Below are positions 1-64,000 of a DNA stretch of 64,000 bases, in pieces (the first letter of the stretch is position 1; each line of letters opens with the position of its first letter). The stretch comes from Blattabacterium cuenoti. GTDB taxonomy: Bacteria > Bacteroidota > Bacteroidia > Flavobacteriales > Blattabacteriaceae. The position numbers and the translations under genes are program-made. The stretch spans positions 515,017 through 579,016 of the forward strand of contig NZ_CP059185.1 in the NCBI RefSeq assembly GCF_014251315.1, given 5' to 3'. The notes beneath the pieces were generated by a model. It saw nothing but the letters and a program-made list of their open reading frames with translations. It ran no database searches and had not been told where the DNA came from.

Positions 1-84
1 ATAAGCTATGATCAATCTTGCTTAGCTTTACGAAAAAAAGAAGCTGAAAATATTATAATAGAACCTATTATCAACAAAAAATAA
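1..84 (+). CDS. C-terminal end of a FeoA-like ferrous iron transport protein (partial)
   Basis: Only the last 27 codons lie in the window. The frame is open from base 1 and ends in TAA at 82-84, which shares one base with the feoB start ATG (TAATG). The tail contains a 'SCLALRKKEAENIIIE' stretch, which resembles the final strand of small SH3-like FeoA proteins ('LRKxEAxxI'). FeoA is a small cytoplasmic partner of FeoB and commonly lies directly upstream of it in Bacteroidota. The assignment rests on this short motif and on position, so it is probable rather than certain. Confidence 0.6.
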   Translation: MSYDQSCLALRKKEAENIIIEPIINKK

Positions 85-2135
85 TGCAAAAAATTAAATT
101 AGCGCTTGTTGGAAATCCAAATGTAGGAAAAACTTCTTTGTTCAATAAATTAACTGGACTTAACCAAAAAGTTGGAAACTATATAGGAGTTACAGTAGAC
201 AAAAAAATAGGATATTTTCATTATGAAAACATATGCTATCAAATTATAGATCTTCCTGGAACTTATAGTATATATTCTTCATCTGAAGATGAAGAAATAG
301 TTAGCAGATTGCTAAACAATATAAATGATTTAGATCACCCAGATAAAATTATGGTAGTAGCAGATTCTTCAAATCTGAAGAAAAGTCTTCTTTTACTTAG
401 ACAGATACAAGATTTAGGATTTCCTGTTCTTTTTGTATTAAATATGCTTGATGAAGCAGAAAAAAAGGGAATATTCATTAATGTAGAAAAACTAAAAAAA
501 TTTCTTATAACAGAAATTGTCTTGATTAACGCAAGAAAAGGAATTGGTTTGAATGAGATTAAAAAAAAAATAAAAAACTTAAATCAAAAAACAAGAGAAA
601 CCTATTTTTTCAATCCAGGATTACATTATTCTCTTGCTATTAATGATGTAAAAAATAATTATAAAGTAAATACTTATCAAGCTTGGTACTATTTAGCTCA
701 TAATATAAAATTTTTAAAAGAAGACTGTTTATTATTATTAAATGAAATCAAAAAAAAATATAATATTTTTCCAAAAAGATTACAGATAAAGGAAATATTA
801 GATAGATATGAAGAAATAGAAAAAATTTTATCAAAAACAGTTTATAAATTAATTTCAAATAAAGAAAAAAACTATTTAGAATTTTCTAAAAAAATAGATA
901 ATTGTTTAATAGTACACCCTTTTTGGGGTTATTTTATTTTTTTATTTTTTTTATTTTTCATTTTCCAATGTATTTTTTTTTGGTCAGAAATTCCCAAACA
1001 ATTTATAGAATTTTTTTTTTCTTTTATACAAAAAAAATTAGTGAATGTTTACCCCGGTCCTTTAAATAATTTTTTTTTACAAGGAATATTACCTGCAGTA
1101 AGCACCATAATCTCTTTTATTCCACAAATCTCTATTTTACTATTTTTTCTTCTTTTTATGGAAGAAAGTGGTTACATAAGCAGAGTTATATTTTTAATGG
1201 ATAGGATTATGCGTCCTTTTGGATTAAATGGAAAAAGTATTGTTCCTCTTATTTCTAGCATAGCTTGCGCTATTCCCGCAATTATATCAGCTCGACATAT
1301 CGAAAATCCCAGAGATCGTTTAATTACTATTTTAGTAACTCCTTTTATGACCTGTTCTGCAAGATTACCTGTTTATACTTTAATTATATCTTTAATTATA
1401 CCGGATAAAAGATGGTATTTCATTCAACTAAAAGGAATAGTGCTCATGTTGATGTATATTTTAGGAATTATATCCGCTTTGAGTGTATCAATAATTTTGC
1501 ATCATTTCTTGAAAAAGAATTATAAAAGTCATCTTATAATGGAAATTCCTACCTATAAAATCCCTATGTTCAAAAACATATTGATTACTCTATGGATAAA
1601 TCTGAAATCGTTTATTATAAATGCAGGAAAAATGATCTTATTGATTAATATACTGATTTGGGTTTTGGGAACTTTTGGCCCTTCAGAAAATTCATCGAAA
1701 AAAAATTTAATCATAAATATACAAAGAAAAGAATTATCTCATTCTTATTTGGGACTATTAGGAAAAAAAATGGAACCTGTAATTCATCCATTGGGATATG
1801 ATTGGAAAATCGGAATAGGGTTGCTATCATCTCTTGTAGCAAGAGAAGTTTTTGTTAGTACTATGGCTTCTGTATACAGTATAGAGGAAAAAGAAAATTT
1901 TTTAAAGGAAAAAATGAAAAAAGAAATTTCCCCTAAAACTAAAAAACCTATTTATAATTTAGCAACAGGAATTTCTTTACTATTCTTTTATGCGTTTTCT
2001 ATGCAATGTATGAGCACCTTATCCATAGTAAAAAAAGAAACAAAATCTTGGAAATGGCCAATAATACAGTTTTTTTTTATGACTTTATTAGCTTATATAG
2101 TTTCATTGTTAACATATCAAACATTAAAAAAATAA
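84..2135 (+). CDS. feoB: FeoB, ferrous iron transport protein B
   Basis: Inner-membrane Fe(II) uptake protein of 683 residues, close to the usual Bacteroidota length. The N-terminal G domain shows the P-loop GNPNVGKTS (residues 10-18), G3 DLPG (56-59) and G4 NMLD (120-123). A helical linker follows, and hydrophobic segments begin near residue 280. The membrane domain carries the FeoB gate-type sequence with Cys ('ACAIPAIISARHI') and 'TPFMTCSARLPVY'. The start codon overlaps the stop of the FeoA-like gene by one base, which implies translational coupling. A small Cys-rich ORF begins two bases after the stop, so the locus looks like feoA-feoB-feoB-associated. It supplies iron for Fe-S proteins; the Fe-S assembly gene sufE is elsewhere in this window. 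Confidence 0.95.
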   Translation: MQKIKLALVGNPNVGKTSLFNKLTGLNQKVGNYIGVTVDKKIGYFHYENICYQIIDLPGTYSIYSSSEDEEIVSRLLNNINDLDHPDKIMVVADSSNLKKSLLLLRQIQDLGFPVLFVLNMLDEAEKKGIFINVEKLKKFLITEIVLINARKGIGLNEIKKKIKNLNQKTRETYFFNPGLHYSLAINDVKNNYKVNTYQAWYYLAHNIKFLKEDCLLLLNEIKKKYNIFPKRLQIKEILDRYEEIEKILSKTVYKLISNKEKNYLEFSKKIDNCLIVHPFWGYFIFLFFLFFIFQCIFFWSEIPKQFIEFFFSFIQKKLVNVYPGPLNNFFLQGILPAVSTIISFIPQISILLFFLLFMEESGYISRVIFLMDRIMRPFGLNGKSIVPLISSIACAIPAIISARHIENPRDRLITILVTPFMTCSARLPVYTLIISLIIPDKRWYFIQLKGIVLMLMYILGIISALSVSIILHHFLKKNYKSHLIMEIPTYKIPMFKNILITLWINLKSFIINAGKMILLINILIWVLGTFGPSENSSKKNLIINIQRKELSHSYLGLLGKKMEPVIHPLGYDWKIGIGLLSSLVAREVFVSTMASVYSIEEKENFLKEKMKKEISPKTKKPIYNLATGISLLFFYAFSMQCMSTLSIVKKETKSWKWPIIQFFFMTLLAYIVSLLTYQTLKK

Positions 2136-2136
2136 A

Positions 2137-2262
2137 ATGTGTCAATATATTATAATAGGTTTATTTTTTTTATATTCAATTTTTTATTTACTTAAGAGAT
2201 TATTAAATTTTTTTTGTGCAAAAAAAAATTTATGCAAGAAAAAATGTAATTGCAAATTATGA
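2137..2262 (+). CDS. FeoB-associated Cys-rich membrane mini-protein (candidate)
   Basis: A 41-codon ORF starts (ATG) two bases after the feoB stop and ends in TGA at 2260-2262. It has one hydrophobic segment at residues 4-19 ('YIIIGLFFLYSIFYLL') followed by a basic, Cys-rich tail with cysteines at 27, 33, 37 and 39. That is the architecture of the 'FeoB-associated Cys-rich membrane protein' family, which is found after feoB in Firmicutes and Bacteroidota. The tail may handle iron, but its role is not established. The ORF is only 5 bp from the convergent ddl end, so it fills what would otherwise be an intergenic gap. It is easily missed by gene callers because of its length. Confidence is moderate: architecture and position agree, but the tail is degenerate compared with typical members. 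Confidence 0.62.
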   Translation: MCQYIIIGLFFLYSIFYLLKRLLNFFCAKKNLCKKKCNCKL

Positions 2263-2267
2263 AATTT

Positions 2268-3239
2268 TTATTTATTCATTTTTTCAATTATAGAATTTTT
2301 AAATACATCGGATAAAGAAATCCCAACTTTTTTCAATTGTTTTGGAAAAATACTCTCTTCTGAAAGACCTGGAACTGTATTAATTTCTAAAAAAAAAGGT
2401 TCATCATTTACAATGATATATTCAGCTCTAGATATTCCTGATAAATTTAGGAAATTATATACTTTTTTTGCTATTTTTCGTATTTTATTCTCAATATTAG
2501 GTAATAATTTTGCCGGTGTGATTTCTTTAGATTTTCCAGAATATTTTGATTCAAAATCAAAAAAATCATTTTGACTAATTATTTCTGTTATTGGTAAAAC
2601 AATAATTTCATTTTTAAATGAAAAAACACCTACTGAAACCTCTCTTCCTTTAAGAAAAGATTCTATAATAATTTCTTCATCTTCCAAAAAAGCTTTTTGT
2701 ACTGCATCAAATAAATTTTTTTCTTCATAAACTTTACTGATTCCTAAACTAGATCCAGATCTGTTCGGTTTAACAAAACAAGGAAGTCCTACTTTGTTTA
2801 AAATTTTTTTGATACAAAAAACTTGATTTTTATTTAAAAAAAAAGATTCAGCAGTATTAATTCCAAAATATTTCAACAAAGTTAAACAATACTTTTTATT
2901 AAAAGTAACATTAGCATGATGAAAATTACATCCTGTATAAGGAATTTTTAATAGATCAAAATAAGCTTGTAATATTCCATCCTCTCCTGGAGTTCCATGT
3001 ATAGCATTAAATACACAATCAAATTTTAGGTGTTTCATTCCGTAAACAGTAAAATCTTGTTTATTTATGATATATTCTTTATTTTTTTCATCTTTCATAA
3101 ACCATTTATCTTTGAAAAGATATACCCGATAAGGATCAAATTCTTTCCTGCATAAGTTTTCGTAAACAACTTTTCCGCTTTTTAGTGAAATAATAGATTC
3201 TTTTGAATATCCGCCCATAATAACAGCTATTTTTTTCAT
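2268..3239 (-). CDS. ddl: D-alanine--D-alanine ligase
   Basis: Cytoplasmic ATP-grasp ligase that joins two D-Ala residues for the peptidoglycan stem peptide; the product is the substrate of MurF, encoded later in this window. It has 323 residues, normal for the family. Visible motifs are the N-terminal 'IAVIMGGYSKE' (residues 4-14), 'HGTPGEDG' (81-88), the ATP-grasp Gly/Ser loop 'KPNRSGSSLG' (157-166) and the metal/substrate end motif 'EINTVPG' (285-291). It faces feoB convergently and is divergent from the PASTA-domain gene, with about 50 bp between the two starts. This neighbourhood (ddl, PASTA, rluD) recurs in Bacteroidota. Confidence 0.95.
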   Translation of the reverse strand: MKKIAVIMGGYSKESIISLKSGKVVYENLCRKEFDPYRVYLFKDKWFMKDEKNKEYIINKQDFTVYGMKHLKFDCVFNAIHGTPGEDGILQAYFDLLKIPYTGCNFHHANVTFNKKYCLTLLKYFGINTAESFFLNKNQVFCIKKILNKVGLPCFVKPNRSGSSLGISKVYEEKNLFDAVQKAFLEDEEIIIESFLKGREVSVGVFSFKNEIIVLPITEIISQNDFFDFESKYSGKSKEITPAKLLPNIENKIRKIAKKVYNFLNLSGISRAEYIIVNDEPFFLEINTVPGLSEESIFPKQLKKVGISLSDVFKNSIIEKMNK

Positions 3240-3291
3240 GAATTATTTTTAATTTTATTGATTTCATTTTATTGGAATATTTATTTTTTTC

Positions 3292-4179
3292 ATGAATTAT
3301 TCAAAATATTTTGTAATATTCATCATAAATTTTTTAATTGCTGTATTGATTTTATATAAAATGACTCAACTGGCATTAAAATGGGTAGATATTTATACAA
3401 AACATGGTTCTTACGTTGTAGTTCCTGATTTGAGAGATTTGACTTTATCTCAATCTATATCTGTTTTAAAAAAATTAGGTCTTAAATACGATATAGATAC
3501 ATCACGTTATGATCCTAATTTTAGGATTAATCAAATTATTTCCTTTTCTCCAGAAGCTGGGGATCATGTAAAAGAAGGAAGACATGTATATATACAAGTG
3601 AATTCTAAATTCACTCAATCTGTTTTACCTAACATCATAAATAAAAACAAACAAATAGCAATAAAATTGCTTCATGCTAATCATATATCTGTTAAAGAAA
3701 TCAAATATATTCATGACATGAATAAAGATACCGTTTTAAAAGTTTTATATAAAAAAAAACCTATTCAATTTGGATATAAATTTCCTATGATCCAAGATGG
3801 AATCACTTTGATCATTGGAAAAGGATATGAAAGGAATAATTTTGGAGTTCCTAATGTGATTGGAATGTCATTACATTCGGCTATTTATACTTTAAAAAAT
3901 CAATCATTTCATGTTATTAATTTTTACTATGATCATAGTATAATAAATCCTTATAAAAACGCAAAAGTATATCGTCAAAAACCTGATCCTGGAACTATTC
4001 AAGATAAAAATAAATCTATTGAACTTTGGTTAACTTCAAAAGAATTGTTAGATCATTTAATTCAAGGAGAAGAAAAAGATTTTAAAAAACAAGAAGAAAA
4101 AATTCAAGGGGAAGAAAAAGATTTTAAAAAACAAGAAGAAAAAATTCAAGGGGAAGAAAAAAAGATAGAATCAGATTAG
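3292..4179 (+). CDS. PASTA-domain membrane protein with repetitive acidic/basic C-terminal tail
   Basis: The 295-residue protein has one N-terminal transmembrane segment (about residues 8-26) and then three PASTA-like repeats (about 42-106, 110-180 and 185-248), which would lie in the periplasm. PASTA domains bind peptidoglycan fragments or division proteins in other bacteria. There is no kinase or transpeptidase domain, as is usual for this Bacteroidota family next to ddl and rluD. The last 45 residues are a low-complexity tail built from two exact-in-protein 14-residue units (IQGEEKDFKKQEEK) plus a partial third, encoded by a tandem DNA repeat. The precise function is unknown; a link to cell-wall synthesis is inferred from the domain and from ddl. 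The gene ends 4 bp before rluD. Confidence 0.85.
   Translation: MNYSKYFVIFIINFLIAVLILYKMTQLALKWVDIYTKHGSYVVVPDLRDLTLSQSISVLKKLGLKYDIDTSRYDPNFRINQIISFSPEAGDHVKEGRHVYIQVNSKFTQSVLPNIINKNKQIAIKLLHANHISVKEIKYIHDMNKDTVLKVLYKKKPIQFGYKFPMIQDGITLIIGKGYERNNFGVPNVIGMSLHSAIYTLKNQSFHVINFYYDHSIINPYKNAKVYRQKPDPGTIQDKNKSIELWLTSKELLDHLIQGEEKDFKKQEEKIQGEEKDFKKQEEKIQGEEKKIESD
4060..4161 (+). repeat. 42-bp tandem repeat inside the PASTA-protein gene
   Basis: Two complete 42-bp units (4060-4101 and 4102-4143) are followed by an 18-bp partial unit (4144-4161). The units keep the reading frame (14 codons each) and encode the charged tail IQGEEKDFKKQEEK. The two units differ at one visible third-codon position (GGA versus GGG), so the duplication looks recent. 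Confidence 0.9.
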
Positions 4180-4183
4180 TTTA

Positions 4184-5185
4184 ATGAAAAAAATTAAAAT
4201 TATTGCAAATAAAAATCAAAAAGAAATTCGTATTGATAAGTTTTTGAAAAAAAATATACAAAATATTAGCAGAAATCAAATTCAAAAATTAACTTCTTTA
4301 GGAAAAGTTACAGTGAATCAAAATGATGTAAAAAAAAATTATAAGATAAAACCTTTGGATTTTGTAGAAATAGAAGTTTCTAATATTCCTATATTAGATT
4401 ATTTAGAATATAGAAATATTATTGCAGAAAAAATAAATCTTGATATTGTCTATGAAGATCAAGATATTATTGTAGTTAATAAACCTGCAGGAATGGTGGT
4501 ACATCCGGGATATGGGAATGAGAAAGGAACATTAATTCATGGAATTAAATATCATTTCCAAAATTCAAATTTAAATAATTTTGATTTATATAGAAGTGGA
4601 TTAATTCATAGATTAGATAAAGATACATCAGGTTTATTAGTTTTAGCGAAAAATGAATATTCTAAAAAATATTTATTCCAACAATTTTACTCCAGAACCA
4701 TTCAAAGAGAATATAGAGCTTTAATATGGGGAAATTTACTTGAAGAAAAAGGAATTATAACTGGTTTTATAGGAAGAGACCCTAAAAATAGAAAAAGAAT
4801 GGCTATTTTTAGAAAAAATGAACCTTATAAAGGAAAATATTCTGTAACACATTACAAAGTATTAGAAAGATTTAAACATTTAACATATATTTCTTGTAAT
4901 ATAAAAACAGGAAAAACACACCAAATAAGGGCTCATTTTAAATATTTGGGTCATCCATTATTTCACGATTCTATTTATGGAGGAAATAGAATTTTTATGA
5001 AAAAAAAATGTTCAAATCAAAGTATAGAATTTTTGAAAACTTGTTTAAAAATATTACCCAGACAAGCTTTACATGCTATATCTCTTTCTTTTATGCATCC
5101 AAAAAATGAAAAATGTTATTTTTACTGTCCTATTCCTGAAGATTTTAAAATTGTTTTACAAAAATGTAGAAAAATTTTTTTATAA
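4184..5185 (+). CDS. rluD: RluD-family 23S rRNA pseudouridine synthase
   Basis: The 333-residue protein has an N-terminal S4 RNA-binding domain (about residues 14-62) and an RluA-type catalytic domain. The family signature 'HRLDKDTSG' is at 142-150, with Asp145 as the expected nucleophile, followed by 'KTGKTHQIRAH'. RluD modifies helix 69 of 23S rRNA (positions 1911, 1915 and 1917 in E. coli). The exact target cannot be read from this sequence, but the presence of an S4 domain and the placement after the PASTA gene match RluD in Bacteroidota. It starts 4 bp after the PASTA gene, so the two are probably co-transcribed. Its 3' end overlaps the convergent mgtE by 6 bp. Confidence 0.9.
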   Translation: MKKIKIIANKNQKEIRIDKFLKKNIQNISRNQIQKLTSLGKVTVNQNDVKKNYKIKPLDFVEIEVSNIPILDYLEYRNIIAEKINLDIVYEDQDIIVVNKPAGMVVHPGYGNEKGTLIHGIKYHFQNSNLNNFDLYRSGLIHRLDKDTSGLLVLAKNEYSKKYLFQQFYSRTIQREYRALIWGNLLEEKGIITGFIGRDPKNRKRMAIFRKNEPYKGKYSVTHYKVLERFKHLTYISCNIKTGKTHQIRAHFKYLGHPLFHDSIYGGNRIFMKKKCSNQSIEFLKTCLKILPRQALHAISLSFMHPKNEKCYFYCPIPEDFKIVLQKCRKIFL

Positions 5186-6529
5186 TAAAGTTCCATGCAA
5201 AAGAAAACAAGATATAGAAAAATATATAATGAGTCCAACAACATCTACTAATGTAGCGACAAAAGGAGCTGAAGAAATAGCGGGATCTCCTCTTAATTTT
5301 TTAATGATAAAAGGCAACATTGAGCCACTTAATGTTCCCCACAATACCACTCCAATCAAGGATAAAAATACTGTAACTCCTACTAATATCCAATGAGATC
5401 CATAATTAAACAAATTGATTTTATGCCAAGCAATTACACGGATAAAACCTGTTAATCCTAAAATACTACCTAAAAAAAAGCCACAAATAATTTCTCTTCG
5501 CATCACGATCCACCAATCTTTTATTTTTACCTCCCCTAAAGACATTGCTTGTATAATTAAGCTTGCAGCTTGAGATCCACTATTTCCACCACTTGAAACA
5601 ACTAAAGGAATAAACAAAGCAAGAACTACAGCTTTTTCTATAACACTTGAAAATTTTTGCATAACTGTAGTTGTTAACATTTCTCCTATAAACAATAAAA
5701 TCAGCCATCCTGCTCTTTTTTTAATAAGTTTATATAAAGGAACGTTTAAATAAGATTGATTTAAAGCTTCCATTCCTCCTATTTTTTGAAAATCCTCTCT
5801 ATAATTTTCATTTAAAACCCATAAAATATCATCTACAGTTACTATTCCTAATAAAAAATTCTGATCATCTATAACTGGAAGTGAAATTCTATTAGTCATA
5901 GAAAACATTTTATTAGCTTTTTCTTCCGAATCTGTAATATTTAAAGCTTCAACAGATAGACCATCTATTAAATCGTATACTTTTGTATTTGGATCTACTA
6001 ATAAAAATTCTCGTATTTTTATATCATCTATTAGTTTCCCTTTTTGGTCTATGATATAGACGATTTCTATAACATCACTATTCTTGACCTCTTTACGAAT
6101 ATAATCTAAAACTTCTTGCACACTCCAAGTTTCTTGAACAGCAAGATAATATGGAATCATCAAACGACCTACACTATTTTTAGGATATCCTAGAGATACT
6201 AAAGTTTCACATTTTTCTTCTGGATTTAAATATTTAATTAAATCTTTCAAAACACTTTTTGGTAGATTTTCTAAAAAATAAACACGATCATTCACCGATA
6301 AATTATTTAATAATTCCATTTTTTTAATGGAAGACAAACCTTTTATAATTTTTTTTTTTATAGATAAATCTAATACTCTAAAAATAGAAATAGCTTTACG
6401 TAATTTTAACAAACTAAATATTTTTACAATATTATTAGGATTGTTATGAATAATTTTTATTAATCTATTTACAGTTTGATTATTTAGAAATTTATCGTTA
6501 TTTAAATAATCTTGTTCCTCATTAAACAT
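5180..6529 (-). CDS. mgtE: MgtE-type magnesium transporter
   Basis: The 449-residue protein has the MgtE domain order: an N-terminal superhelical MgtE_N region (about residues 15-125), a pair of CBS domains (about 130-250) and a C-terminal membrane domain with about five helices (270-449). In the channel domain the stretch 'PLVVSSGGNSGSQAA' corresponds to the conserved pore region of the family. Known MgtE proteins are homodimeric Mg2+ channels gated by Mg2+ binding to the cytoplasmic CBS and N domains. It stands alone on the minus strand and converges on rluD with a 6-bp overlap; the 165-bp region upstream separates it from the divergent leuS. Confidence 0.93.
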   Translation of the reverse strand: MFNEEQDYLNNDKFLNNQTVNRLIKIIHNNPNNIVKIFSLLKLRKAISIFRVLDLSIKKKIIKGLSSIKKMELLNNLSVNDRVYFLENLPKSVLKDLIKYLNPEEKCETLVSLGYPKNSVGRLMIPYYLAVQETWSVQEVLDYIRKEVKNSDVIEIVYIIDQKGKLIDDIKIREFLLVDPNTKVYDLIDGLSVEALNITDSEEKANKMFSMTNRISLPVIDDQNFLLGIVTVDDILWVLNENYREDFQKIGGMEALNQSYLNVPLYKLIKKRAGWLILLFIGEMLTTTVMQKFSSVIEKAVVLALFIPLVVSSGGNSGSQAASLIIQAMSLGEVKIKDWWIVMRREIICGFFLGSILGLTGFIRVIAWHKINLFNYGSHWILVGVTVFLSLIGVVLWGTLSGSMLPFIIKKLRGDPAISSAPFVATLVDVVGLIIYFSISCFLLHGTLL

Positions 6530-6694
6530 TTTTTATTTGTTTTTATAAAAATTTTTTGAGATAATAACATGATTGGATTCATTTTCGCAAAAAAATAAAG
6601 TAATTTTTATATTTTTCTGCAGAAAAAAATTAAAATTACGTAATAAAATCATTGTAATATATATGAATATGCATAGTTTTAAAAAAAACTAAAA

Positions 6695-9484
6695 ATGGAA
6701 TATAATTTTCGTGAAATAGAAAAACGTTGGCAAATATATTGGAAAAAACATAACGTTTTTCATACAAAAGAGAATGAAAAAATAAAAAAATACTACATTT
6801 TGAATATGTTTCCTTATCCTTCTGGAACAGGTCTTCATGTAGGACATTGTTTAGGTTATATAGCATCAGATGTTTATGCTAGATATAAACGAGCAGAAGG
6901 ATATAATGTTTTAAACCCCATAGGATTTGATTCCTTTGGACTTCCTGCAGAACAATATGCTATACAAACAGGAAAACATCCTAACGATACCATTCGTGAA
7001 AATTCACGTAGATATAAAAAACAAATGAATAAAATAGGACTTTCTTTTGACTGGAATAGAAAATTATATACTAGTAATCCAAATTATTATCGATGGACTC
7101 AATGGATGTTTATTCAAATTTTTAATTCTTGGTATGATAAAAATAGTGAACAAGCTAAATCTATAGATATTTTAATTGAAGAATTTAATAAAAACGGAAA
7201 TAATTTCATTAACGCAAACACTACGTCAAATTATAAATTCAATTCAAAAACATGGAATCAATTTAATCCATACGAAAAAGAATCTATTCTTTTAGATTAC
7301 AGATTAGCTTTTTTATGTAAAAATACAGTTAATTGGTGTCCGGATTTAGGAACGGTATTAGCCAATGATGAAATAAAAAATGGAAAAAGTGAAAGAGGAG
7401 GATATCCAGTATACAAAAAAAAAATGTTACAATGGCATATAAGAATTTCTGCATATGCAGAAAGACTCATAAAAGGATTAAATCTTATTCATTGTTCTCA
7501 ATCTTTAAAAAAATTACAATATAATTGGATAGGAAAATCAATAGGAGTTTCTATTTTATTAAAAATTATTTCACCTATTGGTGAATTTAATCAAATTGAA
7601 TTATTTACTTCTCATCCAGAAATGATATTTGGAATGACTTTCATCGTATTATCTACAGATCACCCTCTTGCAGAAAAGATAAGTATTTTTTCTTTACAAG
7701 ATCATAAAAATGTTTTAACATATCTTACTAAAGAATTTTCCACATACGAAAATACGAAAAATATTTCTGGGGTTTTTACAGGAAATTATGTTTTACATCC
7801 TTTTATTTCTAATAAAAAAATTCCCATTTATATCAGTAATTTTTTCACTGTAAATAATCAAACTAAATCTATGATAGGAATCCCTGGGGATGAAGAAAAA
7901 AGTAAAAAATTTGCCCAAAAATTTGGAATAGAAATCATAGAAGTTTTAGATATGAATGAAACATGTATTAATTCTAATTTTTTAAATGGATTAAATCGTA
8001 AACAAGCAAAAGAGAAAATCATAAAAGTTCTCCTAAATAAAAAAATAGGAAAAGCTAAAACTAGTTATAAGATTCGTGATGCTGTTTTTTCTAGACAAAG
8101 ATATTGGGGAGAACCAATTCCTATTTATTTCAAAAATAAAATCCCCAAAACAATTCCCGTTAATAAATTACCTATTATACTTCCCAAAATAGATAATTTT
8201 CATCCTGAAGATGGAAAACCTCCATTAAGTCGAGCTATAAATTGGGCTTGGGATGAAAAAAATATGAAAATTGTTCCTAATATTCTTATTGATCAAAAAT
8301 ATGTTTTTCCAATAGAAACTAGTACAATGCCTAGTTGGGCAGGATCAAGTTGGTATTTTCTTAGATATATGGACGCGCATAATAATAAATTTTTTCTTGA
8401 TAAAGAAAAAGAAAATTATTGGAAAAACGTTGATTTATATATTGGTGGATCTGAACATAGTACTGGGCATTTGATCTATGCTAGATTTTGGAACAAATTT
8501 TTACTAGATAGAGGATGGATCACGACTGAGGAGCCTTTCAAAAAAATATTGAATCAAGGAATGATTTTGAGTTATTCTGCTATTATACTTAAAGTAATAG
8601 GGGAAAATATTTTTGTGTCTTATGGATTAAAAAATAAAAAACATGCATATTCTTCTTTTCAAGAAGTATATGTGGATCTCTTTTTAATTAAAAAAAACAA
8701 TGAATTAGATATTAATAGGTTTAAGAAATACAGGCCTGAATTTTATTCATCTGTTTTTATTTTGGAAAGAGGGGTCTTTTTTTGTAAAAGGAAATTGGAA
8801 AAAATGTCAAAATCTAAATATAATGTAATAAATCCTGATGATATTTATGAAAAATATGGATCAGATATATTTCGTATTTATGAAATGTTTTTAGGTCCTA
8901 TTAATCAATCTAAACCTTGGGATGAAAAAAAAATAAATGGAATAAAAAATTTTATAAATAAATTTTGGTGTTTATTTCATAATAATAAAATCTTTAAAAT
9001 AAGTGAAATCAATCCAACATTTCAAGAATTTCAAATTTTACATAACACCATAAAAAAAATACAAAATAAAATGCAATCTTTTTCTTGGAATACATCTATT
9101 AGTTTATTAATGATAATAACTAATCAGTTAACTACGTTAAAATGTAATAAAAGAAAAATATTAGAACCTTTGGTTCAATTGATAGCTCCATTTGCTCCTC
9201 ATATATCCGAAGAATTATGGTATAAGCTGGGGAAAAGAAAATCTATTATATATTATAATATTCCAATTTTTAATCCAAAATATATAGTGGAAAAAGAAAT
9301 AACATATCCGATTATGTTTAATGGAAAATTAAAATTTTTAGAAAAATTTGATTCTAGAACTTCAATAGAAGAAATAAAAAATAAAATATTGAGTCATCCT
9401 AAAACAAAGTTTTTTTTGAAAAAAAAGACTTTTCAAAAATTAATTTTAGTCCCTAAAAAAGTAATAAATATTTTATTTAAATAA
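6695..9484 (+). CDS. leuS: Leucyl-tRNA synthetase
   Basis: Class I aminoacyl-tRNA synthetase that charges tRNA-Leu in the cytoplasm; 929 residues, within the usual range for flavobacterial LeuS. The HIGH-type motif is HVGH (residues 48-51) after 'FPYPSG', and the KMSKS motif is intact at 703-707. The editing (CP1) domain lies between them, with 'GIPGDEEKSKKFAQKFG' visible, and the region near 'SSWYFLRYMD' matches the family. The 165-bp gap upstream (6530-6694), shared with divergent mgtE, shows only A/T-rich sequence with no convincing promoter or small gene. The gene stands alone; a small hairpin lies after its stop. Confidence 0.96.
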   Translation: MEYNFREIEKRWQIYWKKHNVFHTKENEKIKKYYILNMFPYPSGTGLHVGHCLGYIASDVYARYKRAEGYNVLNPIGFDSFGLPAEQYAIQTGKHPNDTIRENSRRYKKQMNKIGLSFDWNRKLYTSNPNYYRWTQWMFIQIFNSWYDKNSEQAKSIDILIEEFNKNGNNFINANTTSNYKFNSKTWNQFNPYEKESILLDYRLAFLCKNTVNWCPDLGTVLANDEIKNGKSERGGYPVYKKKMLQWHIRISAYAERLIKGLNLIHCSQSLKKLQYNWIGKSIGVSILLKIISPIGEFNQIELFTSHPEMIFGMTFIVLSTDHPLAEKISIFSLQDHKNVLTYLTKEFSTYENTKNISGVFTGNYVLHPFISNKKIPIYISNFFTVNNQTKSMIGIPGDEEKSKKFAQKFGIEIIEVLDMNETCINSNFLNGLNRKQAKEKIIKVLLNKKIGKAKTSYKIRDAVFSRQRYWGEPIPIYFKNKIPKTIPVNKLPIILPKIDNFHPEDGKPPLSRAINWAWDEKNMKIVPNILIDQKYVFPIETSTMPSWAGSSWYFLRYMDAHNNKFFLDKEKENYWKNVDLYIGGSEHSTGHLIYARFWNKFLLDRGWITTEEPFKKILNQGMILSYSAIILKVIGENIFVSYGLKNKKHAYSSFQEVYVDLFLIKKNNELDINRFKKYRPEFYSSVFILERGVFFCKRKLEKMSKSKYNVINPDDIYEKYGSDIFRIYEMFLGPINQSKPWDEKKINGIKNFINKFWCLFHNNKIFKISEINPTFQEFQILHNTIKKIQNKMQSFSWNTSISLLMIITNQLTTLKCNKRKILEPLVQLIAPFAPHISEELWYKLGKRKSIIYYNIPIFNPKYIVEKEITYPIMFNGKLKFLEKFDSRTSIEEIKNKILSHPKTKFFLKKKTFQKLILVPKKVINILFK

Positions 9485-9516
9485 ATTTTTTAAAATGACC
9501 TCATGTTCCATTATTA

Positions 9517-9536
9517 AATCCATATTTTTATGGATT
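9517..9536 (+). terminator. Possible hairpin terminator after leuS
   Basis: An 8-bp perfect inverted repeat (AATCCATA / TATGGATT) with a 4-base T loop lies 32 bp after the leuS stop. The stem is weak (two G-C pairs) and is followed by AAAA rather than a clear T-run on the plus strand, so a terminator role is only a suggestion. Confidence 0.3.
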
Positions 9537-9555
9537 AAAATTTATACATAAAACG

Positions 9556-9563
9556 TAGATTTG
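9556..9563 (+). promoter_or_regulatory. Candidate Bacteroidota -7 promoter element upstream of gdh
   Basis: The sequence TAGATTTG matches the Bacteroidota -7 consensus TAnnTTTG exactly and lies 65 bp upstream of the gdh start. No clear -33 TTG partner is visible. In DNA this A/T-rich an 8-mer of this kind also arises by chance, so confidence is low. Confidence 0.3.
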
Positions 9564-9628
9564 TACTCGATAATGTAGCATTCATTTTTGTATTTTTCAT
9601 TCTATAGAAATGTGTAAAAACTTTTTTT

Positions 9629-11059
9629 ATGTCAAAAAACCAAAATAAAACTGGTGCATATAGTTTTTTTAATTGTATAGAAAAAAATTTTGATAAAGCT
9701 GCACGATTTATTTCTTCTATTGAAAAAGGTCTTTTAGAACAAATTAAAGCTTGCAATGCTGTATATCGAATGCATTTTCCTGTGAAAATAGGAAAAGAAA
9801 TTAGAGTCATTGAAGCGTATAGAGTTCAACATTCTCATCATAAACTTCCTTGTAAAGGAGGGATTCGATATAGTATTAAAGTTAATCAAGATGAAGTTAT
9901 GACTTTAGCTGCTTTAATGACCTATAAATGTGCTATAGTTGATGTCCCTTTTGGAGGAGCTAAAGGTGGAATAAAAATTGATCCTCAAACTATATCAGCA
10001 GAAAATATAGAAAAGATAACACGACGTTATACCTCTGAATTAATTAAAAAAAATTTTATTGGACCGGGAATAGATGTTCCTGCTCCTGATTATGGAACTG
10101 GAGAAAGAGAAATGAGTTGGATTTTTGATACTTTTTTATCTCTTCGTTCTGGAGACGTGGATGCATTAGCTTGTGTTACAGGAAAACCCGTTTCTCAAGG
10201 AGGAGTCAGAGGAAGAAAAGAAGCAACAGGATTAGGCGTTTTTTATGGAATAAGAGAATTATGTCATGTGAAAGAAGATATGTATTCTGTTGGTCTTGAT
10301 GTTGGATTAGTGGGAAAAAAAATTATCATACAAGGATTAGGAAATGTTGGGTATCATGCGGCCACTTTTTTTCATGAATCAGGAGCTCTAATAATAGCTT
10401 TAGCAGAAAGGGAAGGTGCTATTTATAATGAAAAAGGATTAAATGTATCCAAAGTTTTTTCACATTTAAAAAACACTGGATCTATATTAAATTTCCCAGA
10501 ATCAAAAAATATAGAGAATACAGAAAAGGCCTTAGAATTAGAATGTGATATTTTAATACCAGCAGCGTTAGAAAACGTGATTCATAAAAATAATGCGAAT
10601 CGTATTAAAGCTAAAATTATTGGAGAAGCAGCAAATGGACCTATAACTCCTGAGGCTGATGAAATATTGGAGAAAAAGGGAGTAATTATTGTTCCTGATA
10701 TTTATTTAAATGCAGGAGGAGTTACTGTTTCTTATTTTGAATGGCTAAAAAATTTAAGTCATGTCCGTTATGGACGTATGGAAAAAAAATTTAGCGAAAA
10801 TATGAATACAGAATTATTACAAGTTATAGAAACAATATGCAAAAAAAAGATTTTAACAGAAGAAAAAAAAATTATTTTAAGAGGACCAAGAGAAATAGAT
10901 TTAGTACGTAGCGGATTGGAAGATACAATGATCAATGGATTTCACAAAATCCGTGATTTAAAAAAATCATCAAAAATAGAAAACATGCGTACTGCAGCAT
11001 TTGTACTAGCTATAAATAAAATTATAGATTCTTATGAAAAACTAGGAATTTTTCCATAA
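9629..11059 (+). CDS. gdhA: Glutamate dehydrogenase (Glu/Leu/Phe/Val dehydrogenase family)
   Basis: Interconverts glutamate with 2-oxoglutarate plus ammonia. In cockroach symbionts this enzyme is thought to be central to nitrogen recycling and to feeding amino acids into the TCA cycle; whether it uses NAD or NADP is not decidable here. It has 476 residues. Visible motifs are the substrate site 'KGGIRY' (76-81), the catalytic-lysine segment ending 'TYKCAIVDVPFGGAKGG' (Lys100 is the likely catalytic residue), 'GPGIDVPAPDYGTGEREM' and the Rossmann motif 'GLGNVG'. The preferred start is ATG 9629. pyrH follows 40 bp downstream. A -7 promoter-like element precedes it at 9556. Confidence 0.95.
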   Translation: MSKNQNKTGAYSFFNCIEKNFDKAARFISSIEKGLLEQIKACNAVYRMHFPVKIGKEIRVIEAYRVQHSHHKLPCKGGIRYSIKVNQDEVMTLAALMTYKCAIVDVPFGGAKGGIKIDPQTISAENIEKITRRYTSELIKKNFIGPGIDVPAPDYGTGEREMSWIFDTFLSLRSGDVDALACVTGKPVSQGGVRGRKEATGLGVFYGIRELCHVKEDMYSVGLDVGLVGKKIIIQGLGNVGYHAATFFHESGALIIALAEREGAIYNEKGLNVSKVFSHLKNTGSILNFPESKNIENTEKALELECDILIPAALENVIHKNNANRIKAKIIGEAANGPITPEADEILEKKGVIIVPDIYLNAGGVTVSYFEWLKNLSHVRYGRMEKKFSENMNTELLQVIETICKKKILTEEKKIILRGPREIDLVRSGLEDTMINGFHKIRDLKKSSKIENMRTAAFVLAINKIIDSYEKLGIFP

Positions 11060-11099
11060 CATACTTTATTCTGAAAAAAACGATAAAAATATATTTTTC

Positions 11100-11816
11100 A
11101 TGAAGTACAAAAGATTATTATTGAAATTGAGTGGAGAAGCTCTGATGGGAGATAACGAATTCGGACTTCATTCTACTCGTCTTCAACAATATGCTGAAGA
11201 AGTAAAAAAAGTCGTGGATATGGGAGCTCAAGTGGCTATAGTTATTGGAGGAGGGAATATATTTAGAGGATTTTCTAGAATAAAGGAAAAAGCTATTAAT
11301 CGTATTGAAGGAGATTACATGGGGATGTTAGCTACCGTTATTAACGGTATAGCCTTTCAATCATATTTAGAAAATGTAGGAATATGTGCCTATATTCAAA
11401 CAGCTATTAGAATGGATGAAATTGCGGAACCTTTTGGAAAAGATAGAGCGATACACCATCTTGAAAAAGGAAGGGTTGTTATATTTGTAGCAGGGTTAGG
11501 AAATCCTTATTTTACTACAGATACAGCCGCTGTTTTACGTGCTATTGAAATAAAAGCGGATGTATTATTAAAAGGAACCAGAGTAGATGGCATTTACACA
11601 ACAGATCCAGAAAAAGATAAATATGCTAAAAAACTCAAAAACATATCTTTTGACATGGCATATAAAATGAGAATTCAAGTAATGGATCAAACCGCTTTTA
11701 TTTTAGGAAATGAAAATGATTTACCGATTATTATTTTTGATATTAATAGAAAAGGAAATTTTAAAAAAGTAATTTCTGGAGAAGAAATAGGAACTATGGT
11801 TTCTAAAAAAAAATAA
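11100..11816 (+). CDS. pyrH: Uridylate (UMP) kinase
   Basis: Phosphorylates UMP to UDP in pyrimidine nucleotide synthesis. The 238-residue amino-acid-kinase-fold protein shows 'LLKLSGEALMG' at the N terminus, the glycine-rich 'VIGGGNIFRG' loop and the 'DTAAVLRAIEIKADVLLKGT' segment, all typical of the hexameric bacterial UMP kinase. It is followed after 4 bp by frr, the widespread pyrH-frr pairing, and then by asnS and rpoN with almost no spacing, so pyrH-frr-asnS-rpoN is probably one transcription unit. Confidence 0.96.
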   Translation: MKYKRLLLKLSGEALMGDNEFGLHSTRLQQYAEEVKKVVDMGAQVAIVIGGGNIFRGFSRIKEKAINRIEGDYMGMLATVINGIAFQSYLENVGICAYIQTAIRMDEIAEPFGKDRAIHHLEKGRVVIFVAGLGNPYFTTDTAAVLRAIEIKADVLLKGTRVDGIYTTDPEKDKYAKKLKNISFDMAYKMRIQVMDQTAFILGNENDLPIIIFDINRKGNFKKVISGEEIGTMVSKKK

Positions 11817-11820
11817 AATT

Positions 11821-12375
11821 ATGGATGAATTAAACAACATTTTTTCCTCTTGCAAGGAAGATATGGAGGCAATTTTGAAAAAACTGAAAAAAGAAATTCA
11901 TCGTATTCGATTAGGCAGTAAATCTGTCTCTTCTTTTTTAGAAAAAATAAAAATAAAATGTTATGGAACTTTTTTACCACTTATAGAAGTAGCCAATATT
12001 TCTATTATAGATAATATGAATATTTCTATTCATCCTTGGGATTGTTCTATTATTTCATCTATAGATAAAGCTATTATTGATGCTAATTTAGGTTTTATTC
12101 CGACAAATAAAGGAGATTCTATTCATATACATTTACCTGTAATTACAGAAGAAAGTAGAAAAAATATGATAAAAAAAATCAAGTTACAAACAGAAGATGC
12201 AAAAGTTTTTGTAAGAAAAATTAGAAAAAAAAATAATCAACATGTAAAAAAATTAAAGATATCAGAAGATGTTTCTAAAATAGGAGAAAATCGTATACAA
12301 AAAATAACGAATGAATATATACAAAAAATAGAAAATTTCTTTCTTCATAAAGAAAAAGAAATATTAAAATGGTAA
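11821..12375 (+). CDS. frr: Ribosome recycling factor
   Basis: Acts with EF-G to split post-termination ribosomes. At 184 residues it has the usual family length. The core 'RLGSKSVSSFLEKIKIKCYG...VANISIIDNMNISIHPWD' aligns with the RRF pattern 'RTGRAxPxxLdxixVxYYG', but several usually invariant positions have changed: RTGRA is RLGSK here, and the region is otherwise divergent. The C-terminal helix with 'KIGENRIQKITNEYI' corresponds to the normal 'DxxxxxxxxIQKxTDxYI' end. The gene overlaps asnS by 7 bp. The call is firm from synteny and fold pattern; the divergence is typical of relaxed selection in endosymbionts. Confidence 0.92.
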   Translation: MDELNNIFSSCKEDMEAILKKLKKEIHRIRLGSKSVSSFLEKIKIKCYGTFLPLIEVANISIIDNMNISIHPWDCSIISSIDKAIIDANLGFIPTNKGDSIHIHLPVITEESRKNMIKKIKLQTEDAKVFVRKIRKKNNQHVKKLKISEDVSKIGENRIQKITNEYIQKIENFFLHKEKEILKW

Positions 12376-13769
12376 GAAAATATTCAGTCAAAGAATTATT
12401 AAATAAAGGAAAATTTTTCATAAATCAAAAAGTATTAGTTGAAGGATGGATCCGCTCTTTTCGTTCTTCTATTTTCATTATTTTAAATGATGGATCTACA
12501 ATTAAAAATCTACAAATTATTTTGTCCAAAAAATTGGATAAAATAATTATAAAAAAAATAACAATTGGAAGTTCAATTAGAGTTATAGGGATCGTAAAAA
12601 AAAGTATTGGTAAAAAACAATATATTGAACTTCAATCTTTAGATATAACTATATATGAATCAGTAAATCCAGAAATTCTTCAAAAATCTATTTTGCAACC
12701 TAAAAAGCATAGTTTTAAAAAACTTCGTGAACAGGCTCATTTACGTTTTCGAACAAACATTTTTAGTTGTATTATGCGAATTCGTCATCATGTTGCTTTT
12801 TGTATTCATAAATATTTTCATGAACATGGTTTTTTTTATCTTCATACTCCAATTATTACTACTTCAAATTGTGAAGGAACCGGAAAAATGTTTCAGATTA
12901 CAACTATGGATTTTAAAAATAAACCAATAGATTATGAAAAAGATTTTTTTAAATGTAAAACTTATCTTAGTGTATCTGGACAATTAGAAGCAGAAACCGC
13001 TTCTTTGGGATTAGGAAAGGTGTATACTTTTGGTCCTGTGTTTAGAGCTGAAAACTCCAATACTTCTAGACATTTATCGGAATTTTGGATGATTGAACCG
13101 GAAATTGCTTTTTATCACTTAGAAGAAAATATAAATTTAGCTGAAGATTTTTTAAAGTTTATTATCAAATACATTATTGAAAATAGCATAGAAGATTTGG
13201 TGTTTTTAAATCAATATTTGGAAAAATGGAACGAAAAGAAAAAAAACTACCTTTTAGAAAAACTAGAACTTATCTTAAAATTTCCATTTAAGAAAATTAG
13301 TTATACAGAAGCTGTAAAAATTCTTGATCAAGAAAAAAATGTAAAATTCTTACACCCAATTACTTGGGGAATGGATTTACAATCTGAGCATGAACAATAT
13401 TTGGTCGATAAATATTTTAAAATTCCTGTAATTGTATTTGATTATCCTTGTAGCATTAAAGCTTTTTATATGCGCATAAATGATGACGGAAAAACTGTTA
13501 GAGCTATGGATGTTTTATTTCCTGAAATAGGAGAAATTATTGGAGGATCTCAAAGAGAAGAACGTTATGATATATTATTGAAACGGATGAAAGATACAAA
13601 TACAGACGAAAATAAACTTTGGTGGTATTTAGATACACGTCGTTTTGGTTCTGTTCCTCATAGTGGATTTGGGTTAGGTTTTGATCGTTTAGTTCAATTT
13701 ATCACAGGAATGAATAACATTCGTGATGTTATCCCATTTCCTAGGACTCCAAACAATGCAGAATTTTAA
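12369..13769 (+). CDS. asnS: Asparaginyl-tRNA synthetase
   Basis: Class IIb synthetase that charges tRNA-Asn; 466 residues, usual for bacteria. An N-terminal OB-fold anticodon-binding domain (about 1-110, 'VLVEGWIRSFRS...FIILNDGS') is followed by the class II catalytic core: motif 2 region 'VYTFGPVFRAENSNTSRHLSEFWMIEPEIAF' is read in two parts here, and the C-terminal motif 3 is 'GFGLGFDRLVQFITGM'. The Asn-type insertion and ending 'RDVIPFPRTP' separate it from AspS. It overlaps frr by 7 bp and ends 3 bp before rpoN. Confidence 0.95.
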   Translation: MVRKYSVKELLNKGKFFINQKVLVEGWIRSFRSSIFIILNDGSTIKNLQIILSKKLDKIIIKKITIGSSIRVIGIVKKSIGKKQYIELQSLDITIYESVNPEILQKSILQPKKHSFKKLREQAHLRFRTNIFSCIMRIRHHVAFCIHKYFHEHGFFYLHTPIITTSNCEGTGKMFQITTMDFKNKPIDYEKDFFKCKTYLSVSGQLEAETASLGLGKVYTFGPVFRAENSNTSRHLSEFWMIEPEIAFYHLEENINLAEDFLKFIIKYIIENSIEDLVFLNQYLEKWNEKKKNYLLEKLELILKFPFKKISYTEAVKILDQEKNVKFLHPITWGMDLQSEHEQYLVDKYFKIPVIVFDYPCSIKAFYMRINDDGKTVRAMDVLFPEIGEIIGGSQREERYDILLKRMKDTNTDENKLWWYLDTRRFGSVPHSGFGLGFDRLVQFITGMNNIRDVIPFPRTPNNAEF

Positions 13770-13772
13770 AAC

Positions 13773-15215
13773 ATGTTGAAACAACAGTTATTACAAAAAG
13801 GGCAACATAAGCTTTCTCCACAACAAATCAGATTAATGAAATTAGTTCAATTATCTACTTTAGATTTTGAACAAAGAGTTCAACAAGAATTGGAAGAAAA
13901 TCCAGCTTTAGAATTAGAAGAAGAAGAAAATTGTTCGGACTTAGAAGAGTATTCGGATACATTAGAAAATGAGGTAAATCTTACAGAAGATCAAAATATT
14001 TCACCTGAAATTGATGAATATTTTAGTGATGATGAAATAGAAGATTTTAAAATTAATAGCCAAAATTATACTATGAAAAAGTATATTCCTATTATTTCCG
14101 GAATTTCTTTTCAAGAATATTTAAAAAATCAATTGCATACATTTCATTTAAATGAAAAAGATTTATTAATTGCTGATTTTATATTAGGAAATATAGATGA
14201 TGATGGTTATATTAGAAGAAAAATTACATCTATAGTGGACGATATTTTTCTAATACTTGGAATATTTGTTTCTAAAGAAAAAGTTGAAAAGTTACTTGTA
14301 AATTATATACAAAAACTAGATCCTATAGGTGTAGGATCCAGAAATCTACAAGAATGTTTGTTGATTCAATTAGATCAAAAAAAGATCACTCAAGAAGTTT
14401 TTTTATCGAAAAAAATCATACAAAATTATTTTGAATCTTTTGTAAAAAAACATTATAAAAAATTACAAAAAAAATTGGGGATAACAAAAAAAAATTTAAA
14501 AATAGCTATTGATCAAATAAAAAAATTAAATCCTAAACCAGGTAAAATTTACTCTGATAATACTAAAAATTTGGATCATATTATTCCGGATTTTAATATT
14601 TATATTTCAGATGAAAAATTAGAACTTTCTATAAATCAAAGAAATATTCCAGAATTAAAAGTATCATCTTTATATTTAGATATGTTAAGATCTTATAAAA
14701 AAAATATAAAGAGAAATGAAAAAACGATTGTGTTTTTAAAACAAAAAATAGATTCAGCAAAATGGTTTGTCGATGCTATAAAACAACGTCAAAATACATT
14801 GATGCTTATAATGAATGCTATTATGGATTATCAAAAAGAATATTTTTTAACTGGAAATCCAATTAAAATCAAACCTATGATTTTAAAGAATATTTCCAAA
14901 AAAATTGGAGTGGGTATTTCTACTGTTTCGCGTGTAGCTAATAATAAATATGTTAATACACCATATGGAACTTTTTTAATTAAAAGTTTTTTTTCTGAAA
15001 AAATGATAAATCAAGAAGGAAAAGAAATTTCTTCCATTGAAATTAAAAAACTTTTAGGAGAATCAATAGATAAAGAAAATAAAAAAAAACCTTTCACTGA
15101 TGTAAAATTATCCGAAATACTCAAAAAAAAAGGCTATCTAGTAGCTAGAAGAACTATTGCTAAATATAGAGATCAAATGCATATTCCTGTTGCAAGAATG
15201 CGAAAAAATTTATGA
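13773..15215 (+). CDS. rpoN: RNA polymerase sigma-54 factor
   Basis: The 480-residue protein has all three RpoN regions: region I, glutamine-rich 'LSPQQIRLMKLVQLSTLDFEQRVQQELEENP' in the first 45 residues (activator interaction); a variable acidic region II; and the core-binding and DNA-binding domain. The C-terminal RpoN box is intact as 'ARRTIAKYRDQMHIP' and a helix-turn-helix precedes it. Sigma-54 requires an AAA+ enhancer-binding protein to open promoters; none is encoded in this window. It is the last gene of pyrH-frr-asnS-rpoN and overlaps the convergent aldehyde dehydrogenase by 6 bp. Confidence 0.95.
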   Translation: MLKQQLLQKGQHKLSPQQIRLMKLVQLSTLDFEQRVQQELEENPALELEEEENCSDLEEYSDTLENEVNLTEDQNISPEIDEYFSDDEIEDFKINSQNYTMKKYIPIISGISFQEYLKNQLHTFHLNEKDLLIADFILGNIDDDGYIRRKITSIVDDIFLILGIFVSKEKVEKLLVNYIQKLDPIGVGSRNLQECLLIQLDQKKITQEVFLSKKIIQNYFESFVKKHYKKLQKKLGITKKNLKIAIDQIKKLNPKPGKIYSDNTKNLDHIIPDFNIYISDEKLELSINQRNIPELKVSSLYLDMLRSYKKNIKRNEKTIVFLKQKIDSAKWFVDAIKQRQNTLMLIMNAIMDYQKEYFLTGNPIKIKPMILKNISKKIGVGISTVSRVANNKYVNTPYGTFLIKSFFSEKMINQEGKEISSIEIKKLLGESIDKENKKKPFTDVKLSEILKKKGYLVARRTIAKYRDQMHIPVARMRKNL

Positions 15216-16592
15216 TTTTTTTATAATTACAGTTTTCCAATTAGAAAATTCTTTTATAGATAAAGATGACAATTCTCTCCCATATCCGGATTTTTTTACT
15301 CCTCCAAAAGGAAAACGTGAATCTGATTTTACAATTTCATTAATGAAAACCATCCCAGTATCTATTTCTTTTGAAATTTTTTCTGCTTTTTCTAAATCTT
15401 TTGTCCAAATAGAAGCTCCGAGTCCATATGGGGTATTATTGACAATATTAGAAATTGTTTTTTCTTGAGAAAAAGAGGAAACAATTCCTATCGGACCAAA
15501 TATTTCTTCTTTTTGTACTATACAGTTTTCATTTTCTACTCTTAATAAAGAAGGGGAAAAAAAATTACCATCTCTGGTAATTTCTAAACATATTTTTCCT
15601 CCATTCAATATAACATCCTTATATTGTTGATACAGTTTTTCAGATAAATCATTACGAGAAATATAACCTATTTTAGTTGATTTATCATATAAGTTTGCTT
15701 TGTGATATTTTTTCATTTCTTGTATAACTGCATCTATAAAATCATTCATGATTGTTTTATCTACAATAAATCTTTTTGCAGAAAGACATGTCTGTCCTGT
15801 ATTATTCAATCTAGATTCTGTAGCTAATTTTGCTATTTTTTTTATATTTTCTACATCTTTCATCACAACAAATGCGTCATTTCCTCCTAATTCTAAAATA
15901 GATTTTTTAATATATTTTCCAGATAATGATCCTATAATACTCCCAACTAAAGCACTTCCTGTAAAAGTGACTCCTTGTATTACAGGATGTGCTATAACAG
16001 ATTCTATCTTGTTAACATCTATTAATAAAATTTGAAAAGTCCCTTTAGGAAAACCGGATTCTAAAAATATTTTTTCTAAAATTAGAGAAGATTCTGTTGT
16101 ATTAAGAGCTGGTTTAATAAGAATTACATTTCCTAATAATAAATTAGAAATAGTAGATCTTATCGTTTGCCAAATGGGATAATTCCAAGGCATTATTCCT
16201 AATATAGCCCCTATAGATTCAAACTTTACATAAGAAAGTTCATATTCAGTATGAATTTTTTCAAAAAAGATAGATTCTTTTAATTCACAATAATATTTAC
16301 ACAAATTAATACTTTTATTTACTTCTGCATAAGACTGAGTAATGGGTTTTCCCATTTCTTGAGTAATAGAATAAGCTATAAAATCTATAGATTTTTGCAT
16401 ACAAGAATAAAGTTTCATTAAACATTTAATCTTAGAATTAAAGGAATAATTTTTCCATTTATTGTATGCATTATGAGCCTCATTCAATTTAATATTAATA
16501 TTTTTATTAGATAAAAAATAATAAGTTTTTAATACATTATCATCTACAGGATTAATAGTCTGAAACATATCATTTTTTTTAAATTCGGTCAT
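15210..16592 (-). CDS. NAD(P)-dependent aldehyde dehydrogenase, succinate-semialdehyde dehydrogenase-like
   Basis: The 460-residue ALDH-superfamily enzyme oxidises an aldehyde to an acid. Catalytic features are present: 'MPWNYP' with Asn137, 'FTGS', general base Glu234 in 'ELGGND' and nucleophile Cys269 in 'NTGQTC'. The overall length and 'MPWNYPIWQ' context match the YneI/GabD2 type succinate-semialdehyde dehydrogenases common in Bacteroidota, but the true substrate cannot be proven from sequence. No GABA transaminase lies nearby. Its 5' end overlaps the sufE end by 14 bp, so the two are co-transcribed on the minus strand. Confidence 0.88.
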   Translation of the reverse strand: MTEFKKNDMFQTINPVDDNVLKTYYFLSNKNINIKLNEAHNAYNKWKNYSFNSKIKCLMKLYSCMQKSIDFIAYSITQEMGKPITQSYAEVNKSINLCKYYCELKESIFFEKIHTEYELSYVKFESIGAILGIMPWNYPIWQTIRSTISNLLLGNVILIKPALNTTESSLILEKIFLESGFPKGTFQILLIDVNKIESVIAHPVIQGVTFTGSALVGSIIGSLSGKYIKKSILELGGNDAFVVMKDVENIKKIAKLATESRLNNTGQTCLSAKRFIVDKTIMNDFIDAVIQEMKKYHKANLYDKSTKIGYISRNDLSEKLYQQYKDVILNGGKICLEITRDGNFFSPSLLRVENENCIVQKEEIFGPIGIVSSFSQEKTISNIVNNTPYGLGASIWTKDLEKAEKISKEIDTGMVFINEIVKSDSRFPFGGVKKSGYGRELSSLSIKEFSNWKTVIIKKS

Positions 16593-17022
16593 TCAAGCTA
16601 ACAGATATTTTAGCATTAAAGGCTATAGCATAAAATTTTATTTTTTTTAAAAATAAAAGCATTCCATTAGCTCTAATAGGAGATAAGAAAGTTTGAAATC
16701 CTATTTCATAAATAAAATTAGCATTAGAATAAATAATTTCAAAAGGAAAGAGTCCTGAATATACTCGAATCATAAGAGCAGCCATTCCTCTAGGTAATAA
16801 AGCATCACTATCCGCTTCAAAAAAAATACGTGATTCATTCAATTTAGCCTCTAACCAAACTTTGGATTGACATCCATGAATTAATTTATCTTTAGACCTA
16901 AATTCAGGTGATTTTTGAGACATTTTTTTTCCTAAGTCTATCAAATACTCATATTTCTCCTCCCAATTTTTAAGAATTTTAAATTCATTTTTTATTATTT
17001 TTTCTTTTTTGTGTAAAGTCAT
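16579..17022 (-). CDS. sufE: SufE, cysteine desulfuration protein
   Basis: Sulfur-acceptor protein that takes persulfide from the SufS desulfurase and passes it to the SufBCD scaffold for Fe-S cluster assembly. It has 147 residues, and the active cysteine is Cys51 in 'IHGCQSKVWL'. The C-terminal 'SPIRANGM' also matches the family. The other suf genes are not in the window. The gene is 45 bp downstream of metE and overlaps the aldehyde dehydrogenase by 14 bp. Confidence 0.92.
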   Translation of the reverse strand: MTLHKKEKIIKNEFKILKNWEEKYEYLIDLGKKMSQKSPEFRSKDKLIHGCQSKVWLEAKLNESRIFFEADSDALLPRGMAALMIRVYSGLFPFEIIYSNANFIYEIGFQTFLSPIRANGMLLFLKKIKFYAIAFNAKISVSLNDRI

Positions 17023-17067
17023 TTCTAAATTTTTAGATCAACATAAAAATATACACTTTTCTTCTTT

Positions 17068-19365
17068 CTAAGATAGATTGGATAATTTTAGTCTAGCCAT
17101 TTTTGCAGCTTTTGTCATGTTCTGAAGAGATATCAATACTTCCTTCCATTTTCTAGTTTTTAGACCACAATCTGGATTTACCCAAAGATTTTTTATAGAC
17201 AATTTTTTTGAAGCTTTTTCTATCAAGTCAAATATTTCTTCTACGGTTGGTATTCTTGGAGAATGAATATCATATACTCCTGGACCTATTTCATTAGGAT
17301 AAGAAAAAACTGAAAAAGCTTTTAACAACTCCATTTTAGATCTAGAAGTTTCTATTGTGATGACATCTGCATCCAGATCTGCTATATATTCAAATATATC
17401 GTTAAATTCACTATAGCACATGTGTGTATGTATTTGAGTTTCATCTTTTACTACACTTGAAGAAATACGAAAAGCCTTAATAGACCAATCAAAATAAGAT
17501 TTCCAATCCTTTTTTTTCAAAGGAAGTCCTTCTCTTAGAGCTGGTTCATCAATTTGAATAATCTGAATCCCAGATCTTTCTAAAGATAGAACTTCTTCTC
17601 GAATAGCCCAAGCTATTTGATTTGCTGTATGAGAAATAGGTTGATCATTTCTAACAAAAGACCATTGTAAAATTGTAACAGGACCAGTTAGCATTCCTTT
17701 CATTAATTTTTTTGTTTGAGATTGGGCGAAACATATCCATTCAACAGTCATATCTCCAATACGATCAACATCTCCATAAATAACAGGAGGCTTAACACAA
17801 CGACTGCCATAACTTTGTACCCATCCATTTTCAGTAGAAAGCATTCCTTTTAATTTATCGGAAAAATATTCTACCATATCAGTTCTTTCGAACTCTCCAT
17901 GAACTAAGACATCTAAATCTATTTCCTCTTGCTTTCTAATAACATCTACAATAAAATTTTTAATTTTTTCATCATATTTTTCTTGACTCAGTTCTTTTTT
18001 TCGAAATTTATTTCGCAAACTCCGTATTTCTTTTGTTTGAGGAAAAGATCCTATAGTGGTAGTAGGAAATAGAGGAAGATGAAATTTTTCTTTCTGCTTT
18101 TTTTGTCTAATATGAAAATGATTATCTCTTTCTATATCTTTATCTGTTATCTTTGTCGCTCTTTCTTTTATTTTTTGATCACAAAAAATAGAGGATGATT
18201 TTTCAAGTAAAGAAGAATTACTAAATAAAATACTTTTCTCTCCTTTTATAATTCTTTCTAAATCATTCAATTCATAAATTTTTTGTTTTGCAAAAGACAT
18301 TCTATTTTTAATATCTATGTGAATAGAATGCTCAGACTCTATATCTATAGGAACGTGCAAAAGAGAACAATTAGGAGCAATCATAATTCTATCTTCTCCT
18401 ATAGATTCTATCGTTTTTTCTATCTTTTGAATAGAACTAGCATAATTATTTTTCCATATATTTTTTCCATCAATAAGTCCTAAAGATAGAATCATTTTTG
18501 ATTCACTTGAAAAAAAGGAAAGTATTTTTTCCAATTGGGTTGAATCTTCCACTACATCTATATGTAAAGCTTGAACAGATATATTTTGAAAAAGAGATAT
18601 ATTATCTGATATTCCATCAAAATAAGAAGTTAACATAATATTAATTCCAGAACAAAATTTAGATATTTCCCCATAAGCATATTTAAAAACTTCTTTTTCT
18701 TTTTCAGACATATCTAAAACTAAAATAGGTTCATCTAATTGAATCCAATGAACTCCTACTTCTTTTAATTTTTTTATGATTTTGATATAAACAGGAATAA
18801 TATTTTCTATTAAATCCATTCTATGAAAGGATTTTTCTTTTTCTTTTCCTAAAAATAAATAGGATACAGGTCCAATTAATACAGGTTTAATTTTTTTGAC
18901 CAATTTTAATATTCTTTTAGATTCCTCTAATTCATCAAAAATTTTTTTCGAAAAAATAAAAAATTTTTGATTTTTATTAAATTCTGGAACTATATAATGA
19001 TAATTAGTATTAAACCATTTTGTCATTTCCATAGCTTTAATATCCCATCCATTTTTTTGAAAACCTCTAGCCATAGAAAAATATAAATCAATATTACTGT
19101 GAATTTTTGGAATAGAAAAATAAGATTCTGAAATCACTCCTAACAATAAAGACATATCCAGAACATGATCATAAAAACTAAAATCATTGCATGGAATTAA
19201 ATCTAAATTAGCCTTTTCTTGCGTTTTCCAGTTTTCTACTCTTATTTTTCTTCCCACTTCAAACAAAGCATTAGAATCAATTTTGTTTGACCAATAAGCT
19301 TCACAAGCTTTTTTTAACTCTCTTTTTATCCCTATGCGAGGATAACCTAAATTATGTTTCAGCAT
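17068..19365 (-). CDS. metE: Cobalamin-independent methionine synthase
   Basis: Transfers the methyl group of 5-methyltetrahydrofolate (triglutamate) to homocysteine, the last step of methionine synthesis, without vitamin B12. It has 765 residues, full length, with two beta/alpha barrels. Zinc ligands are in place: His648 and Cys650 in 'HTHMCYSEFND', Glu672 and Cys733 in 'VNPDCGLKTRKW', with the same spacing as in E. coli MetE (641/643/665/726). The N-terminal 'LGYPRIG' is also diagnostic. The 87 bp upstream (19366-19452) carries no recognisable SAM or cobalamin riboswitch. It appears to supply methionine to symbiont and host. Confidence 0.97.
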   Translation of the reverse strand: MLKHNLGYPRIGIKRELKKACEAYWSNKIDSNALFEVGRKIRVENWKTQEKANLDLIPCNDFSFYDHVLDMSLLLGVISESYFSIPKIHSNIDLYFSMARGFQKNGWDIKAMEMTKWFNTNYHYIVPEFNKNQKFFIFSKKIFDELEESKRILKLVKKIKPVLIGPVSYLFLGKEKEKSFHRMDLIENIIPVYIKIIKKLKEVGVHWIQLDEPILVLDMSEKEKEVFKYAYGEISKFCSGINIMLTSYFDGISDNISLFQNISVQALHIDVVEDSTQLEKILSFFSSESKMILSLGLIDGKNIWKNNYASSIQKIEKTIESIGEDRIMIAPNCSLLHVPIDIESEHSIHIDIKNRMSFAKQKIYELNDLERIIKGEKSILFSNSSLLEKSSSIFCDQKIKERATKITDKDIERDNHFHIRQKKQKEKFHLPLFPTTTIGSFPQTKEIRSLRNKFRKKELSQEKYDEKIKNFIVDVIRKQEEIDLDVLVHGEFERTDMVEYFSDKLKGMLSTENGWVQSYGSRCVKPPVIYGDVDRIGDMTVEWICFAQSQTKKLMKGMLTGPVTILQWSFVRNDQPISHTANQIAWAIREEVLSLERSGIQIIQIDEPALREGLPLKKKDWKSYFDWSIKAFRISSSVVKDETQIHTHMCYSEFNDIFEYIADLDADVITIETSRSKMELLKAFSVFSYPNEIGPGVYDIHSPRIPTVEEIFDLIEKASKKLSIKNLWVNPDCGLKTRKWKEVLISLQNMTKAAKMARLKLSNLS

Positions 19366-19452
19366 AAAACAACTTTTTATTATTTTTATTTTTATCCATA
19401 CATATCATACAAGCAAGATATACGATGTATAATAAAGAATAAAAAAAATTCA

Positions 19453-20639
19453 TTAAATATCCAATAATTGATATAAATATTCTAAAATTTTTTTGTCTAA
19501 AATAGAAAAATTTTTATTTCTTCTATTCATCATAATTGTAGCAGTTTCACAAATTTTATTGAAAGGAATTCTTTTCTGATTTTGAATTCCTCCCAAAGAA
19601 AAAGAAGGAATATATCTAGGAGGAAATCCATATCCAAAAATACTATCACTAACACCTACGATCGTAGCTGTATTAAATTGAGTATTTATTGCTGATTTGG
19701 AATGGTCTCCCATTATTATACCAATAAATTGTAAATCGGTAGGAAAAAAGATTTTTTTCTCATAATTCCAAATTGTTACTTTTTGATAATCATTCCTCAA
19801 ATTAGAAATATTAGTTCCAGCTCCTAAATTACACCACTCTCCTAAAACAGAATTTCCTAAAAATCCATCGTGAACTTTGTTAGAATAAGAAAAAATCACA
19901 GAATTAAAAATTTCTCCTCCTACTTTACAAAAAGTAGCAATAGTTGTTCCTCCATATATTTTTGATCCTATATTCAATGTAGTGTTTTTTCCAATTGATA
20001 CTGGACCTCTGATTACGGACCCTTCCATAATTTTAACTCCCTTTTCAATATATATGGGACCATATTGAGCATTTAATACAATATTATTTGCTTTTATATC
20101 CTCTTCTAAAAAAACTTTATCCTTGCAAATAACATGATTGTTACCTAACAAAGGAGAAGATTTTTTTCCTTTTGTGAAAAATAAAAAATCTTTTTTTAGT
20201 ACTTTTTCATTATTTATAAATATATCCCATGGATATTGAATATGAATAACTCGTTTTACATGATACGTTTTTTTGTATATTCTTGAAAAAGAAAGAATAT
20301 CTTCTTTATCGAAAAAAATTTTTTTTTTATAGCAATCATTTTTTCATTAAAAAAAATAGTTTCATTTTCTTTTAAAGAAAAAAGAATTTGAATTAACTCT
20401 TCATTAGGAAGAAATGAAGAATTAATTAACAATATATTTTCAAAAAATGAATATTTTTTTTTTGAGTATTTTTCAGATAAAAATGGTTGTGTAATAACAC
20501 AATTCACATTTTTTCCAATATATTTTTCCCATCTTTCTTTTATTGAAAACAATCCTAATCTAATTTCTGATACAGGTCTAGTCAGTGTTATAGGAAATAA
20601 TTTTTTCCATTCTATTCCATCATATAATATAAAATTCAT
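19453..20639 (-). pseudogene. Alternative GlmU-like sugar-1-phosphate nucleotidyltransferase/acetyltransferase, split by one frameshift
   Basis: The gene lies in two frames. The N-terminal part (20639 down to about 20319) encodes 'MNFILYDG...LFPITLTRPVSEIRLGLFSIKERWEKY', the start of the Bacteroidota alternative GlmU family (about 390 residues). The C-terminal part, open from about 20318 to 19453, encodes left-handed beta-helix repeats ('GPIYIEKGVKIMEGSVIRGPVSIG', 'GEWCNLGAGTNISNLRND'). The frames meet at an A10-T7 tract (20312-20328). The span is 1187 nt, 2 modulo 3, so +1 nt restores a 395-residue protein with no other stop. An internal TTG at 20151 could start the C-terminal piece alone, but it lies inside the conserved protein. 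The family is thought to make UDP-GlcNAc for peptidoglycan and LPS, so loss would be costly; slippage rescue or a sequencing error are both possible. Confidence 0.85.
20312..20328 (-). other. Homopolymer frameshift site in the GlmU-like gene
   Basis: On the coding strand this is ten A followed by seven T. Upstream the frame reads ATA AAA AAA AAA TTT TTT TCG and soon hits TAA. One extra A (or T) gives ATA AAA AAA AAA ATT TTT TTC GAT, which is open through the rest of the gene. Homopolymers of nine or more A are known slippage sites for RNA polymerase in A/T-rich endosymbionts. Confidence 0.8.
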
Positions 20640-20653
20640 AACTGAATATATTT

Positions 20654-20908
20654 TTATAATTTTTTATATTTTTCATATTTTTTCTTAAACTTCTCAGCTG
20701 GACCTGTTTTTCCTAAAAACCTTTTTTCTCCAGTAAAAAATGGATGTGAATAACTAGATATTTCCATTTTATATAATGGATAATCACTTCCATCTATATG
20801 GATGAAATCTTTTGTTATAACTGTTGATTTACAAATAATCATTTTTTCATTATTAATATCTTTGAAAACAACAGGTCTGTAATTTTCTGGATGTATTTTT
20901 TTTTTCAT
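20654..20908 (-). CDS. rpmE: 50S ribosomal protein L31 type B
   Basis: The 84-residue protein starts 'MKKKIHPENYRPVVFKD' and has the middle segment 'YPLYKMEISSYSHPFFTG', both typical of the C-minus (type B) L31 found across Bacteroidota. The zinc-binding CxxC pair of type A L31 is absent, as expected for type B. The single cysteine in 'MIICKSTV' is not part of a zinc site. It lies 2 bp after the FabH-family gene and 14 bp before the GlmU-like gene, so the three form one minus-strand unit. Confidence 0.95.
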   Translation of the reverse strand: MKKKIHPENYRPVVFKDINNEKMIICKSTVITKDFIHIDGSDYPLYKMEISSYSHPFFTGEKRFLGKTGPAEKFKKKYEKYKKL

Positions 20909-20910
20909 AT

Positions 20911-22014
20911 TTATTTTTTTTTGTTTGGAAAACGGTAAATCATTCCATTAATATTCATTCCAGCCCCTAAAGAAGCCATAATAATTGTATCTCCAGGATT
21001 TATCTCATGAGGAGGCATTTCCCCTTTAAGAATTAAATCTAATAAAGTAGGAACAGTCGCAACAGAAGAATTTCCAAATTTTTGTATTGTCATAGGCATA
21101 ATTTTTGATAGAAAATCCTTTTTTAAGGATGTGTAATTATATAGTTTCAATAATCTTTTCAAAATTGCATAATCCATTTTAGCATTAGCTTGATGAAGAA
21201 GAATTTTTTTGATATCCTTAAGATGTAAATTTGCATGATCAAGTATATTTTTTAACATATTTGGAACTTCTGTTAGTGCATATTCATAAATTCTTCTCCC
21301 ATTCATTCTAATATTTACTAAAGATTTTTTATAGTTGGGATTTAAAGAAGGACCATTAGTTAAATAATATAATTTCTCATTGTTATCACATTGAGTATCG
21401 TAATGAATAATTCCATGTCTTTCTCCTTCTAAATATTCTGTAGCAGACAATACAGCTGCTCCTGCCCCATCGGAAAAAATCATTGCATTTCTATCATGTG
21501 GATCTATAACTTTAGATAAAGTTTCAGAACTAGTAATCAATATATTTTTTGCATATTTAGATCGTAAAAGTTGATCCGCAAGAATCATTCCTTCTATCCA
21601 TCCTGTACAACCAAAAATCATATCATACGGCCTACATTTTTTATTTCTTATTTGAAGTTTATTCTTTATTTTAGCAGCTATGGAAGGCATAAAATCAGAT
21701 TGGAAAGAAATAGGATGAATATCTCCATAGTTATGAGCCGATATGATATAATCTATTTTTTCTTTATAAATTTTAGAATTTATCAAAGCTCTTTTTGCCG
21801 CAATAGCAGCAATATCAGAATTTAATAATCCTTTATTTATATATCTTCTTTCCTCTATTTCTGTAATTTTTTGAAACTTGTTAATAATTTCCTCATTAGG
21901 TTTTTCAATTTTTAATCCTTTTTGATCGTAAAATCTATGTTTCAAAAAATGATCTTTTCTTATAATTTTTTTTGGTAAATAATGTCCTGTACCTGTAATG
22001 ATTGATCGAATCAT
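20911..22014 (-). CDS. fabH: 3-oxoacyl-ACP synthase III family protein (FabH-like)
   Basis: Thiolase-fold condensing enzyme of 367 residues. The catalytic triad is present: Cys136 in 'FGCTGWIEG', His in 'LLHQANAKM' (about 272) and Asn in 'FGNSSVATVPT' (about 311). In E. coli FabH, acyl-CoA plus malonyl-ACP gives the first 3-oxoacyl-ACP of fatty acid synthesis. The 'FGCxGW' active-site context and N-terminal insertion (about residues 28-48) are those of a longer Bacteroidota subgroup rather than classical FabH, so substrate range may differ. fabF and acpP are elsewhere in the window. Divergent from menG with a 73-bp gap. Confidence 0.85.
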   Translation of the reverse strand: MIRSIITGTGHYLPKKIIRKDHFLKHRFYDQKGLKIEKPNEEIINKFQKITEIEERRYINKGLLNSDIAAIAAKRALINSKIYKEKIDYIISAHNYGDIHPISFQSDFMPSIAAKIKNKLQIRNKKCRPYDMIFGCTGWIEGMILADQLLRSKYAKNILITSSETLSKVIDPHDRNAMIFSDGAGAAVLSATEYLEGERHGIIHYDTQCDNNEKLYYLTNGPSLNPNYKKSLVNIRMNGRRIYEYALTEVPNMLKNILDHANLHLKDIKKILLHQANAKMDYAILKRLLKLYNYTSLKKDFLSKIMPMTIQKFGNSSVATVPTLLDLILKGEMPPHEINPGDTIIMASLGAGMNINGMIYRFPNKKK

Positions 22015-22087
22015 TTCTTTAAAAAAATTAAAAAACCATTTTTTTTATTCATATTTTTCTGAATTTAAAAAGTAAATTCCAAATATT

Positions 22088-22816
22088 ATGAACAAATATT
22101 TTCTTTCTTCGAAAGAAGAGAAATTGAAAAATATGTTTGATCATATTGCTAATAAATACGATTTGATCAATCACGTATTATCTTTTGGAATAGATTTTAT
22201 ATGGAGAAGAAAAACAATTCATTTATTATACAAATTTAGTAAAACAAAAATTCCAAAAATACTAGATTTAGCTACTGGCACTGGAGATATAGCTATTTTG
22301 TTAGCCAATAAGTTCAAAGACGCTTCTATCACAGGATTAGATCCATCTGATAAAATGATAAAAATAGCTAAACAAAAAATAAAAAACAATTTTTTAGAAA
22401 AAAAAATTAAAATCATTCAAGGATATTCGCAAAATATTCCGTTTCAAAATGAAACTTTTGATATAGTAACTATTGCTTTTGGAATAAGAAATTTTCAATA
22501 TATTCATCATTCTATTAGAGAAATACATAGAATCTTAAAACCTTCAGGAATTTTAGTAATTTTAGAATTTTCTAAACCTTCTAACTACTGGATAAAAAAA
22601 ATTTATTATTTTTATTTCCATTTTGTAAAAAAAATCGGATTTTTTATATCTAAAAATCATTTTGCCTACAATTACTTAAAGGAATCTATATTATCTTTTC
22701 CCTATTGGGATAAAAAAATGAATAATCTTTTAAAATATCATAAATTCGATCCAATCCATATACAAAAATTAACATTTGGAATTGTTTCTCTTTACTTATT
22801 CAAAATAAATAAATGA
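22088..22816 (+). CDS. menG: Demethylmenaquinone methyltransferase
   Basis: Class I SAM-dependent methyltransferase (UbiE/MenG family) of 242 residues that makes the final methylation in menaquinone synthesis. Family signatures are 'MFDHIANKYDLINHVLSFGIDFIWRR' (in two parts), the SAM-binding 'ILDLATGTGDIA', and 'AFGIRNF'. Bacteroidota respire with menaquinone, so the menG role is preferred over ubiE. It opens a plus-strand run and is 44 bp from the GH3-family gene. Confidence 0.93.
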   Translation: MNKYFLSSKEEKLKNMFDHIANKYDLINHVLSFGIDFIWRRKTIHLLYKFSKTKIPKILDLATGTGDIAILLANKFKDASITGLDPSDKMIKIAKQKIKNNFLEKKIKIIQGYSQNIPFQNETFDIVTIAFGIRNFQYIHHSIREIHRILKPSGILVILEFSKPSNYWIKKIYYFYFHFVKKIGFFISKNHFAYNYLKESILSFPYWDKKMNNLLKYHKFDPIHIQKLTFGIVSLYLFKINK

Positions 22817-22859
22817 CAAAATTCATTTTTATAACTTTTAACTAAAATATTTTTTCATA

Positions 22860-24380
22860 ATGATCAAGTATTTATCTGGATATTTTACATCTACTTTTCT
22901 TAAAAAAAGAATTAAAAACATAGAATTTTTTATGCGTTATCCAATAGAAATACAAAATCAATTAATCAATCAATTAATTTTGTATGCAAAAAATACAGAA
23001 TTTGGAAAAAAATATGGATTTCGTGATATCAAAAAATATCAACAATTCTCTGAAAGAATTCCTATATGTAAGTATTCTGATTTACAATCAGTCATTAACA
23101 GAATCCGTAGAGGAGAAAAAAACATATTATGGCCAGGAGAAGTAAAATGGTTTGCAAGATCCTCTGGTACAACTAACGAAAGAAGCAAATACATTCCTGT
23201 AACTAAGTTATCTATGAATGCATGTCATTATAAAGCAGGAAAAGACATGTTATCTATCTATATTCATAATCATCCTAAAACAAAGATTTTTTTTGGAAAA
23301 GCTGTTCGTTTAGGGGGAAGTTACGAATTACATAGAAAATATAATACATTTTATGGTGATTTATCTTCCATTTTAATTAAAAATATGCCTTTTTGGGTTG
23401 AAAATATTTGTGTTCCTAAAAAAAAAATAGCCTTAATGAGTGAATGGGAAAAAAAATTAGAAAATATAGTGAAAGAAACAGGTCATAAAGATGTTAGAAT
23501 TTTATTAGGCGTTTGCTCTTGGTTATTGATTTTTTTAAAAAAATTATTAAAAAAATTTGACAAAAAAAAAATAAACGAAATATGGCCTAATATAGAGGCC
23601 ATATTTCATGGAGGAGTCTATTTGAAACCTTATATTCATCAATATGAAAAATTATTTGATAAATCTATAAATTATTATGATGTATATAGTGCATCAGAAG
23701 GTTTTTTTGCTATACAAGATCAAAAAAATGTTGAAGATCTCTTATTATTATTAAATCATGGTATATTTTATGAGTTTATTCCTACAGAAGAAATAGATAA
23801 TACGGAACCCAAAATCTTTTCTATTGAAAAGGTAGAATTAAATAAAAATTATGCGCTTGTAATTTCTACTAATGCAGGATTATGGAGATACGTAGTTGGA
23901 GATACTGTTAGATTTACTAGTTTATCTCCATATCGAATTTCTATTTCAGGAAGAACAACTCATTATATAAATTCTTTTGGGGAAGAATTAATTGTTGAAA
24001 ATGCAGAAAAAGCTTTAAATAAAGCTTGTATGAAAACAAATTCCATTATTCATGAATATACTGCAGGACCTGTATATATGAATCAAAAAAATTCTGGAGC
24101 TCATGAATGGATTATCGAATTTGAAAAACATCCAAGAAATTTATGTGATTTTAGGAATATTTTGGATAATGAATTAAAATCTTTGAATTCAGATTACGAA
24201 ATTAAACGATATAAAAATATAGTTTTAGGGCCTCCTATTATATATGTGGCCAGAAATGGTTTATTTTATGACTGGTTAAAAAAAAACAAAAAATTAGGGG
24301 GACAAAATAAAGTCCCTCGTTTATCCAATGATAGAAGATATATTGATTCCATTCTAAAAATGGAAAAAAATAAAGTATAG
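22860..24380 (+). CDS. GH3 auxin-responsive-promoter family protein
   Basis: The 506-residue protein has the GH3 fold, an adenylate-forming enzyme related to acyl-CoA synthetases. Motif 1 is 'RSSGTTNERSKYIPVT' (residues 100-115), motif 2 is 'YSASEGFFAIQ', and motif 3 is 'YVVGDTVRF'. Plant GH3 enzymes conjugate amino acids to jasmonate or auxin. The bacterial role is unknown, although the gene is common in Bacteroidota. The ATP-binding motifs are intact, so the enzyme is probably active. It lies 42 bp before rpsO. That a reduced genome still keeps it suggests a useful housekeeping role that is not yet described. Confidence 0.88.
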   Translation: MIKYLSGYFTSTFLKKRIKNIEFFMRYPIEIQNQLINQLILYAKNTEFGKKYGFRDIKKYQQFSERIPICKYSDLQSVINRIRRGEKNILWPGEVKWFARSSGTTNERSKYIPVTKLSMNACHYKAGKDMLSIYIHNHPKTKIFFGKAVRLGGSYELHRKYNTFYGDLSSILIKNMPFWVENICVPKKKIALMSEWEKKLENIVKETGHKDVRILLGVCSWLLIFLKKLLKKFDKKKINEIWPNIEAIFHGGVYLKPYIHQYEKLFDKSINYYDVYSASEGFFAIQDQKNVEDLLLLLNHGIFYEFIPTEEIDNTEPKIFSIEKVELNKNYALVISTNAGLWRYVVGDTVRFTSLSPYRISISGRTTHYINSFGEELIVENAEKALNKACMKTNSIIHEYTAGPVYMNQKNSGAHEWIIEFEKHPRNLCDFRNILDNELKSLNSDYEIKRYKNIVLGPPIIYVARNGLFYDWLKKNKKLGGQNKVPRLSNDRRYIDSILKMEKNKV

Positions 24381-24422
24381 TTTCAAAAAAATATTTTTAA
24401 CTTTAAAAAGTTATTATGAAAT

Positions 24423-24686
24423 ATGGAAATAGAGAAAAAAAAAGAAATATTCAAAACTTATGGAAGTTCTGTTTACGATACAGGTTCTTCCAAAGCTCAA
24501 GTTGCTTTATTTACTTATCGTATTAATCATTTAAATAATCATCTTAAAAAGAATAAAAAAGATTTTAATACAGAAAGAGCTTTAGTAAAAATGGTAGGAA
24601 AAAGAAAAAAACTATTAAAATATATAGAAAAACATGACATTAACAGTTACAAAAATATAATTAAACATTTAGGATTAAGAAAATAA
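24423..24686 (+). CDS. rpsO: 30S ribosomal protein S15
   Basis: The 87-residue protein binds 16S rRNA in the central domain. Its sequence carries the S15 signature 'GSSKAQVALFTYRINHLNNHLKKNKKDF' (in two pieces) and 'LVKMVGKRKKLLKYIEKHD'. It is the usual partner of pnp, which starts 34 bp downstream. In E. coli this pair is linked by RNase III and PNPase autoregulation. A similar hairpin is not obvious here. Confidence 0.96.
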   Translation: MEIEKKKEIFKTYGSSVYDTGSSKAQVALFTYRINHLNNHLKKNKKDFNTERALVKMVGKRKKLLKYIEKHDINSYKNIIKHLGLRK

Positions 24687-24720
24687 AACTAACGCTATTT
24701 CTACAGATAAAATAAAAAAT

Positions 24721-26862
24721 ATGCCAGATATAGTAAAAGAAACCATCTCTATGAAAGATGGTCGTACTATTATTATAGAAACAGGAAGATTAGCAAAACA
24801 AGCAGATGGATCAGTTATAGTACGTGTAAAAAATACGATGCTTTTGGCAACTGTAGTGGTTTCCAAAGAAATAAAAAAAGAAACCAATTTTTTGCCTTTA
24901 ACAGTAGATTATAGAGAGAAATATTCTGCAGGAGGAAAAATTCCTGGAGGTTTTATAAAAAGAGAGGGAAGACCTTCTGATGAAGAAATTTTAACAATGA
25001 GATTAGTAGATCGTGTTTTAAGACCAACGTTTCCAGACTGGTTTAAAAAAGAAATACAAATTATGATTTCGTTACTTTCATATGACAAAACCGTTTTACC
25101 AGATGGTTTAGCTGGATTGGCTGCATCAACAGCTTTGTCAGTTGCAGGTATTCCTTTTAATGGCCCGATATCAGAAATTCGTATTATCCGTTTAAATGGA
25201 AAATTTATTATTAATCCTAGTTTAGATCAGTTAAAAGAAGCAGATATAGATTTGATAGTAGGGGCTTCAAATCATTCTATTCTTATGATAGAAGGAGAAA
25301 TGAAGGAAATCAAGGAAAATGAATTTTTAGAAATTATAATTGCAGCCCATCAAGCTATAAAACCACAAATAGAAGCTCAAATTCGTTTAGTTGATAAACT
25401 ATCAAATAATCGTATTTTTTTCTTTGATGATCAAGAATTAATGAATTCTTCCCAAGAAAATAATATGTTGAAAAAAGAACTTTTTTCATTTTCATATGAA
25501 AAAATTGAAGAAATTTACAAAAATTTTTTAGATAAAAAAACTAGATCCAATCAAGAAAAGATTGTACTAAATGATTTCAAAAAGAAATTTTTAACAGAAG
25601 AAAAAATAGAGGAAAAAAAAACTATTATTGATCAATTTTTTGAAGAAATTAGAAAAAATATAACTAGAAATTTAGTTTTAAAGAAAGGAGTTCGATTGGA
25701 TGGGAGGACTAACAAACAAATACGTCCAATATCTAGTTTAGTTGATTATTTACCTGGAGTTCATGGTTCCGCTCTATTCTCAAGAGGAGAAACTCAATCT
25801 TTAACTACAGTCACATTAGGATCGTCTTTAGATGCGAATAGAATTGATAATGTTATTATGGAAAATCAGGAAAAATTTTATTTACATTATAATTTTCCAC
25901 CTTTTTCTACAGGAGAAATTCGTTCTATAAGAGGAGTTTCTAGACGTGAAGTGGGGCATGGAAATTTAGCTCAACGTGCATTGAAAAATATTATACCAAA
26001 GAATCCATATACAATTCGTGTTGTTTCGGATATTCTAGAATCTAATGGATCGTCTTCTATGGCTACAGTTTGTGCTGCTAGTTTAGCATTAATGGATGCA
26101 GGAATCCCTATAAAAAAACCTGTTTCCGGAATTGCTATGGGATTGTTTATGGAAAATGAAAAAAAAGTTATAATATCAGATATTATAGGAGAAGAAGATT
26201 ATTTTGGCGATTTAGATTTCAAAATAACAGGAACTAAATGTGGAATTACAGCTTGTCAAATGGATGTAAAAAAAATGATAGGAGTAACATACGATCTTTT
26301 GAATCAAATTTTAATGCAAGCTCTAGAAGGGCGTCTTTTTATTTTAAAAAAAATGTTAGAAACTTTACCTAAATATAGGAAAAAAATGAAACCAAATGCT
26401 CCAAAAATATATACTTTTAATATTCCAAAATATTTTATAGGTTCAGTTATAGGTCCTGGAGGAAAAGTAATTCAAGAAATACAATCATGTACAAATACAA
26501 ATATCTTAATTGAAGAAAAAGGAGATTTAGGGTGCATTGAAATCATAGGAAAAGATGATGAAAAAATAGAAAAGGCAGTCAATAGAATTAAAAAAATTGC
26601 TTTTGTCCCTGAATTAGGAAAAGTTTATAAAGCAAAAGTAAAATCCATAAAAGATTTTGGTGCTTTTGTTGAAATTTCTAAAGGAATAGAAGGGTTGTTG
26701 CATATTTCGGAAATAGGATGGAGAAGATTGAATAATATAGAAGAAGAGTTACATGTAGGAGATATTATTGACGTTAAATTTATGGGAATGGATGAAAAAA
26801 ATAAAAAAATGAAACTCTCTAGAAAAGTACTTTTACCCCGTCCTGGAAAAAAAAATGAATAA
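24721..26862 (+). CDS. pnp: Polyribonucleotide nucleotidyltransferase (PNPase)
   Basis: The 713-residue phosphorolytic 3'-5' exoribonuclease degrades mRNA. Domain order is intact: first RNase PH-like domain (about 10-145), an alpha-helical linker, second RNase PH-like domain (about 330-465, with 'FPPFSTGEIRSIRGVSRREVGHG' read in parts), KH domain (about 560-620, 'IGSVIGPGGKVIQEI') and S1 domain (about 630-700, 'YKAKVKSIKDFGAFVEI'). Both RNA-binding domains are retained, which is not always so in reduced genomes. The gene overlaps the longest possible rpoD reading frame by 8 bp. Confidence 0.97.
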   Translation: MPDIVKETISMKDGRTIIIETGRLAKQADGSVIVRVKNTMLLATVVVSKEIKKETNFLPLTVDYREKYSAGGKIPGGFIKREGRPSDEEILTMRLVDRVLRPTFPDWFKKEIQIMISLLSYDKTVLPDGLAGLAASTALSVAGIPFNGPISEIRIIRLNGKFIINPSLDQLKEADIDLIVGASNHSILMIEGEMKEIKENEFLEIIIAAHQAIKPQIEAQIRLVDKLSNNRIFFFDDQELMNSSQENNMLKKELFSFSYEKIEEIYKNFLDKKTRSNQEKIVLNDFKKKFLTEEKIEEKKTIIDQFFEEIRKNITRNLVLKKGVRLDGRTNKQIRPISSLVDYLPGVHGSALFSRGETQSLTTVTLGSSLDANRIDNVIMENQEKFYLHYNFPPFSTGEIRSIRGVSRREVGHGNLAQRALKNIIPKNPYTIRVVSDILESNGSSSMATVCAASLALMDAGIPIKKPVSGIAMGLFMENEKKVIISDIIGEEDYFGDLDFKITGTKCGITACQMDVKKMIGVTYDLLNQILMQALEGRLFILKKMLETLPKYRKKMKPNAPKIYTFNIPKYFIGSVIGPGGKVIQEIQSCTNTNILIEEKGDLGCIEIIGKDDEKIEKAVNRIKKIAFVPELGKVYKAKVKSIKDFGAFVEISKGIEGLLHISEIGWRRLNNIEEELHVGDIIDVKFMGMDEKNKKMKLSRKVLLPRPGKKNE

Positions 26863-26875
26863 AAAGAAAAAAAAT

Positions 26876-27739
26876 ATGAGACAACTTAAAATTACTAAAC
26901 AAGTAACTAATCGTGAGTCTGAATCGTTAGATAAATACCTTCATGAAATAGGAAAAATTCCGTTATTAACTCCAGAAGAAGAAGTAGAATACGCTCGTAG
27001 AGCAAGGGAAGGAGATGCGAGTGCTATAGATAAACTTGTTAATGCCAATTTACGCTTTGTTGTTTCTGTTGCTAAACAATATCAAAATCAAGGATTAAGT
27101 TTGTGTGATCTCATTAATGAAGGAAATTTAGGTTTAATAAAAGGAATATTACGTTTTGATGAAACAAGAGGATTTAAATGCATATCCTATGTTGTTTGGT
27201 GGATTAGACAAGCTATTTTACAAGCTATCGCTGAACAATCACGTTCGATTAGACAACCTACCAATAAATTAGCTTTATTAAATAAAATATTGAAAACTCT
27301 TGCTCAATTAGAGCAAGAATTACAAAGAACTCCTTCTGCAAGAGAAATAGCAGAATATTTAGATATGAATGAGAAAGATGTCGAAGACTCCATAAAAAAT
27401 TCAGGAAGACATGTTTCAATGGACGCCCCATTGATAGAAGGAGAAGATTCAAATTTATATGATTTAGTTAGATCTGATGAATCTCCTCGTCCAGATGAAC
27501 ATTTGGAAAAAGAATCTTTACGAAAAGATATAAAAAGAATTTTAGAAACTTTAAGTGAAAGAGAACGTCGTGTTATCATTTTACATTTCGGATTAAATGG
27601 ATCACCACCTATGACTTTAGAAGAAGTAGGACAATTTTGCGATTTAACAAGAGAACGTGTTAGACAAATTGAAAGCATAGCTTTAAAAAGATTAAAACAT
27701 TCTTCCAGAAGCAAAATATTAAAACCTTATTTAGGGTAA
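26876..27739 (+). CDS. rpoD: Primary sigma factor (RpoD/SigA, short Bacteroidota type)
   Basis: The 287-residue housekeeping sigma factor lacks region 1.1, as in other Bacteroidota. It has region 1.2 ('DKYLHEIGKIPLLTPEEEVEYA'), region 2 ('NLRFVVSVAKQYQNQGLSLCDLINEGNLGLIKG' and the promoter-melting 'YVVWWIRQAI'), region 3, and region 4 with the helix-turn-helix 'TLEEVGQFCDLTRERVRQIE'. I prefer ATG 26876 ('MRQLKITKQVTNRES') because this N terminus is standard in the phylum; an in-frame ATG at 26855 would add seven lysine-rich residues and overlap the pnp stop. Such sigma factors recognise TAnnTTTG-type -7 elements. Confidence 0.95.
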   Translation: MRQLKITKQVTNRESESLDKYLHEIGKIPLLTPEEEVEYARRAREGDASAIDKLVNANLRFVVSVAKQYQNQGLSLCDLINEGNLGLIKGILRFDETRGFKCISYVVWWIRQAILQAIAEQSRSIRQPTNKLALLNKILKTLAQLEQELQRTPSAREIAEYLDMNEKDVEDSIKNSGRHVSMDAPLIEGEDSNLYDLVRSDESPRPDEHLEKESLRKDIKRILETLSERERRVIILHFGLNGSPPMTLEEVGQFCDLTRERVRQIESIALKRLKHSSRSKILKPYLG

Positions 27740-27749
27740 TAGGACAACA

Positions 27750-27824
27750 CGACCTCGAAGGGATTCGAACCCATAACCTTCTGATCCGTAGTCAGATGCT
27801 CTATCCAAATTAAGCTACGAGGCC
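27750..27824 (-). tRNA. tRNA-Arg (anticodon ACG)
   Basis: On the minus strand the 75-nt cloverleaf runs GGCCTCG ... CGAGGTC plus discriminator G. The acceptor pairs 7/7 with one G-U, the D stem is GCTT/GAGC, the anticodon stem is TCTGA/TCAGA with loop CTACGGA, giving anticodon ACG (27787-27789), which would be edited to ICG by TadA. The T loop TTCGAAT is standard, but the T stem ATGGG/CCCTT has one U-U mismatch. CCA is not encoded. It lies 30 bp after tpiA on the same strand. Confidence 0.95.
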
Positions 27825-27854
27825 TATATATATGATTAAATATACTAATAAATA

Positions 27855-28613
27855 TTATGATTGCACAATTTTCAAAAATTTTTCAATCTGAAGAGATGAG
27901 TTTCCTACAAGTCCTCCATCTATATCCTTTTGAGAAAAAAGATCTTTTGCATTAAGATCATTAATACTTCCTCCATATAAAATGGATATTTTATTAGAAA
28001 CACTTTCTCCATACTTTTCTAAAAATAAGGAACGAATAAATTCATGCATTGTCTGAGCTTGTTCAAATGTAGCAGTTTTTCCTGTTCCAATTGCCCATAT
28101 TGGTTCATATGCTATATAAAAATATTTTATATTATTTGAGGGACATTGAAAAACAGTTTCTTTTAACTGACATTCAACCGTTTTAAATTGTTGATTATTA
28201 GATCTTTCATATAAAGATTCTCCTACACAAAAAATAATATTAAAATTATATTTTAATGCTATTTTCATTTTTTCTAATAAAATATTTTTTTTTTCAAAAA
28301 AAAATTCTCTACGTTCACTGTGTCCTAATATAACTTTTTGAATTCCTATAGACTTTAACATGGAAGCTGACACTTCTCCTGTGTAAGAACCTTTGTCTTT
28401 ATGATGAATATTTTGAGCCGCAATATTTAAAGTTGTTCCTTGTAAAATTTGATTTGAAATATGCAAAAAAGGAAAAGAGGGAGCTAAAATAATTTCTTTA
28501 TTATGATTTATTTTTCTCTCAAAAACAATTTTTAAAAAATTTCTAATAAAAAAAGTTGTATCATGAAAGTCATAATTCATTTTCCAATTTGCAATAACAA
28601 CCTTTTTCCTCAT
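27855..28613 (-). CDS. tpiA: Triosephosphate isomerase
   Basis: Interconverts dihydroxyacetone phosphate and glyceraldehyde 3-phosphate. The 252-residue barrel shows the substrate Lys in 'ANWKMN' (Lys11), the catalytic His in 'ILGHSERRE', the catalytic Glu in 'AYEPIWAIGTGK' and the phosphate-binding 'LYGGSIN'. It sits between the DUF1599 gene upstream (32-bp gap) and tRNA-Arg downstream, all on the minus strand. With pckA in this window it fits gluconeogenic carbon flow. Confidence 0.97.
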   Translation of the reverse strand: MRKKVVIANWKMNYDFHDTTFFIRNFLKIVFERKINHNKEIILAPSFPFLHISNQILQGTTLNIAAQNIHHKDKGSYTGEVSASMLKSIGIQKVILGHSERREFFFEKKNILLEKMKIALKYNFNIIFCVGESLYERSNNQQFKTVECQLKETVFQCPSNNIKYFYIAYEPIWAIGTGKTATFEQAQTMHEFIRSLFLEKYGESVSNKISILYGGSINDLNAKDLFSQKDIDGGLVGNSSLQIEKFLKIVQS

Positions 28614-28645
28614 TTTTGTTACGAAAATATTTATAAATATAAATA

Positions 28646-29152
28646 TTATTTTTTTAAAAAATTTTGTTTTAATAAAAAAATGATTTCTACTAATATTTCA
28701 AAACAAAATTTTTCTAATTCTTTGAATAAAATTTTTTCTTTATTCTTTTTTAAATATGAAATATGTTCCAAAACATTATTTATAGAAAAAAACTTTAAAG
28801 TTTTGTCTGTATTATTTGTATAATTTTTTATTTTTTCAAATTTTTTATTATAGATTAAAATCACATCATTGTGTGATATTTCATGAAAGTTAGATGTAAA
28901 ATAAACATCCAATTTGATTAGTATAATTATCAAATAATTTACGATATCTATATACGTATCTGTTATTTTTTCCTCTTTAATTTTTTGATATCCTTTTGAT
29001 CGAATATTCTTGATCCGGATTACTTTAATAAAAATTTGATCTATTATAGAATAATTATGAAAAAATTTCCATGATAATCCATAATCTTTTAATTTTTCTA
29101 AAAAAAGTTTTCTACATTTTTGAATAATCAAATCAACAGAATAAAGATTCAT
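28646..29152 (-). CDS. DUF1599-type protein, C-terminal half degenerate
   Basis: The 168-residue protein has a first half ('CRKLFLEKLKDYGLSWKFF', 'IIDQIFIKVIRIKNI', 'YIDIVNYLIIILIKLD') that matches the Bacteroidota DUF1599 family, also called nucleotide-modification-associated domain. Family members usually contain two such copies. Here the second copy has lost its 'KDYGxAW' pattern and is a lysine/isoleucine-rich tail. The usual neighbours folP and tpiA are conserved, which supports orthology. The function of the family is unknown. Divergent from folP with 45 bp between starts. It may be on its way to loss. Confidence 0.7.
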   Translation of the reverse strand: MNLYSVDLIIQKCRKLFLEKLKDYGLSWKFFHNYSIIDQIFIKVIRIKNIRSKGYQKIKEEKITDTYIDIVNYLIIILIKLDVYFTSNFHEISHNDVILIYNKKFEKIKNYTNNTDKTLKFFSINNVLEHISYLKKNKEKILFKELEKFCFEILVEIIFLLKQNFLKK

Positions 29153-29197
29153 ATCATTTAATTTTATAACAAATTACATACAATAAATAGTTTTTTC

Positions 29198-30031
29198 ATG
29201 ATAATTAATTGTGCAGGTGCTTTATTACATTTAAAAGAACCAAAAGTAATGGGTATCGTAAATTTAACTCCTGATTCTTTTTATGATGGTGGAAAATTAT
29301 GTTCTGAATATAAAATATTACAACATATAGAAACTTTATTAAATGAAGGTTCTGATTTTATAGACGTTGGAGGTTGTTCCACTAGGCCAGGATCCAGATC
29401 TATAACAGAAGAAGAAGAAATAAAAAGAGTAATAAAACCTATTCATACTATAATAAAAAATTTTCCAAATATTAGAATATCTATAGATACCTTTCGAAGT
29501 GAAGTAGCTAGAATAGCAGTAGAAGAAGGAGTGGTAATGATAAATGATATATCAGGAGGGAAACTTGATAAAAATATGTTTCCCTTATTAGGAAAACTTA
29601 AAATTCCATATATATTAAATCACATGAAAGGAATTCCTGAAAATATGCAAAAAAATCCATATTATAATGAAAATATAATAACAGAAATAAATAATTTTTT
29701 CTCTGAAAAAATTTACTATTTAAAAAAACATGGAATTCAAGATATTATTTTAGATCCCGGATTTGGTTTTGGAAAAACATTAGAACAAAATTTTCAATTA
29801 TTAAAACATTTATCTTTATTTGGATTTCAAGATCATCCAATTTTAGTTGGGATATCCAGAAAATCTATGATAAAATTCATTTTAAAAACTTCTTGTGAAG
29901 AATCATTAAATGCTACTTCCATTATTCATACCATAGCCCTTTTAAATGGATCCAAATTTTTACGTGTACATGATGTTAAAGAAGCTGTAGAATGCATTAA
30001 ATTAGTGCAATATTATAGAAAAATTTTATAA
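29198..30031 (+). CDS. folP: Dihydropteroate synthase
   Basis: Condenses p-aminobenzoate with hydroxymethyl-dihydropterin pyrophosphate in folate synthesis. The 277-residue TIM barrel has the signature 'GIVNLTPDSFYDGG' (pyrophosphate site), 'DVGGCSTRPGS', 'INDISGG' and 'LDPGFGFGK', then 'GISRKS'. All usual catalytic segments are present. Folate made here feeds MetE. The next gene, dacA, starts 12 bp later, a pairing seen in other Bacteroidota. Confidence 0.96.
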   Translation: MIINCAGALLHLKEPKVMGIVNLTPDSFYDGGKLCSEYKILQHIETLLNEGSDFIDVGGCSTRPGSRSITEEEEIKRVIKPIHTIIKNFPNIRISIDTFRSEVARIAVEEGVVMINDISGGKLDKNMFPLLGKLKIPYILNHMKGIPENMQKNPYYNENIITEINNFFSEKIYYLKKHGIQDIILDPGFGFGKTLEQNFQLLKHLSLFGFQDHPILVGISRKSMIKFILKTSCEESLNATSIIHTIALLNGSKFLRVHDVKEAVECIKLVQYYRKIL

Positions 30032-30042
30032 TTCATTAATAC

Positions 30043-30846
30043 TTGTATTATTTTTTGCGTGAATTTTTTTTTTCATTATTACATTTATTGAAAATTTCTA
30101 TCATTGATATTTTAGATATTTTTTTAGTAACCATTATTCTATTTCAAATATACAGACTGGTTTACAGAACTCCTGCTTTAAACATTTTTTACGGAATCAT
30201 TGCAACTTTTATTTTCTGGAAAATAGTAGAAATTTATCAAATGAAACTTCTTAGCATAGTTATAAGTGCTTTTTTTAAAGGAGGTTTTTTAGCTTTAATC
30301 ATTGTATTTCAACCAGAAATTAGAAAATTTTTACTCATAGTAGGGAGCAGGATTTTTTTCAAAAAATTTATATTTTCTCTTTTTAAAAAATCAGGAGTTT
30401 CAATTAAAACTGAAACTATAGATAGTATTGTAAATGCTTGTGCTATCTTTTCTGGAGATAAAACAGGAGTTTTAATAGTTATTCAGTTACATCAAGATTT
30501 AAAAGAATTTATACAAAATGGAGATGAAATGGATGCTAAAGTAAATATTTCTATTTTAGAAAGCATTTTTTATAAAAATAGTCCGTTACATGATGGAGCT
30601 GTAGTTATTATAGAAAATAAAATAATAAAAACAAGAGCAATTCTTCCTGTTTCTTACAATAAAGAAATTCCATCTCGTTTGGGGTTACGACATAGAGCTG
30701 CCATTGGTTTATCTGAGAAAACAGATGCTATATGTCTTGTTATATCCGAAGAAACAGGTTATATCTCTTATATAAAAGATCAAAAAAGAACTGTTATCAC
30801 TAACATTAATAATTTAAAAATGAAACTTGAAGAAGACTTACTTTAA
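30043..30846 (+). CDS. dacA: Diadenylate cyclase (CdaA/DacA)
   Basis: Makes cyclic di-AMP from two ATP. The 267-residue protein has three N-terminal membrane helices (about residues 20-100) and a DAC domain with the DGA motif (184-186, in 'PLHDGAVVI') and RHR motif (216-218, in 'LGLRHRAAIG'). No ATG is available near the N terminus: an in-frame TAA is at 30037, and the only plausible starts are TTG codons at 30043 or 30055. The first in-frame ATG (30241) would remove two membrane helices. No c-di-AMP phosphodiesterase is seen in this window. Confidence 0.93.
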   Translation: MYYFLREFFFSLLHLLKISIIDILDIFLVTIILFQIYRLVYRTPALNIFYGIIATFIFWKIVEIYQMKLLSIVISAFFKGGFLALIIVFQPEIRKFLLIVGSRIFFKKFIFSLFKKSGVSIKTETIDSIVNACAIFSGDKTGVLIVIQLHQDLKEFIQNGDEMDAKVNISILESIFYKNSPLHDGAVVIIENKIIKTRAILPVSYNKEIPSRLGLRHRAAIGLSEKTDAICLVISEETGYISYIKDQKRTVITNINNLKMKLEEDLL

Positions 30847-30880
30847 TTAATAAAAGTAAGTACATTACATGATTTATTTT

Positions 30881-32191
30881 ATGAACATTCAAAATATATA
30901 TCAATTGTATTCTATTTCTTCTGGTATAGAAATAAACAGTAAAAAAGTTAAAAAAGGATCTATATTTGTTGCTTTAAAAGGAAAAAATTTTGATGGAAAT
31001 CAATTTGCATATGAAGCAATTTCAAATGGAGCGATACTAGCTGTAGTTGATGATAACAAAAAATATGCTTTTTGCAAAAAGATTGTTTCTGTATACAATA
31101 CATTATATTTTCTGCATGAATTAGCAATGTATCATAGATATAGATTACACCATGTTCCTATTATAGCTATAACTGGAAGTAATGGAAAAACTACGACAAA
31201 AGAACTTACTACAACTATTCTGTCTAAGAAATACAAAAGAGTTCATTGTACCCAAAATAATTTCAATAATCATATAGGGGTCCCATTAACTGTACTTTCT
31301 ATGCCTATGAATACACAAATATCTGTAATGGAAATCGGGGCAAATCATGAAAGAGAGATAGAAAAAATGTGCAATATTATTCATCCAGATTATGGATATA
31401 TTACTAATTTTGGAAAAGCTCATTTAGAAGGTTTTAAAAATATAGAAGGGATCATCCGTGGTAAATTAGAGTTATATGATTTTTTAAAAAAAAATAAAAA
31501 AGTGGTATTTGTAAATGGAGATGATCCTATACAATTGTGTAATAGTATAGGAATGAACAGATATATTTTTTCAGAAAAAAAAAAAAAATCCAATATAAAT
31601 TCGGATATAAATATTGAATATTTATGGAAAAAGAATAATCTGAAATCTGTTTTATGTATTAAAAATAGAAAAATTATTTCCTCTTTAATAGGAAATTATA
31701 ATTTATATAATATAGCTTCTGCTATTGCTATTGGAACATATTTCAAAGTTCCTTTAAAAAAAATAAAAGAGGCAGTAGAAGAATATGTTCCTAATAATCA
31801 TCGTTCTCAAATTTTAAAAAAAAAGAATGTAAAAATTATTATAGATTGTTATAATGCTAATCCAACTAGTATGATAGAAGCTCTAACCTTTTTTAATAAT
31901 ATAAAAGGGAAAAAAATAGTAATATTAGGTGATATGTTAGAATTGGGATTATTTTCTAATGATGAACATGAAAAAATTATTTCTTTTATAAAAAAAAGCA
32001 ATATTAACTTTTCTTTTCTAATCGGAGATATTTTCTTTAATACAAAAAAGACTTCTTCTAAAATTAGAAAATTTATAAACAAAAAAAATTTTATCGAATG
32101 GATTAAAAAATATTCTATTCAAAAAACGGATTATATTCTTATCAAAGGATCTAGAAGAATTGCATTAGAAAGTCTTATTGGTTTAATTTAA
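30881..32191 (+). CDS. murF: UDP-MurNAc-tripeptide--D-alanyl-D-alanine ligase
   Basis: Adds D-Ala-D-Ala (the Ddl product) to the UDP-MurNAc tripeptide in the last cytoplasmic step of peptidoglycan precursor synthesis. Mur ligase motifs are present: ATP loop 'GSNGKTTTKELTT', 'QNNFNNHIGVP', 'ANHEREI' and 'DCYNANPTSM'. I prefer ATG 30881 ('MNIQNIYQLYS'), giving about 436 residues; ATG 30869 would add four residues. The ORF contains an A-run of about 13-14 near 31575-31588, encoding a Lys-rich stretch, yet the frame stays open. Confidence 0.95.
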   Translation: MNIQNIYQLYSISSGIEINSKKVKKGSIFVALKGKNFDGNQFAYEAISNGAILAVVDDNKKYAFCKKIVSVYNTLYFLHELAMYHRYRLHHVPIIAITGSNGKTTTKELTTTILSKKYKRVHCTQNNFNNHIGVPLTVLSMPMNTQISVMEIGANHEREIEKMCNIIHPDYGYITNFGKAHLEGFKNIEGIIRGKLELYDFLKKNKKVVFVNGDDPIQLCNSIGMNRYIFSEKKKKSNINSDINIEYLWKKNNLKSVLCIKNRKIISSLIGNYNLYNIASAIAIGTYFKVPLKKIKEAVEEYVPNNHRSQILKKKNVKIIIDCYNANPTSMIEALTFFNNIKGKKIVILGDMLELGLFSNDEHEKIISFIKKSNINFSFLIGDIFFNTKKTSSKIRKFINKKNFIEWIKKYSIQKTDYILIKGSRRIALESLIGLI

Positions 32192-32269
32192 ATTCTGTAT
32201 ATTGAATTTTACAAGATTAAATTTTTTTTGTATTATGATGTTTGTATTAAATTTTTCTTTATTCATGAA

Positions 32270-33274
32270 ATGAAAGAAATTACCCCAAAAACCTATATAA
32301 AGTGGTTTAAAGATATGTCGTTTTGGAGAAAATTTGAGGATAAATGTCGTTCCTTATATTTAAAACAAAAAATTAGAGGATTTTTGCATTTGTATAATGG
32401 ACAAGAAGCAATTCCTGCTGGATTAACCCATGCAATGGATTTATCCAAAGATAAGATTATTACCGCTTATAGATGTCATATTTTGCCAATATCTATGGGA
32501 GTAGATCCGAAAAAAGTAATGGCGGAACTTTTAGGAAAAAAAACAGGAACTTCTCATGGAATAGGAGGATCTATGCATATATTTAGTAAAGAACATCGTT
32601 TTTATGGGGGTCATGGAATTGTGGGAGGACAAATTCCGTTAGGAGCAGGAATTGCTTTTGCTGATAAATATTTTAATAGAAAAGCTGTAACTCTAACTAT
32701 TATGGGAGATGGAGCGGTTAGGCAAGGATCTTTACATGAAACATTTAATATGGCCATGATATGGAAACTTCCTGTTGTCTTTATATGTGAAAACAATAAA
32801 TATGCTATGGGAACTTCTGTAAAAAGAAGTAGTAATGTAGAAGATATTTATAAGATAGGAGAATCATATGGGATGCCTTCTTATCCTGTAGATGGAATGG
32901 ATCCAGAAAAAATAGCACAAGCTGCTTATGTTGCTTTAGAAAGAGCTAGAAAAGGAAAAGGTGCTACTTTTTTGGATATTAAAACATATAGATATAGAGG
33001 ACATTCTATGTCAGATTCTGAATTTTATCGGAGTAAAGAGGAAGTCCATTTGTACAAAAAAAAAGATCCCATTATAAAATTAAAAAACATTATTATCCAA
33101 AATAAATGGAAGACCATAGAAAATTTAAATGCGATAGAAAATGAAGTTAAAGAAGAGGTGGAATCCTGTGTTGATTTTGCAGAAAATTCAGATTTTCCTT
33201 CTTTAGAAAAAATGTATGATATTGTTTATCATGAAAAAAATTATCCTTTTTTAGATCAAGTTTTACCTTCATAA
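32270..33274 (+). CDS. pdhA: Pyruvate dehydrogenase E1 component, alpha subunit
   Basis: Thiamine-diphosphate subunit of E1; decarboxylates pyruvate to start acetyl-CoA formation. From ATG 32270 ('MKEITPKTYIKWF') the protein has 334 residues, matching the conserved flavobacterial N terminus. A longer reading with TTG 32228 adds 14 residues without family support. The ThDP/Mg motif 'GDGAVRQGSLHETFNMAMIWKLPVVFICENN' (read in parts) and 'YRYRGHSMSDSEFYR' phosphorylation-loop region are intact. pdhC follows after 20 bp. pdhB (E1 beta) is not in the window, as is usual in Bacteroidota. Confidence 0.96.
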   Translation: MKEITPKTYIKWFKDMSFWRKFEDKCRSLYLKQKIRGFLHLYNGQEAIPAGLTHAMDLSKDKIITAYRCHILPISMGVDPKKVMAELLGKKTGTSHGIGGSMHIFSKEHRFYGGHGIVGGQIPLGAGIAFADKYFNRKAVTLTIMGDGAVRQGSLHETFNMAMIWKLPVVFICENNKYAMGTSVKRSSNVEDIYKIGESYGMPSYPVDGMDPEKIAQAAYVALERARKGKGATFLDIKTYRYRGHSMSDSEFYRSKEEVHLYKKKDPIIKLKNIIIQNKWKTIENLNAIENEVKEEVESCVDFAENSDFPSLEKMYDIVYHEKNYPFLDQVLPS

Positions 33275-33294
33275 AATAACTTAAAATAAAAATA

Positions 33295-34452
33295 ATGGCA
33301 GAAATAATATCTATGCCCCAATTAAGTGACACAATGAAAGAGGGGACTGTAATCAAATGGAATAAAAAAATAGGAGATAAAGTTTCAGAAGGTGATATTT
33401 TAGCTGAAATAGAAACTGATAAAGCTACTCAAGATTTTGAGATAGATGTTAGTGGTGTTTTACTTTTTATTGGAGTTAAAGAAGGGGAAACTACTCGTGT
33501 AAATGACGTATTAGCGATCATAGGAAATGAAGGGGAAGATATAAGTCATATCATTTCTAAATTAGAATCTAAAAAAAAAGAACAAGGAAATCAAGAAATC
33601 AAAAAAGAGAACGGAAAAAAAAATAAAAAAATATTTATCTCTCCTGTAGCAAAAAAAATGGCTAAAAAAATAGGTATTCCTATAAATAAAATAAAAGGAA
33701 GTGGAGAATATGGGAGAATTATCAAAAGAGATATAGAATTTTACGAAAAAAAAAACCAAAATGAAAGTGAAACCCAAGAGACTGTTCATTCTTCTATTAG
33801 AAAAAAAATAGCAGAACATTTAACTTATTCTAAATTCTCAGCTCCACATTATTATTTATTTAGTGAAATAAATATGGATAAGTTAATTGGATTTAGGAAA
33901 AATTTAAATGATAAACTTTCCTTAGAAGAAAAAATATCATTCAATGATATTATTATAAAAGCAGTGGCTAAATCTCTATCAAAACATCCTGATATGAATG
34001 TATCATGGAACGAAGAAAGAATCATAATACATCCAAATATTCACATTGGCGTTGCTGTAGCTATAAAAGATGGATTAATAGTTCCAGTTATTAAAAATGC
34101 AGATCAAAAATCATTGCTGCAAATTTCTAAAGAAATTAAAGATAAAGCGTCACGTTCAAAATCAAAAAAAATACAACCAGAAGAAATAGAAAATAGTACT
34201 TTCACCGTTTCTAATTTAGGAATGTATGGAATAGAATCTTTTACTTCTATTATAAATACACCTAATACGTCTATATTATCTATAGGATCTATTATGATAC
34301 GTCCAATTGTTAAAAATTATAAAATTGAAATAGGAAATATTATGAAAATTACATTATCTTGTGATCATAGAATTATAGATGGAGCTAAAGGAAGTGAATA
34401 TATTCATTCTCTTAAAAATTTTCTAGAAGATCCTATTACCATATTATTTTGA
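33295..34452 (+). CDS. pdhC: Dihydrolipoamide acetyltransferase (E2) of pyruvate dehydrogenase
   Basis: The E2 core of pyruvate dehydrogenase transfers the acetyl group to CoA. It has a single N-terminal lipoyl domain (about residues 2-76, lipoyl Lys43 in 'ETDKATQ'), a linker, a peripheral-subunit-binding domain (about 114-150, 'SPVAKKMAKKIGIPINKIKGSGEYGRI') and the catalytic domain ending in 'SCDHRIIDGAKG'. At 385 residues it is shorter than many Bacteroidota E2 proteins, which carry two lipoyl domains. Its end overlaps the convergent terC-like gene by 9 bp. Confidence 0.94.
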   Translation: MAEIISMPQLSDTMKEGTVIKWNKKIGDKVSEGDILAEIETDKATQDFEIDVSGVLLFIGVKEGETTRVNDVLAIIGNEGEDISHIISKLESKKKEQGNQEIKKENGKKNKKIFISPVAKKMAKKIGIPINKIKGSGEYGRIIKRDIEFYEKKNQNESETQETVHSSIRKKIAEHLTYSKFSAPHYYLFSEINMDKLIGFRKNLNDKLSLEEKISFNDIIIKAVAKSLSKHPDMNVSWNEERIIIHPNIHIGVAVAIKDGLIVPVIKNADQKSLLQISKEIKDKASRSKSKKIQPEEIENSTFTVSNLGMYGIESFTSIINTPNTSILSIGSIMIRPIVKNYKIEIGNIMKITLSCDHRIIDGAKGSEYIHSLKNFLEDPITILF

Positions 34453-35163
34453 TTTATTTATTATTTTTTTTATACATGATAAAAAAATGGGAAATATGAA
34501 TATTGAAAAAATTAATAAAGAAAATGTTTTTTCTGAAAAGAAAAATGAAAATAAATTAGGAATATGTTTTTTTGAAAAAAAAACAAGTTTCATTCCGAGA
34601 ATAATAATTACGAAAAAAGCAGAATGTTTTAATTCTGGAAATTTATCCATTAATTGAACAAAAAATTGTGCAATTAATCGCATCGACAAAATTCCTATAC
34701 ATACACCTAAAAAAATTAATATTAAATTTTCTGATAAAGCAACAGAAGCAAAAATATTATCAATAGAAAAAGCTAAATCCATCATTTCTATCATAAAAAT
34801 GACTTTCCAAAAATAATATTGTGTATTTTCATTTTTTAGATGATTTGATATAGAATTTTTTTTTCGAAAAAAATGATTTAATCCTACAAAAATCAAATAA
34901 ATTCCTCCTAATGGTTTTAACCACCATATTTTTATTAATATGGAAGCAAATAATAGACATAAACCTCGAAAAAAATAAGCGCCAATAATTCCATATTTTA
35001 TGGCTTTTTTTCTATCTTCTTTTTTAAGATTTATAATCATAGAAGCTAACACTGTTGCATTATCTATAGATAGAATACTTTCTATTAAAAATAAGTTTCC
35101 TATAATATAAATAGATAGAAGAGGATGATGAATAATTTCTGAAAAATATTTTTCAATATTCAT
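34444..35163 (-). CDS. TerC-family integral membrane protein
   Basis: The 239-residue membrane protein has about seven hydrophobic segments and the TerC-family acidic membrane motifs 'ESILSIDNATVLASMI' (about residues 28-43) and 'LAFSIDNIFASVAL'. These paired Asp-Asn motifs are the hallmark of TerC/YkoY/Alx proteins. In other bacteria members export Mn2+ or assist metalation of secreted proteins; despite the family name, tellurite resistance is not implied. It sits 2 bp after the end of the MsbA-like gene, so the two probably form a unit. Confidence 0.85.
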   Translation of the reverse strand: MNIEKYFSEIIHHPLLSIYIIGNLFLIESILSIDNATVLASMIINLKKEDRKKAIKYGIIGAYFFRGLCLLFASILIKIWWLKPLGGIYLIFVGLNHFFRKKNSISNHLKNENTQYYFWKVIFMIEMMDLAFSIDNIFASVALSENLILIFLGVCIGILSMRLIAQFFVQLMDKFPELKHSAFFVIIILGMKLVFFSKKHIPNLFSFFFSEKTFSLLIFSIFIFPIFLSCIKKIINKSK

Positions 35164-35165
35164 TT

Positions 35166-36995
35166 TTAAAAACTTTGTATAGCCATTAACTTACTATAAG
35201 TTCCTTTTTTTGAGATTAGAGTATTGTGTTGTCCTTGTTCTATAATTTTTCCTTTTTCCAACACAATAATATAATCTGCATTTTGTATAATATAAGAAGA
35301 TAATTTATGTGCTATTACAAGAGATGTTCTATTTTTTATTAGATCATTTAATGCTTTTTGAACTGTAATTTCCGATTCTGGATCTAATAATGAAGTTGCT
35401 TCATCCAAAATCATAATTGGAGGATTTTTAAACACAGCTCTAGCTATGCTAATTCTTTGTTTTTGACCTAAGGATAATTTATTTCCGTTATATCCAATAA
35501 TTGTATCATATCCTTTTGGTAGTTTTTCTATAAAACAATGTGCGTTAGCAATTTTAGCTGCTTGTATGACAGAATTGATAGATATTTTTTCTGATCCTAA
35601 TGCTATATTATTAAAAACAGAATCATTAAAAAGAACCGGTTCTTGAGTTACAAATCCTAATAATCTCCTATAATCTTTAATTTTTAAATGTTTAATATTC
35701 GTTCCATCTACAGTAATTTTACCAGATGTTGCATCATAAAAATTAGCTAATAAATTAGCAATAGTAGATTTTCCACTACCAGATCTACCTACTAAAACTA
35801 CAGTTTTTCCTTTTTTTAAAGAAAAACTTAAATTTTGAATTAATATCAATTTATTGTGAGTATATGACACATTACGAAATAAAATTTCATTTTCAAAATG
35901 AAAAATAGATTTATATTTAATTTTATTATTTGATACACATTTTGTATTCAAAATTTCGACAATACGTTCTGCTGCTGCTCTTCCTTTTTGAATATTGGAT
36001 ATAGAATTAACTAAACTTTTCGCTGGATTAATAATTTGGAAAAATAGTCCTATAAAAGGAAAAAGTATTTCTGCACCCATTCCTTTTTTTTCCAAAAAAA
36101 GTTTTCCTCCATACCAAATAATTAAAATTATTGTTATAGAGCCTAAAAATTCGCTCATAGGAGAAGCGAGTTCTTTTTTCCTATTAACACGAGAAGAAAG
36201 TATTTTCTGATATTCAGATACTTGTTCAAAACGTTTTTGCATTTGATTCTCTGCATTGAAAATATTTATAATTTTAGTAGAATTTAAAGTTTCTTCTATA
36301 ACAGAAAATAATTTACCTAACTGATTTTGAGCTCCTCTTGCATCTTTTTTTAAACTATTTCCTATAATAGATAAAAAAAAACCCATTAAAGGGAGCAGCA
36401 AAAAAGAAAATAATGTCAATTGATAATTCATAAAAAATAAGGTAAGCAAATGAAAAGTAATCATTATAGGAGAACTAATCAAATTAGCTAAAGAACTAAC
36501 AATGGAAACTTCTATTTCATTAACATCATTAGATAATCTAGACATTAAATCTCCATTTCTATTGTTTGAAAAAAAAATTATGGGTAAAGAAAGTATTTTT
36601 TTGTGAAAATCGTTTCGAATATTTCGAACTATAGAAGTCTTTATTCCTATTAAAAAATATTCAGCTAAGTATCGAAAAACATTTCTAATTAAAAAAAGAA
36701 AAATAATGAAAATACAAAATACAGCTAAAGTATTTATTTTTCCATACTTATATGATAATATTTTGATGTGATTATGAAAATATTTTATAATAAAATCAAA
36801 ATATTCATTAAAAGAATTAAAAAATGTTGTTTTATTTTTGTGTTCTGATGATTCAAGTAAAATGCTCAACACAGGTGAAATAGATATTATGGATATAACT
36901 GAAAATAAAGAATATAAAAAATTACATATTATATTAATAATATAATGATATTTATAAGCCTTTGAATAAGCTAAAATTTTTTCAAGTGCATTCAT
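35166..36995 (-). CDS. MsbA-like ABC transporter, fused permease and ATPase
   Basis: The 609-residue ABC half-transporter has six predicted membrane helices (about residues 17-330) and a C-terminal ATPase domain: Walker A 'GRSGSGKST', Q-loop 'GFVTQEPVLFND', signature 'LSLGQKQRISIARA', Walker B 'PIMILDEATSLLD' and H-loop 'VIAHKLS'. The length and arrangement suit lipid A/LPS or lipid flippase MsbA. In an organism that keeps LptC and BamA this is a sensible role, but substrate specificity cannot be read directly. It is divergent from secDF with a 107-bp gap. Confidence 0.85.
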   Translation of the reverse strand: MNALEKILAYSKAYKYHYIINIICNFLYSLFSVISIISISPVLSILLESSEHKNKTTFFNSFNEYFDFIIKYFHNHIKILSYKYGKINTLAVFCIFIIFLFLIRNVFRYLAEYFLIGIKTSIVRNIRNDFHKKILSLPIIFFSNNRNGDLMSRLSNDVNEIEVSIVSSLANLISSPIMITFHLLTLFFMNYQLTLFSFLLLPLMGFFLSIIGNSLKKDARGAQNQLGKLFSVIEETLNSTKIINIFNAENQMQKRFEQVSEYQKILSSRVNRKKELASPMSEFLGSITIILIIWYGGKLFLEKKGMGAEILFPFIGLFFQIINPAKSLVNSISNIQKGRAAAERIVEILNTKCVSNNKIKYKSIFHFENEILFRNVSYTHNKLILIQNLSFSLKKGKTVVLVGRSGSGKSTIANLLANFYDATSGKITVDGTNIKHLKIKDYRRLLGFVTQEPVLFNDSVFNNIALGSEKISINSVIQAAKIANAHCFIEKLPKGYDTIIGYNGNKLSLGQKQRISIARAVFKNPPIMILDEATSLLDPESEITVQKALNDLIKNRTSLVIAHKLSSYIIQNADYIIVLEKGKIIEQGQHNTLISKKGTYSKLMAIQSF

Positions 36996-37044
36996 TTAAT
37001 TCTCTTAAACCCAATAAAGATAATTATAAAAATTTTTTAATCTG

Positions 37045-37072
37045 TTGATAAAATAATAATTTCACATATAAA
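37045..37072 (+). promoter_or_regulatory. Candidate promoter upstream of secDF
   Basis: TTGATA (37045-37050) and TATAAA (37067-37072) are separated by 16 bp, a sigma-70-like arrangement, 30 bp before the secDF start. It lies in the divergent gap with the MsbA-like gene. In a genome this A/T-rich the match may be chance. Confidence 0.33.
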
Positions 37073-37102
37073 TTTTTTTATGCAAATCGATAGAAAAAAA
37101 AA

Positions 37103-39832
37103 ATGCGTATAAGAAACTTTTTTACGATTTTTGTAACTATAATATTGACCACAATTTGTTTATATTACATATCATATAGCATATATTCTGAAAAAAATAA
37201 TAAAAAAACTTTAAATCTAGGATTAGATTTAAAAGGAGGAATTAGTATGATTTTAGATATATCTGAAAAAGATTTGTTACAAAAATTTTCTGAAAATTCT
37301 CAAAATTTTATTTTTCTAAAAGCATTAGAAAATGCAGATATTAAAAAAAAAGAAAATCCAAATATAGATTATTTATCATCTTTCATTAATTTCTTTAATC
37401 AAGAAACAAAAAATCAAAAATTAAATATCAATTTATCTTCTACAAATTTATTTGGAAATAATTCGAATAATGAAGATATTAATTTTAATAGTTCTGATTC
37501 AGAAGTGGAAAAATTTTTAAGAAAAAAAGTAGAATCATCTATGATTTCTATTCAGAATATTTTAAGATCTAGAATAGATAGATTTGGAATCATACAACCC
37601 AATATTCAACGAATAAAAAATTCTAATCGAATTTTAATAGAATTGTCTGGAATAAAAAATATAGATAGAATAAAAAATATTTTAGAAAAAAAAGCGGAAT
37701 TACATTTTTTTGAAACTTATAATTTTCAAGAAATTATTTCATACTTTAATACAATCAATAAAAAATATTATGGAAATAAATTTTTTATTGATTTTTTAAA
37801 TCTTCCTCTTATAAAATCTTCAAATGTAGTCGGATTAGTTCATATAAAATATAAAAAAATCATTTCCGATTTTTTAAATTCTCCAGAAGCTATAAATTCT
37901 TTACCCTATCATTTACATGATGTAAAATTTTTGTGGGGATCTAAAAATTTAGATAACTTTTTTCAATTATTTGCTGTAAAAATCAATAATGAAAAAACAT
38001 TTCATTCTTTAAATGGAGATGTGGTTACCCATGCTTACAAATCTTTTGGTCCTTTAAATGAAACATTTATAAATATAAAAATGAATCAAGAAGGAACTAA
38101 AAAATGGAAAATGTTCACAGAAAGAAATATGGGGAAAAGTATCGCAATAGTACTTGATAATTTAGTATATGCAGCCCCTGTAGTAAAATCAGTCATCCCA
38201 AATGGGATGTCTCAAATATATGGAAATTTTTCAATACAAGAATCTAATGATTTAATAAATGTATTAAATACAGGAGAATTGCCTACCTCTGTAAGAGTAA
38301 TTCAAACTGACATAATGGGTCCCTCTTTAGGAAAAGAATCTATTCTAAGAGGAATCATATCTTTTTTAATAGCCTTATTTTTTATATTTATTTGGATGTT
38401 TTTTTACTACTCAATTCCAGGGTTATATGCTGATATTATTCTAATTTTTAATATCATATTTATTTTTGGGGTTCTCATTTCTATGAATGCAGTGTTAACT
38501 TTTCCTGGTATCGCAGGGATTATACTAACATTAGCAATGTCTATGGATGCTAATATTATCATTTATGAAAAAATAAAAGAAAATATTCAAAATAAGATCT
38601 CCACATTAATATCTATTAATAATAGTTACACATTACAGGGGGCTTTATCATCTATTATAGATGGACAAATAACGACTTTATTATGTGGAATCATTTTATT
38701 TTATTTTGGAACAGGACCAATTCGAGGATTTTCTACTACCTTAATTATTGGAATTATTATATCTATGTTTACTTCAACTTGTTTAGGAAGATTATTTTTA
38801 GAATGGCATTTAAAAAAATATAAAAAAATTTTTTTTCAAAAAAAAATGTTAATTCTTGTTTTGAATAAAATTAAAAATATGCAATATGACTTTTTGACCA
38901 AAAGAAAATGGGTTTATATGATTTCTTGTGCTCTCGTTATTATTAGTATATTTTCTTTTTTCTTAAAAGGATTCAATCTTGGATTAGATTTTGTTGGAGG
39001 ACGTTCTTATGTAATTCTTTTTGATCGTAAAATAGTTCCTGAAAAGATTTCAGAAATTTTATCAAAAACATTCATAGAAAATGGAAAACCTTCCTTTCCT
39101 AGGGTACAAACATTCGGAGATGAAAATCAACTCAAAATAGTCACAAAATACAAAATATGGGAAGAAAATAACCAAGCTGACGAAATAATTTTAAAAAAAA
39201 TGTTCACAGCTTTAAAATCTTTTTTTCCTATAAATTTTGATAACTTTAAAAATATAAAAAAAAATAAGTCATTAGGCATTATATCTATTGAAAAAGTAGG
39301 ACCTATAGTCGCTATAGATATGATTCACAAAGCTTTTATTTCTATTACAATTTCTTTAATAGGTATTTTTGCATATATCTTTATAAGATTCAAAAAATGG
39401 CAATTTGGATTAGGAGCAGTAGTTTCTCTAATTCACGATTCAATTATCGTTCTTGGAATATTTTCTTTTTTTCACAAAAAATTTCCTATTCTAGAAATAG
39501 ATCAAACTTTTATAGCTGCTTTATTAACGATAATAGGCTATTCTATCAATGATACCGTAATAGTTTATGATAAAATTAGAAACATTTCAAAAGAAACATT
39601 GTTTATGATGAAAGAAACCATAAATAAAGGAATCTGTAGTTCTCTTACTAGAACTATAAATACTTCTTTTATTACTTTATTAGTAATTTTGATTATTTTC
39701 TTATTTGGAGGAAAAGTTCTTCATAGTTTTCTATTAGCTCTATTTATTGGAATCAGTGTTGGAACTTATTCCTCCATATTCATAGCTCCATCTATAGTAT
39801 ATGATTGTTGTAAAAAAAATATAAAAAAATGA
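37103..39832 (+). CDS. secDF: Fused SecDF protein-export membrane protein
   Basis: The 909-residue fusion of SecD and SecF uses the proton motive force to help pull proteins across SecYEG. The SecD half has a first helix, a large periplasmic region and 'LNLGLDLKGGISMILDI'. The SecF half begins near residue 590 and carries 'GFNLGLDFVGGRSYVILF'. About twelve membrane segments are visible, including the RND-type blocks 'GIAGIILTLAMSMDANIIIYE' and 'LLTIIGYSINDTVIVYD', in which the conserved Asp residues (D1 'SMDANI', 'SINDT') are present. The stop overlaps tatA by 4 bp. Confidence 0.97.
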   Translation: MRIRNFFTIFVTIILTTICLYYISYSIYSEKNNKKTLNLGLDLKGGISMILDISEKDLLQKFSENSQNFIFLKALENADIKKKENPNIDYLSSFINFFNQETKNQKLNINLSSTNLFGNNSNNEDINFNSSDSEVEKFLRKKVESSMISIQNILRSRIDRFGIIQPNIQRIKNSNRILIELSGIKNIDRIKNILEKKAELHFFETYNFQEIISYFNTINKKYYGNKFFIDFLNLPLIKSSNVVGLVHIKYKKIISDFLNSPEAINSLPYHLHDVKFLWGSKNLDNFFQLFAVKINNEKTFHSLNGDVVTHAYKSFGPLNETFINIKMNQEGTKKWKMFTERNMGKSIAIVLDNLVYAAPVVKSVIPNGMSQIYGNFSIQESNDLINVLNTGELPTSVRVIQTDIMGPSLGKESILRGIISFLIALFFIFIWMFFYYSIPGLYADIILIFNIIFIFGVLISMNAVLTFPGIAGIILTLAMSMDANIIIYEKIKENIQNKISTLISINNSYTLQGALSSIIDGQITTLLCGIILFYFGTGPIRGFSTTLIIGIIISMFTSTCLGRLFLEWHLKKYKKIFFQKKMLILVLNKIKNMQYDFLTKRKWVYMISCALVIISIFSFFLKGFNLGLDFVGGRSYVILFDRKIVPEKISEILSKTFIENGKPSFPRVQTFGDENQLKIVTKYKIWEENNQADEIILKKMFTALKSFFPINFDNFKNIKKNKSLGIISIEKVGPIVAIDMIHKAFISITISLIGIFAYIFIRFKKWQFGLGAVVSLIHDSIIVLGIFSFFHKKFPILEIDQTFIAALLTIIGYSINDTVIVYDKIRNISKETLFMMKETINKGICSSLTRTINTSFITLLVILIIFLFGGKVLHSFLLALFIGISVGTYSSIFIAPSIVYDCCKKNIKK

Positions 39833-40098
39833 AAAATTTTTTATTTATTAGTATAGAAGAAAGTTTCTTTATCATTTTTATAGCCATACTTGTTTTTGGC
39901 CCTAAAAAAATACCAGACATAGCTCGTGGATTGGGAGAAGGAATACGTTATTTAAGAAATGCTAAAACGAAAATTAAAAATGAAATAATTCAAAATAATG
40001 TTAATCAATCTATAAAAAAAAAAGAAATTTATGAAGAAAAAAAAGGAAACAAACATATCCCTCCTTATTCTATAAAACGAAATAATTCAATCAATTAA
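39829..40098 (+). CDS. tatA: TatA/MttA-family twin-arginine translocase subunit
   Basis: The 89-residue protein has a short N-terminal transmembrane segment (about residues 11-24), the conserved 'FGPKKIPDIARGLGEGIRYLRNAK' hinge and amphipathic helix, and a polar Lys-rich tail. TatA forms the pore of the folded-protein exporter and needs TatC, which is not in the window. Its ATG overlaps the secDF stop (ATGA, 4 bp), so translation is probably coupled. The gene ends 3 bp before the convergent PPIase gene. Confidence 0.9.
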   Translation: MKNFLFISIEESFFIIFIAILVFGPKKIPDIARGLGEGIRYLRNAKTKIKNEIIQNNVNQSIKKKEIYEEKKGNKHIPPYSIKRNNSIN

Positions 40099-40101
40099 AT
40101 A

Positions 40102-42219
40102 TTATATATTTTTTCTATAATCTTTAATATTAGATTTTTCAATTAATACATTTCCTATTTCTTCTAAAATATTTTTTCTTAAAAAAGTATTCAAAGTTTC
40201 TATCTCGGAATAAGAAAATTTTTTATATGTATTAAAACGTTTCAATGGTCTTATAAAAAAGACACCTTTTTCTCCTAATATTGGTTTAGAAGTTTCATAT
40301 AATTTTGAGGAAAAAGCATATCCTGCCACTTTAGGTTCTTGATTGTTTTCAATCATAGACTGATAAAAATTGATTTTGCAAGATTTATTTATTTTTTTAG
40401 AAAAAAGAAAAGCTATTTCTTCCAAATTTTTACATTTATTTTTCATTATTTTATATAGATAATGATCTATTTTTTTATTAATCAGAAAAGGAATAATATT
40501 GTTTTTTATTTCTTCAATGGGAAATCCTTTTTTTTGAATCTTAGATAAAAAAACCATGATGTAATCTTTATTTGAAGTGTAAAAAATTTTTTTATCTCCC
40601 TCTTTTCTCTTTTTTTCATAAGACCAATTTATGATTTCTTTGTCCAATTCTGTATTCAAATCATCAATATTCCATTGATAATTTTTTATTTCTTTCAAAA
40701 AAATAGTTTCATATCTTTTTTTTCTTGCATTATTAAGAAACGTATTAAGATTTAAATTTTTATTTTCTTTCATAAATTGTACAACTTCTTGATACAAAAT
40801 ATTTTCTGTTTTTTTTGATGGAGTTAGTGTTTTGATTATTATAGCAAATTGATAAGTAGGTTTGATATCTTTTACTTCATCAATTCTAATAATATGGTAT
40901 CCAAATTTAGTTTCAGTCAAACCTATTGTTCCTTTTTTATTTTTTGAAGAAAAGAAATTAAACGAACCCTTAAATGCTTCATTTTGTTCTTCATATTTTA
41001 TCCATCCTAAACTTCCTTTATTTTTTTTTGCACTGATGACATCATCAGATTTTTCCATTACTAAAGAATTGAATTTATTAGGATTTTTCATAACAATATC
41101 ATATATTATTTTCGCTATTTTTTCAGCTTTCTTTTTAGTTCTATTTTTAGGAAAACGTATAGAATCCTTATGAGAAATTAATATATGACTGGATAAAACT
41201 GTATTATATACCATTTTTTTTCCAGTGAGTTTAGCCATAATATAAATATTATTGTCTTTAACTGGACCAAACATACTTCCGATTTTATTTTTCTTATCCA
41301 AGAAATGTTGCAAAACAATAGGAAGATTTTTTTTCAAATAAAAATTTGAATCAAAAGGTTTTTCAGATTGATTAGAAACAATTGTAGAATTATGATTGGA
41401 AAACTTAAATTGATTAAACAATTTTTTTATTTCTATATCCATATTTCTTTCATCAGAAGATGATGGATGAGAACGAAAAATTACAAAACTAAGATTTCTT
41501 AAATTTTCTTTTTTGTAAAGAAATTTGTTTTTTTTAATAAAATCATAAATTTCATGACTTTTTATTATATTACATTTTTTTTCTATTTCTGAATAAGGAA
41601 TAAATATATAATCTATTATAGAAAATAAATTTTTATCTTTATAATTTAATTGAGCTTCTATAAAAGATGTATTTAATCCATGCATTAACATTTCTACATA
41701 TTTTTTTGTAATTATTCTTTTCGGAATATTCTTTTTTTCATAAGACCAAATATTTTTTTCTATTTCTACTTGAGGGGTTAAATTCAAAGGTAATTTTTCT
41801 AAATATTTTAAATATAATTGAAATTTTTTCATATCCATTTTTCCTTTTTCATTTTGAAAATCAATAATTTTACTATATATCGATTGCTTTTCTATTGCTT
41901 TCCAAAAATCTTTTTCTGTACTTTGTATTCCTAATTTTTTGGCTTGTTGATTTAATACTTTTTCATGAATTAATAATTTCCAAGCATCATTTTTCAAATA
42001 ATGATCAGGCTCATTTTCACGAAATCGTTTCAAAAATTTAAAACAATCAAGGTATTCTTCTAAAAAGACATTCTCTCCATTTACTTTTCCAATAATAGTG
42101 GAATTTTCAGTAAAAAATTTAAGCAAAATGTTAGGATCTAATATAAAAAATATCAAGGATATGCTTATAAAAAAGAAAATTATCCATGTATTTTTTCTAA
42201 TTTTTTCTAAAAAACTCAT
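40102..42219 (-). CDS. PpiD/SurA-like membrane-anchored peptidyl-prolyl isomerase
   Basis: The 705-residue protein has one N-terminal membrane anchor (about residues 12-31), a SurA_N-like helical domain, a parvulin domain (about residues 340-450: 'SSHILISH', 'GSLGWIKYEEQNEAF', 'TKFGYHIIRIDEV') and a long C-terminal tail. The domain order suits PpiD, a periplasmic chaperone at the Sec exit. It belongs to the Bacteroidota set lptC - CorC-type protein - PpiD-like. The start overlaps the CorC-type gene end by 4 bp. It is highly divergent and Lys-rich. Confidence 0.85.
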   Translation of the reverse strand: MSFLEKIRKNTWIIFFFISISLIFFILDPNILLKFFTENSTIIGKVNGENVFLEEYLDCFKFLKRFRENEPDHYLKNDAWKLLIHEKVLNQQAKKLGIQSTEKDFWKAIEKQSIYSKIIDFQNEKGKMDMKKFQLYLKYLEKLPLNLTPQVEIEKNIWSYEKKNIPKRIITKKYVEMLMHGLNTSFIEAQLNYKDKNLFSIIDYIFIPYSEIEKKCNIIKSHEIYDFIKKNKFLYKKENLRNLSFVIFRSHPSSSDERNMDIEIKKLFNQFKFSNHNSTIVSNQSEKPFDSNFYLKKNLPIVLQHFLDKKNKIGSMFGPVKDNNIYIMAKLTGKKMVYNTVLSSHILISHKDSIRFPKNRTKKKAEKIAKIIYDIVMKNPNKFNSLVMEKSDDVISAKKNKGSLGWIKYEEQNEAFKGSFNFFSSKNKKGTIGLTETKFGYHIIRIDEVKDIKPTYQFAIIIKTLTPSKKTENILYQEVVQFMKENKNLNLNTFLNNARKKRYETIFLKEIKNYQWNIDDLNTELDKEIINWSYEKKRKEGDKKIFYTSNKDYIMVFLSKIQKKGFPIEEIKNNIIPFLINKKIDHYLYKIMKNKCKNLEEIAFLFSKKINKSCKINFYQSMIENNQEPKVAGYAFSSKLYETSKPILGEKGVFFIRPLKRFNTYKKFSYSEIETLNTFLRKNILEEIGNVLIEKSNIKDYRKNI

Positions 42220-43517
42220 TCTAAAATTTCTTTTTTAAGGAAAACTTCTTCTATTTTATTTTTAGACACTTTTTTTATTTCAATATAAAAATTTTTCTTG
42301 AGAAGAATTTGATCTCCACTTCTTGGAATATCTCCTGTATAAGTTACAATCAAACCTCCTAAAGTTTCATATTTATCAGATTTAGGAAGATCTAAATTAT
42401 ATTTAGCATTAATAAAATCGATTTCTAAACGAGCAGAAAACAAAAATTCATGATCATTTAATTTATTATCCAATAATAAATTTTCATCATGTTCATCTCT
42501 AATGTCTCCAAGAAATTCTTCTAAAATATCTTCTATAGTTATCATTCCTGCTGTCCCCCCATACTCATCTAATACTATAGCGATACTTCTTTTTTTTTTG
42601 ATTAAAAGATCCATGATTTCCCTGACGGGAGTTGTGACATAAACTAATTCTACTGATCTAATTATAGAATCAATATTTTTTGGTTTTTTCAATAATTCTA
42701 AATAATGAATGTAACCTATAATATTATCTATGTTATTTTTATAAATAACGATTTTAGATAATCCACTTTCTGTAAAAAGATTTCTAATATTATCTATAGA
42801 AGAAAAAACTAGATTAGAAGAAACTATTTCTTTTCTAGGGACCATACATTCTCGTGCTTTTTTTTCAGAAAAATCCAAAGCTTTATGAAAAATTTCAATT
42901 TCAGATTCTATGAATTCTTTTCCTCTTACATTTTTTTCTATATTTTCTGATAAAAAACAAATCAAATCTTCTTTATCAAAAATTTTTTTTTTATCATTTT
43001 TTTGTTCTCCTAAAATTTTTAAAAAAACATTAGAAATCCAAATAATAGAATTCGTAATAGGATAAAATATTTTGTATATAACATATACAGGAACAATGAA
43101 TAAACTCAATAATTCATTTGAATACACACTAAATATTATTTTTGGAATAAATTCTCCAATAATTAAAATAATAGTAGCAGAAAAAACTGTTTCTAAAAAA
43201 ATTATCCATAAAGAATTATCCAAGAATTCTTTTGGAAAAAAAGACAAAAATAATTTTCCCATATGAATACCATATATAACTAAAGATATGGTATTACCAA
43301 TTAGCATTGTCGTAATAAACTTTTTAGAATTACTAATACTTTTTGAAAGAAGTTTAGAATGAAAAGATCCTTTCTTTTTTTCTTTTTCTAATTCTATTTT
43401 AAATAAACTAGAAGAAATTAAAGCCATTTCCATTCCAGAAAAAAAAGCAGATACAAGTATAGTAATAAAAACTATACTAATATGAAAAATTATATTATTT
43501 AATAGGAAAAGTCCCAC
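42216..43517 (-). CDS. Hemolysin-family/CorC-type CNNM transporter
   Basis: The 433-residue membrane protein has an N-terminal CNNM domain with three to four helices (to about residue 160), two CBS domains (about 220-340) and a C-terminal CorC_HlyC domain (about 350-430, 'LGGLIVTYTGDIPRSGDQI'). The CBS segment 'LDEYGGTAGMITIEDILEEFLGDIRDEHD' is read in parts and is typical. Members transport Mg2+/Co2+ or, as GldE, assist gliding motility in flavobacteria; no gliding genes are visible here, so ion handling is more likely. It overlaps lptC by 23 bp and the PpiD-like gene by 4 bp. Confidence 0.85.
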   Translation of the reverse strand: MGLFLLNNIIFHISIVFITILVSAFFSGMEMALISSSLFKIELEKEKKKGSFHSKLLSKSISNSKKFITTMLIGNTISLVIYGIHMGKLFLSFFPKEFLDNSLWIIFLETVFSATIILIIGEFIPKIIFSVYSNELLSLFIVPVYVIYKIFYPITNSIIWISNVFLKILGEQKNDKKKIFDKEDLICFLSENIEKNVRGKEFIESEIEIFHKALDFSEKKARECMVPRKEIVSSNLVFSSIDNIRNLFTESGLSKIVIYKNNIDNIIGYIHYLELLKKPKNIDSIIRSVELVYVTTPVREIMDLLIKKKRSIAIVLDEYGGTAGMITIEDILEEFLGDIRDEHDENLLLDNKLNDHEFLFSARLEIDFINAKYNLDLPKSDKYETLGGLIVTYTGDIPRSGDQILLKKNFYIEIKKVSKNKIEEVFLKKEILE

Positions 43518-44022
43518 TAATATTTTTTAATCTAATTTTTTTTAAATCTTCAGAAGCTTCTATTCCATTTGTCGCATGCAGTATAATCCCATTTGAATTA
43601 GATATAACTGTATATTTGTTATTAAATATTCTTTTATTTCTTCTATCCCAGAAAATTTCATCAGTTTTCAAAAAAAACCCTTCAGGATTCATAATTTTGA
43701 TATTTCCTTTAATGTGATAAAATATTTTATCAACTGATTTTACCCAATCTGCACTAAGATAAGTATATTTGTTATCATTTTTATCATAAATAAATAAATT
43801 CAAACCATTTGGAAATAAAGTATAAAAAGCATATTCTTTGATTACGGAAGAATAAATTACAAATTTTAAAAATCCTTTTTCTTTATAAAAAAAACTTGTT
43901 TTAATAAAAATATTTTTAGGAACTTCTTTTTTATTTATCCTTATTAAGGATTTTCTATTTACACAAGAAAATAGAAAAAAAAATAATAAAAAAAAATAAT
44001 AACAAAATTTATTACTGATTAT
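43495..44022 (-). CDS. lptC: LptC-like LPS export lipoprotein with non-canonical start
   Basis: The frame is open from an upstream stop (TAA 44041-44043) to 43495. It encodes a signal peptide with a lipobox ('FFLFSC', Cys20 if ATA 44020-44022 is the start), then a beta-rich domain that matches LptC by position upstream of the CorC-type and PpiD-like genes and by pattern ('YAFYTLFPNGLNLFIYD'). LptC passes LPS from the LptBFG exporter towards LptA. No ATG, GTG or TTG lies upstream of the lipobox in frame. ATA 44022 or ATC 44019 are the only start-like codons. A TTG at 43803 is in frame but would remove the signal peptide and about 73 residues. About 175 residues in all. Confidence 0.72.
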   Translation of the reverse strand: MISNKFCYYFFLLFFFLFSCVNRKSLIRINKKEVPKNIFIKTSFFYKEKGFLKFVIYSSVIKEYAFYTLFPNGLNLFIYDKNDNKYTYLSADWVKSVDKIFYHIKGNIKIMNPEGFFLKTDEIFWDRRNKRIFNNKYTVISNSNGIILHATNGIEASEDLKKIRLKNISGTFPIK

Positions 44023-44029
44023 TTTATTG

Positions 44030-44037
44030 TACTTTTG
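44030..44037 (+). promoter_or_regulatory. Candidate -7 promoter element for tRNA-Phe
   Basis: TACTTTTG matches the Bacteroidota -7 consensus TAnnTTTG exactly and ends 12 bp before the tRNA-Phe gene, the right distance for transcription to start just ahead of the tRNA. No clear -33 TTG is visible. It lies on the opposite strand just upstream of lptC. Confidence 0.45.
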
Positions 44038-44049
44038 TTTTTATGTTTT

Positions 44050-44122
44050 GGTATCTTAGCTCAGTAGGTAGAGCAAAGGACTGAAAATCCTTGTGTCCCC
44101 GGTTCGATTCCGGGAGATACCA
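44050..44122 (+). tRNA. tRNA-Phe (anticodon GAA)
   Basis: The 73-nt cloverleaf has a perfect seven-pair acceptor GGTATCT/AGATACC with discriminator A, D stem GCTC/GAGC, anticodon stem AAGGA/TCCTT with loop CTGAAAA (anticodon GAA at 44083-44085) and T arm CCCGG-TTCGATT-CCGGG. CCA is not encoded (the following bases are CTT). It lies divergently beside lptC and 17 bp from the convergent ompH end. Confidence 0.97.
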
Positions 44123-44139
44123 CTTTTCCACTTACTTAC

Positions 44140-44652
44140 TTATCTTACTCCTAATTCCTTTTTAACTTCTTCAGTTATATCTTCACCTTTATTAACTAAA
44201 ACGCCTTTTCCAGGACTACAATCATCAACTCTTATAATACTTTTATCTTTATCTATTACTTTATGAATAGCATTTTCTATTTTCTTATATATAGGATTTA
44301 ATAATTTATTTTGTTTTTTGGTTAAATCATCTGAAGCAGTTTTTTGATAAGCATGAGCTCTTGCTTGTAAAATCTCTAATTCTTTTTTAAGAATTGGATT
44401 TTTATTTTTTTGAAATTTTTCTGCTTTTTTATGAAATTCTTTTGCTAATTTATCTAATATATTTTCATGAATTTTGCTAATTCTATCTAATTCCTTTTGA
44501 GCAGTAGAAAATTCTGGCATTTTCTCTATCAAAGCCATACTATTAAGACAAACTATTTTTTTATGACATTCTTGATCCTTAGAATATGAAGAATATGAAT
44601 ATCCAAATAAAGAAATAAATAATAGAAAATAAAAAATGGTATTTTTTTTCAT
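44140..44652 (-). CDS. skp: OmpH/Skp-family periplasmic chaperone
   Basis: The 170-residue protein has an N-terminal signal peptide (about residues 1-26) and an OmpH domain. The beginning of the mature part 'IVCLNSMALIEKMPEFSTAQKELDRI' corresponds to the family's 'IGYVNSxxLLxxMPE' region, and long coiled-coil helices follow (about 58-120). The end 'IIRVDDCSPGKGVLVNKGEDITEEV' also fits. Skp holds unfolded outer-membrane proteins for BamA, which is encoded just upstream on the same strand (29-bp gap). The bamA-skp order is conserved in Bacteroidota. Confidence 0.92.
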   Translation of the reverse strand: MKKNTIFYFLLFISLFGYSYSSYSKDQECHKKIVCLNSMALIEKMPEFSTAQKELDRISKIHENILDKLAKEFHKKAEKFQKNKNPILKKELEILQARAHAYQKTASDDLTKKQNKLLNPIYKKIENAIHKVIDKDKSIIRVDDCSPGKGVLVNKGEDITEEVKKELGVR

Positions 44653-44681
44653 ATAATTTTTGTGTTTTTATTTGTATTGTT

Positions 44682-47198
44682 TTACAAATCTTTTCCTACT
44701 ATAAAATGTATTTTCCATTTTGATTTATTAAAACCATGAATTATATCACTATTTATAGGATATCCAAAATCCACTCCTAAAAAACCTATTGGAGTCCAAA
44801 ATAAACGAAATCCAAATCCAAAAGATTTATTCATAATTAATGGATTAAATTTTTGATAAGAATCACTAATATTTCCTCCCTCCATAAAACAAGTTGTCCA
44901 AATTTTTAATTTGGATAAATTCTTAATTAAATAACGTATTTCAAAAATAAGTTTGTTATAAATTGTTCCTACATTATCAGAAATTTGATGATTAAAAGAA
45001 TATCCTCTTAATGGAATATGATCTTTATCATATAATTTTGATCCTAAAAAATTATTATGCACTCCCCCCATATAAAATTTTTGAAACGAAAATAATTCTT
45101 TTGAATGGTTATATTGTCCTAAATAACCTAATTCTCCTCCCGTTTTCAATATCATATTATCTATGATTTTTTTATACCAAAAGAAAATTATTTTCAATTT
45201 AAAATATTCCATCCATTCTTTATTATTATTCTTCAAAATTACGGAATATGGAAGAGTAAACATGCTATTCAACTGCATTTTGGATCCTTGAAATGGAAAA
45301 ATAATATCAGGTTTTATTGAAAGTCTTTGCAATGAAATTAAATAACTTAGATTATTGAGTTTATATTTTGGATCTAAATTAGAAGAGGTTTTTTTTTGAA
45401 AAATGAGTTGTTCGTAATCTATAGATGTCAAAATTTTTGAATAAGGATCTAAAAAATTTAAAAACTTATTTAAATAAACAGAAATTCCTATTTTTTCTAA
45501 AAATTGATTTTCTTCATGTGATACTTTAATATTCTTATATACTTGAGATAAAAAATTTAAATCTTCTTTGGTTTTTATTTTTTTTATTGAATATTGACTC
45601 TTAAAAGTAAGAGAAGTAGGATTGTTTCTCTCTATCCAAGGTTCTGTAAAAGAAAATCCATAAGATTTAAAATCTTTTCCTAATTGACTATGAATAGTTA
45701 ATTTTTGTCCATCTCCTTGAGGAATAGGACCTTTAAAATTCCATTTTAAAATATTTTTAAAAGAAAAATTTCCAATATTCAACTTAAAATTTCCAATAAC
45801 TTTTTTAAAGTCTGTTCCTCCAAAACCTCCATGAAACTGAAATTCATTAGTATTTTTTTCTACAACATGCCATTCTACATCTATCAATCCATCTTTTTCA
45901 TTTAGCTTAATTTTATGATATATTTTATCAAAAAGACTTAATTTTTCTAAATTTAATAAACTATGTTTTACGTTATGAATAGAAAAAAGATCACCCGGAT
46001 AAGTTCTCAATTCTCTTCTAATAACATGATCTTTAGTTATTGAATTTCCTAATATTATGACTTTATTTATATATGCAGGTCTATTTTCTTTTATTCGAAT
46101 TTCCAAATCTATTTTATTATCTAAAATTTTTTTTTCTATAAAAAAAATATTAACAAATAAATAGCCTAAATTTACATAAGAATAGAGAATACTCTTAGTA
46201 TAAGAAGAATTTAAAATATTTCTTTTAATTTCAACTTGATTATATACATCTCCCTTTTTGTAAAAAAAAATCTTATTCAAAAAATCTGTTTTTAAGTTTT
46301 TATTTCCTAATATATTAACGTTTCCTAAATAATATTTTTTTCCTTCTATAATTTTTATTTTAATTCTATAATTTCCGGATTTTTTTCTCCACACAGAATC
46401 CAAAAATACCTGAATGTCAAGATATCCCATAGATTTATATTTGTTGATAATATTTTTTAAATCTTCTTTTATATTTTCTTGAACAAAAAGAGGTTTTTGA
46501 ATTATGGAAATTATGGGATAAAGATTTTTTTTAGTTTTACTCATTAAATCAAGTAATTCTTTCTCTTGAATTACTTGATTACCATCAAATAATATTTCTT
46601 CTATTTCAATTTTTTTTCCTTTATTAACATACAAACATAGTACATTTTTATTATTAAAATTCTTATTTATTTCACATTTTATATCAACTTCATGATATCC
46701 TTTTTTTGTATAATATTCTTGTATATCATTTTTTATAGTTTGAATTAAATCACCAGATATTTTATCTCCAATTTTTATTTTTTTTATGTTAGGAAACTGA
46801 TCTTTTTTAATTCCTTTCAATTTTATTTCATGAATTTCTTCTAAATCTTCCAGTTCAAAAAATAAATCAATCTCATTTTTATACACATTTTTTTTAAAAA
46901 CAGATACTTTTCCAAAAAGATTACTTTTCCACAATTTTTTTATAGCATTATCCGTTTTAATTCCATCAATATCAATCGATTCTCCAGTATAAATTCCTGA
47001 CAATCTAGAAATAAAATGACTATCATATTTAGTTTTACCTATAATATGAATTTCTTTGACAATGAAAGAAGAATTATTTTTGTTATTATTTGCATTAGAA
47101 TAGTGTTCTTCATTTTGAACAAATAATGAATATCCTGGTTGGATTTGTATTATTATTAATAAATAAAAAATGCTGCTTATTAAAATGTTTCTTTTCAT
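44682..47198 (-). CDS. bamA: BamA, outer membrane protein assembly factor
   Basis: Inserts beta-barrel proteins into the outer membrane. It has 838 residues: signal peptide (about 1-24), five POTRA domains (about 45-460; 'VKEIHIIGKTKYDSHFIS' opens the first) and a C-terminal 16-strand barrel. The loop-6 motif VRGF appears as 'LRGYSFN'. The end 'GFGFRLFWTPIGFLGVDFGYPIN' is the usual barrel closure. It is followed by ompH/skp and preceded by uppS at 12 bp, forming the unit nadK-uppS-bamA-skp. A BamA this complete shows the symbiont still builds an outer membrane. Confidence 0.96.
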   Translation of the reverse strand: MKRNILISSIFYLLIIIQIQPGYSLFVQNEEHYSNANNNKNNSSFIVKEIHIIGKTKYDSHFISRLSGIYTGESIDIDGIKTDNAIKKLWKSNLFGKVSVFKKNVYKNEIDLFFELEDLEEIHEIKLKGIKKDQFPNIKKIKIGDKISGDLIQTIKNDIQEYYTKKGYHEVDIKCEINKNFNNKNVLCLYVNKGKKIEIEEILFDGNQVIQEKELLDLMSKTKKNLYPIISIIQKPLFVQENIKEDLKNIINKYKSMGYLDIQVFLDSVWRKKSGNYRIKIKIIEGKKYYLGNVNILGNKNLKTDFLNKIFFYKKGDVYNQVEIKRNILNSSYTKSILYSYVNLGYLFVNIFFIEKKILDNKIDLEIRIKENRPAYINKVIILGNSITKDHVIRRELRTYPGDLFSIHNVKHSLLNLEKLSLFDKIYHKIKLNEKDGLIDVEWHVVEKNTNEFQFHGGFGGTDFKKVIGNFKLNIGNFSFKNILKWNFKGPIPQGDGQKLTIHSQLGKDFKSYGFSFTEPWIERNNPTSLTFKSQYSIKKIKTKEDLNFLSQVYKNIKVSHEENQFLEKIGISVYLNKFLNFLDPYSKILTSIDYEQLIFQKKTSSNLDPKYKLNNLSYLISLQRLSIKPDIIFPFQGSKMQLNSMFTLPYSVILKNNNKEWMEYFKLKIIFFWYKKIIDNMILKTGGELGYLGQYNHSKELFSFQKFYMGGVHNNFLGSKLYDKDHIPLRGYSFNHQISDNVGTIYNKLIFEIRYLIKNLSKLKIWTTCFMEGGNISDSYQKFNPLIMNKSFGFGFRLFWTPIGFLGVDFGYPINSDIIHGFNKSKWKIHFIVGKDL

Positions 47199-47210
47199 GA
47201 ATACAAAAAA

Positions 47211-47942
47211 TTATTCTACGTTTCCAAAACGACGTTTTCTTTTTTGATAATTTATTATAGCTTCGAAAAAATCTTTCTTTCGAAAATCAGGCCATAAAAT
47301 ATTTGTAAAATATAACTCCGCATAAGCAGACTGCCAAAGTAAAAAATTGCTAATACGTTGTTCTCCACTAGTTCTTATAATTAAATCTACATCTGGTAAA
47401 TCTTTAGTATATAAATGATTTTGAAAAAAAGAACAATTTATATCTTTTAATGAAAAGAAACCATTGTATATTTTTTCAGAAATATTTTTTGTTGCTCTTA
47501 AAATTTCTTCTCTACCACTATAACTCAATGCTAAAATCAAAGTAACAGATGTGTTATGTTTTGTTTTTTTCATGAAAAAAAATAATTCTTTTTGAATTAC
47601 TTCAGAAAATTTTTCCATTTCTCCTATGGTAAGAATTTTTACATTTTTTTCATGAATTTCTTCTAAATGAATTTTTAAATTAGTATGAAATAAATGCATT
47701 AAATTATCTATTTCTTCTTTAGGTCTATTCCAGTTTTCTGATGAAAACACATATAGAGTGATATAAGGAATTCCTAATTCTTTACATCCATTTATAGTAT
47801 CTCTTACAGATTGTATCGCTTTTTCATGACCAAATGTCCTTATTTTTCCTCTTTTTTCAGCCCAACGACCATTTCCATCCATGATAATAGCAACATGATG
47901 AGGAATGTTATTATAATCTATTTTTTCTAATAATTTTTTCAT
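47211..47942 (-). CDS. uppS: Isoprenyl transferase (undecaprenyl diphosphate synthase)
   Basis: Cis-prenyltransferase that extends farnesyl diphosphate with isopentenyl units to undecaprenyl diphosphate, the lipid carrier for peptidoglycan. The 243-residue protein has the signature 'HVAIIMDGNGRWAEKRG' (residues 16-32) with the essential Asp22, the 'SSENWNRP' loop, 'SYSGREEI' and the C-terminal 'DLIIRTSGEQRISNFLLWQSAYAELYF' (read in parts). It lies between nadK (61 bp) and bamA (12 bp), the common Bacteroidota order. Confidence 0.96.
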   Translation of the reverse strand: MKKLLEKIDYNNIPHHVAIIMDGNGRWAEKRGKIRTFGHEKAIQSVRDTINGCKELGIPYITLYVFSSENWNRPKEEIDNLMHLFHTNLKIHLEEIHEKNVKILTIGEMEKFSEVIQKELFFFMKKTKHNTSVTLILALSYSGREEILRATKNISEKIYNGFFSLKDINCSFFQNHLYTKDLPDVDLIIRTSGEQRISNFLLWQSAYAELYFTNILWPDFRKKDFFEAIINYQKRKRRFGNVE

Positions 47943-48003
47943 AAAAAGTCATAAACACATCTCTTAACAAAGATATAAATAAAAAATAAAGATATTTTCA
48001 CAT

Positions 48004-48888
48004 TTAATTTCGTTGATCCATTCCCCATAAAAGTTTTTCTCTCAATGTTTTATAATATGTATTTTTTTTTTCTTGAATAAGATATATGTAAAAAGGAGCT
48101 TTTTGAATATATAATTTATTCTCCTGATTCAAAGAAGTTAATCTTGTATCCATAGACAAAGAATAAGATTTTACACGACTATGTATTTTTAAGTAAACTT
48201 TTTGATGATCTGATATAATTAATGGGCGTGAGAATAAATTATGTGGAGATATAGGTGTTAAAACAAAATTTTTATTTTCAGGACTAATAATAGGCCCACC
48301 ACAGCTCAGAGAATATCCCGTCGATCCAGTCGGTGTGGAAATGATTAATCCATCAGCCCAATAAGAAGTTAAAAATTCATTATCTATATAAACATCTATA
48401 GTGATCATAGATACTGTTTCTTTTCTAAGAATAACAATTTCGTTTAATGCAAAATTAAAAAATTTTTTATGATTTTTTATAGAAGTTTCTAACGATAATA
48501 AACTTCTGGGCATTATATAAAGTTTTTTATTAAAAATTTGATCTATTTTTTTTATAAAAACATCTTTATTAAAAGTAGCTAAAAAACCTAAATTCCCTGT
48601 ATTAACTCCAACTATAGGAATACCGGAATCTCTAATTAATGTAATAGCAGATAATATAGTTCCATCTCCTCCAAAAGTAAACATTAAACTAAAATCTCTA
48701 TTTAATTCTTTATAATGAGAAAATACAGGAAAATCTAAATTTTTGAATTCTTCAAAAGAAGACAAAACATTAAAAAATGATTTTTCAATATGGATTTCTA
48801 TTGAATGACTAGAAGCATAACCTATGAACTGATTTAAATATGGTATATTTTTTTCACAAAACCTTTGTCCATATATGGCTATTTTCAT
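48004..48888 (-). CDS. nadK: NAD kinase
   Basis: Phosphorylates NAD to NADP. The 294-residue protein has the diagnostic 'GGDGTIL' (residues 73-79), 'VGVNTGNLGFLATF', 'LNEIVI', 'YWADGLIISTPTGSTGYSLSCGGPI' (read in parts) and the C-terminal 'SMD' segment. The catalytic GGDG aspartate is present. It heads the nadK-uppS-bamA-skp unit on the minus strand and is divergent from the GHMP kinase with 76 bp between. Confidence 0.95.
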   Translation of the reverse strand: MKIAIYGQRFCEKNIPYLNQFIGYASSHSIEIHIEKSFFNVLSSFEEFKNLDFPVFSHYKELNRDFSLMFTFGGDGTILSAITLIRDSGIPIVGVNTGNLGFLATFNKDVFIKKIDQIFNKKLYIMPRSLLSLETSIKNHKKFFNFALNEIVILRKETVSMITIDVYIDNEFLTSYWADGLIISTPTGSTGYSLSCGGPIISPENKNFVLTPISPHNLFSRPLIISDHQKVYLKIHSRVKSYSLSMDTRLTSLNQENKLYIQKAPFYIYLIQEKKNTYYKTLREKLLWGMDQRN

Positions 48889-48964
48889 TGTTTAAATTTT
48901 CTAACTAAATTGGAAAAATTACGAAATTATATATTAATTATAAAAATTAAGAGTTTTTTTTAGA

Positions 48965-49900
48965 ATGAAAGAATCTTTGTTTCCTGCAAAAATATTACTA
49001 TTTGGAGAATATGTAATTTTGAAAAATTCAAGTGGACTTTCTATTCCTCATAATATTTACAAAGGAACTTTAAAAGTTCCTTCTAATTCTGGATTAGATA
49101 AAAATATTTTATATTCTAATTCTGAGATTAAAAAATTTCATAATTTTTTATCTATCTATGCTAGAAAAAAAAAATGCATTTCAACAAAACTAGATTTAAA
49201 AAAATTGCATGAAGATATACAAAAAGGTATATTTTTTCATTCGAACATTCCTCAAGGATATGGAGTGGGAAGTTCTGGAGCATTAGTAGCTGCTATTTAT
49301 GATAAATACGCAAAAAATAAATTGAATAAATGTTTTAAAAAACAAAATATCATAATCTTAAAAAAGATATTCAGTCAAATGGAATCTTTTTTTCATGGAA
49401 AAAGTTCTGGTATAGATCCTTTAATTTGTTATTTAAATCAACCTTTATTCATTAGATCAGAAACAGATATTTCTATAATAGGGATCCCAAAAAAAAATAC
49501 AGGAAAAGGAGCTATTTTTTTATTAAATTCTGGAATTCCAAGTAAAACTAATTCTATGATAAAATTGTTCTTAAAAAAATTAAAACATGACAGTTTCAAA
49601 ACTATTCTTATAGAATTTATAAAATATAATGAAAAATGCATTGAAGCTTTTTTAAAGGAAGATTTTAATATTTTATTAAAAAATGTTAAACTATTATCTA
49701 ATTGGGTCTTTCATCATTTTAGTCCTATGATTTCTAAAGATTTTTTGAAAATATGGGAGTATGGTATATTCAATAATATTTACTATTTAAAGTTATGTGG
49801 TTCTGGAGGAGGTGGTTTTTTTTTAGGATTCACATCGAATTATGATTTATCCAAAAAAAAATTGAAAAAATACACAATGGAAGTCCTTTTTCGTTTTTAA
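48965..49900 (+). CDS. GHMP-family kinase, mevalonate-kinase-like
   Basis: The 311-residue protein starts 'MKESLFPAKILLFGEYVIL', a GHMP motif 1, continues with motif 2 'PQGYGVGSSGALVAAIYD' (the ATP loop) and ends with motif 3 'KLCGSGGGGFF'. The first motif matches a flavobacterial mevalonate-kinase family gene that usually stands next to an S4-type pseudouridine synthase, as it does here. Mevalonate kinase phosphorylates mevalonate on the path to isoprenoids. No other mevalonate-pathway gene is in the window, so the specific substrate stays open. The next gene (rluB-like) begins 10 bp downstream. Confidence 0.78.
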   Translation: MKESLFPAKILLFGEYVILKNSSGLSIPHNIYKGTLKVPSNSGLDKNILYSNSEIKKFHNFLSIYARKKKCISTKLDLKKLHEDIQKGIFFHSNIPQGYGVGSSGALVAAIYDKYAKNKLNKCFKKQNIIILKKIFSQMESFFHGKSSGIDPLICYLNQPLFIRSETDISIIGIPKKNTGKGAIFLLNSGIPSKTNSMIKLFLKKLKHDSFKTILIEFIKYNEKCIEAFLKEDFNILLKNVKLLSNWVFHHFSPMISKDFLKIWEYGIFNNIYYLKLCGSGGGGFFLGFTSNYDLSKKKLKKYTMEVLFRF

Positions 49901-49910
49901 TTCATTTTTT

Positions 49911-50624
49911 ATGCATAAAAAAATTAGATTAAATCATTATTTATCCAATGCAGGGATTGCTTCCAGAAGAAAAGCGGATGAACTTATTCAATCTGGAGTA
50001 ATAGAAGTGAATGGAAAATTTGTTTTCAAGTTAGGAACTGTTATTTGTACAAATGATATTGTAAAATTTCATGGATCGAGAATTAAATCTAAAAATAAAG
50101 TTTATATACTACTCAACAAACCTAAAGGTTTTATTACTACTACACGAGATCAATTTAATAGAAAAACAGTAATGAATTTAATCCCCTTCTTCTTTGAATA
50201 TAGAATTTTTCCTGTAGGAAGATTAGATTATTCTACTACAGGTGTTTTGCTTCTAACAAATGACGGATATCTAGCTGAAAAGATGACTCATCCTAAATAT
50301 CATGTAAAAAAAATATATCATGTATCATTAAATAAAAAAATTAAAAATGAAGATTTAGATAAAATAAGAAAAGGAAAAATTTATCTAAAAGAGGGAAAAG
50401 TAAAAGTCATTTTTATAAATAAAAAAAATAACGCTAAAAATCAAATAGAAATAGGATTGTATATAGGATGGAATAAAGTCATTAAACGAATATTTAAAAA
50501 ACTAGATTATCAAGTTATTCGATTAGATCGTATTAATTTTGGGGGACTTTCAAAAAAAAATCTAAAAATAGGAGACTGGTGTTTTTTAAATAAAGAAAAA
50601 ATAGAAAATATTACTAAAACATGA
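49911..50624 (+). CDS. rluB: RsuA/RluB-family pseudouridine synthase
   Basis: The 237-residue protein has an N-terminal S4 domain (about residues 4-60, '[21 protein letters not shown]') and a RsuA-type catalytic domain with '[17 protein letters not shown]', which holds the nucleophilic Asp. The family modifies 23S rRNA (RluB/RluE/RluF) or 16S rRNA (RsuA). The S4-bearing form and '[13 protein letters not shown]' favour RluB, but the target is not proved. Its stop overlaps the aroQ start by 4 bp (ATGA), which implies coupling. Confidence 0.9.
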
Positions 50625-51045
50625 AAAAAATAACCATTATCAACGGTCCTAATTTAAATCTTTTAGGAATAAGGGAACCTGAATTATACGGAAATCTAAA
50701 TTTTTTAGATTATCTCAACGAATTAAAAAAAAAAAAATATTTTCTAATATAGAAATTATTTATTATCAAAATAATAGTGAAGGAAAAATTATAGATATTT
50801 TACATACTGTAGGATTCAAATCGGATGGAATTGTCCTAAACGCAGGTGCTTATACTCATACTTCTGTAGCAATTGCTGATGCTATAAAATCCATTCACTC
50901 TCCTGTTATAGAAGTTCATATTTCTAATATTTATTCCAGAGAATCTTTTAGACGAAAGTCGTTTCTTTCTTCTGTTTGTAACGGTACAATTTTTGGTTTT
51001 GGATTAAAATCTTATGAATTAGGAATAATGAGTTTTTTTTTATGA
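50621..51045 (+). pseudogene. aroQ: 3-dehydroquinate dehydratase, type II (AroQ), split by one frameshift
   Basis: The reading frame from ATG 50621 encodes '[18 protein letters not shown]' with the catalytic Tyr23, then meets an A13 run (50725-50737) and stops at 50750-50752. After it the +1-nt frame runs open to TGA 51043-51045 and carries 'NAGAYTHTSVAIADAI', 'EVHISNIYSRESFR' and 'GFGLKSYEL', all AroQ signatures including the catalytic His. The span is 425 nt, 2 modulo 3; one extra A restores 141 residues. AroQ makes 3-dehydroshikimate for chorismate and aromatic amino acids. Rescue by slippage, an assembly homopolymer error or true loss are all open. Its last 34 bp overlap the convergent engB. 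Confidence 0.88.
50725..50737 (+). other. A13 frameshift site in aroQ
   Basis: Thirteen A follow GAATT on the plus strand. The frame reads GAA TTA AAA AAA AAA AAA TAT TTT CTA ATA TAG and stops. One extra A gives AAA AAA AAA AAA ATA TTT TCT AAT ATA GAA, which continues the AroQ protein. At 13 it is the longest homopolymer among the four frameshift sites. Confidence 0.85.
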
Positions 51046-51640
51046 TCTTGATAAGAATCATTTAGTTTTTTGATAAACTGAATTAAATTATTAATTCCAT
51101 ATTTATCTTTCACGGAGACTTTAAACCATATAGGCATATAAAATCCATTTTTTTGAATTTTCTTAATACATAAAGAAATATTTTCATCAACAAGTCTATG
51201 ATTTTTCAATTTATCTGTTTTTGTGAAAATAATACTAAAATGTATTTTCGCATCATTTAGTTTTTGAATAAAATCTAAATCTATTTTTTGTATAATGAAT
51301 CTACAATCTATTAATAAAAATAAAAAAGTCATGTTTTTTTTATAAAAAATATAATCTTTAATTAATCCTTGTGTTTTTTTTTTATTTTTTTTGCAGAAAA
51401 AAATCCATATCCTGGTAAATCTACCAAATACCATTTATGATTTATTAAAAAATAATTTATGCATTGTGTCCTTCCAGGATAAGAAGAAATTTTGGCTATT
51501 TTTTTTTTAGCTATGCTATTTATTAAACTAGATTTTCCAACATTAGAACGCCCTATAAAAGCATATTCAGGAAAATAATGAATAAATAATTGATTAATGT
51601 TTTTTAAACTTCCTTTAAATTTTACAGAAGTAATTTTCAT
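51012..51640 (-). pseudogene. engB: Ribosome-biogenesis GTPase EngB/YsxC, split by one frameshift
   Basis: The 5' part (ATG 51640; an ATG at 51652 would add four residues) encodes the G1 loop '[11 protein letters not shown]' (residues 30-40), G2-region '[11 protein letters not shown]' and G3 'DLPGYGFF', then stops near 51362. The 3' part, in the next frame, encodes the rest: 'LIDCR', the G4 'TKTDK' and the C-terminal region ending 'NLIQFIKKL'. The frames overlap at the A8-T-A10 tract. The span is 629 nt, 2 modulo 3, so +1 nt restores about 209 residues. EngB aids 50S assembly and is usually essential. The gene's 5' end overlaps the hydrolase gene end by 26 bp. Confidence 0.88.
51374..51392 (-). 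other. A8-T-A10 frameshift site in engB
   Basis: On the coding strand eight A, one T and ten A lie in the linker between the G3 loop and the middle of EngB. The upstream frame reads GCA AAA AAA ATA AAA AAA AAA CAC AAG GAT TAA. One extra A in either run leads into ACA CAA GGA TTA ATT AAA and restores the protein. Confidence 0.82.
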
Positions 51641-52409
51641 GGTTAAAATCAAATTTGGAAAGCCATTTTTCTAATATTTCTATAAATGTTTTGGGGTGTT
51701 CCATCATAGGAACATGTCCACATTTATCTATCCAATGTAATTCTGAATGAGGTAATAATCTATGAAATTCTTTTGCTACTTCTGGAGGAGTGACATGATC
51801 TTGTTTTCCCCAAATTAAGCAAATAGGTTGATGAATGATAGATAAATCTTTAGACATATTATATTTCATAGCACTTTTTGCAATATATAAAGTTTTAATT
51901 CCTTTTTTTTTATCATTTACAATATGAAAAACTTCATCTACTAATTCTTTAGTAGCTATATTAGGATCATAAAATACTTCTTGTGATTTTTTTCTAATAT
52001 ATTCATAATTTTCTCTTTTAGGGAAAGCATCTCCAAAAGCTTTTTCGAATAAACCGGAACTTCCTGTCAAAACTAGAGAATGAACTAAATCTATTCTTTT
52101 TTTTGCTATAATTAAAGCAATATGTCCTCCCAAGGAATTTCCTATTAAAGTAGCTTTTTTAATTCCTATTTCCATTATAAATTGAGTTACATATTTAGAT
52201 ATATTATAAATATTAGTCAATAGCAATGGCATATTATAAAGAGGTAATGAAGGAATGATGACTTGATAACCTTTTTTTGGAAAAAAATCTAAAAGAGCTT
52301 TGAAATTACTCAACCCTCCCATTAATCCATGTAGCAAAATCAAAGGATGACCTTTTCCTTTTTTTATATAAGGAAATTTTTTTTCTTTTTTTTTAATAAG
52401 ATTAAGCAT
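51615..52409 (-). CDS. Alpha/beta-hydrolase fold protein
   Basis: The 264-residue hydrolase has the oxyanion segment '[11 protein letters not shown]' (about residues 24-34), nucleophile elbow 'GNSLGGH' (Ser about 93) and a C-terminal catalytic His in '[10 protein letters not shown]'; '[11 protein letters not shown]' carries the catalytic Asp. No EC number can be assigned from sequence. The gene is next to engB, as in other Bacteroidota, with a 26-bp overlap between its end and the engB start. It lies 18 bp from rnc. Confidence 0.87.
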
Positions 52410-52427
52410 AACATCATACGATTTTCT

Positions 52428-53189
52428 TTATTTTATGTTTTTAAGTATTTTTTTATTTTTTTTGCATTGTTTTTGAACGATCAAATAAGCTTCTTTAGCT
52501 GCCATTTCTTCTGATTTCTTCTTAGAATAACCTCTTCCTTTAGTTTGAATTCCACATTCTGATATTGTAAATTCAGACAAATAAATAATTTTATTTTTAT
52601 CTTCTTTGTCTTCTCTAAAAGTTTTAAAATTTATAAAAAATTTATTTTTTTGAGACCATTCTATAATCCATACTTTATAACTGAAAATTTCATTTTGTAA
52701 TTTTTCAATATTTACATGGTTGTGTAAAATTTTTTTATGTACAAAATCTTCACATCCTTGATATCCTGTGTCTAAATAAATGAATCCTATTAAAGCTTCA
52801 AGAGTATTCCCCAGTATATTATCAGATATTATAGATTTATCCAAAAAAATATCTGTAATAGTTAATTTTTTAGAAATTTCATTTAAATTTCTTCTACATA
52901 CAATTTTAGATCGTATTTGAGTTAGTTCTCCTTCTTTTTTTTCAGGAAATTTTTCACACAAAAAATGTGATATGATAGAATTTAATACAGCATCTCCCAA
53001 AAATTCTAACCTTTGAAAATTAATAGAATAATTTTGATTTAAATTTCTTTTTTTTGTAGAAAAACTATATATAAATACTTCTTTTAAAAATTTAGTATTT
53101 TTTGGACGAAAACCTAATATTTTTATTAATTTATCAACTAATACAGAATAGTCATTTTTTTCAAAAAAAGCACTATTTTCAGATAACAT
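52428..53189 (-). CDS. rnc: Ribonuclease III
   Basis: Cleaves double-stranded RNA, including the 30S rRNA precursor. The 253-residue protein has the catalytic RIIID signature 'RLEFLGDAVL' (residues 60-69, with Glu63 and Asp67), 'LEALIGFIYLDTGY' and a C-terminal dsRNA-binding domain ending in 'KKKSEEMAAKEAYLIVQK'. All catalytic acids seen in the motif are intact. The start overlaps the fabF end by 11 bp, giving the order acpP-fabF-rnc that is widespread in bacteria. Confidence 0.95.
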   Translation of the reverse strand: MLSENSAFFEKNDYSVLVDKLIKILGFRPKNTKFLKEVFIYSFSTKKRNLNQNYSINFQRLEFLGDAVLNSIISHFLCEKFPEKKEGELTQIRSKIVCRRNLNEISKKLTITDIFLDKSIISDNILGNTLEALIGFIYLDTGYQGCEDFVHKKILHNHVNIEKLQNEIFSYKVWIIEWSQKNKFFINFKTFREDKEDKNKIIYLSEFTISECGIQTKGRGYSKKKSEEMAAKEAYLIVQKQCKKNKKILKNIK

Positions 53190-54444
53190 TTATTTTTTTA
53201 AATAAAATACAAACATTATGTCCTCCAAAACCAAAAGTATTGCATAGACTAATTTTAACTTCTTTTTTTATTGCTTGATTCGGAGTTAAATTCACTTTCG
53301 AATTAATATTTTTATCTATATGGAATAAGTTTATAGTTGGAGGAATAAAGCCTTTTGTTAAAGGAAGAATAGATGCAATTGCTTCTATTGCTCCAGCTGC
53401 CCCTAATAAATGTCCCGTCATAGATTTTGTAGAATTAATATCTATATTATGTATATTTTCATGAAATACTTCTTGAATAGCTTTTATCTCTGCAATATCT
53501 CCTAATCTAGTAGATGTCCCATGAGAATTAATGTGATCAACTTCTTGATATTCAATACCTGCGTCTTTAATAGCGGATTTCATAGCTAAAACAATTCCTT
53601 TTCCTTCTGGATGAGGAGTCGTGATATGATAAGCATCTCCAGACATCCCCACTCCTACTATTTCAGCATATATATTGGCTCCTCTTTCTTGAGCATGTTG
53701 ATATTCTTCAAGGACAAGACAACCAGCACCTTCTCCTAATACAAAACCATCTCTATTTTCGTCAAAAGGGCGTGATGCAGTTTTATAATCTTCGTTTCTA
53801 GTAGATAATGCATGTAAAGCATTAAATCCTCCTACTCCACTTTGTGTTATAGCAGCCTCAGACCCTCCAGTAATCATAATATCAGCTTTTCCTAAACATA
53901 TTAAATGATAAGCATCTACAATAGCATTAGAAGATGAAGCGCAAGCAGATACCGTAGCATAATTCGGTCCATGAAGACCATAATTCATAGAAATAAAACC
54001 AGCAGTAATATCTATTAGCATTTTAGGAATAAAAAACGGACTAAATTTAGGATATTTTCCTCCATGTACATAATCGGAAATAGACTCCTCTAAATTTAAT
54101 AGACCTCCAATTCCAGATGCCCAAATTACTCCTATTCTTTCTCTTTCTTCTTTTGAAAAATTGATTTCACTATTTTTTATCGCTTCTTCAGAAGCGATAA
54201 TTCCATATTGTGCACAAGGATCTAATTTTCGTATTTCTTTTTTATTAAAAAAAATACTTGGATCATAATTTTTTAACTCACAAGCAAATTTAGTCTTATA
54301 TTTTTTAGTATCAAAATAAGTAATAGGACTACAACCATTTCTTCCGTTAATAAGAGAGACCCAATACTCTTCCACAGTATTACCTATAGGAGTAATAGAA
54401 CCAATGCCAGTTACAACTACTTTTTTTAAGTTATCCATATTCAT
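53179..54444 (-). CDS. fabF: 3-oxoacyl-ACP synthase II
   Basis: Elongating condensing enzyme of fatty acid synthesis; 421 residues. Active-site Cys is in 'VSACASSSNAI', and the two His are in 'INSHGTSTRLGD' and 'MTGHLLGAAGA', with the Lys in 'STKSM'. The N-terminal 'KKVVVTGIGSITPIGN' fits FabF. The start may be ATG 54444 or 54438 (both encode a plausible Met). It lies directly after acpP (23 bp) and overlaps rnc by 11 bp. Confidence 0.96.
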   Translation of the reverse strand: MNMDNLKKVVVTGIGSITPIGNTVEEYWVSLINGRNGCSPITYFDTKKYKTKFACELKNYDPSIFFNKKEIRKLDPCAQYGIIASEEAIKNSEINFSKEERERIGVIWASGIGGLLNLEESISDYVHGGKYPKFSPFFIPKMLIDITAGFISMNYGLHGPNYATVSACASSSNAIVDAYHLICLGKADIMITGGSEAAITQSGVGGFNALHALSTRNEDYKTASRPFDENRDGFVLGEGAGCLVLEEYQHAQERGANIYAEIVGVGMSGDAYHITTPHPEGKGIVLAMKSAIKDAGIEYQEVDHINSHGTSTRLGDIAEIKAIQEVFHENIHNIDINSTKSMTGHLLGAAGAIEAIASILPLTKGFIPPTINLFHIDKNINSKVNLTPNQAIKKEVKISLCNTFGFGGHNVCILFKKINVI

Positions 54445-54467
54445 AATCCATAAAAAAAAATGTCTGT

Positions 54468-54737
54468 CTAATCAATTTTTTTTTCTTCTGCATTTTTTTT
54501 ATCCATCAAAAGATTTTCTATAGCTTGTATGGCTTCACCTACTGTTGTTATTTTTTCAGCTTTTTCATCTGAAATACTAATATTAAACTCTTTTTCAAAT
54601 TCCATAATGAGTTCTACTATATCTAGGGAATCTGCTCCTAGATCATTGGTAAAATTAGCGGTAGGAGTTATATCACTTTCTTCTACACTTAATTTTTCTA
54701 CGATAATAGCATTGACTTTAGATGCAATATCAGACAT
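54468..54737 (-). CDS. acpP: Acyl carrier protein
   Basis: The 89-residue acidic protein carries growing fatty acids on a phosphopantetheine at Ser37 in '[12 protein letters not shown]'. I prefer ATG 54737 ('[11 protein letters not shown]'), the standard N terminus; a longer frame to 54809 adds 24 residues that look like untranslated A/T-rich leader. The C terminus has a Lys/Glu tail slightly longer than in E. coli. It heads acpP-fabF-rnc. Confidence 0.96.
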
Positions 54738-54826
54738 AAATTCATAATTTTTTTTATGATACAAAATTAGTAAACTTTTGTAAATCATATATAAATTTGC
54801 TTTATGCATAATATAGTATATGACAT

Positions 54827-56410
54827 ATGATATCTTTTGATATAGAAAATTATGGAATTTTTAATTCTTCATATAATTGGCAATTGACACCCGATGAATT
54901 ACAAAAAATCATTGTTCAAAAAAAAATGGGAGTAGAAACAGAATCAGGAGTTATAGCCATAAATACAGGTTTTTTTACGGGAAGATCTCCTAAAGATCGA
55001 TTTATTGTAAAAGATGATGTTACAGAACAAAAAATTTGGTGGGATGAAAAATTTAATCAATCTTTTGATTCAAAAAAATTTGATTCTTTATATCAAAAAA
55101 TGACTCAATATTTATCGGGAAAAACATTATATATCCGAGATGGATATCTTTGTTCCGATAAACGTTATCAATTAAATGTTCGTTCTATTAGTGAATATCC
55201 ATGGTCTGATCTATTTATTCATAATCTTTTTTTAAGATTTACAAAAGGGGAAAGAGTTTTTCCGAATTGGTTATTATTATGTGCTCCAGGATTTCAGGCA
55301 AATCCCATAAAAGATGGAACACGAAACAAAAATTTTTCTATATTAAATTTTTCTAAAAAAATAATTCTGATTGGGGGGTCAGGATATACAGGAGAAATCA
55401 AAAAATCTATATTTTCTGTTCTAAATTTTATACTTCCTATGTATAAAAATGTTTTTCCTATGCATTGTGCTGCAAATGTAGGAAAAGAAAAAAAAGATAC
55501 AGCTCTTTTTTTTGGATTATCCGGGACAGGAAAAACTACTATTTCTAGTGATTTCAACAGAAATTTAGTAGGAGATGATGAACATGGATGGACTTATGAT
55601 AACATAATCTTTAATTTTGAAGGAGGATGTTATGCTAAAATATTGGGTATTTCTCAAAAAAATGAACCTATGATTTATCATGCTATAAAGAAAGGAGCTA
55701 TGTTAGAAAACATAATTTTTAAAAAAAAAACTAGAGAAGTTGATTTTTTAAATGATACCATTACTCAAAATATAAGAATTAGCTACCCCATTTATTTTAT
55801 AAAAAATATAGAAAAAAAGTTATTATCTTCTAATATAAAAAATATTTTTTTTCTAACATATGACGCTTTTGGAGTTTTACCTCCAATATCTAAACTCAAT
55901 AAAGCACAATCTTCTTATTATTTTTTATTAGGATACACATCTAAAGTAGCTGGAACTGAATTAAATATTAAAAAACCAAAAGCAACTTTTTCTTCTTGTT
56001 TTGGAGCTCCATTTATGCCTTTACATCCTATTCAATATACAAAAATGTTAATGAAAAAATTAGATGAGACTGAAATAAACGTTTGGATGGTTAATACCGG
56101 ATTGATATCGGGAGGTTATTCGTCTGGATATCGTATGAAATTAGATGATACACGTAAAATTGTCCAAAATGCTTTGGATGGTTTTTTATCGGAAGTCCCT
56201 TATGAAAAATATCCTATTTTTAATTTTAAAATACCGAAATGTTGTCCAGGAGTATCGTCTAACATATTAAATCCGAAAAACTCATGGAAAAATGAAAAAA
56301 TGTATCAAGATCAAGTTAAAACACTTGCCAAAAAATTTATTAAACATTTTGATATATACAGACAATACATAGATAAAAACATTTCATCTGGAGAACCTTT
56401 TTTAGAATAA
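54827..56410 (+). CDS. pckA: Phosphoenolpyruvate carboxykinase (ATP)
   Basis: Converts oxaloacetate and ATP to phosphoenolpyruvate, the entry to gluconeogenesis. It has 527 residues. Visible motifs are '[14 protein letters not shown]' (substrate site), the P-loop '[11 protein letters not shown]', the metal-binding 'LVGDDEHGW' and '[12 protein letters not shown]'. The ATP-type is favoured by length and motifs. With gdh and tpiA in the same window it suggests that amino acids feed sugar synthesis. It is divergent from acpP with 89 bp between the two starts, and ends 6 bp from the convergent ribE. Confidence 0.97.
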
Positions 56411-56416
56411 GTATAT

Positions 56417-57013
56417 TTATATAAAATATTCTTTGATATATTTTTTAATATATTTTCCTATAATATCAAATTCTATATTTACAATATCACCGACTTTCAT
56501 CATACGTAAATTGGTTTTTTCATAAGTGTAAGGCAAAATAGATACATTAAATATATATTTATCACATGTTATTATAGTAAGACTTATTCCATTAATAGCA
56601 ATAGAACCTTTTTCTACAACTATAGAATCCAATTTTTTTTGAAATCTAAAAAAAAATAACCAGCTTCCATTTCTATTTTCAATTTTAATAATCGTAGCAA
56701 TCGTATCAACATGTCCTTGAACTATATGCCCATTTAATCTCCTATGCAATGTTATTCCTCTTTCTAAATTTACTTCATCTTGAATTTTTAAAAAATTTAA
56801 ATTAGTACATAATAAAGTTTCTTCAGAAGCTAAGACGGAATAAGTTTTTTTATTAATATTCATAATACTTAAACATATTCCATTATGACAAATACTTTGA
56901 TTGATTTGAATTTCGTTATTCAAAAATGGATTATTAAAAGTTATATAAAGATTATTTTTATCACGATTTAATTGATATACTTTTGCCGTGCATTCTATGA
57001 TTCCAGTAAACAT
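56417..57013 (-). CDS. ribE: Riboflavin synthase, alpha chain
   Basis: Dismutates two lumazine molecules to riboflavin. The 198-residue trimer-forming enzyme has two lumazine-binding repeats: 'MFTGIIECTAKV' and 'SICHNGICLSI' in the first half, 'GHIVQGHVDTIATI' and 'GSIAINGISLTI' in the second. The usual VNLERG-type linker is seen as 'VNLERGITLHRRLNGH'. With ribF in this window it covers the last steps towards FMN/FAD. Divergent from pdxA with a 50-bp gap. Confidence 0.95.
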   Translation of the reverse strand: MFTGIIECTAKVYQLNRDKNNLYITFNNPFLNNEIQINQSICHNGICLSIMNINKKTYSVLASEETLLCTNLNFLKIQDEVNLERGITLHRRLNGHIVQGHVDTIATIIKIENRNGSWLFFFRFQKKLDSIVVEKGSIAINGISLTIITCDKYIFNVSILPYTYEKTNLRMMKVGDIVNIEFDIIGKYIKKYIKEYFI

Positions 57014-57063
57014 AATGATTTATAATTTTTTTCAAATTAATTAAATATTATATATTATTATTT

Positions 57064-58104
57064 ATGAATTATAGAAAAAAAAAAATTAGAGTAGGGTTTA
57101 CCACAGGTGATATTAACGGAATAGGAATAGAGATTTTTTTGAAAGTATGTTATAAAAAAAAACTTTTAGATTTTTTTACCCCAATATTATTTGGATCTAC
57201 TAAATTATGTTTTTATTATAAGAAAATTTTAAATATGGATATTAGTAATATACGAGAAGTAAAAAATTTGAAAGAAGTTATTGATTATAAAATAAATGTA
57301 CTCAATATATGGAAAGAAGATATTAAATTTGAATCTATAAAAATAAATCATCCCGAATCAGTAAAATATCCCGTTTTATCTTTAAAAAAAGCTGTAACAG
57401 CTTTAAAAGAAGGAAAAATAGATGTACTTGTAACAGCTCCAGTTAATAAAAAATGTATGAATTTCAAAAATTTTTCATTTGTTGGTCACACTGAATATCT
57501 ACAAAATATTTTAGAGGGTGAATCCTTAATGTTAATGATTCACGATATTTTAAAAATAGCTTTAGTAACCAATCATTTACCCTTAAAAAGGGTAAGTTCA
57601 GAATTAAGTATCAAAAAAATAATAAAATCAATTAAAATTTTACATCAATCTCTTATCATTGATTTTTCTATAGAAAAACCTAAAATTGCAGTTTTAGGAT
57701 GTAACCCACATTCAAGTGATAATGGATTAATGGGAAATGAAGAAAAAACAAAAATTAAACCAGCTGTTGATAGTTTATTTCAAAAACAAGGGTGGTTAGT
57801 TTTTGGCCCTTATTCTTCAGATAGTTTTTTTGGAAATCAAAGTTATAGAAATTTTGACGCTGTTTTAGCTATGTATCACGACCAAGGATTAATTCCTTTT
57901 AAAACATTAACTTTTAATCAAGGAGTTAATTTTACAGCTGGTCTTTCTCACATACGAACATCTCCCGATCATGGTGTCGCCTATGACATAGCTAAAAAAG
58001 GAATAGCCAATGAAAATTCATTTGAAGAAGCGATTTTTAGTGCTATAAAAATATTCAAAAATAGAAAAGAACATAAAAAATTTAGTTCATATAAATTATT
58101 GTAA
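57064..58104 (+). CDS. pdxA: 4-hydroxythreonine-4-phosphate dehydrogenase
   Basis: Oxidises 4-phosphohydroxy-L-threonine in the DXP-dependent route to pyridoxal phosphate. The 346-residue protein has 'FTTGDINGIGIEI' (N-terminal family motif), 'TAPVNKK', 'FVGHTEYLQ' with a metal-binding His, 'LGCNPHSSDNGLMGNEE' and 'AMYHDQGLIPFK' with a second His. Its end overlaps atpC by 9 bp. Cofactor PLP is needed by SufS-type desulfurases and transaminases. Confidence 0.95.
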   Translation: MNYRKKKIRVGFTTGDINGIGIEIFLKVCYKKKLLDFFTPILFGSTKLCFYYKKILNMDISNIREVKNLKEVIDYKINVLNIWKEDIKFESIKINHPESVKYPVLSLKKAVTALKEGKIDVLVTAPVNKKCMNFKNFSFVGHTEYLQNILEGESLMLMIHDILKIALVTNHLPLKRVSSELSIKKIIKSIKILHQSLIIDFSIEKPKIAVLGCNPHSSDNGLMGNEEKTKIKPAVDSLFQKQGWLVFGPYSSDSFFGNQSYRNFDAVLAMYHDQGLIPFKTLTFNQGVNFTAGLSHIRTSPDHGVAYDIAKKGIANENSFEEAIFSAIKIFKNRKEHKKFSSYKLL

Positions 58105-58335
58105 AATTACAGTCACTATATTTTTTTTTACTTGTAAAAGTCCACCTTTTATTTTAATTTCCTTATTTACATCTTTTTTATCTGATTTTAATTTCAAAAG
58201 ACCATTTTTTAATATAGAAATGAATGGAGCGTGATTTTTTAATATTTGAAAATATCCATGAAATCCAGGGGCTATTACAGAAATAATATTTTCTTGATAC
58301 AAAATTTTATGAGAACTAATAATTTTTATTTTCAT
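58096..58335 (-). CDS. atpC: ATP synthase epsilon chain
   Basis: The 79-residue subunit consists only of the N-terminal beta-sandwich ('MKIKIISSHKILYQENIISVIAPGFHGYFQILKNHAPF', read in parts) and lacks the C-terminal helical pair of longer epsilon subunits, as in other Bacteroidota. I chose ATG 58335; an upstream frame to 58383 lies inside atpD. It begins 4 bp after atpD and overlaps pdxA by 9 bp. Confidence 0.93.
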   Translation of the reverse strand: MKIKIISSHKILYQENIISVIAPGFHGYFQILKNHAPFISILKNGLLKLKSDKKDVNKEIKIKGGLLQVKKNIVTVILQ

Positions 58336-58339
58336 AAGT

Positions 58340-59863
<1,524 letters not shown>

Positions 59864-59879
59864 TCAAGATTTATACAAT

Positions 59880-59887
59880 TATATTTG
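59880..59887 (+). promoter_or_regulatory. Candidate -7 promoter element upstream of ribF
   Basis: TATATTTG fits TAnnTTTG and lies 34 bp before the ribF start in the divergent atpD-ribF gap. There is no clear -33 TTG. This single motif is weak evidence. Confidence 0.3.
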
Positions 59888-59921
59888 TAATTGTAAATGT
59901 AAAAGAAAAAAGATAAAAATT

Positions 59922-60863
59922 TTGAAAATTTATTCATTAATTGATGAATTTTCTTCTTTATTTCCATGTGTATTGACACTTGGAATTTTTGATGGCGTTC
60001 ATATAGGTCATCAAAAAATTATTAAAAATTTAATTTTAAGATCTAAAAAAAAATATTGTTCCGTATTACTCACTTTTCAACCACATCCAAAAGAAATATT
60101 AAATCATGATAAAAAATTTTTTTATTTAAATACTCTTTCTGAAAGAATATATCACTTAAAAAAAACAGGAATAGAACACTTGATTATTCATCCCTTTACT
60201 ACAAATTTTTCAAGATTAAGAACAAAAGATTTTTTTCAAAAAATTTTACATCCTAAATATCAAATTAAACAAATCATTACGGGATACGATTCTCATATTG
60301 GAAGAAATAGAGATAACTCTTATGAAGAATTAAAAAAACTATATCATATTTATGGAATTAAAGCTTATCAAGTCAGTCCTTACAAATTAAGAGAAAAAAT
60401 AGTGAGTTCGACTCACATACGTGAGTCTCTTTTATTAGGAGATATAAAATGGGCAAACCAAGCTTTAGGGTATTTTTATACATTATCTGGAAATGTTATA
60501 CGAGGAAAGGGAATAGGAAGAACTATTAATTTTCCGACTGCAAATCTACAAGTAGATTCCAAAAAATTGATTCCTAAAAAGGGTGTTTATGCTGTAAAAA
60601 TTAATTATTTAAATAATATGTATTTAGGAATGTTAAATATAGGAATAAATCCTACCATAGAAAAAGAAAATAAAAAAATAAAGATAGAAGTCCATATATT
60701 TGATTTTTTTGAAAATATATATGGAAAAAAAATAGATATTTTAATGATTGGTATCATACGTAATGAAAAAAAATTTGATTCTATTCAAGAATTGAAAAAA
60801 CAAATATGTACAGACAAAATGAATATACAAAAATTTTTTACTCGTGAAAAAACGAATCGATAA
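59922..60863 (+). CDS. ribF: Bifunctional riboflavin kinase/FAD synthetase
   Basis: Makes FMN from riboflavin and then FAD. The 313-residue protein has an N-terminal FAD synthetase domain with 'LGIFDGVHIGHQKI' (residues 20-33, HxGH nucleotidyltransferase motif) and a C-terminal riboflavin kinase domain with 'GKGIGRTINFPTANL'. The start is TTG 59922 ('MKIYSLIDEF'), the position matching the family's N terminus; no ATG is available there. The end overlaps the AddB-like gene by 20 bp. Confidence 0.94.
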   Translation: MKIYSLIDEFSSLFPCVLTLGIFDGVHIGHQKIIKNLILRSKKKYCSVLLTFQPHPKEILNHDKKFFYLNTLSERIYHLKKTGIEHLIIHPFTTNFSRLRTKDFFQKILHPKYQIKQIITGYDSHIGRNRDNSYEELKKLYHIYGIKAYQVSPYKLREKIVSSTHIRESLLLGDIKWANQALGYFYTLSGNVIRGKGIGRTINFPTANLQVDSKKLIPKKGVYAVKINYLNNMYLGMLNIGINPTIEKENKKIKIEVHIFDFFENIYGKKIDILMIGIIRNEKKFDSIQELKKQICTDKMNIQKFFTREKTNR

Positions 60864-63437
60864 AATTATAAAATCCATATTGAAAAACTTTAATCATAAA
60901 ATTATTTTCATATCTAAAACTTCTACTATTATAGAATATATAAAAAATAAATACAGTTCTAAATTTCATTCAAAAACTCAATTTTTTACAATAAAAGAAT
61001 TTCTGGAAAAAATTTCCGGACTAAAAATTTTAGATAATCATTCAATACTACTTTATTTTCTTTCCCTTTTAAAAAAAGATGATTTTATGGAAAAAAATTT
61101 TAATGATTTTTTTAATTGGGGGCCTAAAATATTAAATGATTTTCAAAATATAGATTTTAATCTAGTTGATATTGAACGTTTTTTTTCTTATATGATTTCT
61201 ACAGAAAAGATAAATAAATGGGATCTTGATCTTTTAGAGAAAAAAAATTTTTTTTTTGGGAAAAAATTCGTGAATACTATTATATTTTACAATCTCAACT
61301 TTTAAAAAGAGGAATCACTTATTATGGAATGCTTTTCAAAATAGTTATTTCTCGTTTAGATTCTTTTTTATCTCAAAATTTTAATACAAAAATTGTATTA
61401 TTTATTGTTGAAAATATTGCATTTAATGAATGTGAAAAAATTTTTGCTAAAAAAATTTTTCAAAAAGGATTAGTTTATGATTTATGTAAAAAAAATGTTT
61501 CATTTTCAATTTTAGAATATTTAAACAAAAAAGGAATTTTTAATTCTGAAACACGTTTACAATATGATCATATTAAAATTATTGGCGTTTCAAAAGAAAT
61601 AGAACAAGTGAAAGTAGTGGAAAATATCATATGTAAATTGATAAAAAAAGATCAAAAACCTAAAAAAATACTCTTAATTCCAGGAGATAACTATTTAACT
61701 ATTCCATTATTATATTCTATAAAAAAATTAGGGATTAATATATCTTTTAATATAGATTATTCATTAAATAATATTCCTATTTATTATACTTTTTATTCTA
61801 TATTTCAATTACTGTTAAAAAAAAATAAATTCCAAAAATTTACTAGAAAAGATGTTATAAAAGTATTATCCAATGGATATATTCAAAAATTTTTTTTAAA
61901 AAAAAATTTAGTATTAAAAAAATTGAATATAGAAAATGATTCGGATTTTGTTTCCGAACACGAGATAAAAAAATATTTACATACAAATGACTTATGGATT
62001 ATTTTTAAAATTTCAACTAATAATATAAAAATGATTCTTATAAGTCTTATTGGCTTTATTAGGAAATTTATAAAATTGCTTCTTACGAAAAAAAGAAAAC
62101 ATTTTTTGGAATTAAAATTCATTTTTAAATTAGAAATTTATATACAAAAATTAAGAATAATAGTTAGAAAAACTAAAAATTTATCTATAGGAATCAATGA
62201 TGTATTTAACATGTATGAGCAGTTTACTCATACAGAAAACATACGTTATATACGTAAAAATAAAATAGGATTATATATAACAGGTTTTACAGACATTTTT
62301 TTTGAAAATTTCGATATTGTAATCATAACATCCTTCAATGAAGGAGTCATACCTAGAAATCATAAAAATCCCTCTTTCATTCCCTTTAGTACAGGTACTA
62401 AACTAAATATCAATGATTTAAATGAAAATTTTTATTTTCATCATTTCACGAGAATTATTCAATGTTCAAAAAAAACATATTTAATATATAAAAATCAACC
62501 AGATGAAATTAATTCTGGAGAAAAAAGTCGTTTTATTCATAGAATAGAAATAAACTCTAAAATTTCAACAGAAAAAATAAACAAACCATTTTTTCCTATT
62601 CTTTCTATAAATTCAATAAAACAACCTATTGTAATTGATAAAACGAAATCTATAATTCAGTGTTTACATGAATTAATGGATAGAGGGTTATCCCCTTCTT
62701 CTATTCATTTATACAATTATAATCCCCTTTTATTCTATTATAAGAAAATACTTAAGCTGAATGATCCAGAAAAAACGTATTATAAAAAAAAAATAGGAAA
62801 GATGATCCATAAAATATTAAAAATATTATATGATCCTATCAAAAAAAATTTAATAACTATCGATTCTATTCAGAAAATGAAAAAAAATTATGCACTTATT
62901 ATAAAAAATTATATAAAAAATTTCATTTCATGGGATGAAAAATTGGTTAAAAATGGACATAAGATTTTTATCCAAGAAATAGAACGAAAAGTATCTACGA
63001 CATTAAATATTGGATCAAAAAAAGTAAAATTGCATGGGATTATAGATCGTATAGATGAATATGATGGAATCACTCGTATTCTTGATTATAAAATAGGATA
63101 TTCAAAATTTAAAGAAATGAACATTTCTTCAAAAAATATTGAAAACATTTTTTACGATACAAATTATACGAATATTATGCAACTACTTATTTATGTTTAT
63201 TTGTGGTTTGAATCTTCTGTATTTAAAGGAAGTAAAAAAAAACCTCCTATTATAGGAATTGTTTCTCCCAAAATGAATGGAAACATATTCCAAGTTCCTG
63301 TAAACATTTTTAAAATACAAAATAAAAAAACGAACATAACATATGTAGATTATAAAATAAACGTTCTTCCATTTCTGATAAGAAGAATTTCTGATATTCT
63401 AGATCCTAGGATTCCTATTATAGAAAAAATTTACTGA
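60844..63437 (+). pseudogene. AddB-like PD-(D/E)XK nuclease family protein, split by one frameshift
   Basis: The 5' part (GTG 60844) encodes the N-terminal region of a long Bacteroidota AddB-like protein ('FFTIKEFLEKISGLKILDNHSILLYFL'). The rest runs in the next frame from about 61250 to 63437 and ends in a nuclease domain with 'GIIDRIDEYDGITRILDYKIG', holding the D...DYK active-site pattern. The junction is an A8-T10 tract (61240-61257). The span is 2594 nt, 2 modulo 3; +1 nt restores 864 residues, giving 'FFWEKIREYYYILQSQLLKRGITYYG' (read in parts), which is open from end to end. This would be the nuclease partner of AddA in double-strand-break repair. The 5' end overlaps ribF by 20 bp. Confidence 0.82.
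61240..61257 (+). other. A8-T10 frameshift site in the AddB-like gene
   Basis: Eight A (61240-61247) and ten T (61248-61257) precede GGG. The upstream frame reads GAG AAA AAA AAT TTT TTT TTT GGG and stops at about 61303. One more T or A gives ... TTT TGG GAA AAA ATT CGT GAA, which is open for over 2 kb. Confidence 0.82.
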
Positions 63438-64000
63438 TTTATAATATATTTTTCTATATAATTTCCTACTTCTTCAGTAGTGGAAGATAATTTTGAATTA
63501 ACAATATCTGGAGTACATATTTTTTCTTCAATAGAATTTCTAACAGCTTCTTCTAAAAGATTTTTTTCTTTATGCATTCCAAAATATTCTAACATCATAG
63601 AAACTGAAAGTATACATCCTAAAGGATTTGCGATATTTTTTCCTTTTGCTTGAGGATAAGATCCATGTACAGGTTCAAACATGGATTTATAATTTCCTAT
63701 AGAAGCCGAAGGTAATAACCCTAAAGAACTTGTTAAAACACTCGATTCGTCTGAAAGAATATCTCCAAACATATTATCCGTTAAAATAATATCAAATTTT
63801 TTAGGATTCATAATAATTTGCATAGCTGCATTGTCGATATACAAAAAATCTAGATTGACATCTGTATAATCCATAGATATTTTCTGAATGACTTCTCTCC
63901 ATAATCTAGAAGTCTCTAATACATTAGCTTTATCTACTAATGTTACTTTTCTTTTACGAGAAAGAGCTGCTTTAAAAGCCATTTCTCCAATTTTTTCTAT
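63431..64000 (-). CDS. leuB: 3-isopropylmalate dehydrogenase (C-terminal part)
   Basis: The frame is open to the window edge, so the N terminus lies beyond base 64000. The visible part covers about 189 residues and includes 'KANVLETSRLWREV', 'DYTDVNLDFLYIDNAAMQI', 'FDIILTDNMFGDILSDE' (Mg-binding Asp residues) and 'MFEPVHGSYPQAKGKNIANPLG'. LeuB decarboxylates 3-isopropylmalate in leucine synthesis. The end overlaps the AddB-like gene by 7 bp (convergent). Confidence 0.95.
   Translation of the reverse strand: MEKIGEMAFKAALSRKRKVTLVDKANVLETSRLWREVIQKISMDYTDVNLDFLYIDNAAMQIIMNPKKFDIILTDNMFGDILSDESSVLTSSLGLLPSASIGNYKSMFEPVHGSYPQAKGKNIANPLGCILSVSMMLEYFGMHKEKNLLEEAVRNSIEEKICTPDIVNSKLSSTTEEVGNYIEKYIINQ

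Follow-up and report, generated by a model that had tools for sequence, protein, structure and literature searches.

Can a gene that is broken at a homopolymer tract in the genome still deliver its protein? The question is raised by glmU, a gene required at the outset of cell-wall synthesis, in a genome (G000; 633,448 bp, single contig) of the cockroach symbiont Blattabacterium cuenoti. The gene lies within the window analysed here, a stretch of 64,000 nucleotides (NZ_CP059185.1, positions 515,017 to 579,016). A preliminary description of this DNA had placed a frameshift in the gene and had argued that a true knockout would clash with the peptidoglycan and LPS synthesis genes retained by the symbiont. 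We therefore analysed the locus itself, its counterparts across Blattabacterium and the frameshifted genes that accompany it.

An alternative-type glmU divided between two frames

The forward-strand sequence A7T10 at 20312-20328 reads A10T7 on the coding strand, where it divides an alternative-type GlmU (TIGR03991) between two frames, as had been proposed. The upstream frame begins at an ATG (20639), reads across the tract and meets its stop at 20256 after 127 aa, whilst the downstream frame stays open between the tract and 19453, its 291 codons agreeing with the earlier estimate of more than 280. Residues 1-100 of the upstream part align with positions 1-108 of the family model, and the downstream part alone, at 311 bits, exceeds the curated cut-off of TIGR03991 (alt_bact_glmU; 225.3 bits). 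Domain matches are distributed accordingly, with NTP_transf_4 (PF13562) upstream and a hexapeptide repeat downstream; the nucleotidyltransferase and acetyltransferase, rather than sharing a single frame, occupy two frames that meet at A10T7 (Table 1).

Table 1. Positions of the glmU pieces and of two further frameshifted genes, numbered from the first nucleotide of the window.
Feature	Position	Strand	Description
glmU 5' part	20329..20639	-	sugar nucleotidyltransferase domain, first two thirds; TIGR03991 1-108, E 7.9e-12; PF13562 NTP_transf_4
A10T7 tract, net -1	20312..20328	-	holds in-frame A_AAA_AAA
glmU 3' part, other frame	19453..20311	-	remaining nucleotidyltransferase and hexapeptide acetyltransferase; TIGR03991 130-394, 311 bits; Hexapep
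Stop of unslipped upstream frame	20256..20258	-	gives 127-aa product
engB/ysxC	51012..51640	-	net -1 in A8-T-A10 stretch, 51374-51392
aroQ (type II dehydroquinase)	50621..51045	+	net -1 in A13 run, 50725-50737

The split falls at about residue 107. Since the intact genes of the closest relatives have one extra base at the tract, the lesion in G000 is a net -1, a single indel in an A/T run within a gene that otherwise reads open. The tract sits in a linker whose length differs among intact relatives, so one or two changed residues at this point should be tolerated. No downstream stimulatory RNA structure was found at the tract, with folding z-scores of 0.38 and -1.0.

Long A runs are ordinary in this DNA. 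Runs of at least ten A number 15, within 13 of the 45 intact genes of the window, and hence a long A run by itself is neither a lesion nor a signal; in-frame A_AAA_AAA occurs at 156 sites across the same 45 genes. Of the exact 17-base A10T7 tract the window holds two copies, where shuffled sequence would be expected to give 0.08. A second tract containing A10T7 lies at 61240-61257 (A10T8 on the minus strand), just upstream of a gene at 61329 whose homologue in G033 has its start further upstream. The murF gene (30869-32191, plus strand) remains one open frame despite an A14 run.

To assess whether the split gene is still constrained, changes on the glmU branch of G000 were polarised with twelve relatives. 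This branch carries 19 nonsynonymous and 20 synonymous changes (N/S 0.95, against a neutral expectation of about 3.8:1), and that of the intact sister carries 27 and 32. At most about 36-41% of the G000 branch could be unconstrained, a 95% limit that varies with the ratio assumed under constraint. Near-invariant GlmU residues are kept at 107 of 109 positions, and at 21 of 22 in the upstream part; together with the branch ratio, this bears out the earlier view that the locus is not in old decay. A count with a single outgroup (17 nonsynonymous to 17 synonymous changes, against 11 to 29 in the sister) had pointed to relaxed selection, and this difference vanished when twelve relatives were used. 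These results indicate that glmU of G000 evolves under purifying selection on its own branch, like its intact sister. Such constraint would fit a gene that is rescued, that was knocked out very recently or that was misassembled, and glmU alone is indecisive between these accounts.

Frameshifted murD and murG across the genus

A much wider distribution was found for murD, which carries a net -1 at one A run in 23 of the 46 genomes tested, G000 included, and is in frame in the other 23. Each lesion lies in an unbroken A9-A14 run, and none of the 46 genomes shows a +1. All five genomes with a run shorter than nine are in frame (Fisher p 0.049); as evidence for a slipping machine this rule is weak, because mutation is also less frequent in short A runs. 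Most of the lesioned genomes belong to one clade of 24 members: 20 of these are lesioned, three (G044, G042 and G030) are open, and in G046, which has the A9 state, the frame is restored by a -2 close by. On a tree built without murD, eight state changes were mapped in total; the tree was quickly made, includes DNA of murG and of the glmU locus, and has some forks open. The murD lesion thus appears to be mostly inherited within one clade, and its clustering argues against recent independent lesions, without proving a single origin. Had the lesions arisen recently and independently in each genome, constraint on the gene would carry less weight.

Thirteen lesioned genomes of a 15-genome subclade (support 100) give a dN/dS of 0.186 before the lesion and 0.191 after it, values close to those for the corresponding parts of the gene in intact genomes (0.198 and 0.248). 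The downstream frame is open to its end in all 23 lesioned genomes, and both murD pieces of G000 match TIGR01087. An old lesion with no translation past it should not leave equal dN/dS on both sides and open frames, and that murD is recoded is therefore a strong inference from the sequences.

In murG, the other UDP-GlcNAc user and a member of the same cluster as murD, a net -1 at one A run is found in 5/49 genomes, including G000 and G046, and is common to the sister pair G021/G033. The lesioned run is A9, one A short of the A10 present in intact genes with three AAA codons. The lesion is preceded by the GGxGGH motif and followed by some 320 conserved residues, with the rest of the gene open; in G000 the downstream piece matches TIGR01133.

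Lesions in G000 were surveyed gene by gene over about 97 kb, against three or four relatives. Beside glmU, -1 lesions in A runs were found in murD and murG and, within the window, in engB and aroQ (Table 1), none of them mentioned where the preliminary description treats the glmU frameshift. The engB gene is split in three genomes (G037 and G030 besides G000) and was not found in 9/49, a pattern hinting that some poly(A) lesions may end in gene loss. The copy of aroQ, a shikimate-pathway gene, is also broken at its A run in G046. In the same genome, secDF carries a -1 in an A6T8 stretch, and differs from the other cases in that no A run at the break reaches nine.

UDP-GlcNAc supply and rival accounts of glmU

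Of 49 Blattabacterium genomes, 46 have a glmU with a single open frame; the gene is split in two genomes (G000 and G046) and absent from one (G014). The A10T7 lesion is private to G000, whose sister G044 is intact; that of G046 is a net -1 at another A10 run, near the 3' end. A search of the G000 genome, as the preliminary description had suggested, found no second GlmU, whilst the gene set still includes glmS, a GlmM-type mutase, murA and murG. The pattern which that description had named as contrary to its view, a second GlmU together with continued decay of the locus in sister strains, did not appear. Two other GlmU-like matches in the genome were rejected, DapD and an RmlA/Arch_glmU-like NTP_transferase. 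The latter (340 aa, G000:C1:44496-45515) resembles RmlA-long and archaeal GlmU, scores under all family cut-offs, and is present in 49/49 genomes.

We judge, at a probability of about 0.6, that glmU of G000 is a poly(A)-frameshifted gene still in use and decoded with a compensating slip; its rescue by slippage would be an extrapolation from murD. We count in favour of continued use that glmS, intact in G000, is missing only from G014, the sole genome with outright loss of glmU.

The supposed clash between a knockout and the retained gene set survives in part. The window does hold ddl, murF, uppS and bamA, and the absence of a second GlmU agrees with the claim, which is nevertheless weakened by G014. 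In this 511-kb genome metE, glmU and fabH were deleted together between sufE and rpmE (G014:C1 near 441,800-443,000), and glmS is missing too, yet murA and murG are kept. UDP-GlcNAc genes can thus be lost in this genus, which counts against the rescue of glmU. The appeal to LPS has to be dropped: a family-level search found no LpxA among the 49 genomes, and published Blattabacterium models omit LPS as incompletely synthesised (PMC3287516).

G014 accordingly lends weight to recent pseudogenisation, in which a replication slip knocked out glmU, UDP-GlcNAc comes from the host or another enzyme, and decay lies ahead. The restriction of the lesion to G000 would be expected on this account, the NTP_transferase found in every genome has no assigned substrate, and the branch test permits the unconstrained share given above. 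We nonetheless consider pseudogenisation unlikely, given that glmU shows neither a nonsynonymous excess nor a further lesion, that glmS is intact in G000, and that loss does not necessarily follow from such a lesion, as the frameshifted murD of G000 shows.

A sequencing or assembly error in A10T7, with the true gene intact, seems to us slightly less probable again. Such an error would be unsurprising in a long A/T run, these being error-prone, and G000 has several private -1 lesions (glmU, engB, aroQ and murG). The same murD lesion is nonetheless found in many independent genomes and the murG lesion in both G021 and G033; this recurrence means that lesions of such type are real in the genus. 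Gene fission, with the downstream part starting alone as a separate acetyltransferase and the upstream part dispensable, is very improbable in spite of the family-level score of the downstream frame and the presence of a separate NTP_transferase: as internal starts we find a TTG (232 aa) and, further on, an ATG at 20028 (191 aa), the upstream part retains nearly all of its near-invariant residues, and the position of GGxGGH upstream of the murG lesion means that fission cannot explain the lesion set.

Probable decoding at poly(A) runs and comparison with known systems

If glmU of G000 is indeed still in use, a gene that is one base short (net) at A10T7 in the genome would be compensated by a slip at the run during expression, and a fraction of the product would be full-length, two-domain GlmU. 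We infer the occurrence of this slip at the glmU tract, its frequency and the machine responsible. Most likely, RNA polymerase would add one A when copying A10, giving a mixed mRNA pool; alternatively, the ribosome could slip -1 on the in-frame A_AAA_AAA, restoring the same frame. All lesions of murD, murG and glmU are net -1, so that either RNA polymerase slipping +1 or the ribosome slipping -1 would correct them. The lack of lesions in these genes in runs shorter than nine and of a downstream structure mildly favours RNA polymerase, but the in-frame A_AAA_AAA or A_AAA_AAG would also allow a ribosomal shift. Deletion bias in A runs could account for the direction of the lesions, but not for their wide distribution with constraint. 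Frameshifted genes of the murD and murG type are thus probably expressed, for which addition of an A by RNA polymerase would be the simplest route and a -1 ribosomal shift an equivalent one.

We would attribute this to a general tolerance of the organism rather than to a control site built for glmU, since G000 also has the murD and murG lesions, and that of murD is clade-wide without loss of constraint. On balance, we favour a standing, genus-wide recoding at poly(A) runs: an old murD -1, carried by most of a large clade under undiminished selection, would flip open and back with run length, lesions of this kind recur in murG, glmU and aroQ, and the slip rate would throttle cell-wall precursor synthesis. 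In genes of aphid and ant symbionts, cell-wall and histidine genes among them, 12-50% of transcripts are corrected at poly(A) runs (PMC5009743; PMC3017870). In both E. coli and Buchnera, transcription indels are chiefly insertions in A/T runs, and these become exponentially more frequent as the run lengthens (PMC5574713).

In symbiont genomes, genes of this kind are likely to be dismissed as pseudogenes, and reconstructions of symbiont capacities would be distorted as a result. murD offers a natural experiment, with 23 frameshifted and 23 in-frame alleles at one site, likely revertants and one compensated case, and these alleles allow a direct test of recoding in a long-term symbiont. Whether reduced cell-wall synthesis is merely tolerated or is useful inside host cells likewise becomes testable. 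Among the papers searched, none combines Blattabacterium and glmU, and those naming Blattabacterium and murD concern other subjects according to their titles and abstracts.

Compared with known systems, glmU of G000 resembles the alternative bacteroidete GlmU (TIGR03991, alt_bact_glmU) in having both domains in the same order, and departs from it in being split where 46/49 Blattabacterium genomes have a single frame. The slippery heptamer of dnaX is A_AAA_AAG. The main-clade murD lesion reads this same heptamer in frame and glmU reads A_AAA_AAA, so that in both a -1 slip would lead into the right frame, as in dnaX. Unlike dnaX, glmU has no downstream structure, and half the genus has intact-frame murD alleles, so this is not a programmed site that is fixed and makes two useful products. 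Programmed frameshifting of the E. coli dnaX type and A-run slippage are summarised in PMC5009743.

Rescue of poly(A) frameshifts is already a known kind of phenomenon, described for Buchnera and Blochmannia, where transcriptional slippage rescues frameshifted genes (Tamas et al. 2008, as reported in PMC3017870 and PMC5009743). The present genes share with those an AT-rich insect endosymbiont as their setting, a single indel in an A run and an otherwise open, constrained gene, cell-wall genes included. They differ in belonging to a Bacteroidota lineage. In slippage-rescued genes the lesion is expected to be shared between species, with constraint kept after it. The glmU lesion is confined to G000, with no relaxation detected and an undated age, whereas that of murD recurs in 23/46 genomes with a dN/dS of 0.19 on both sides.
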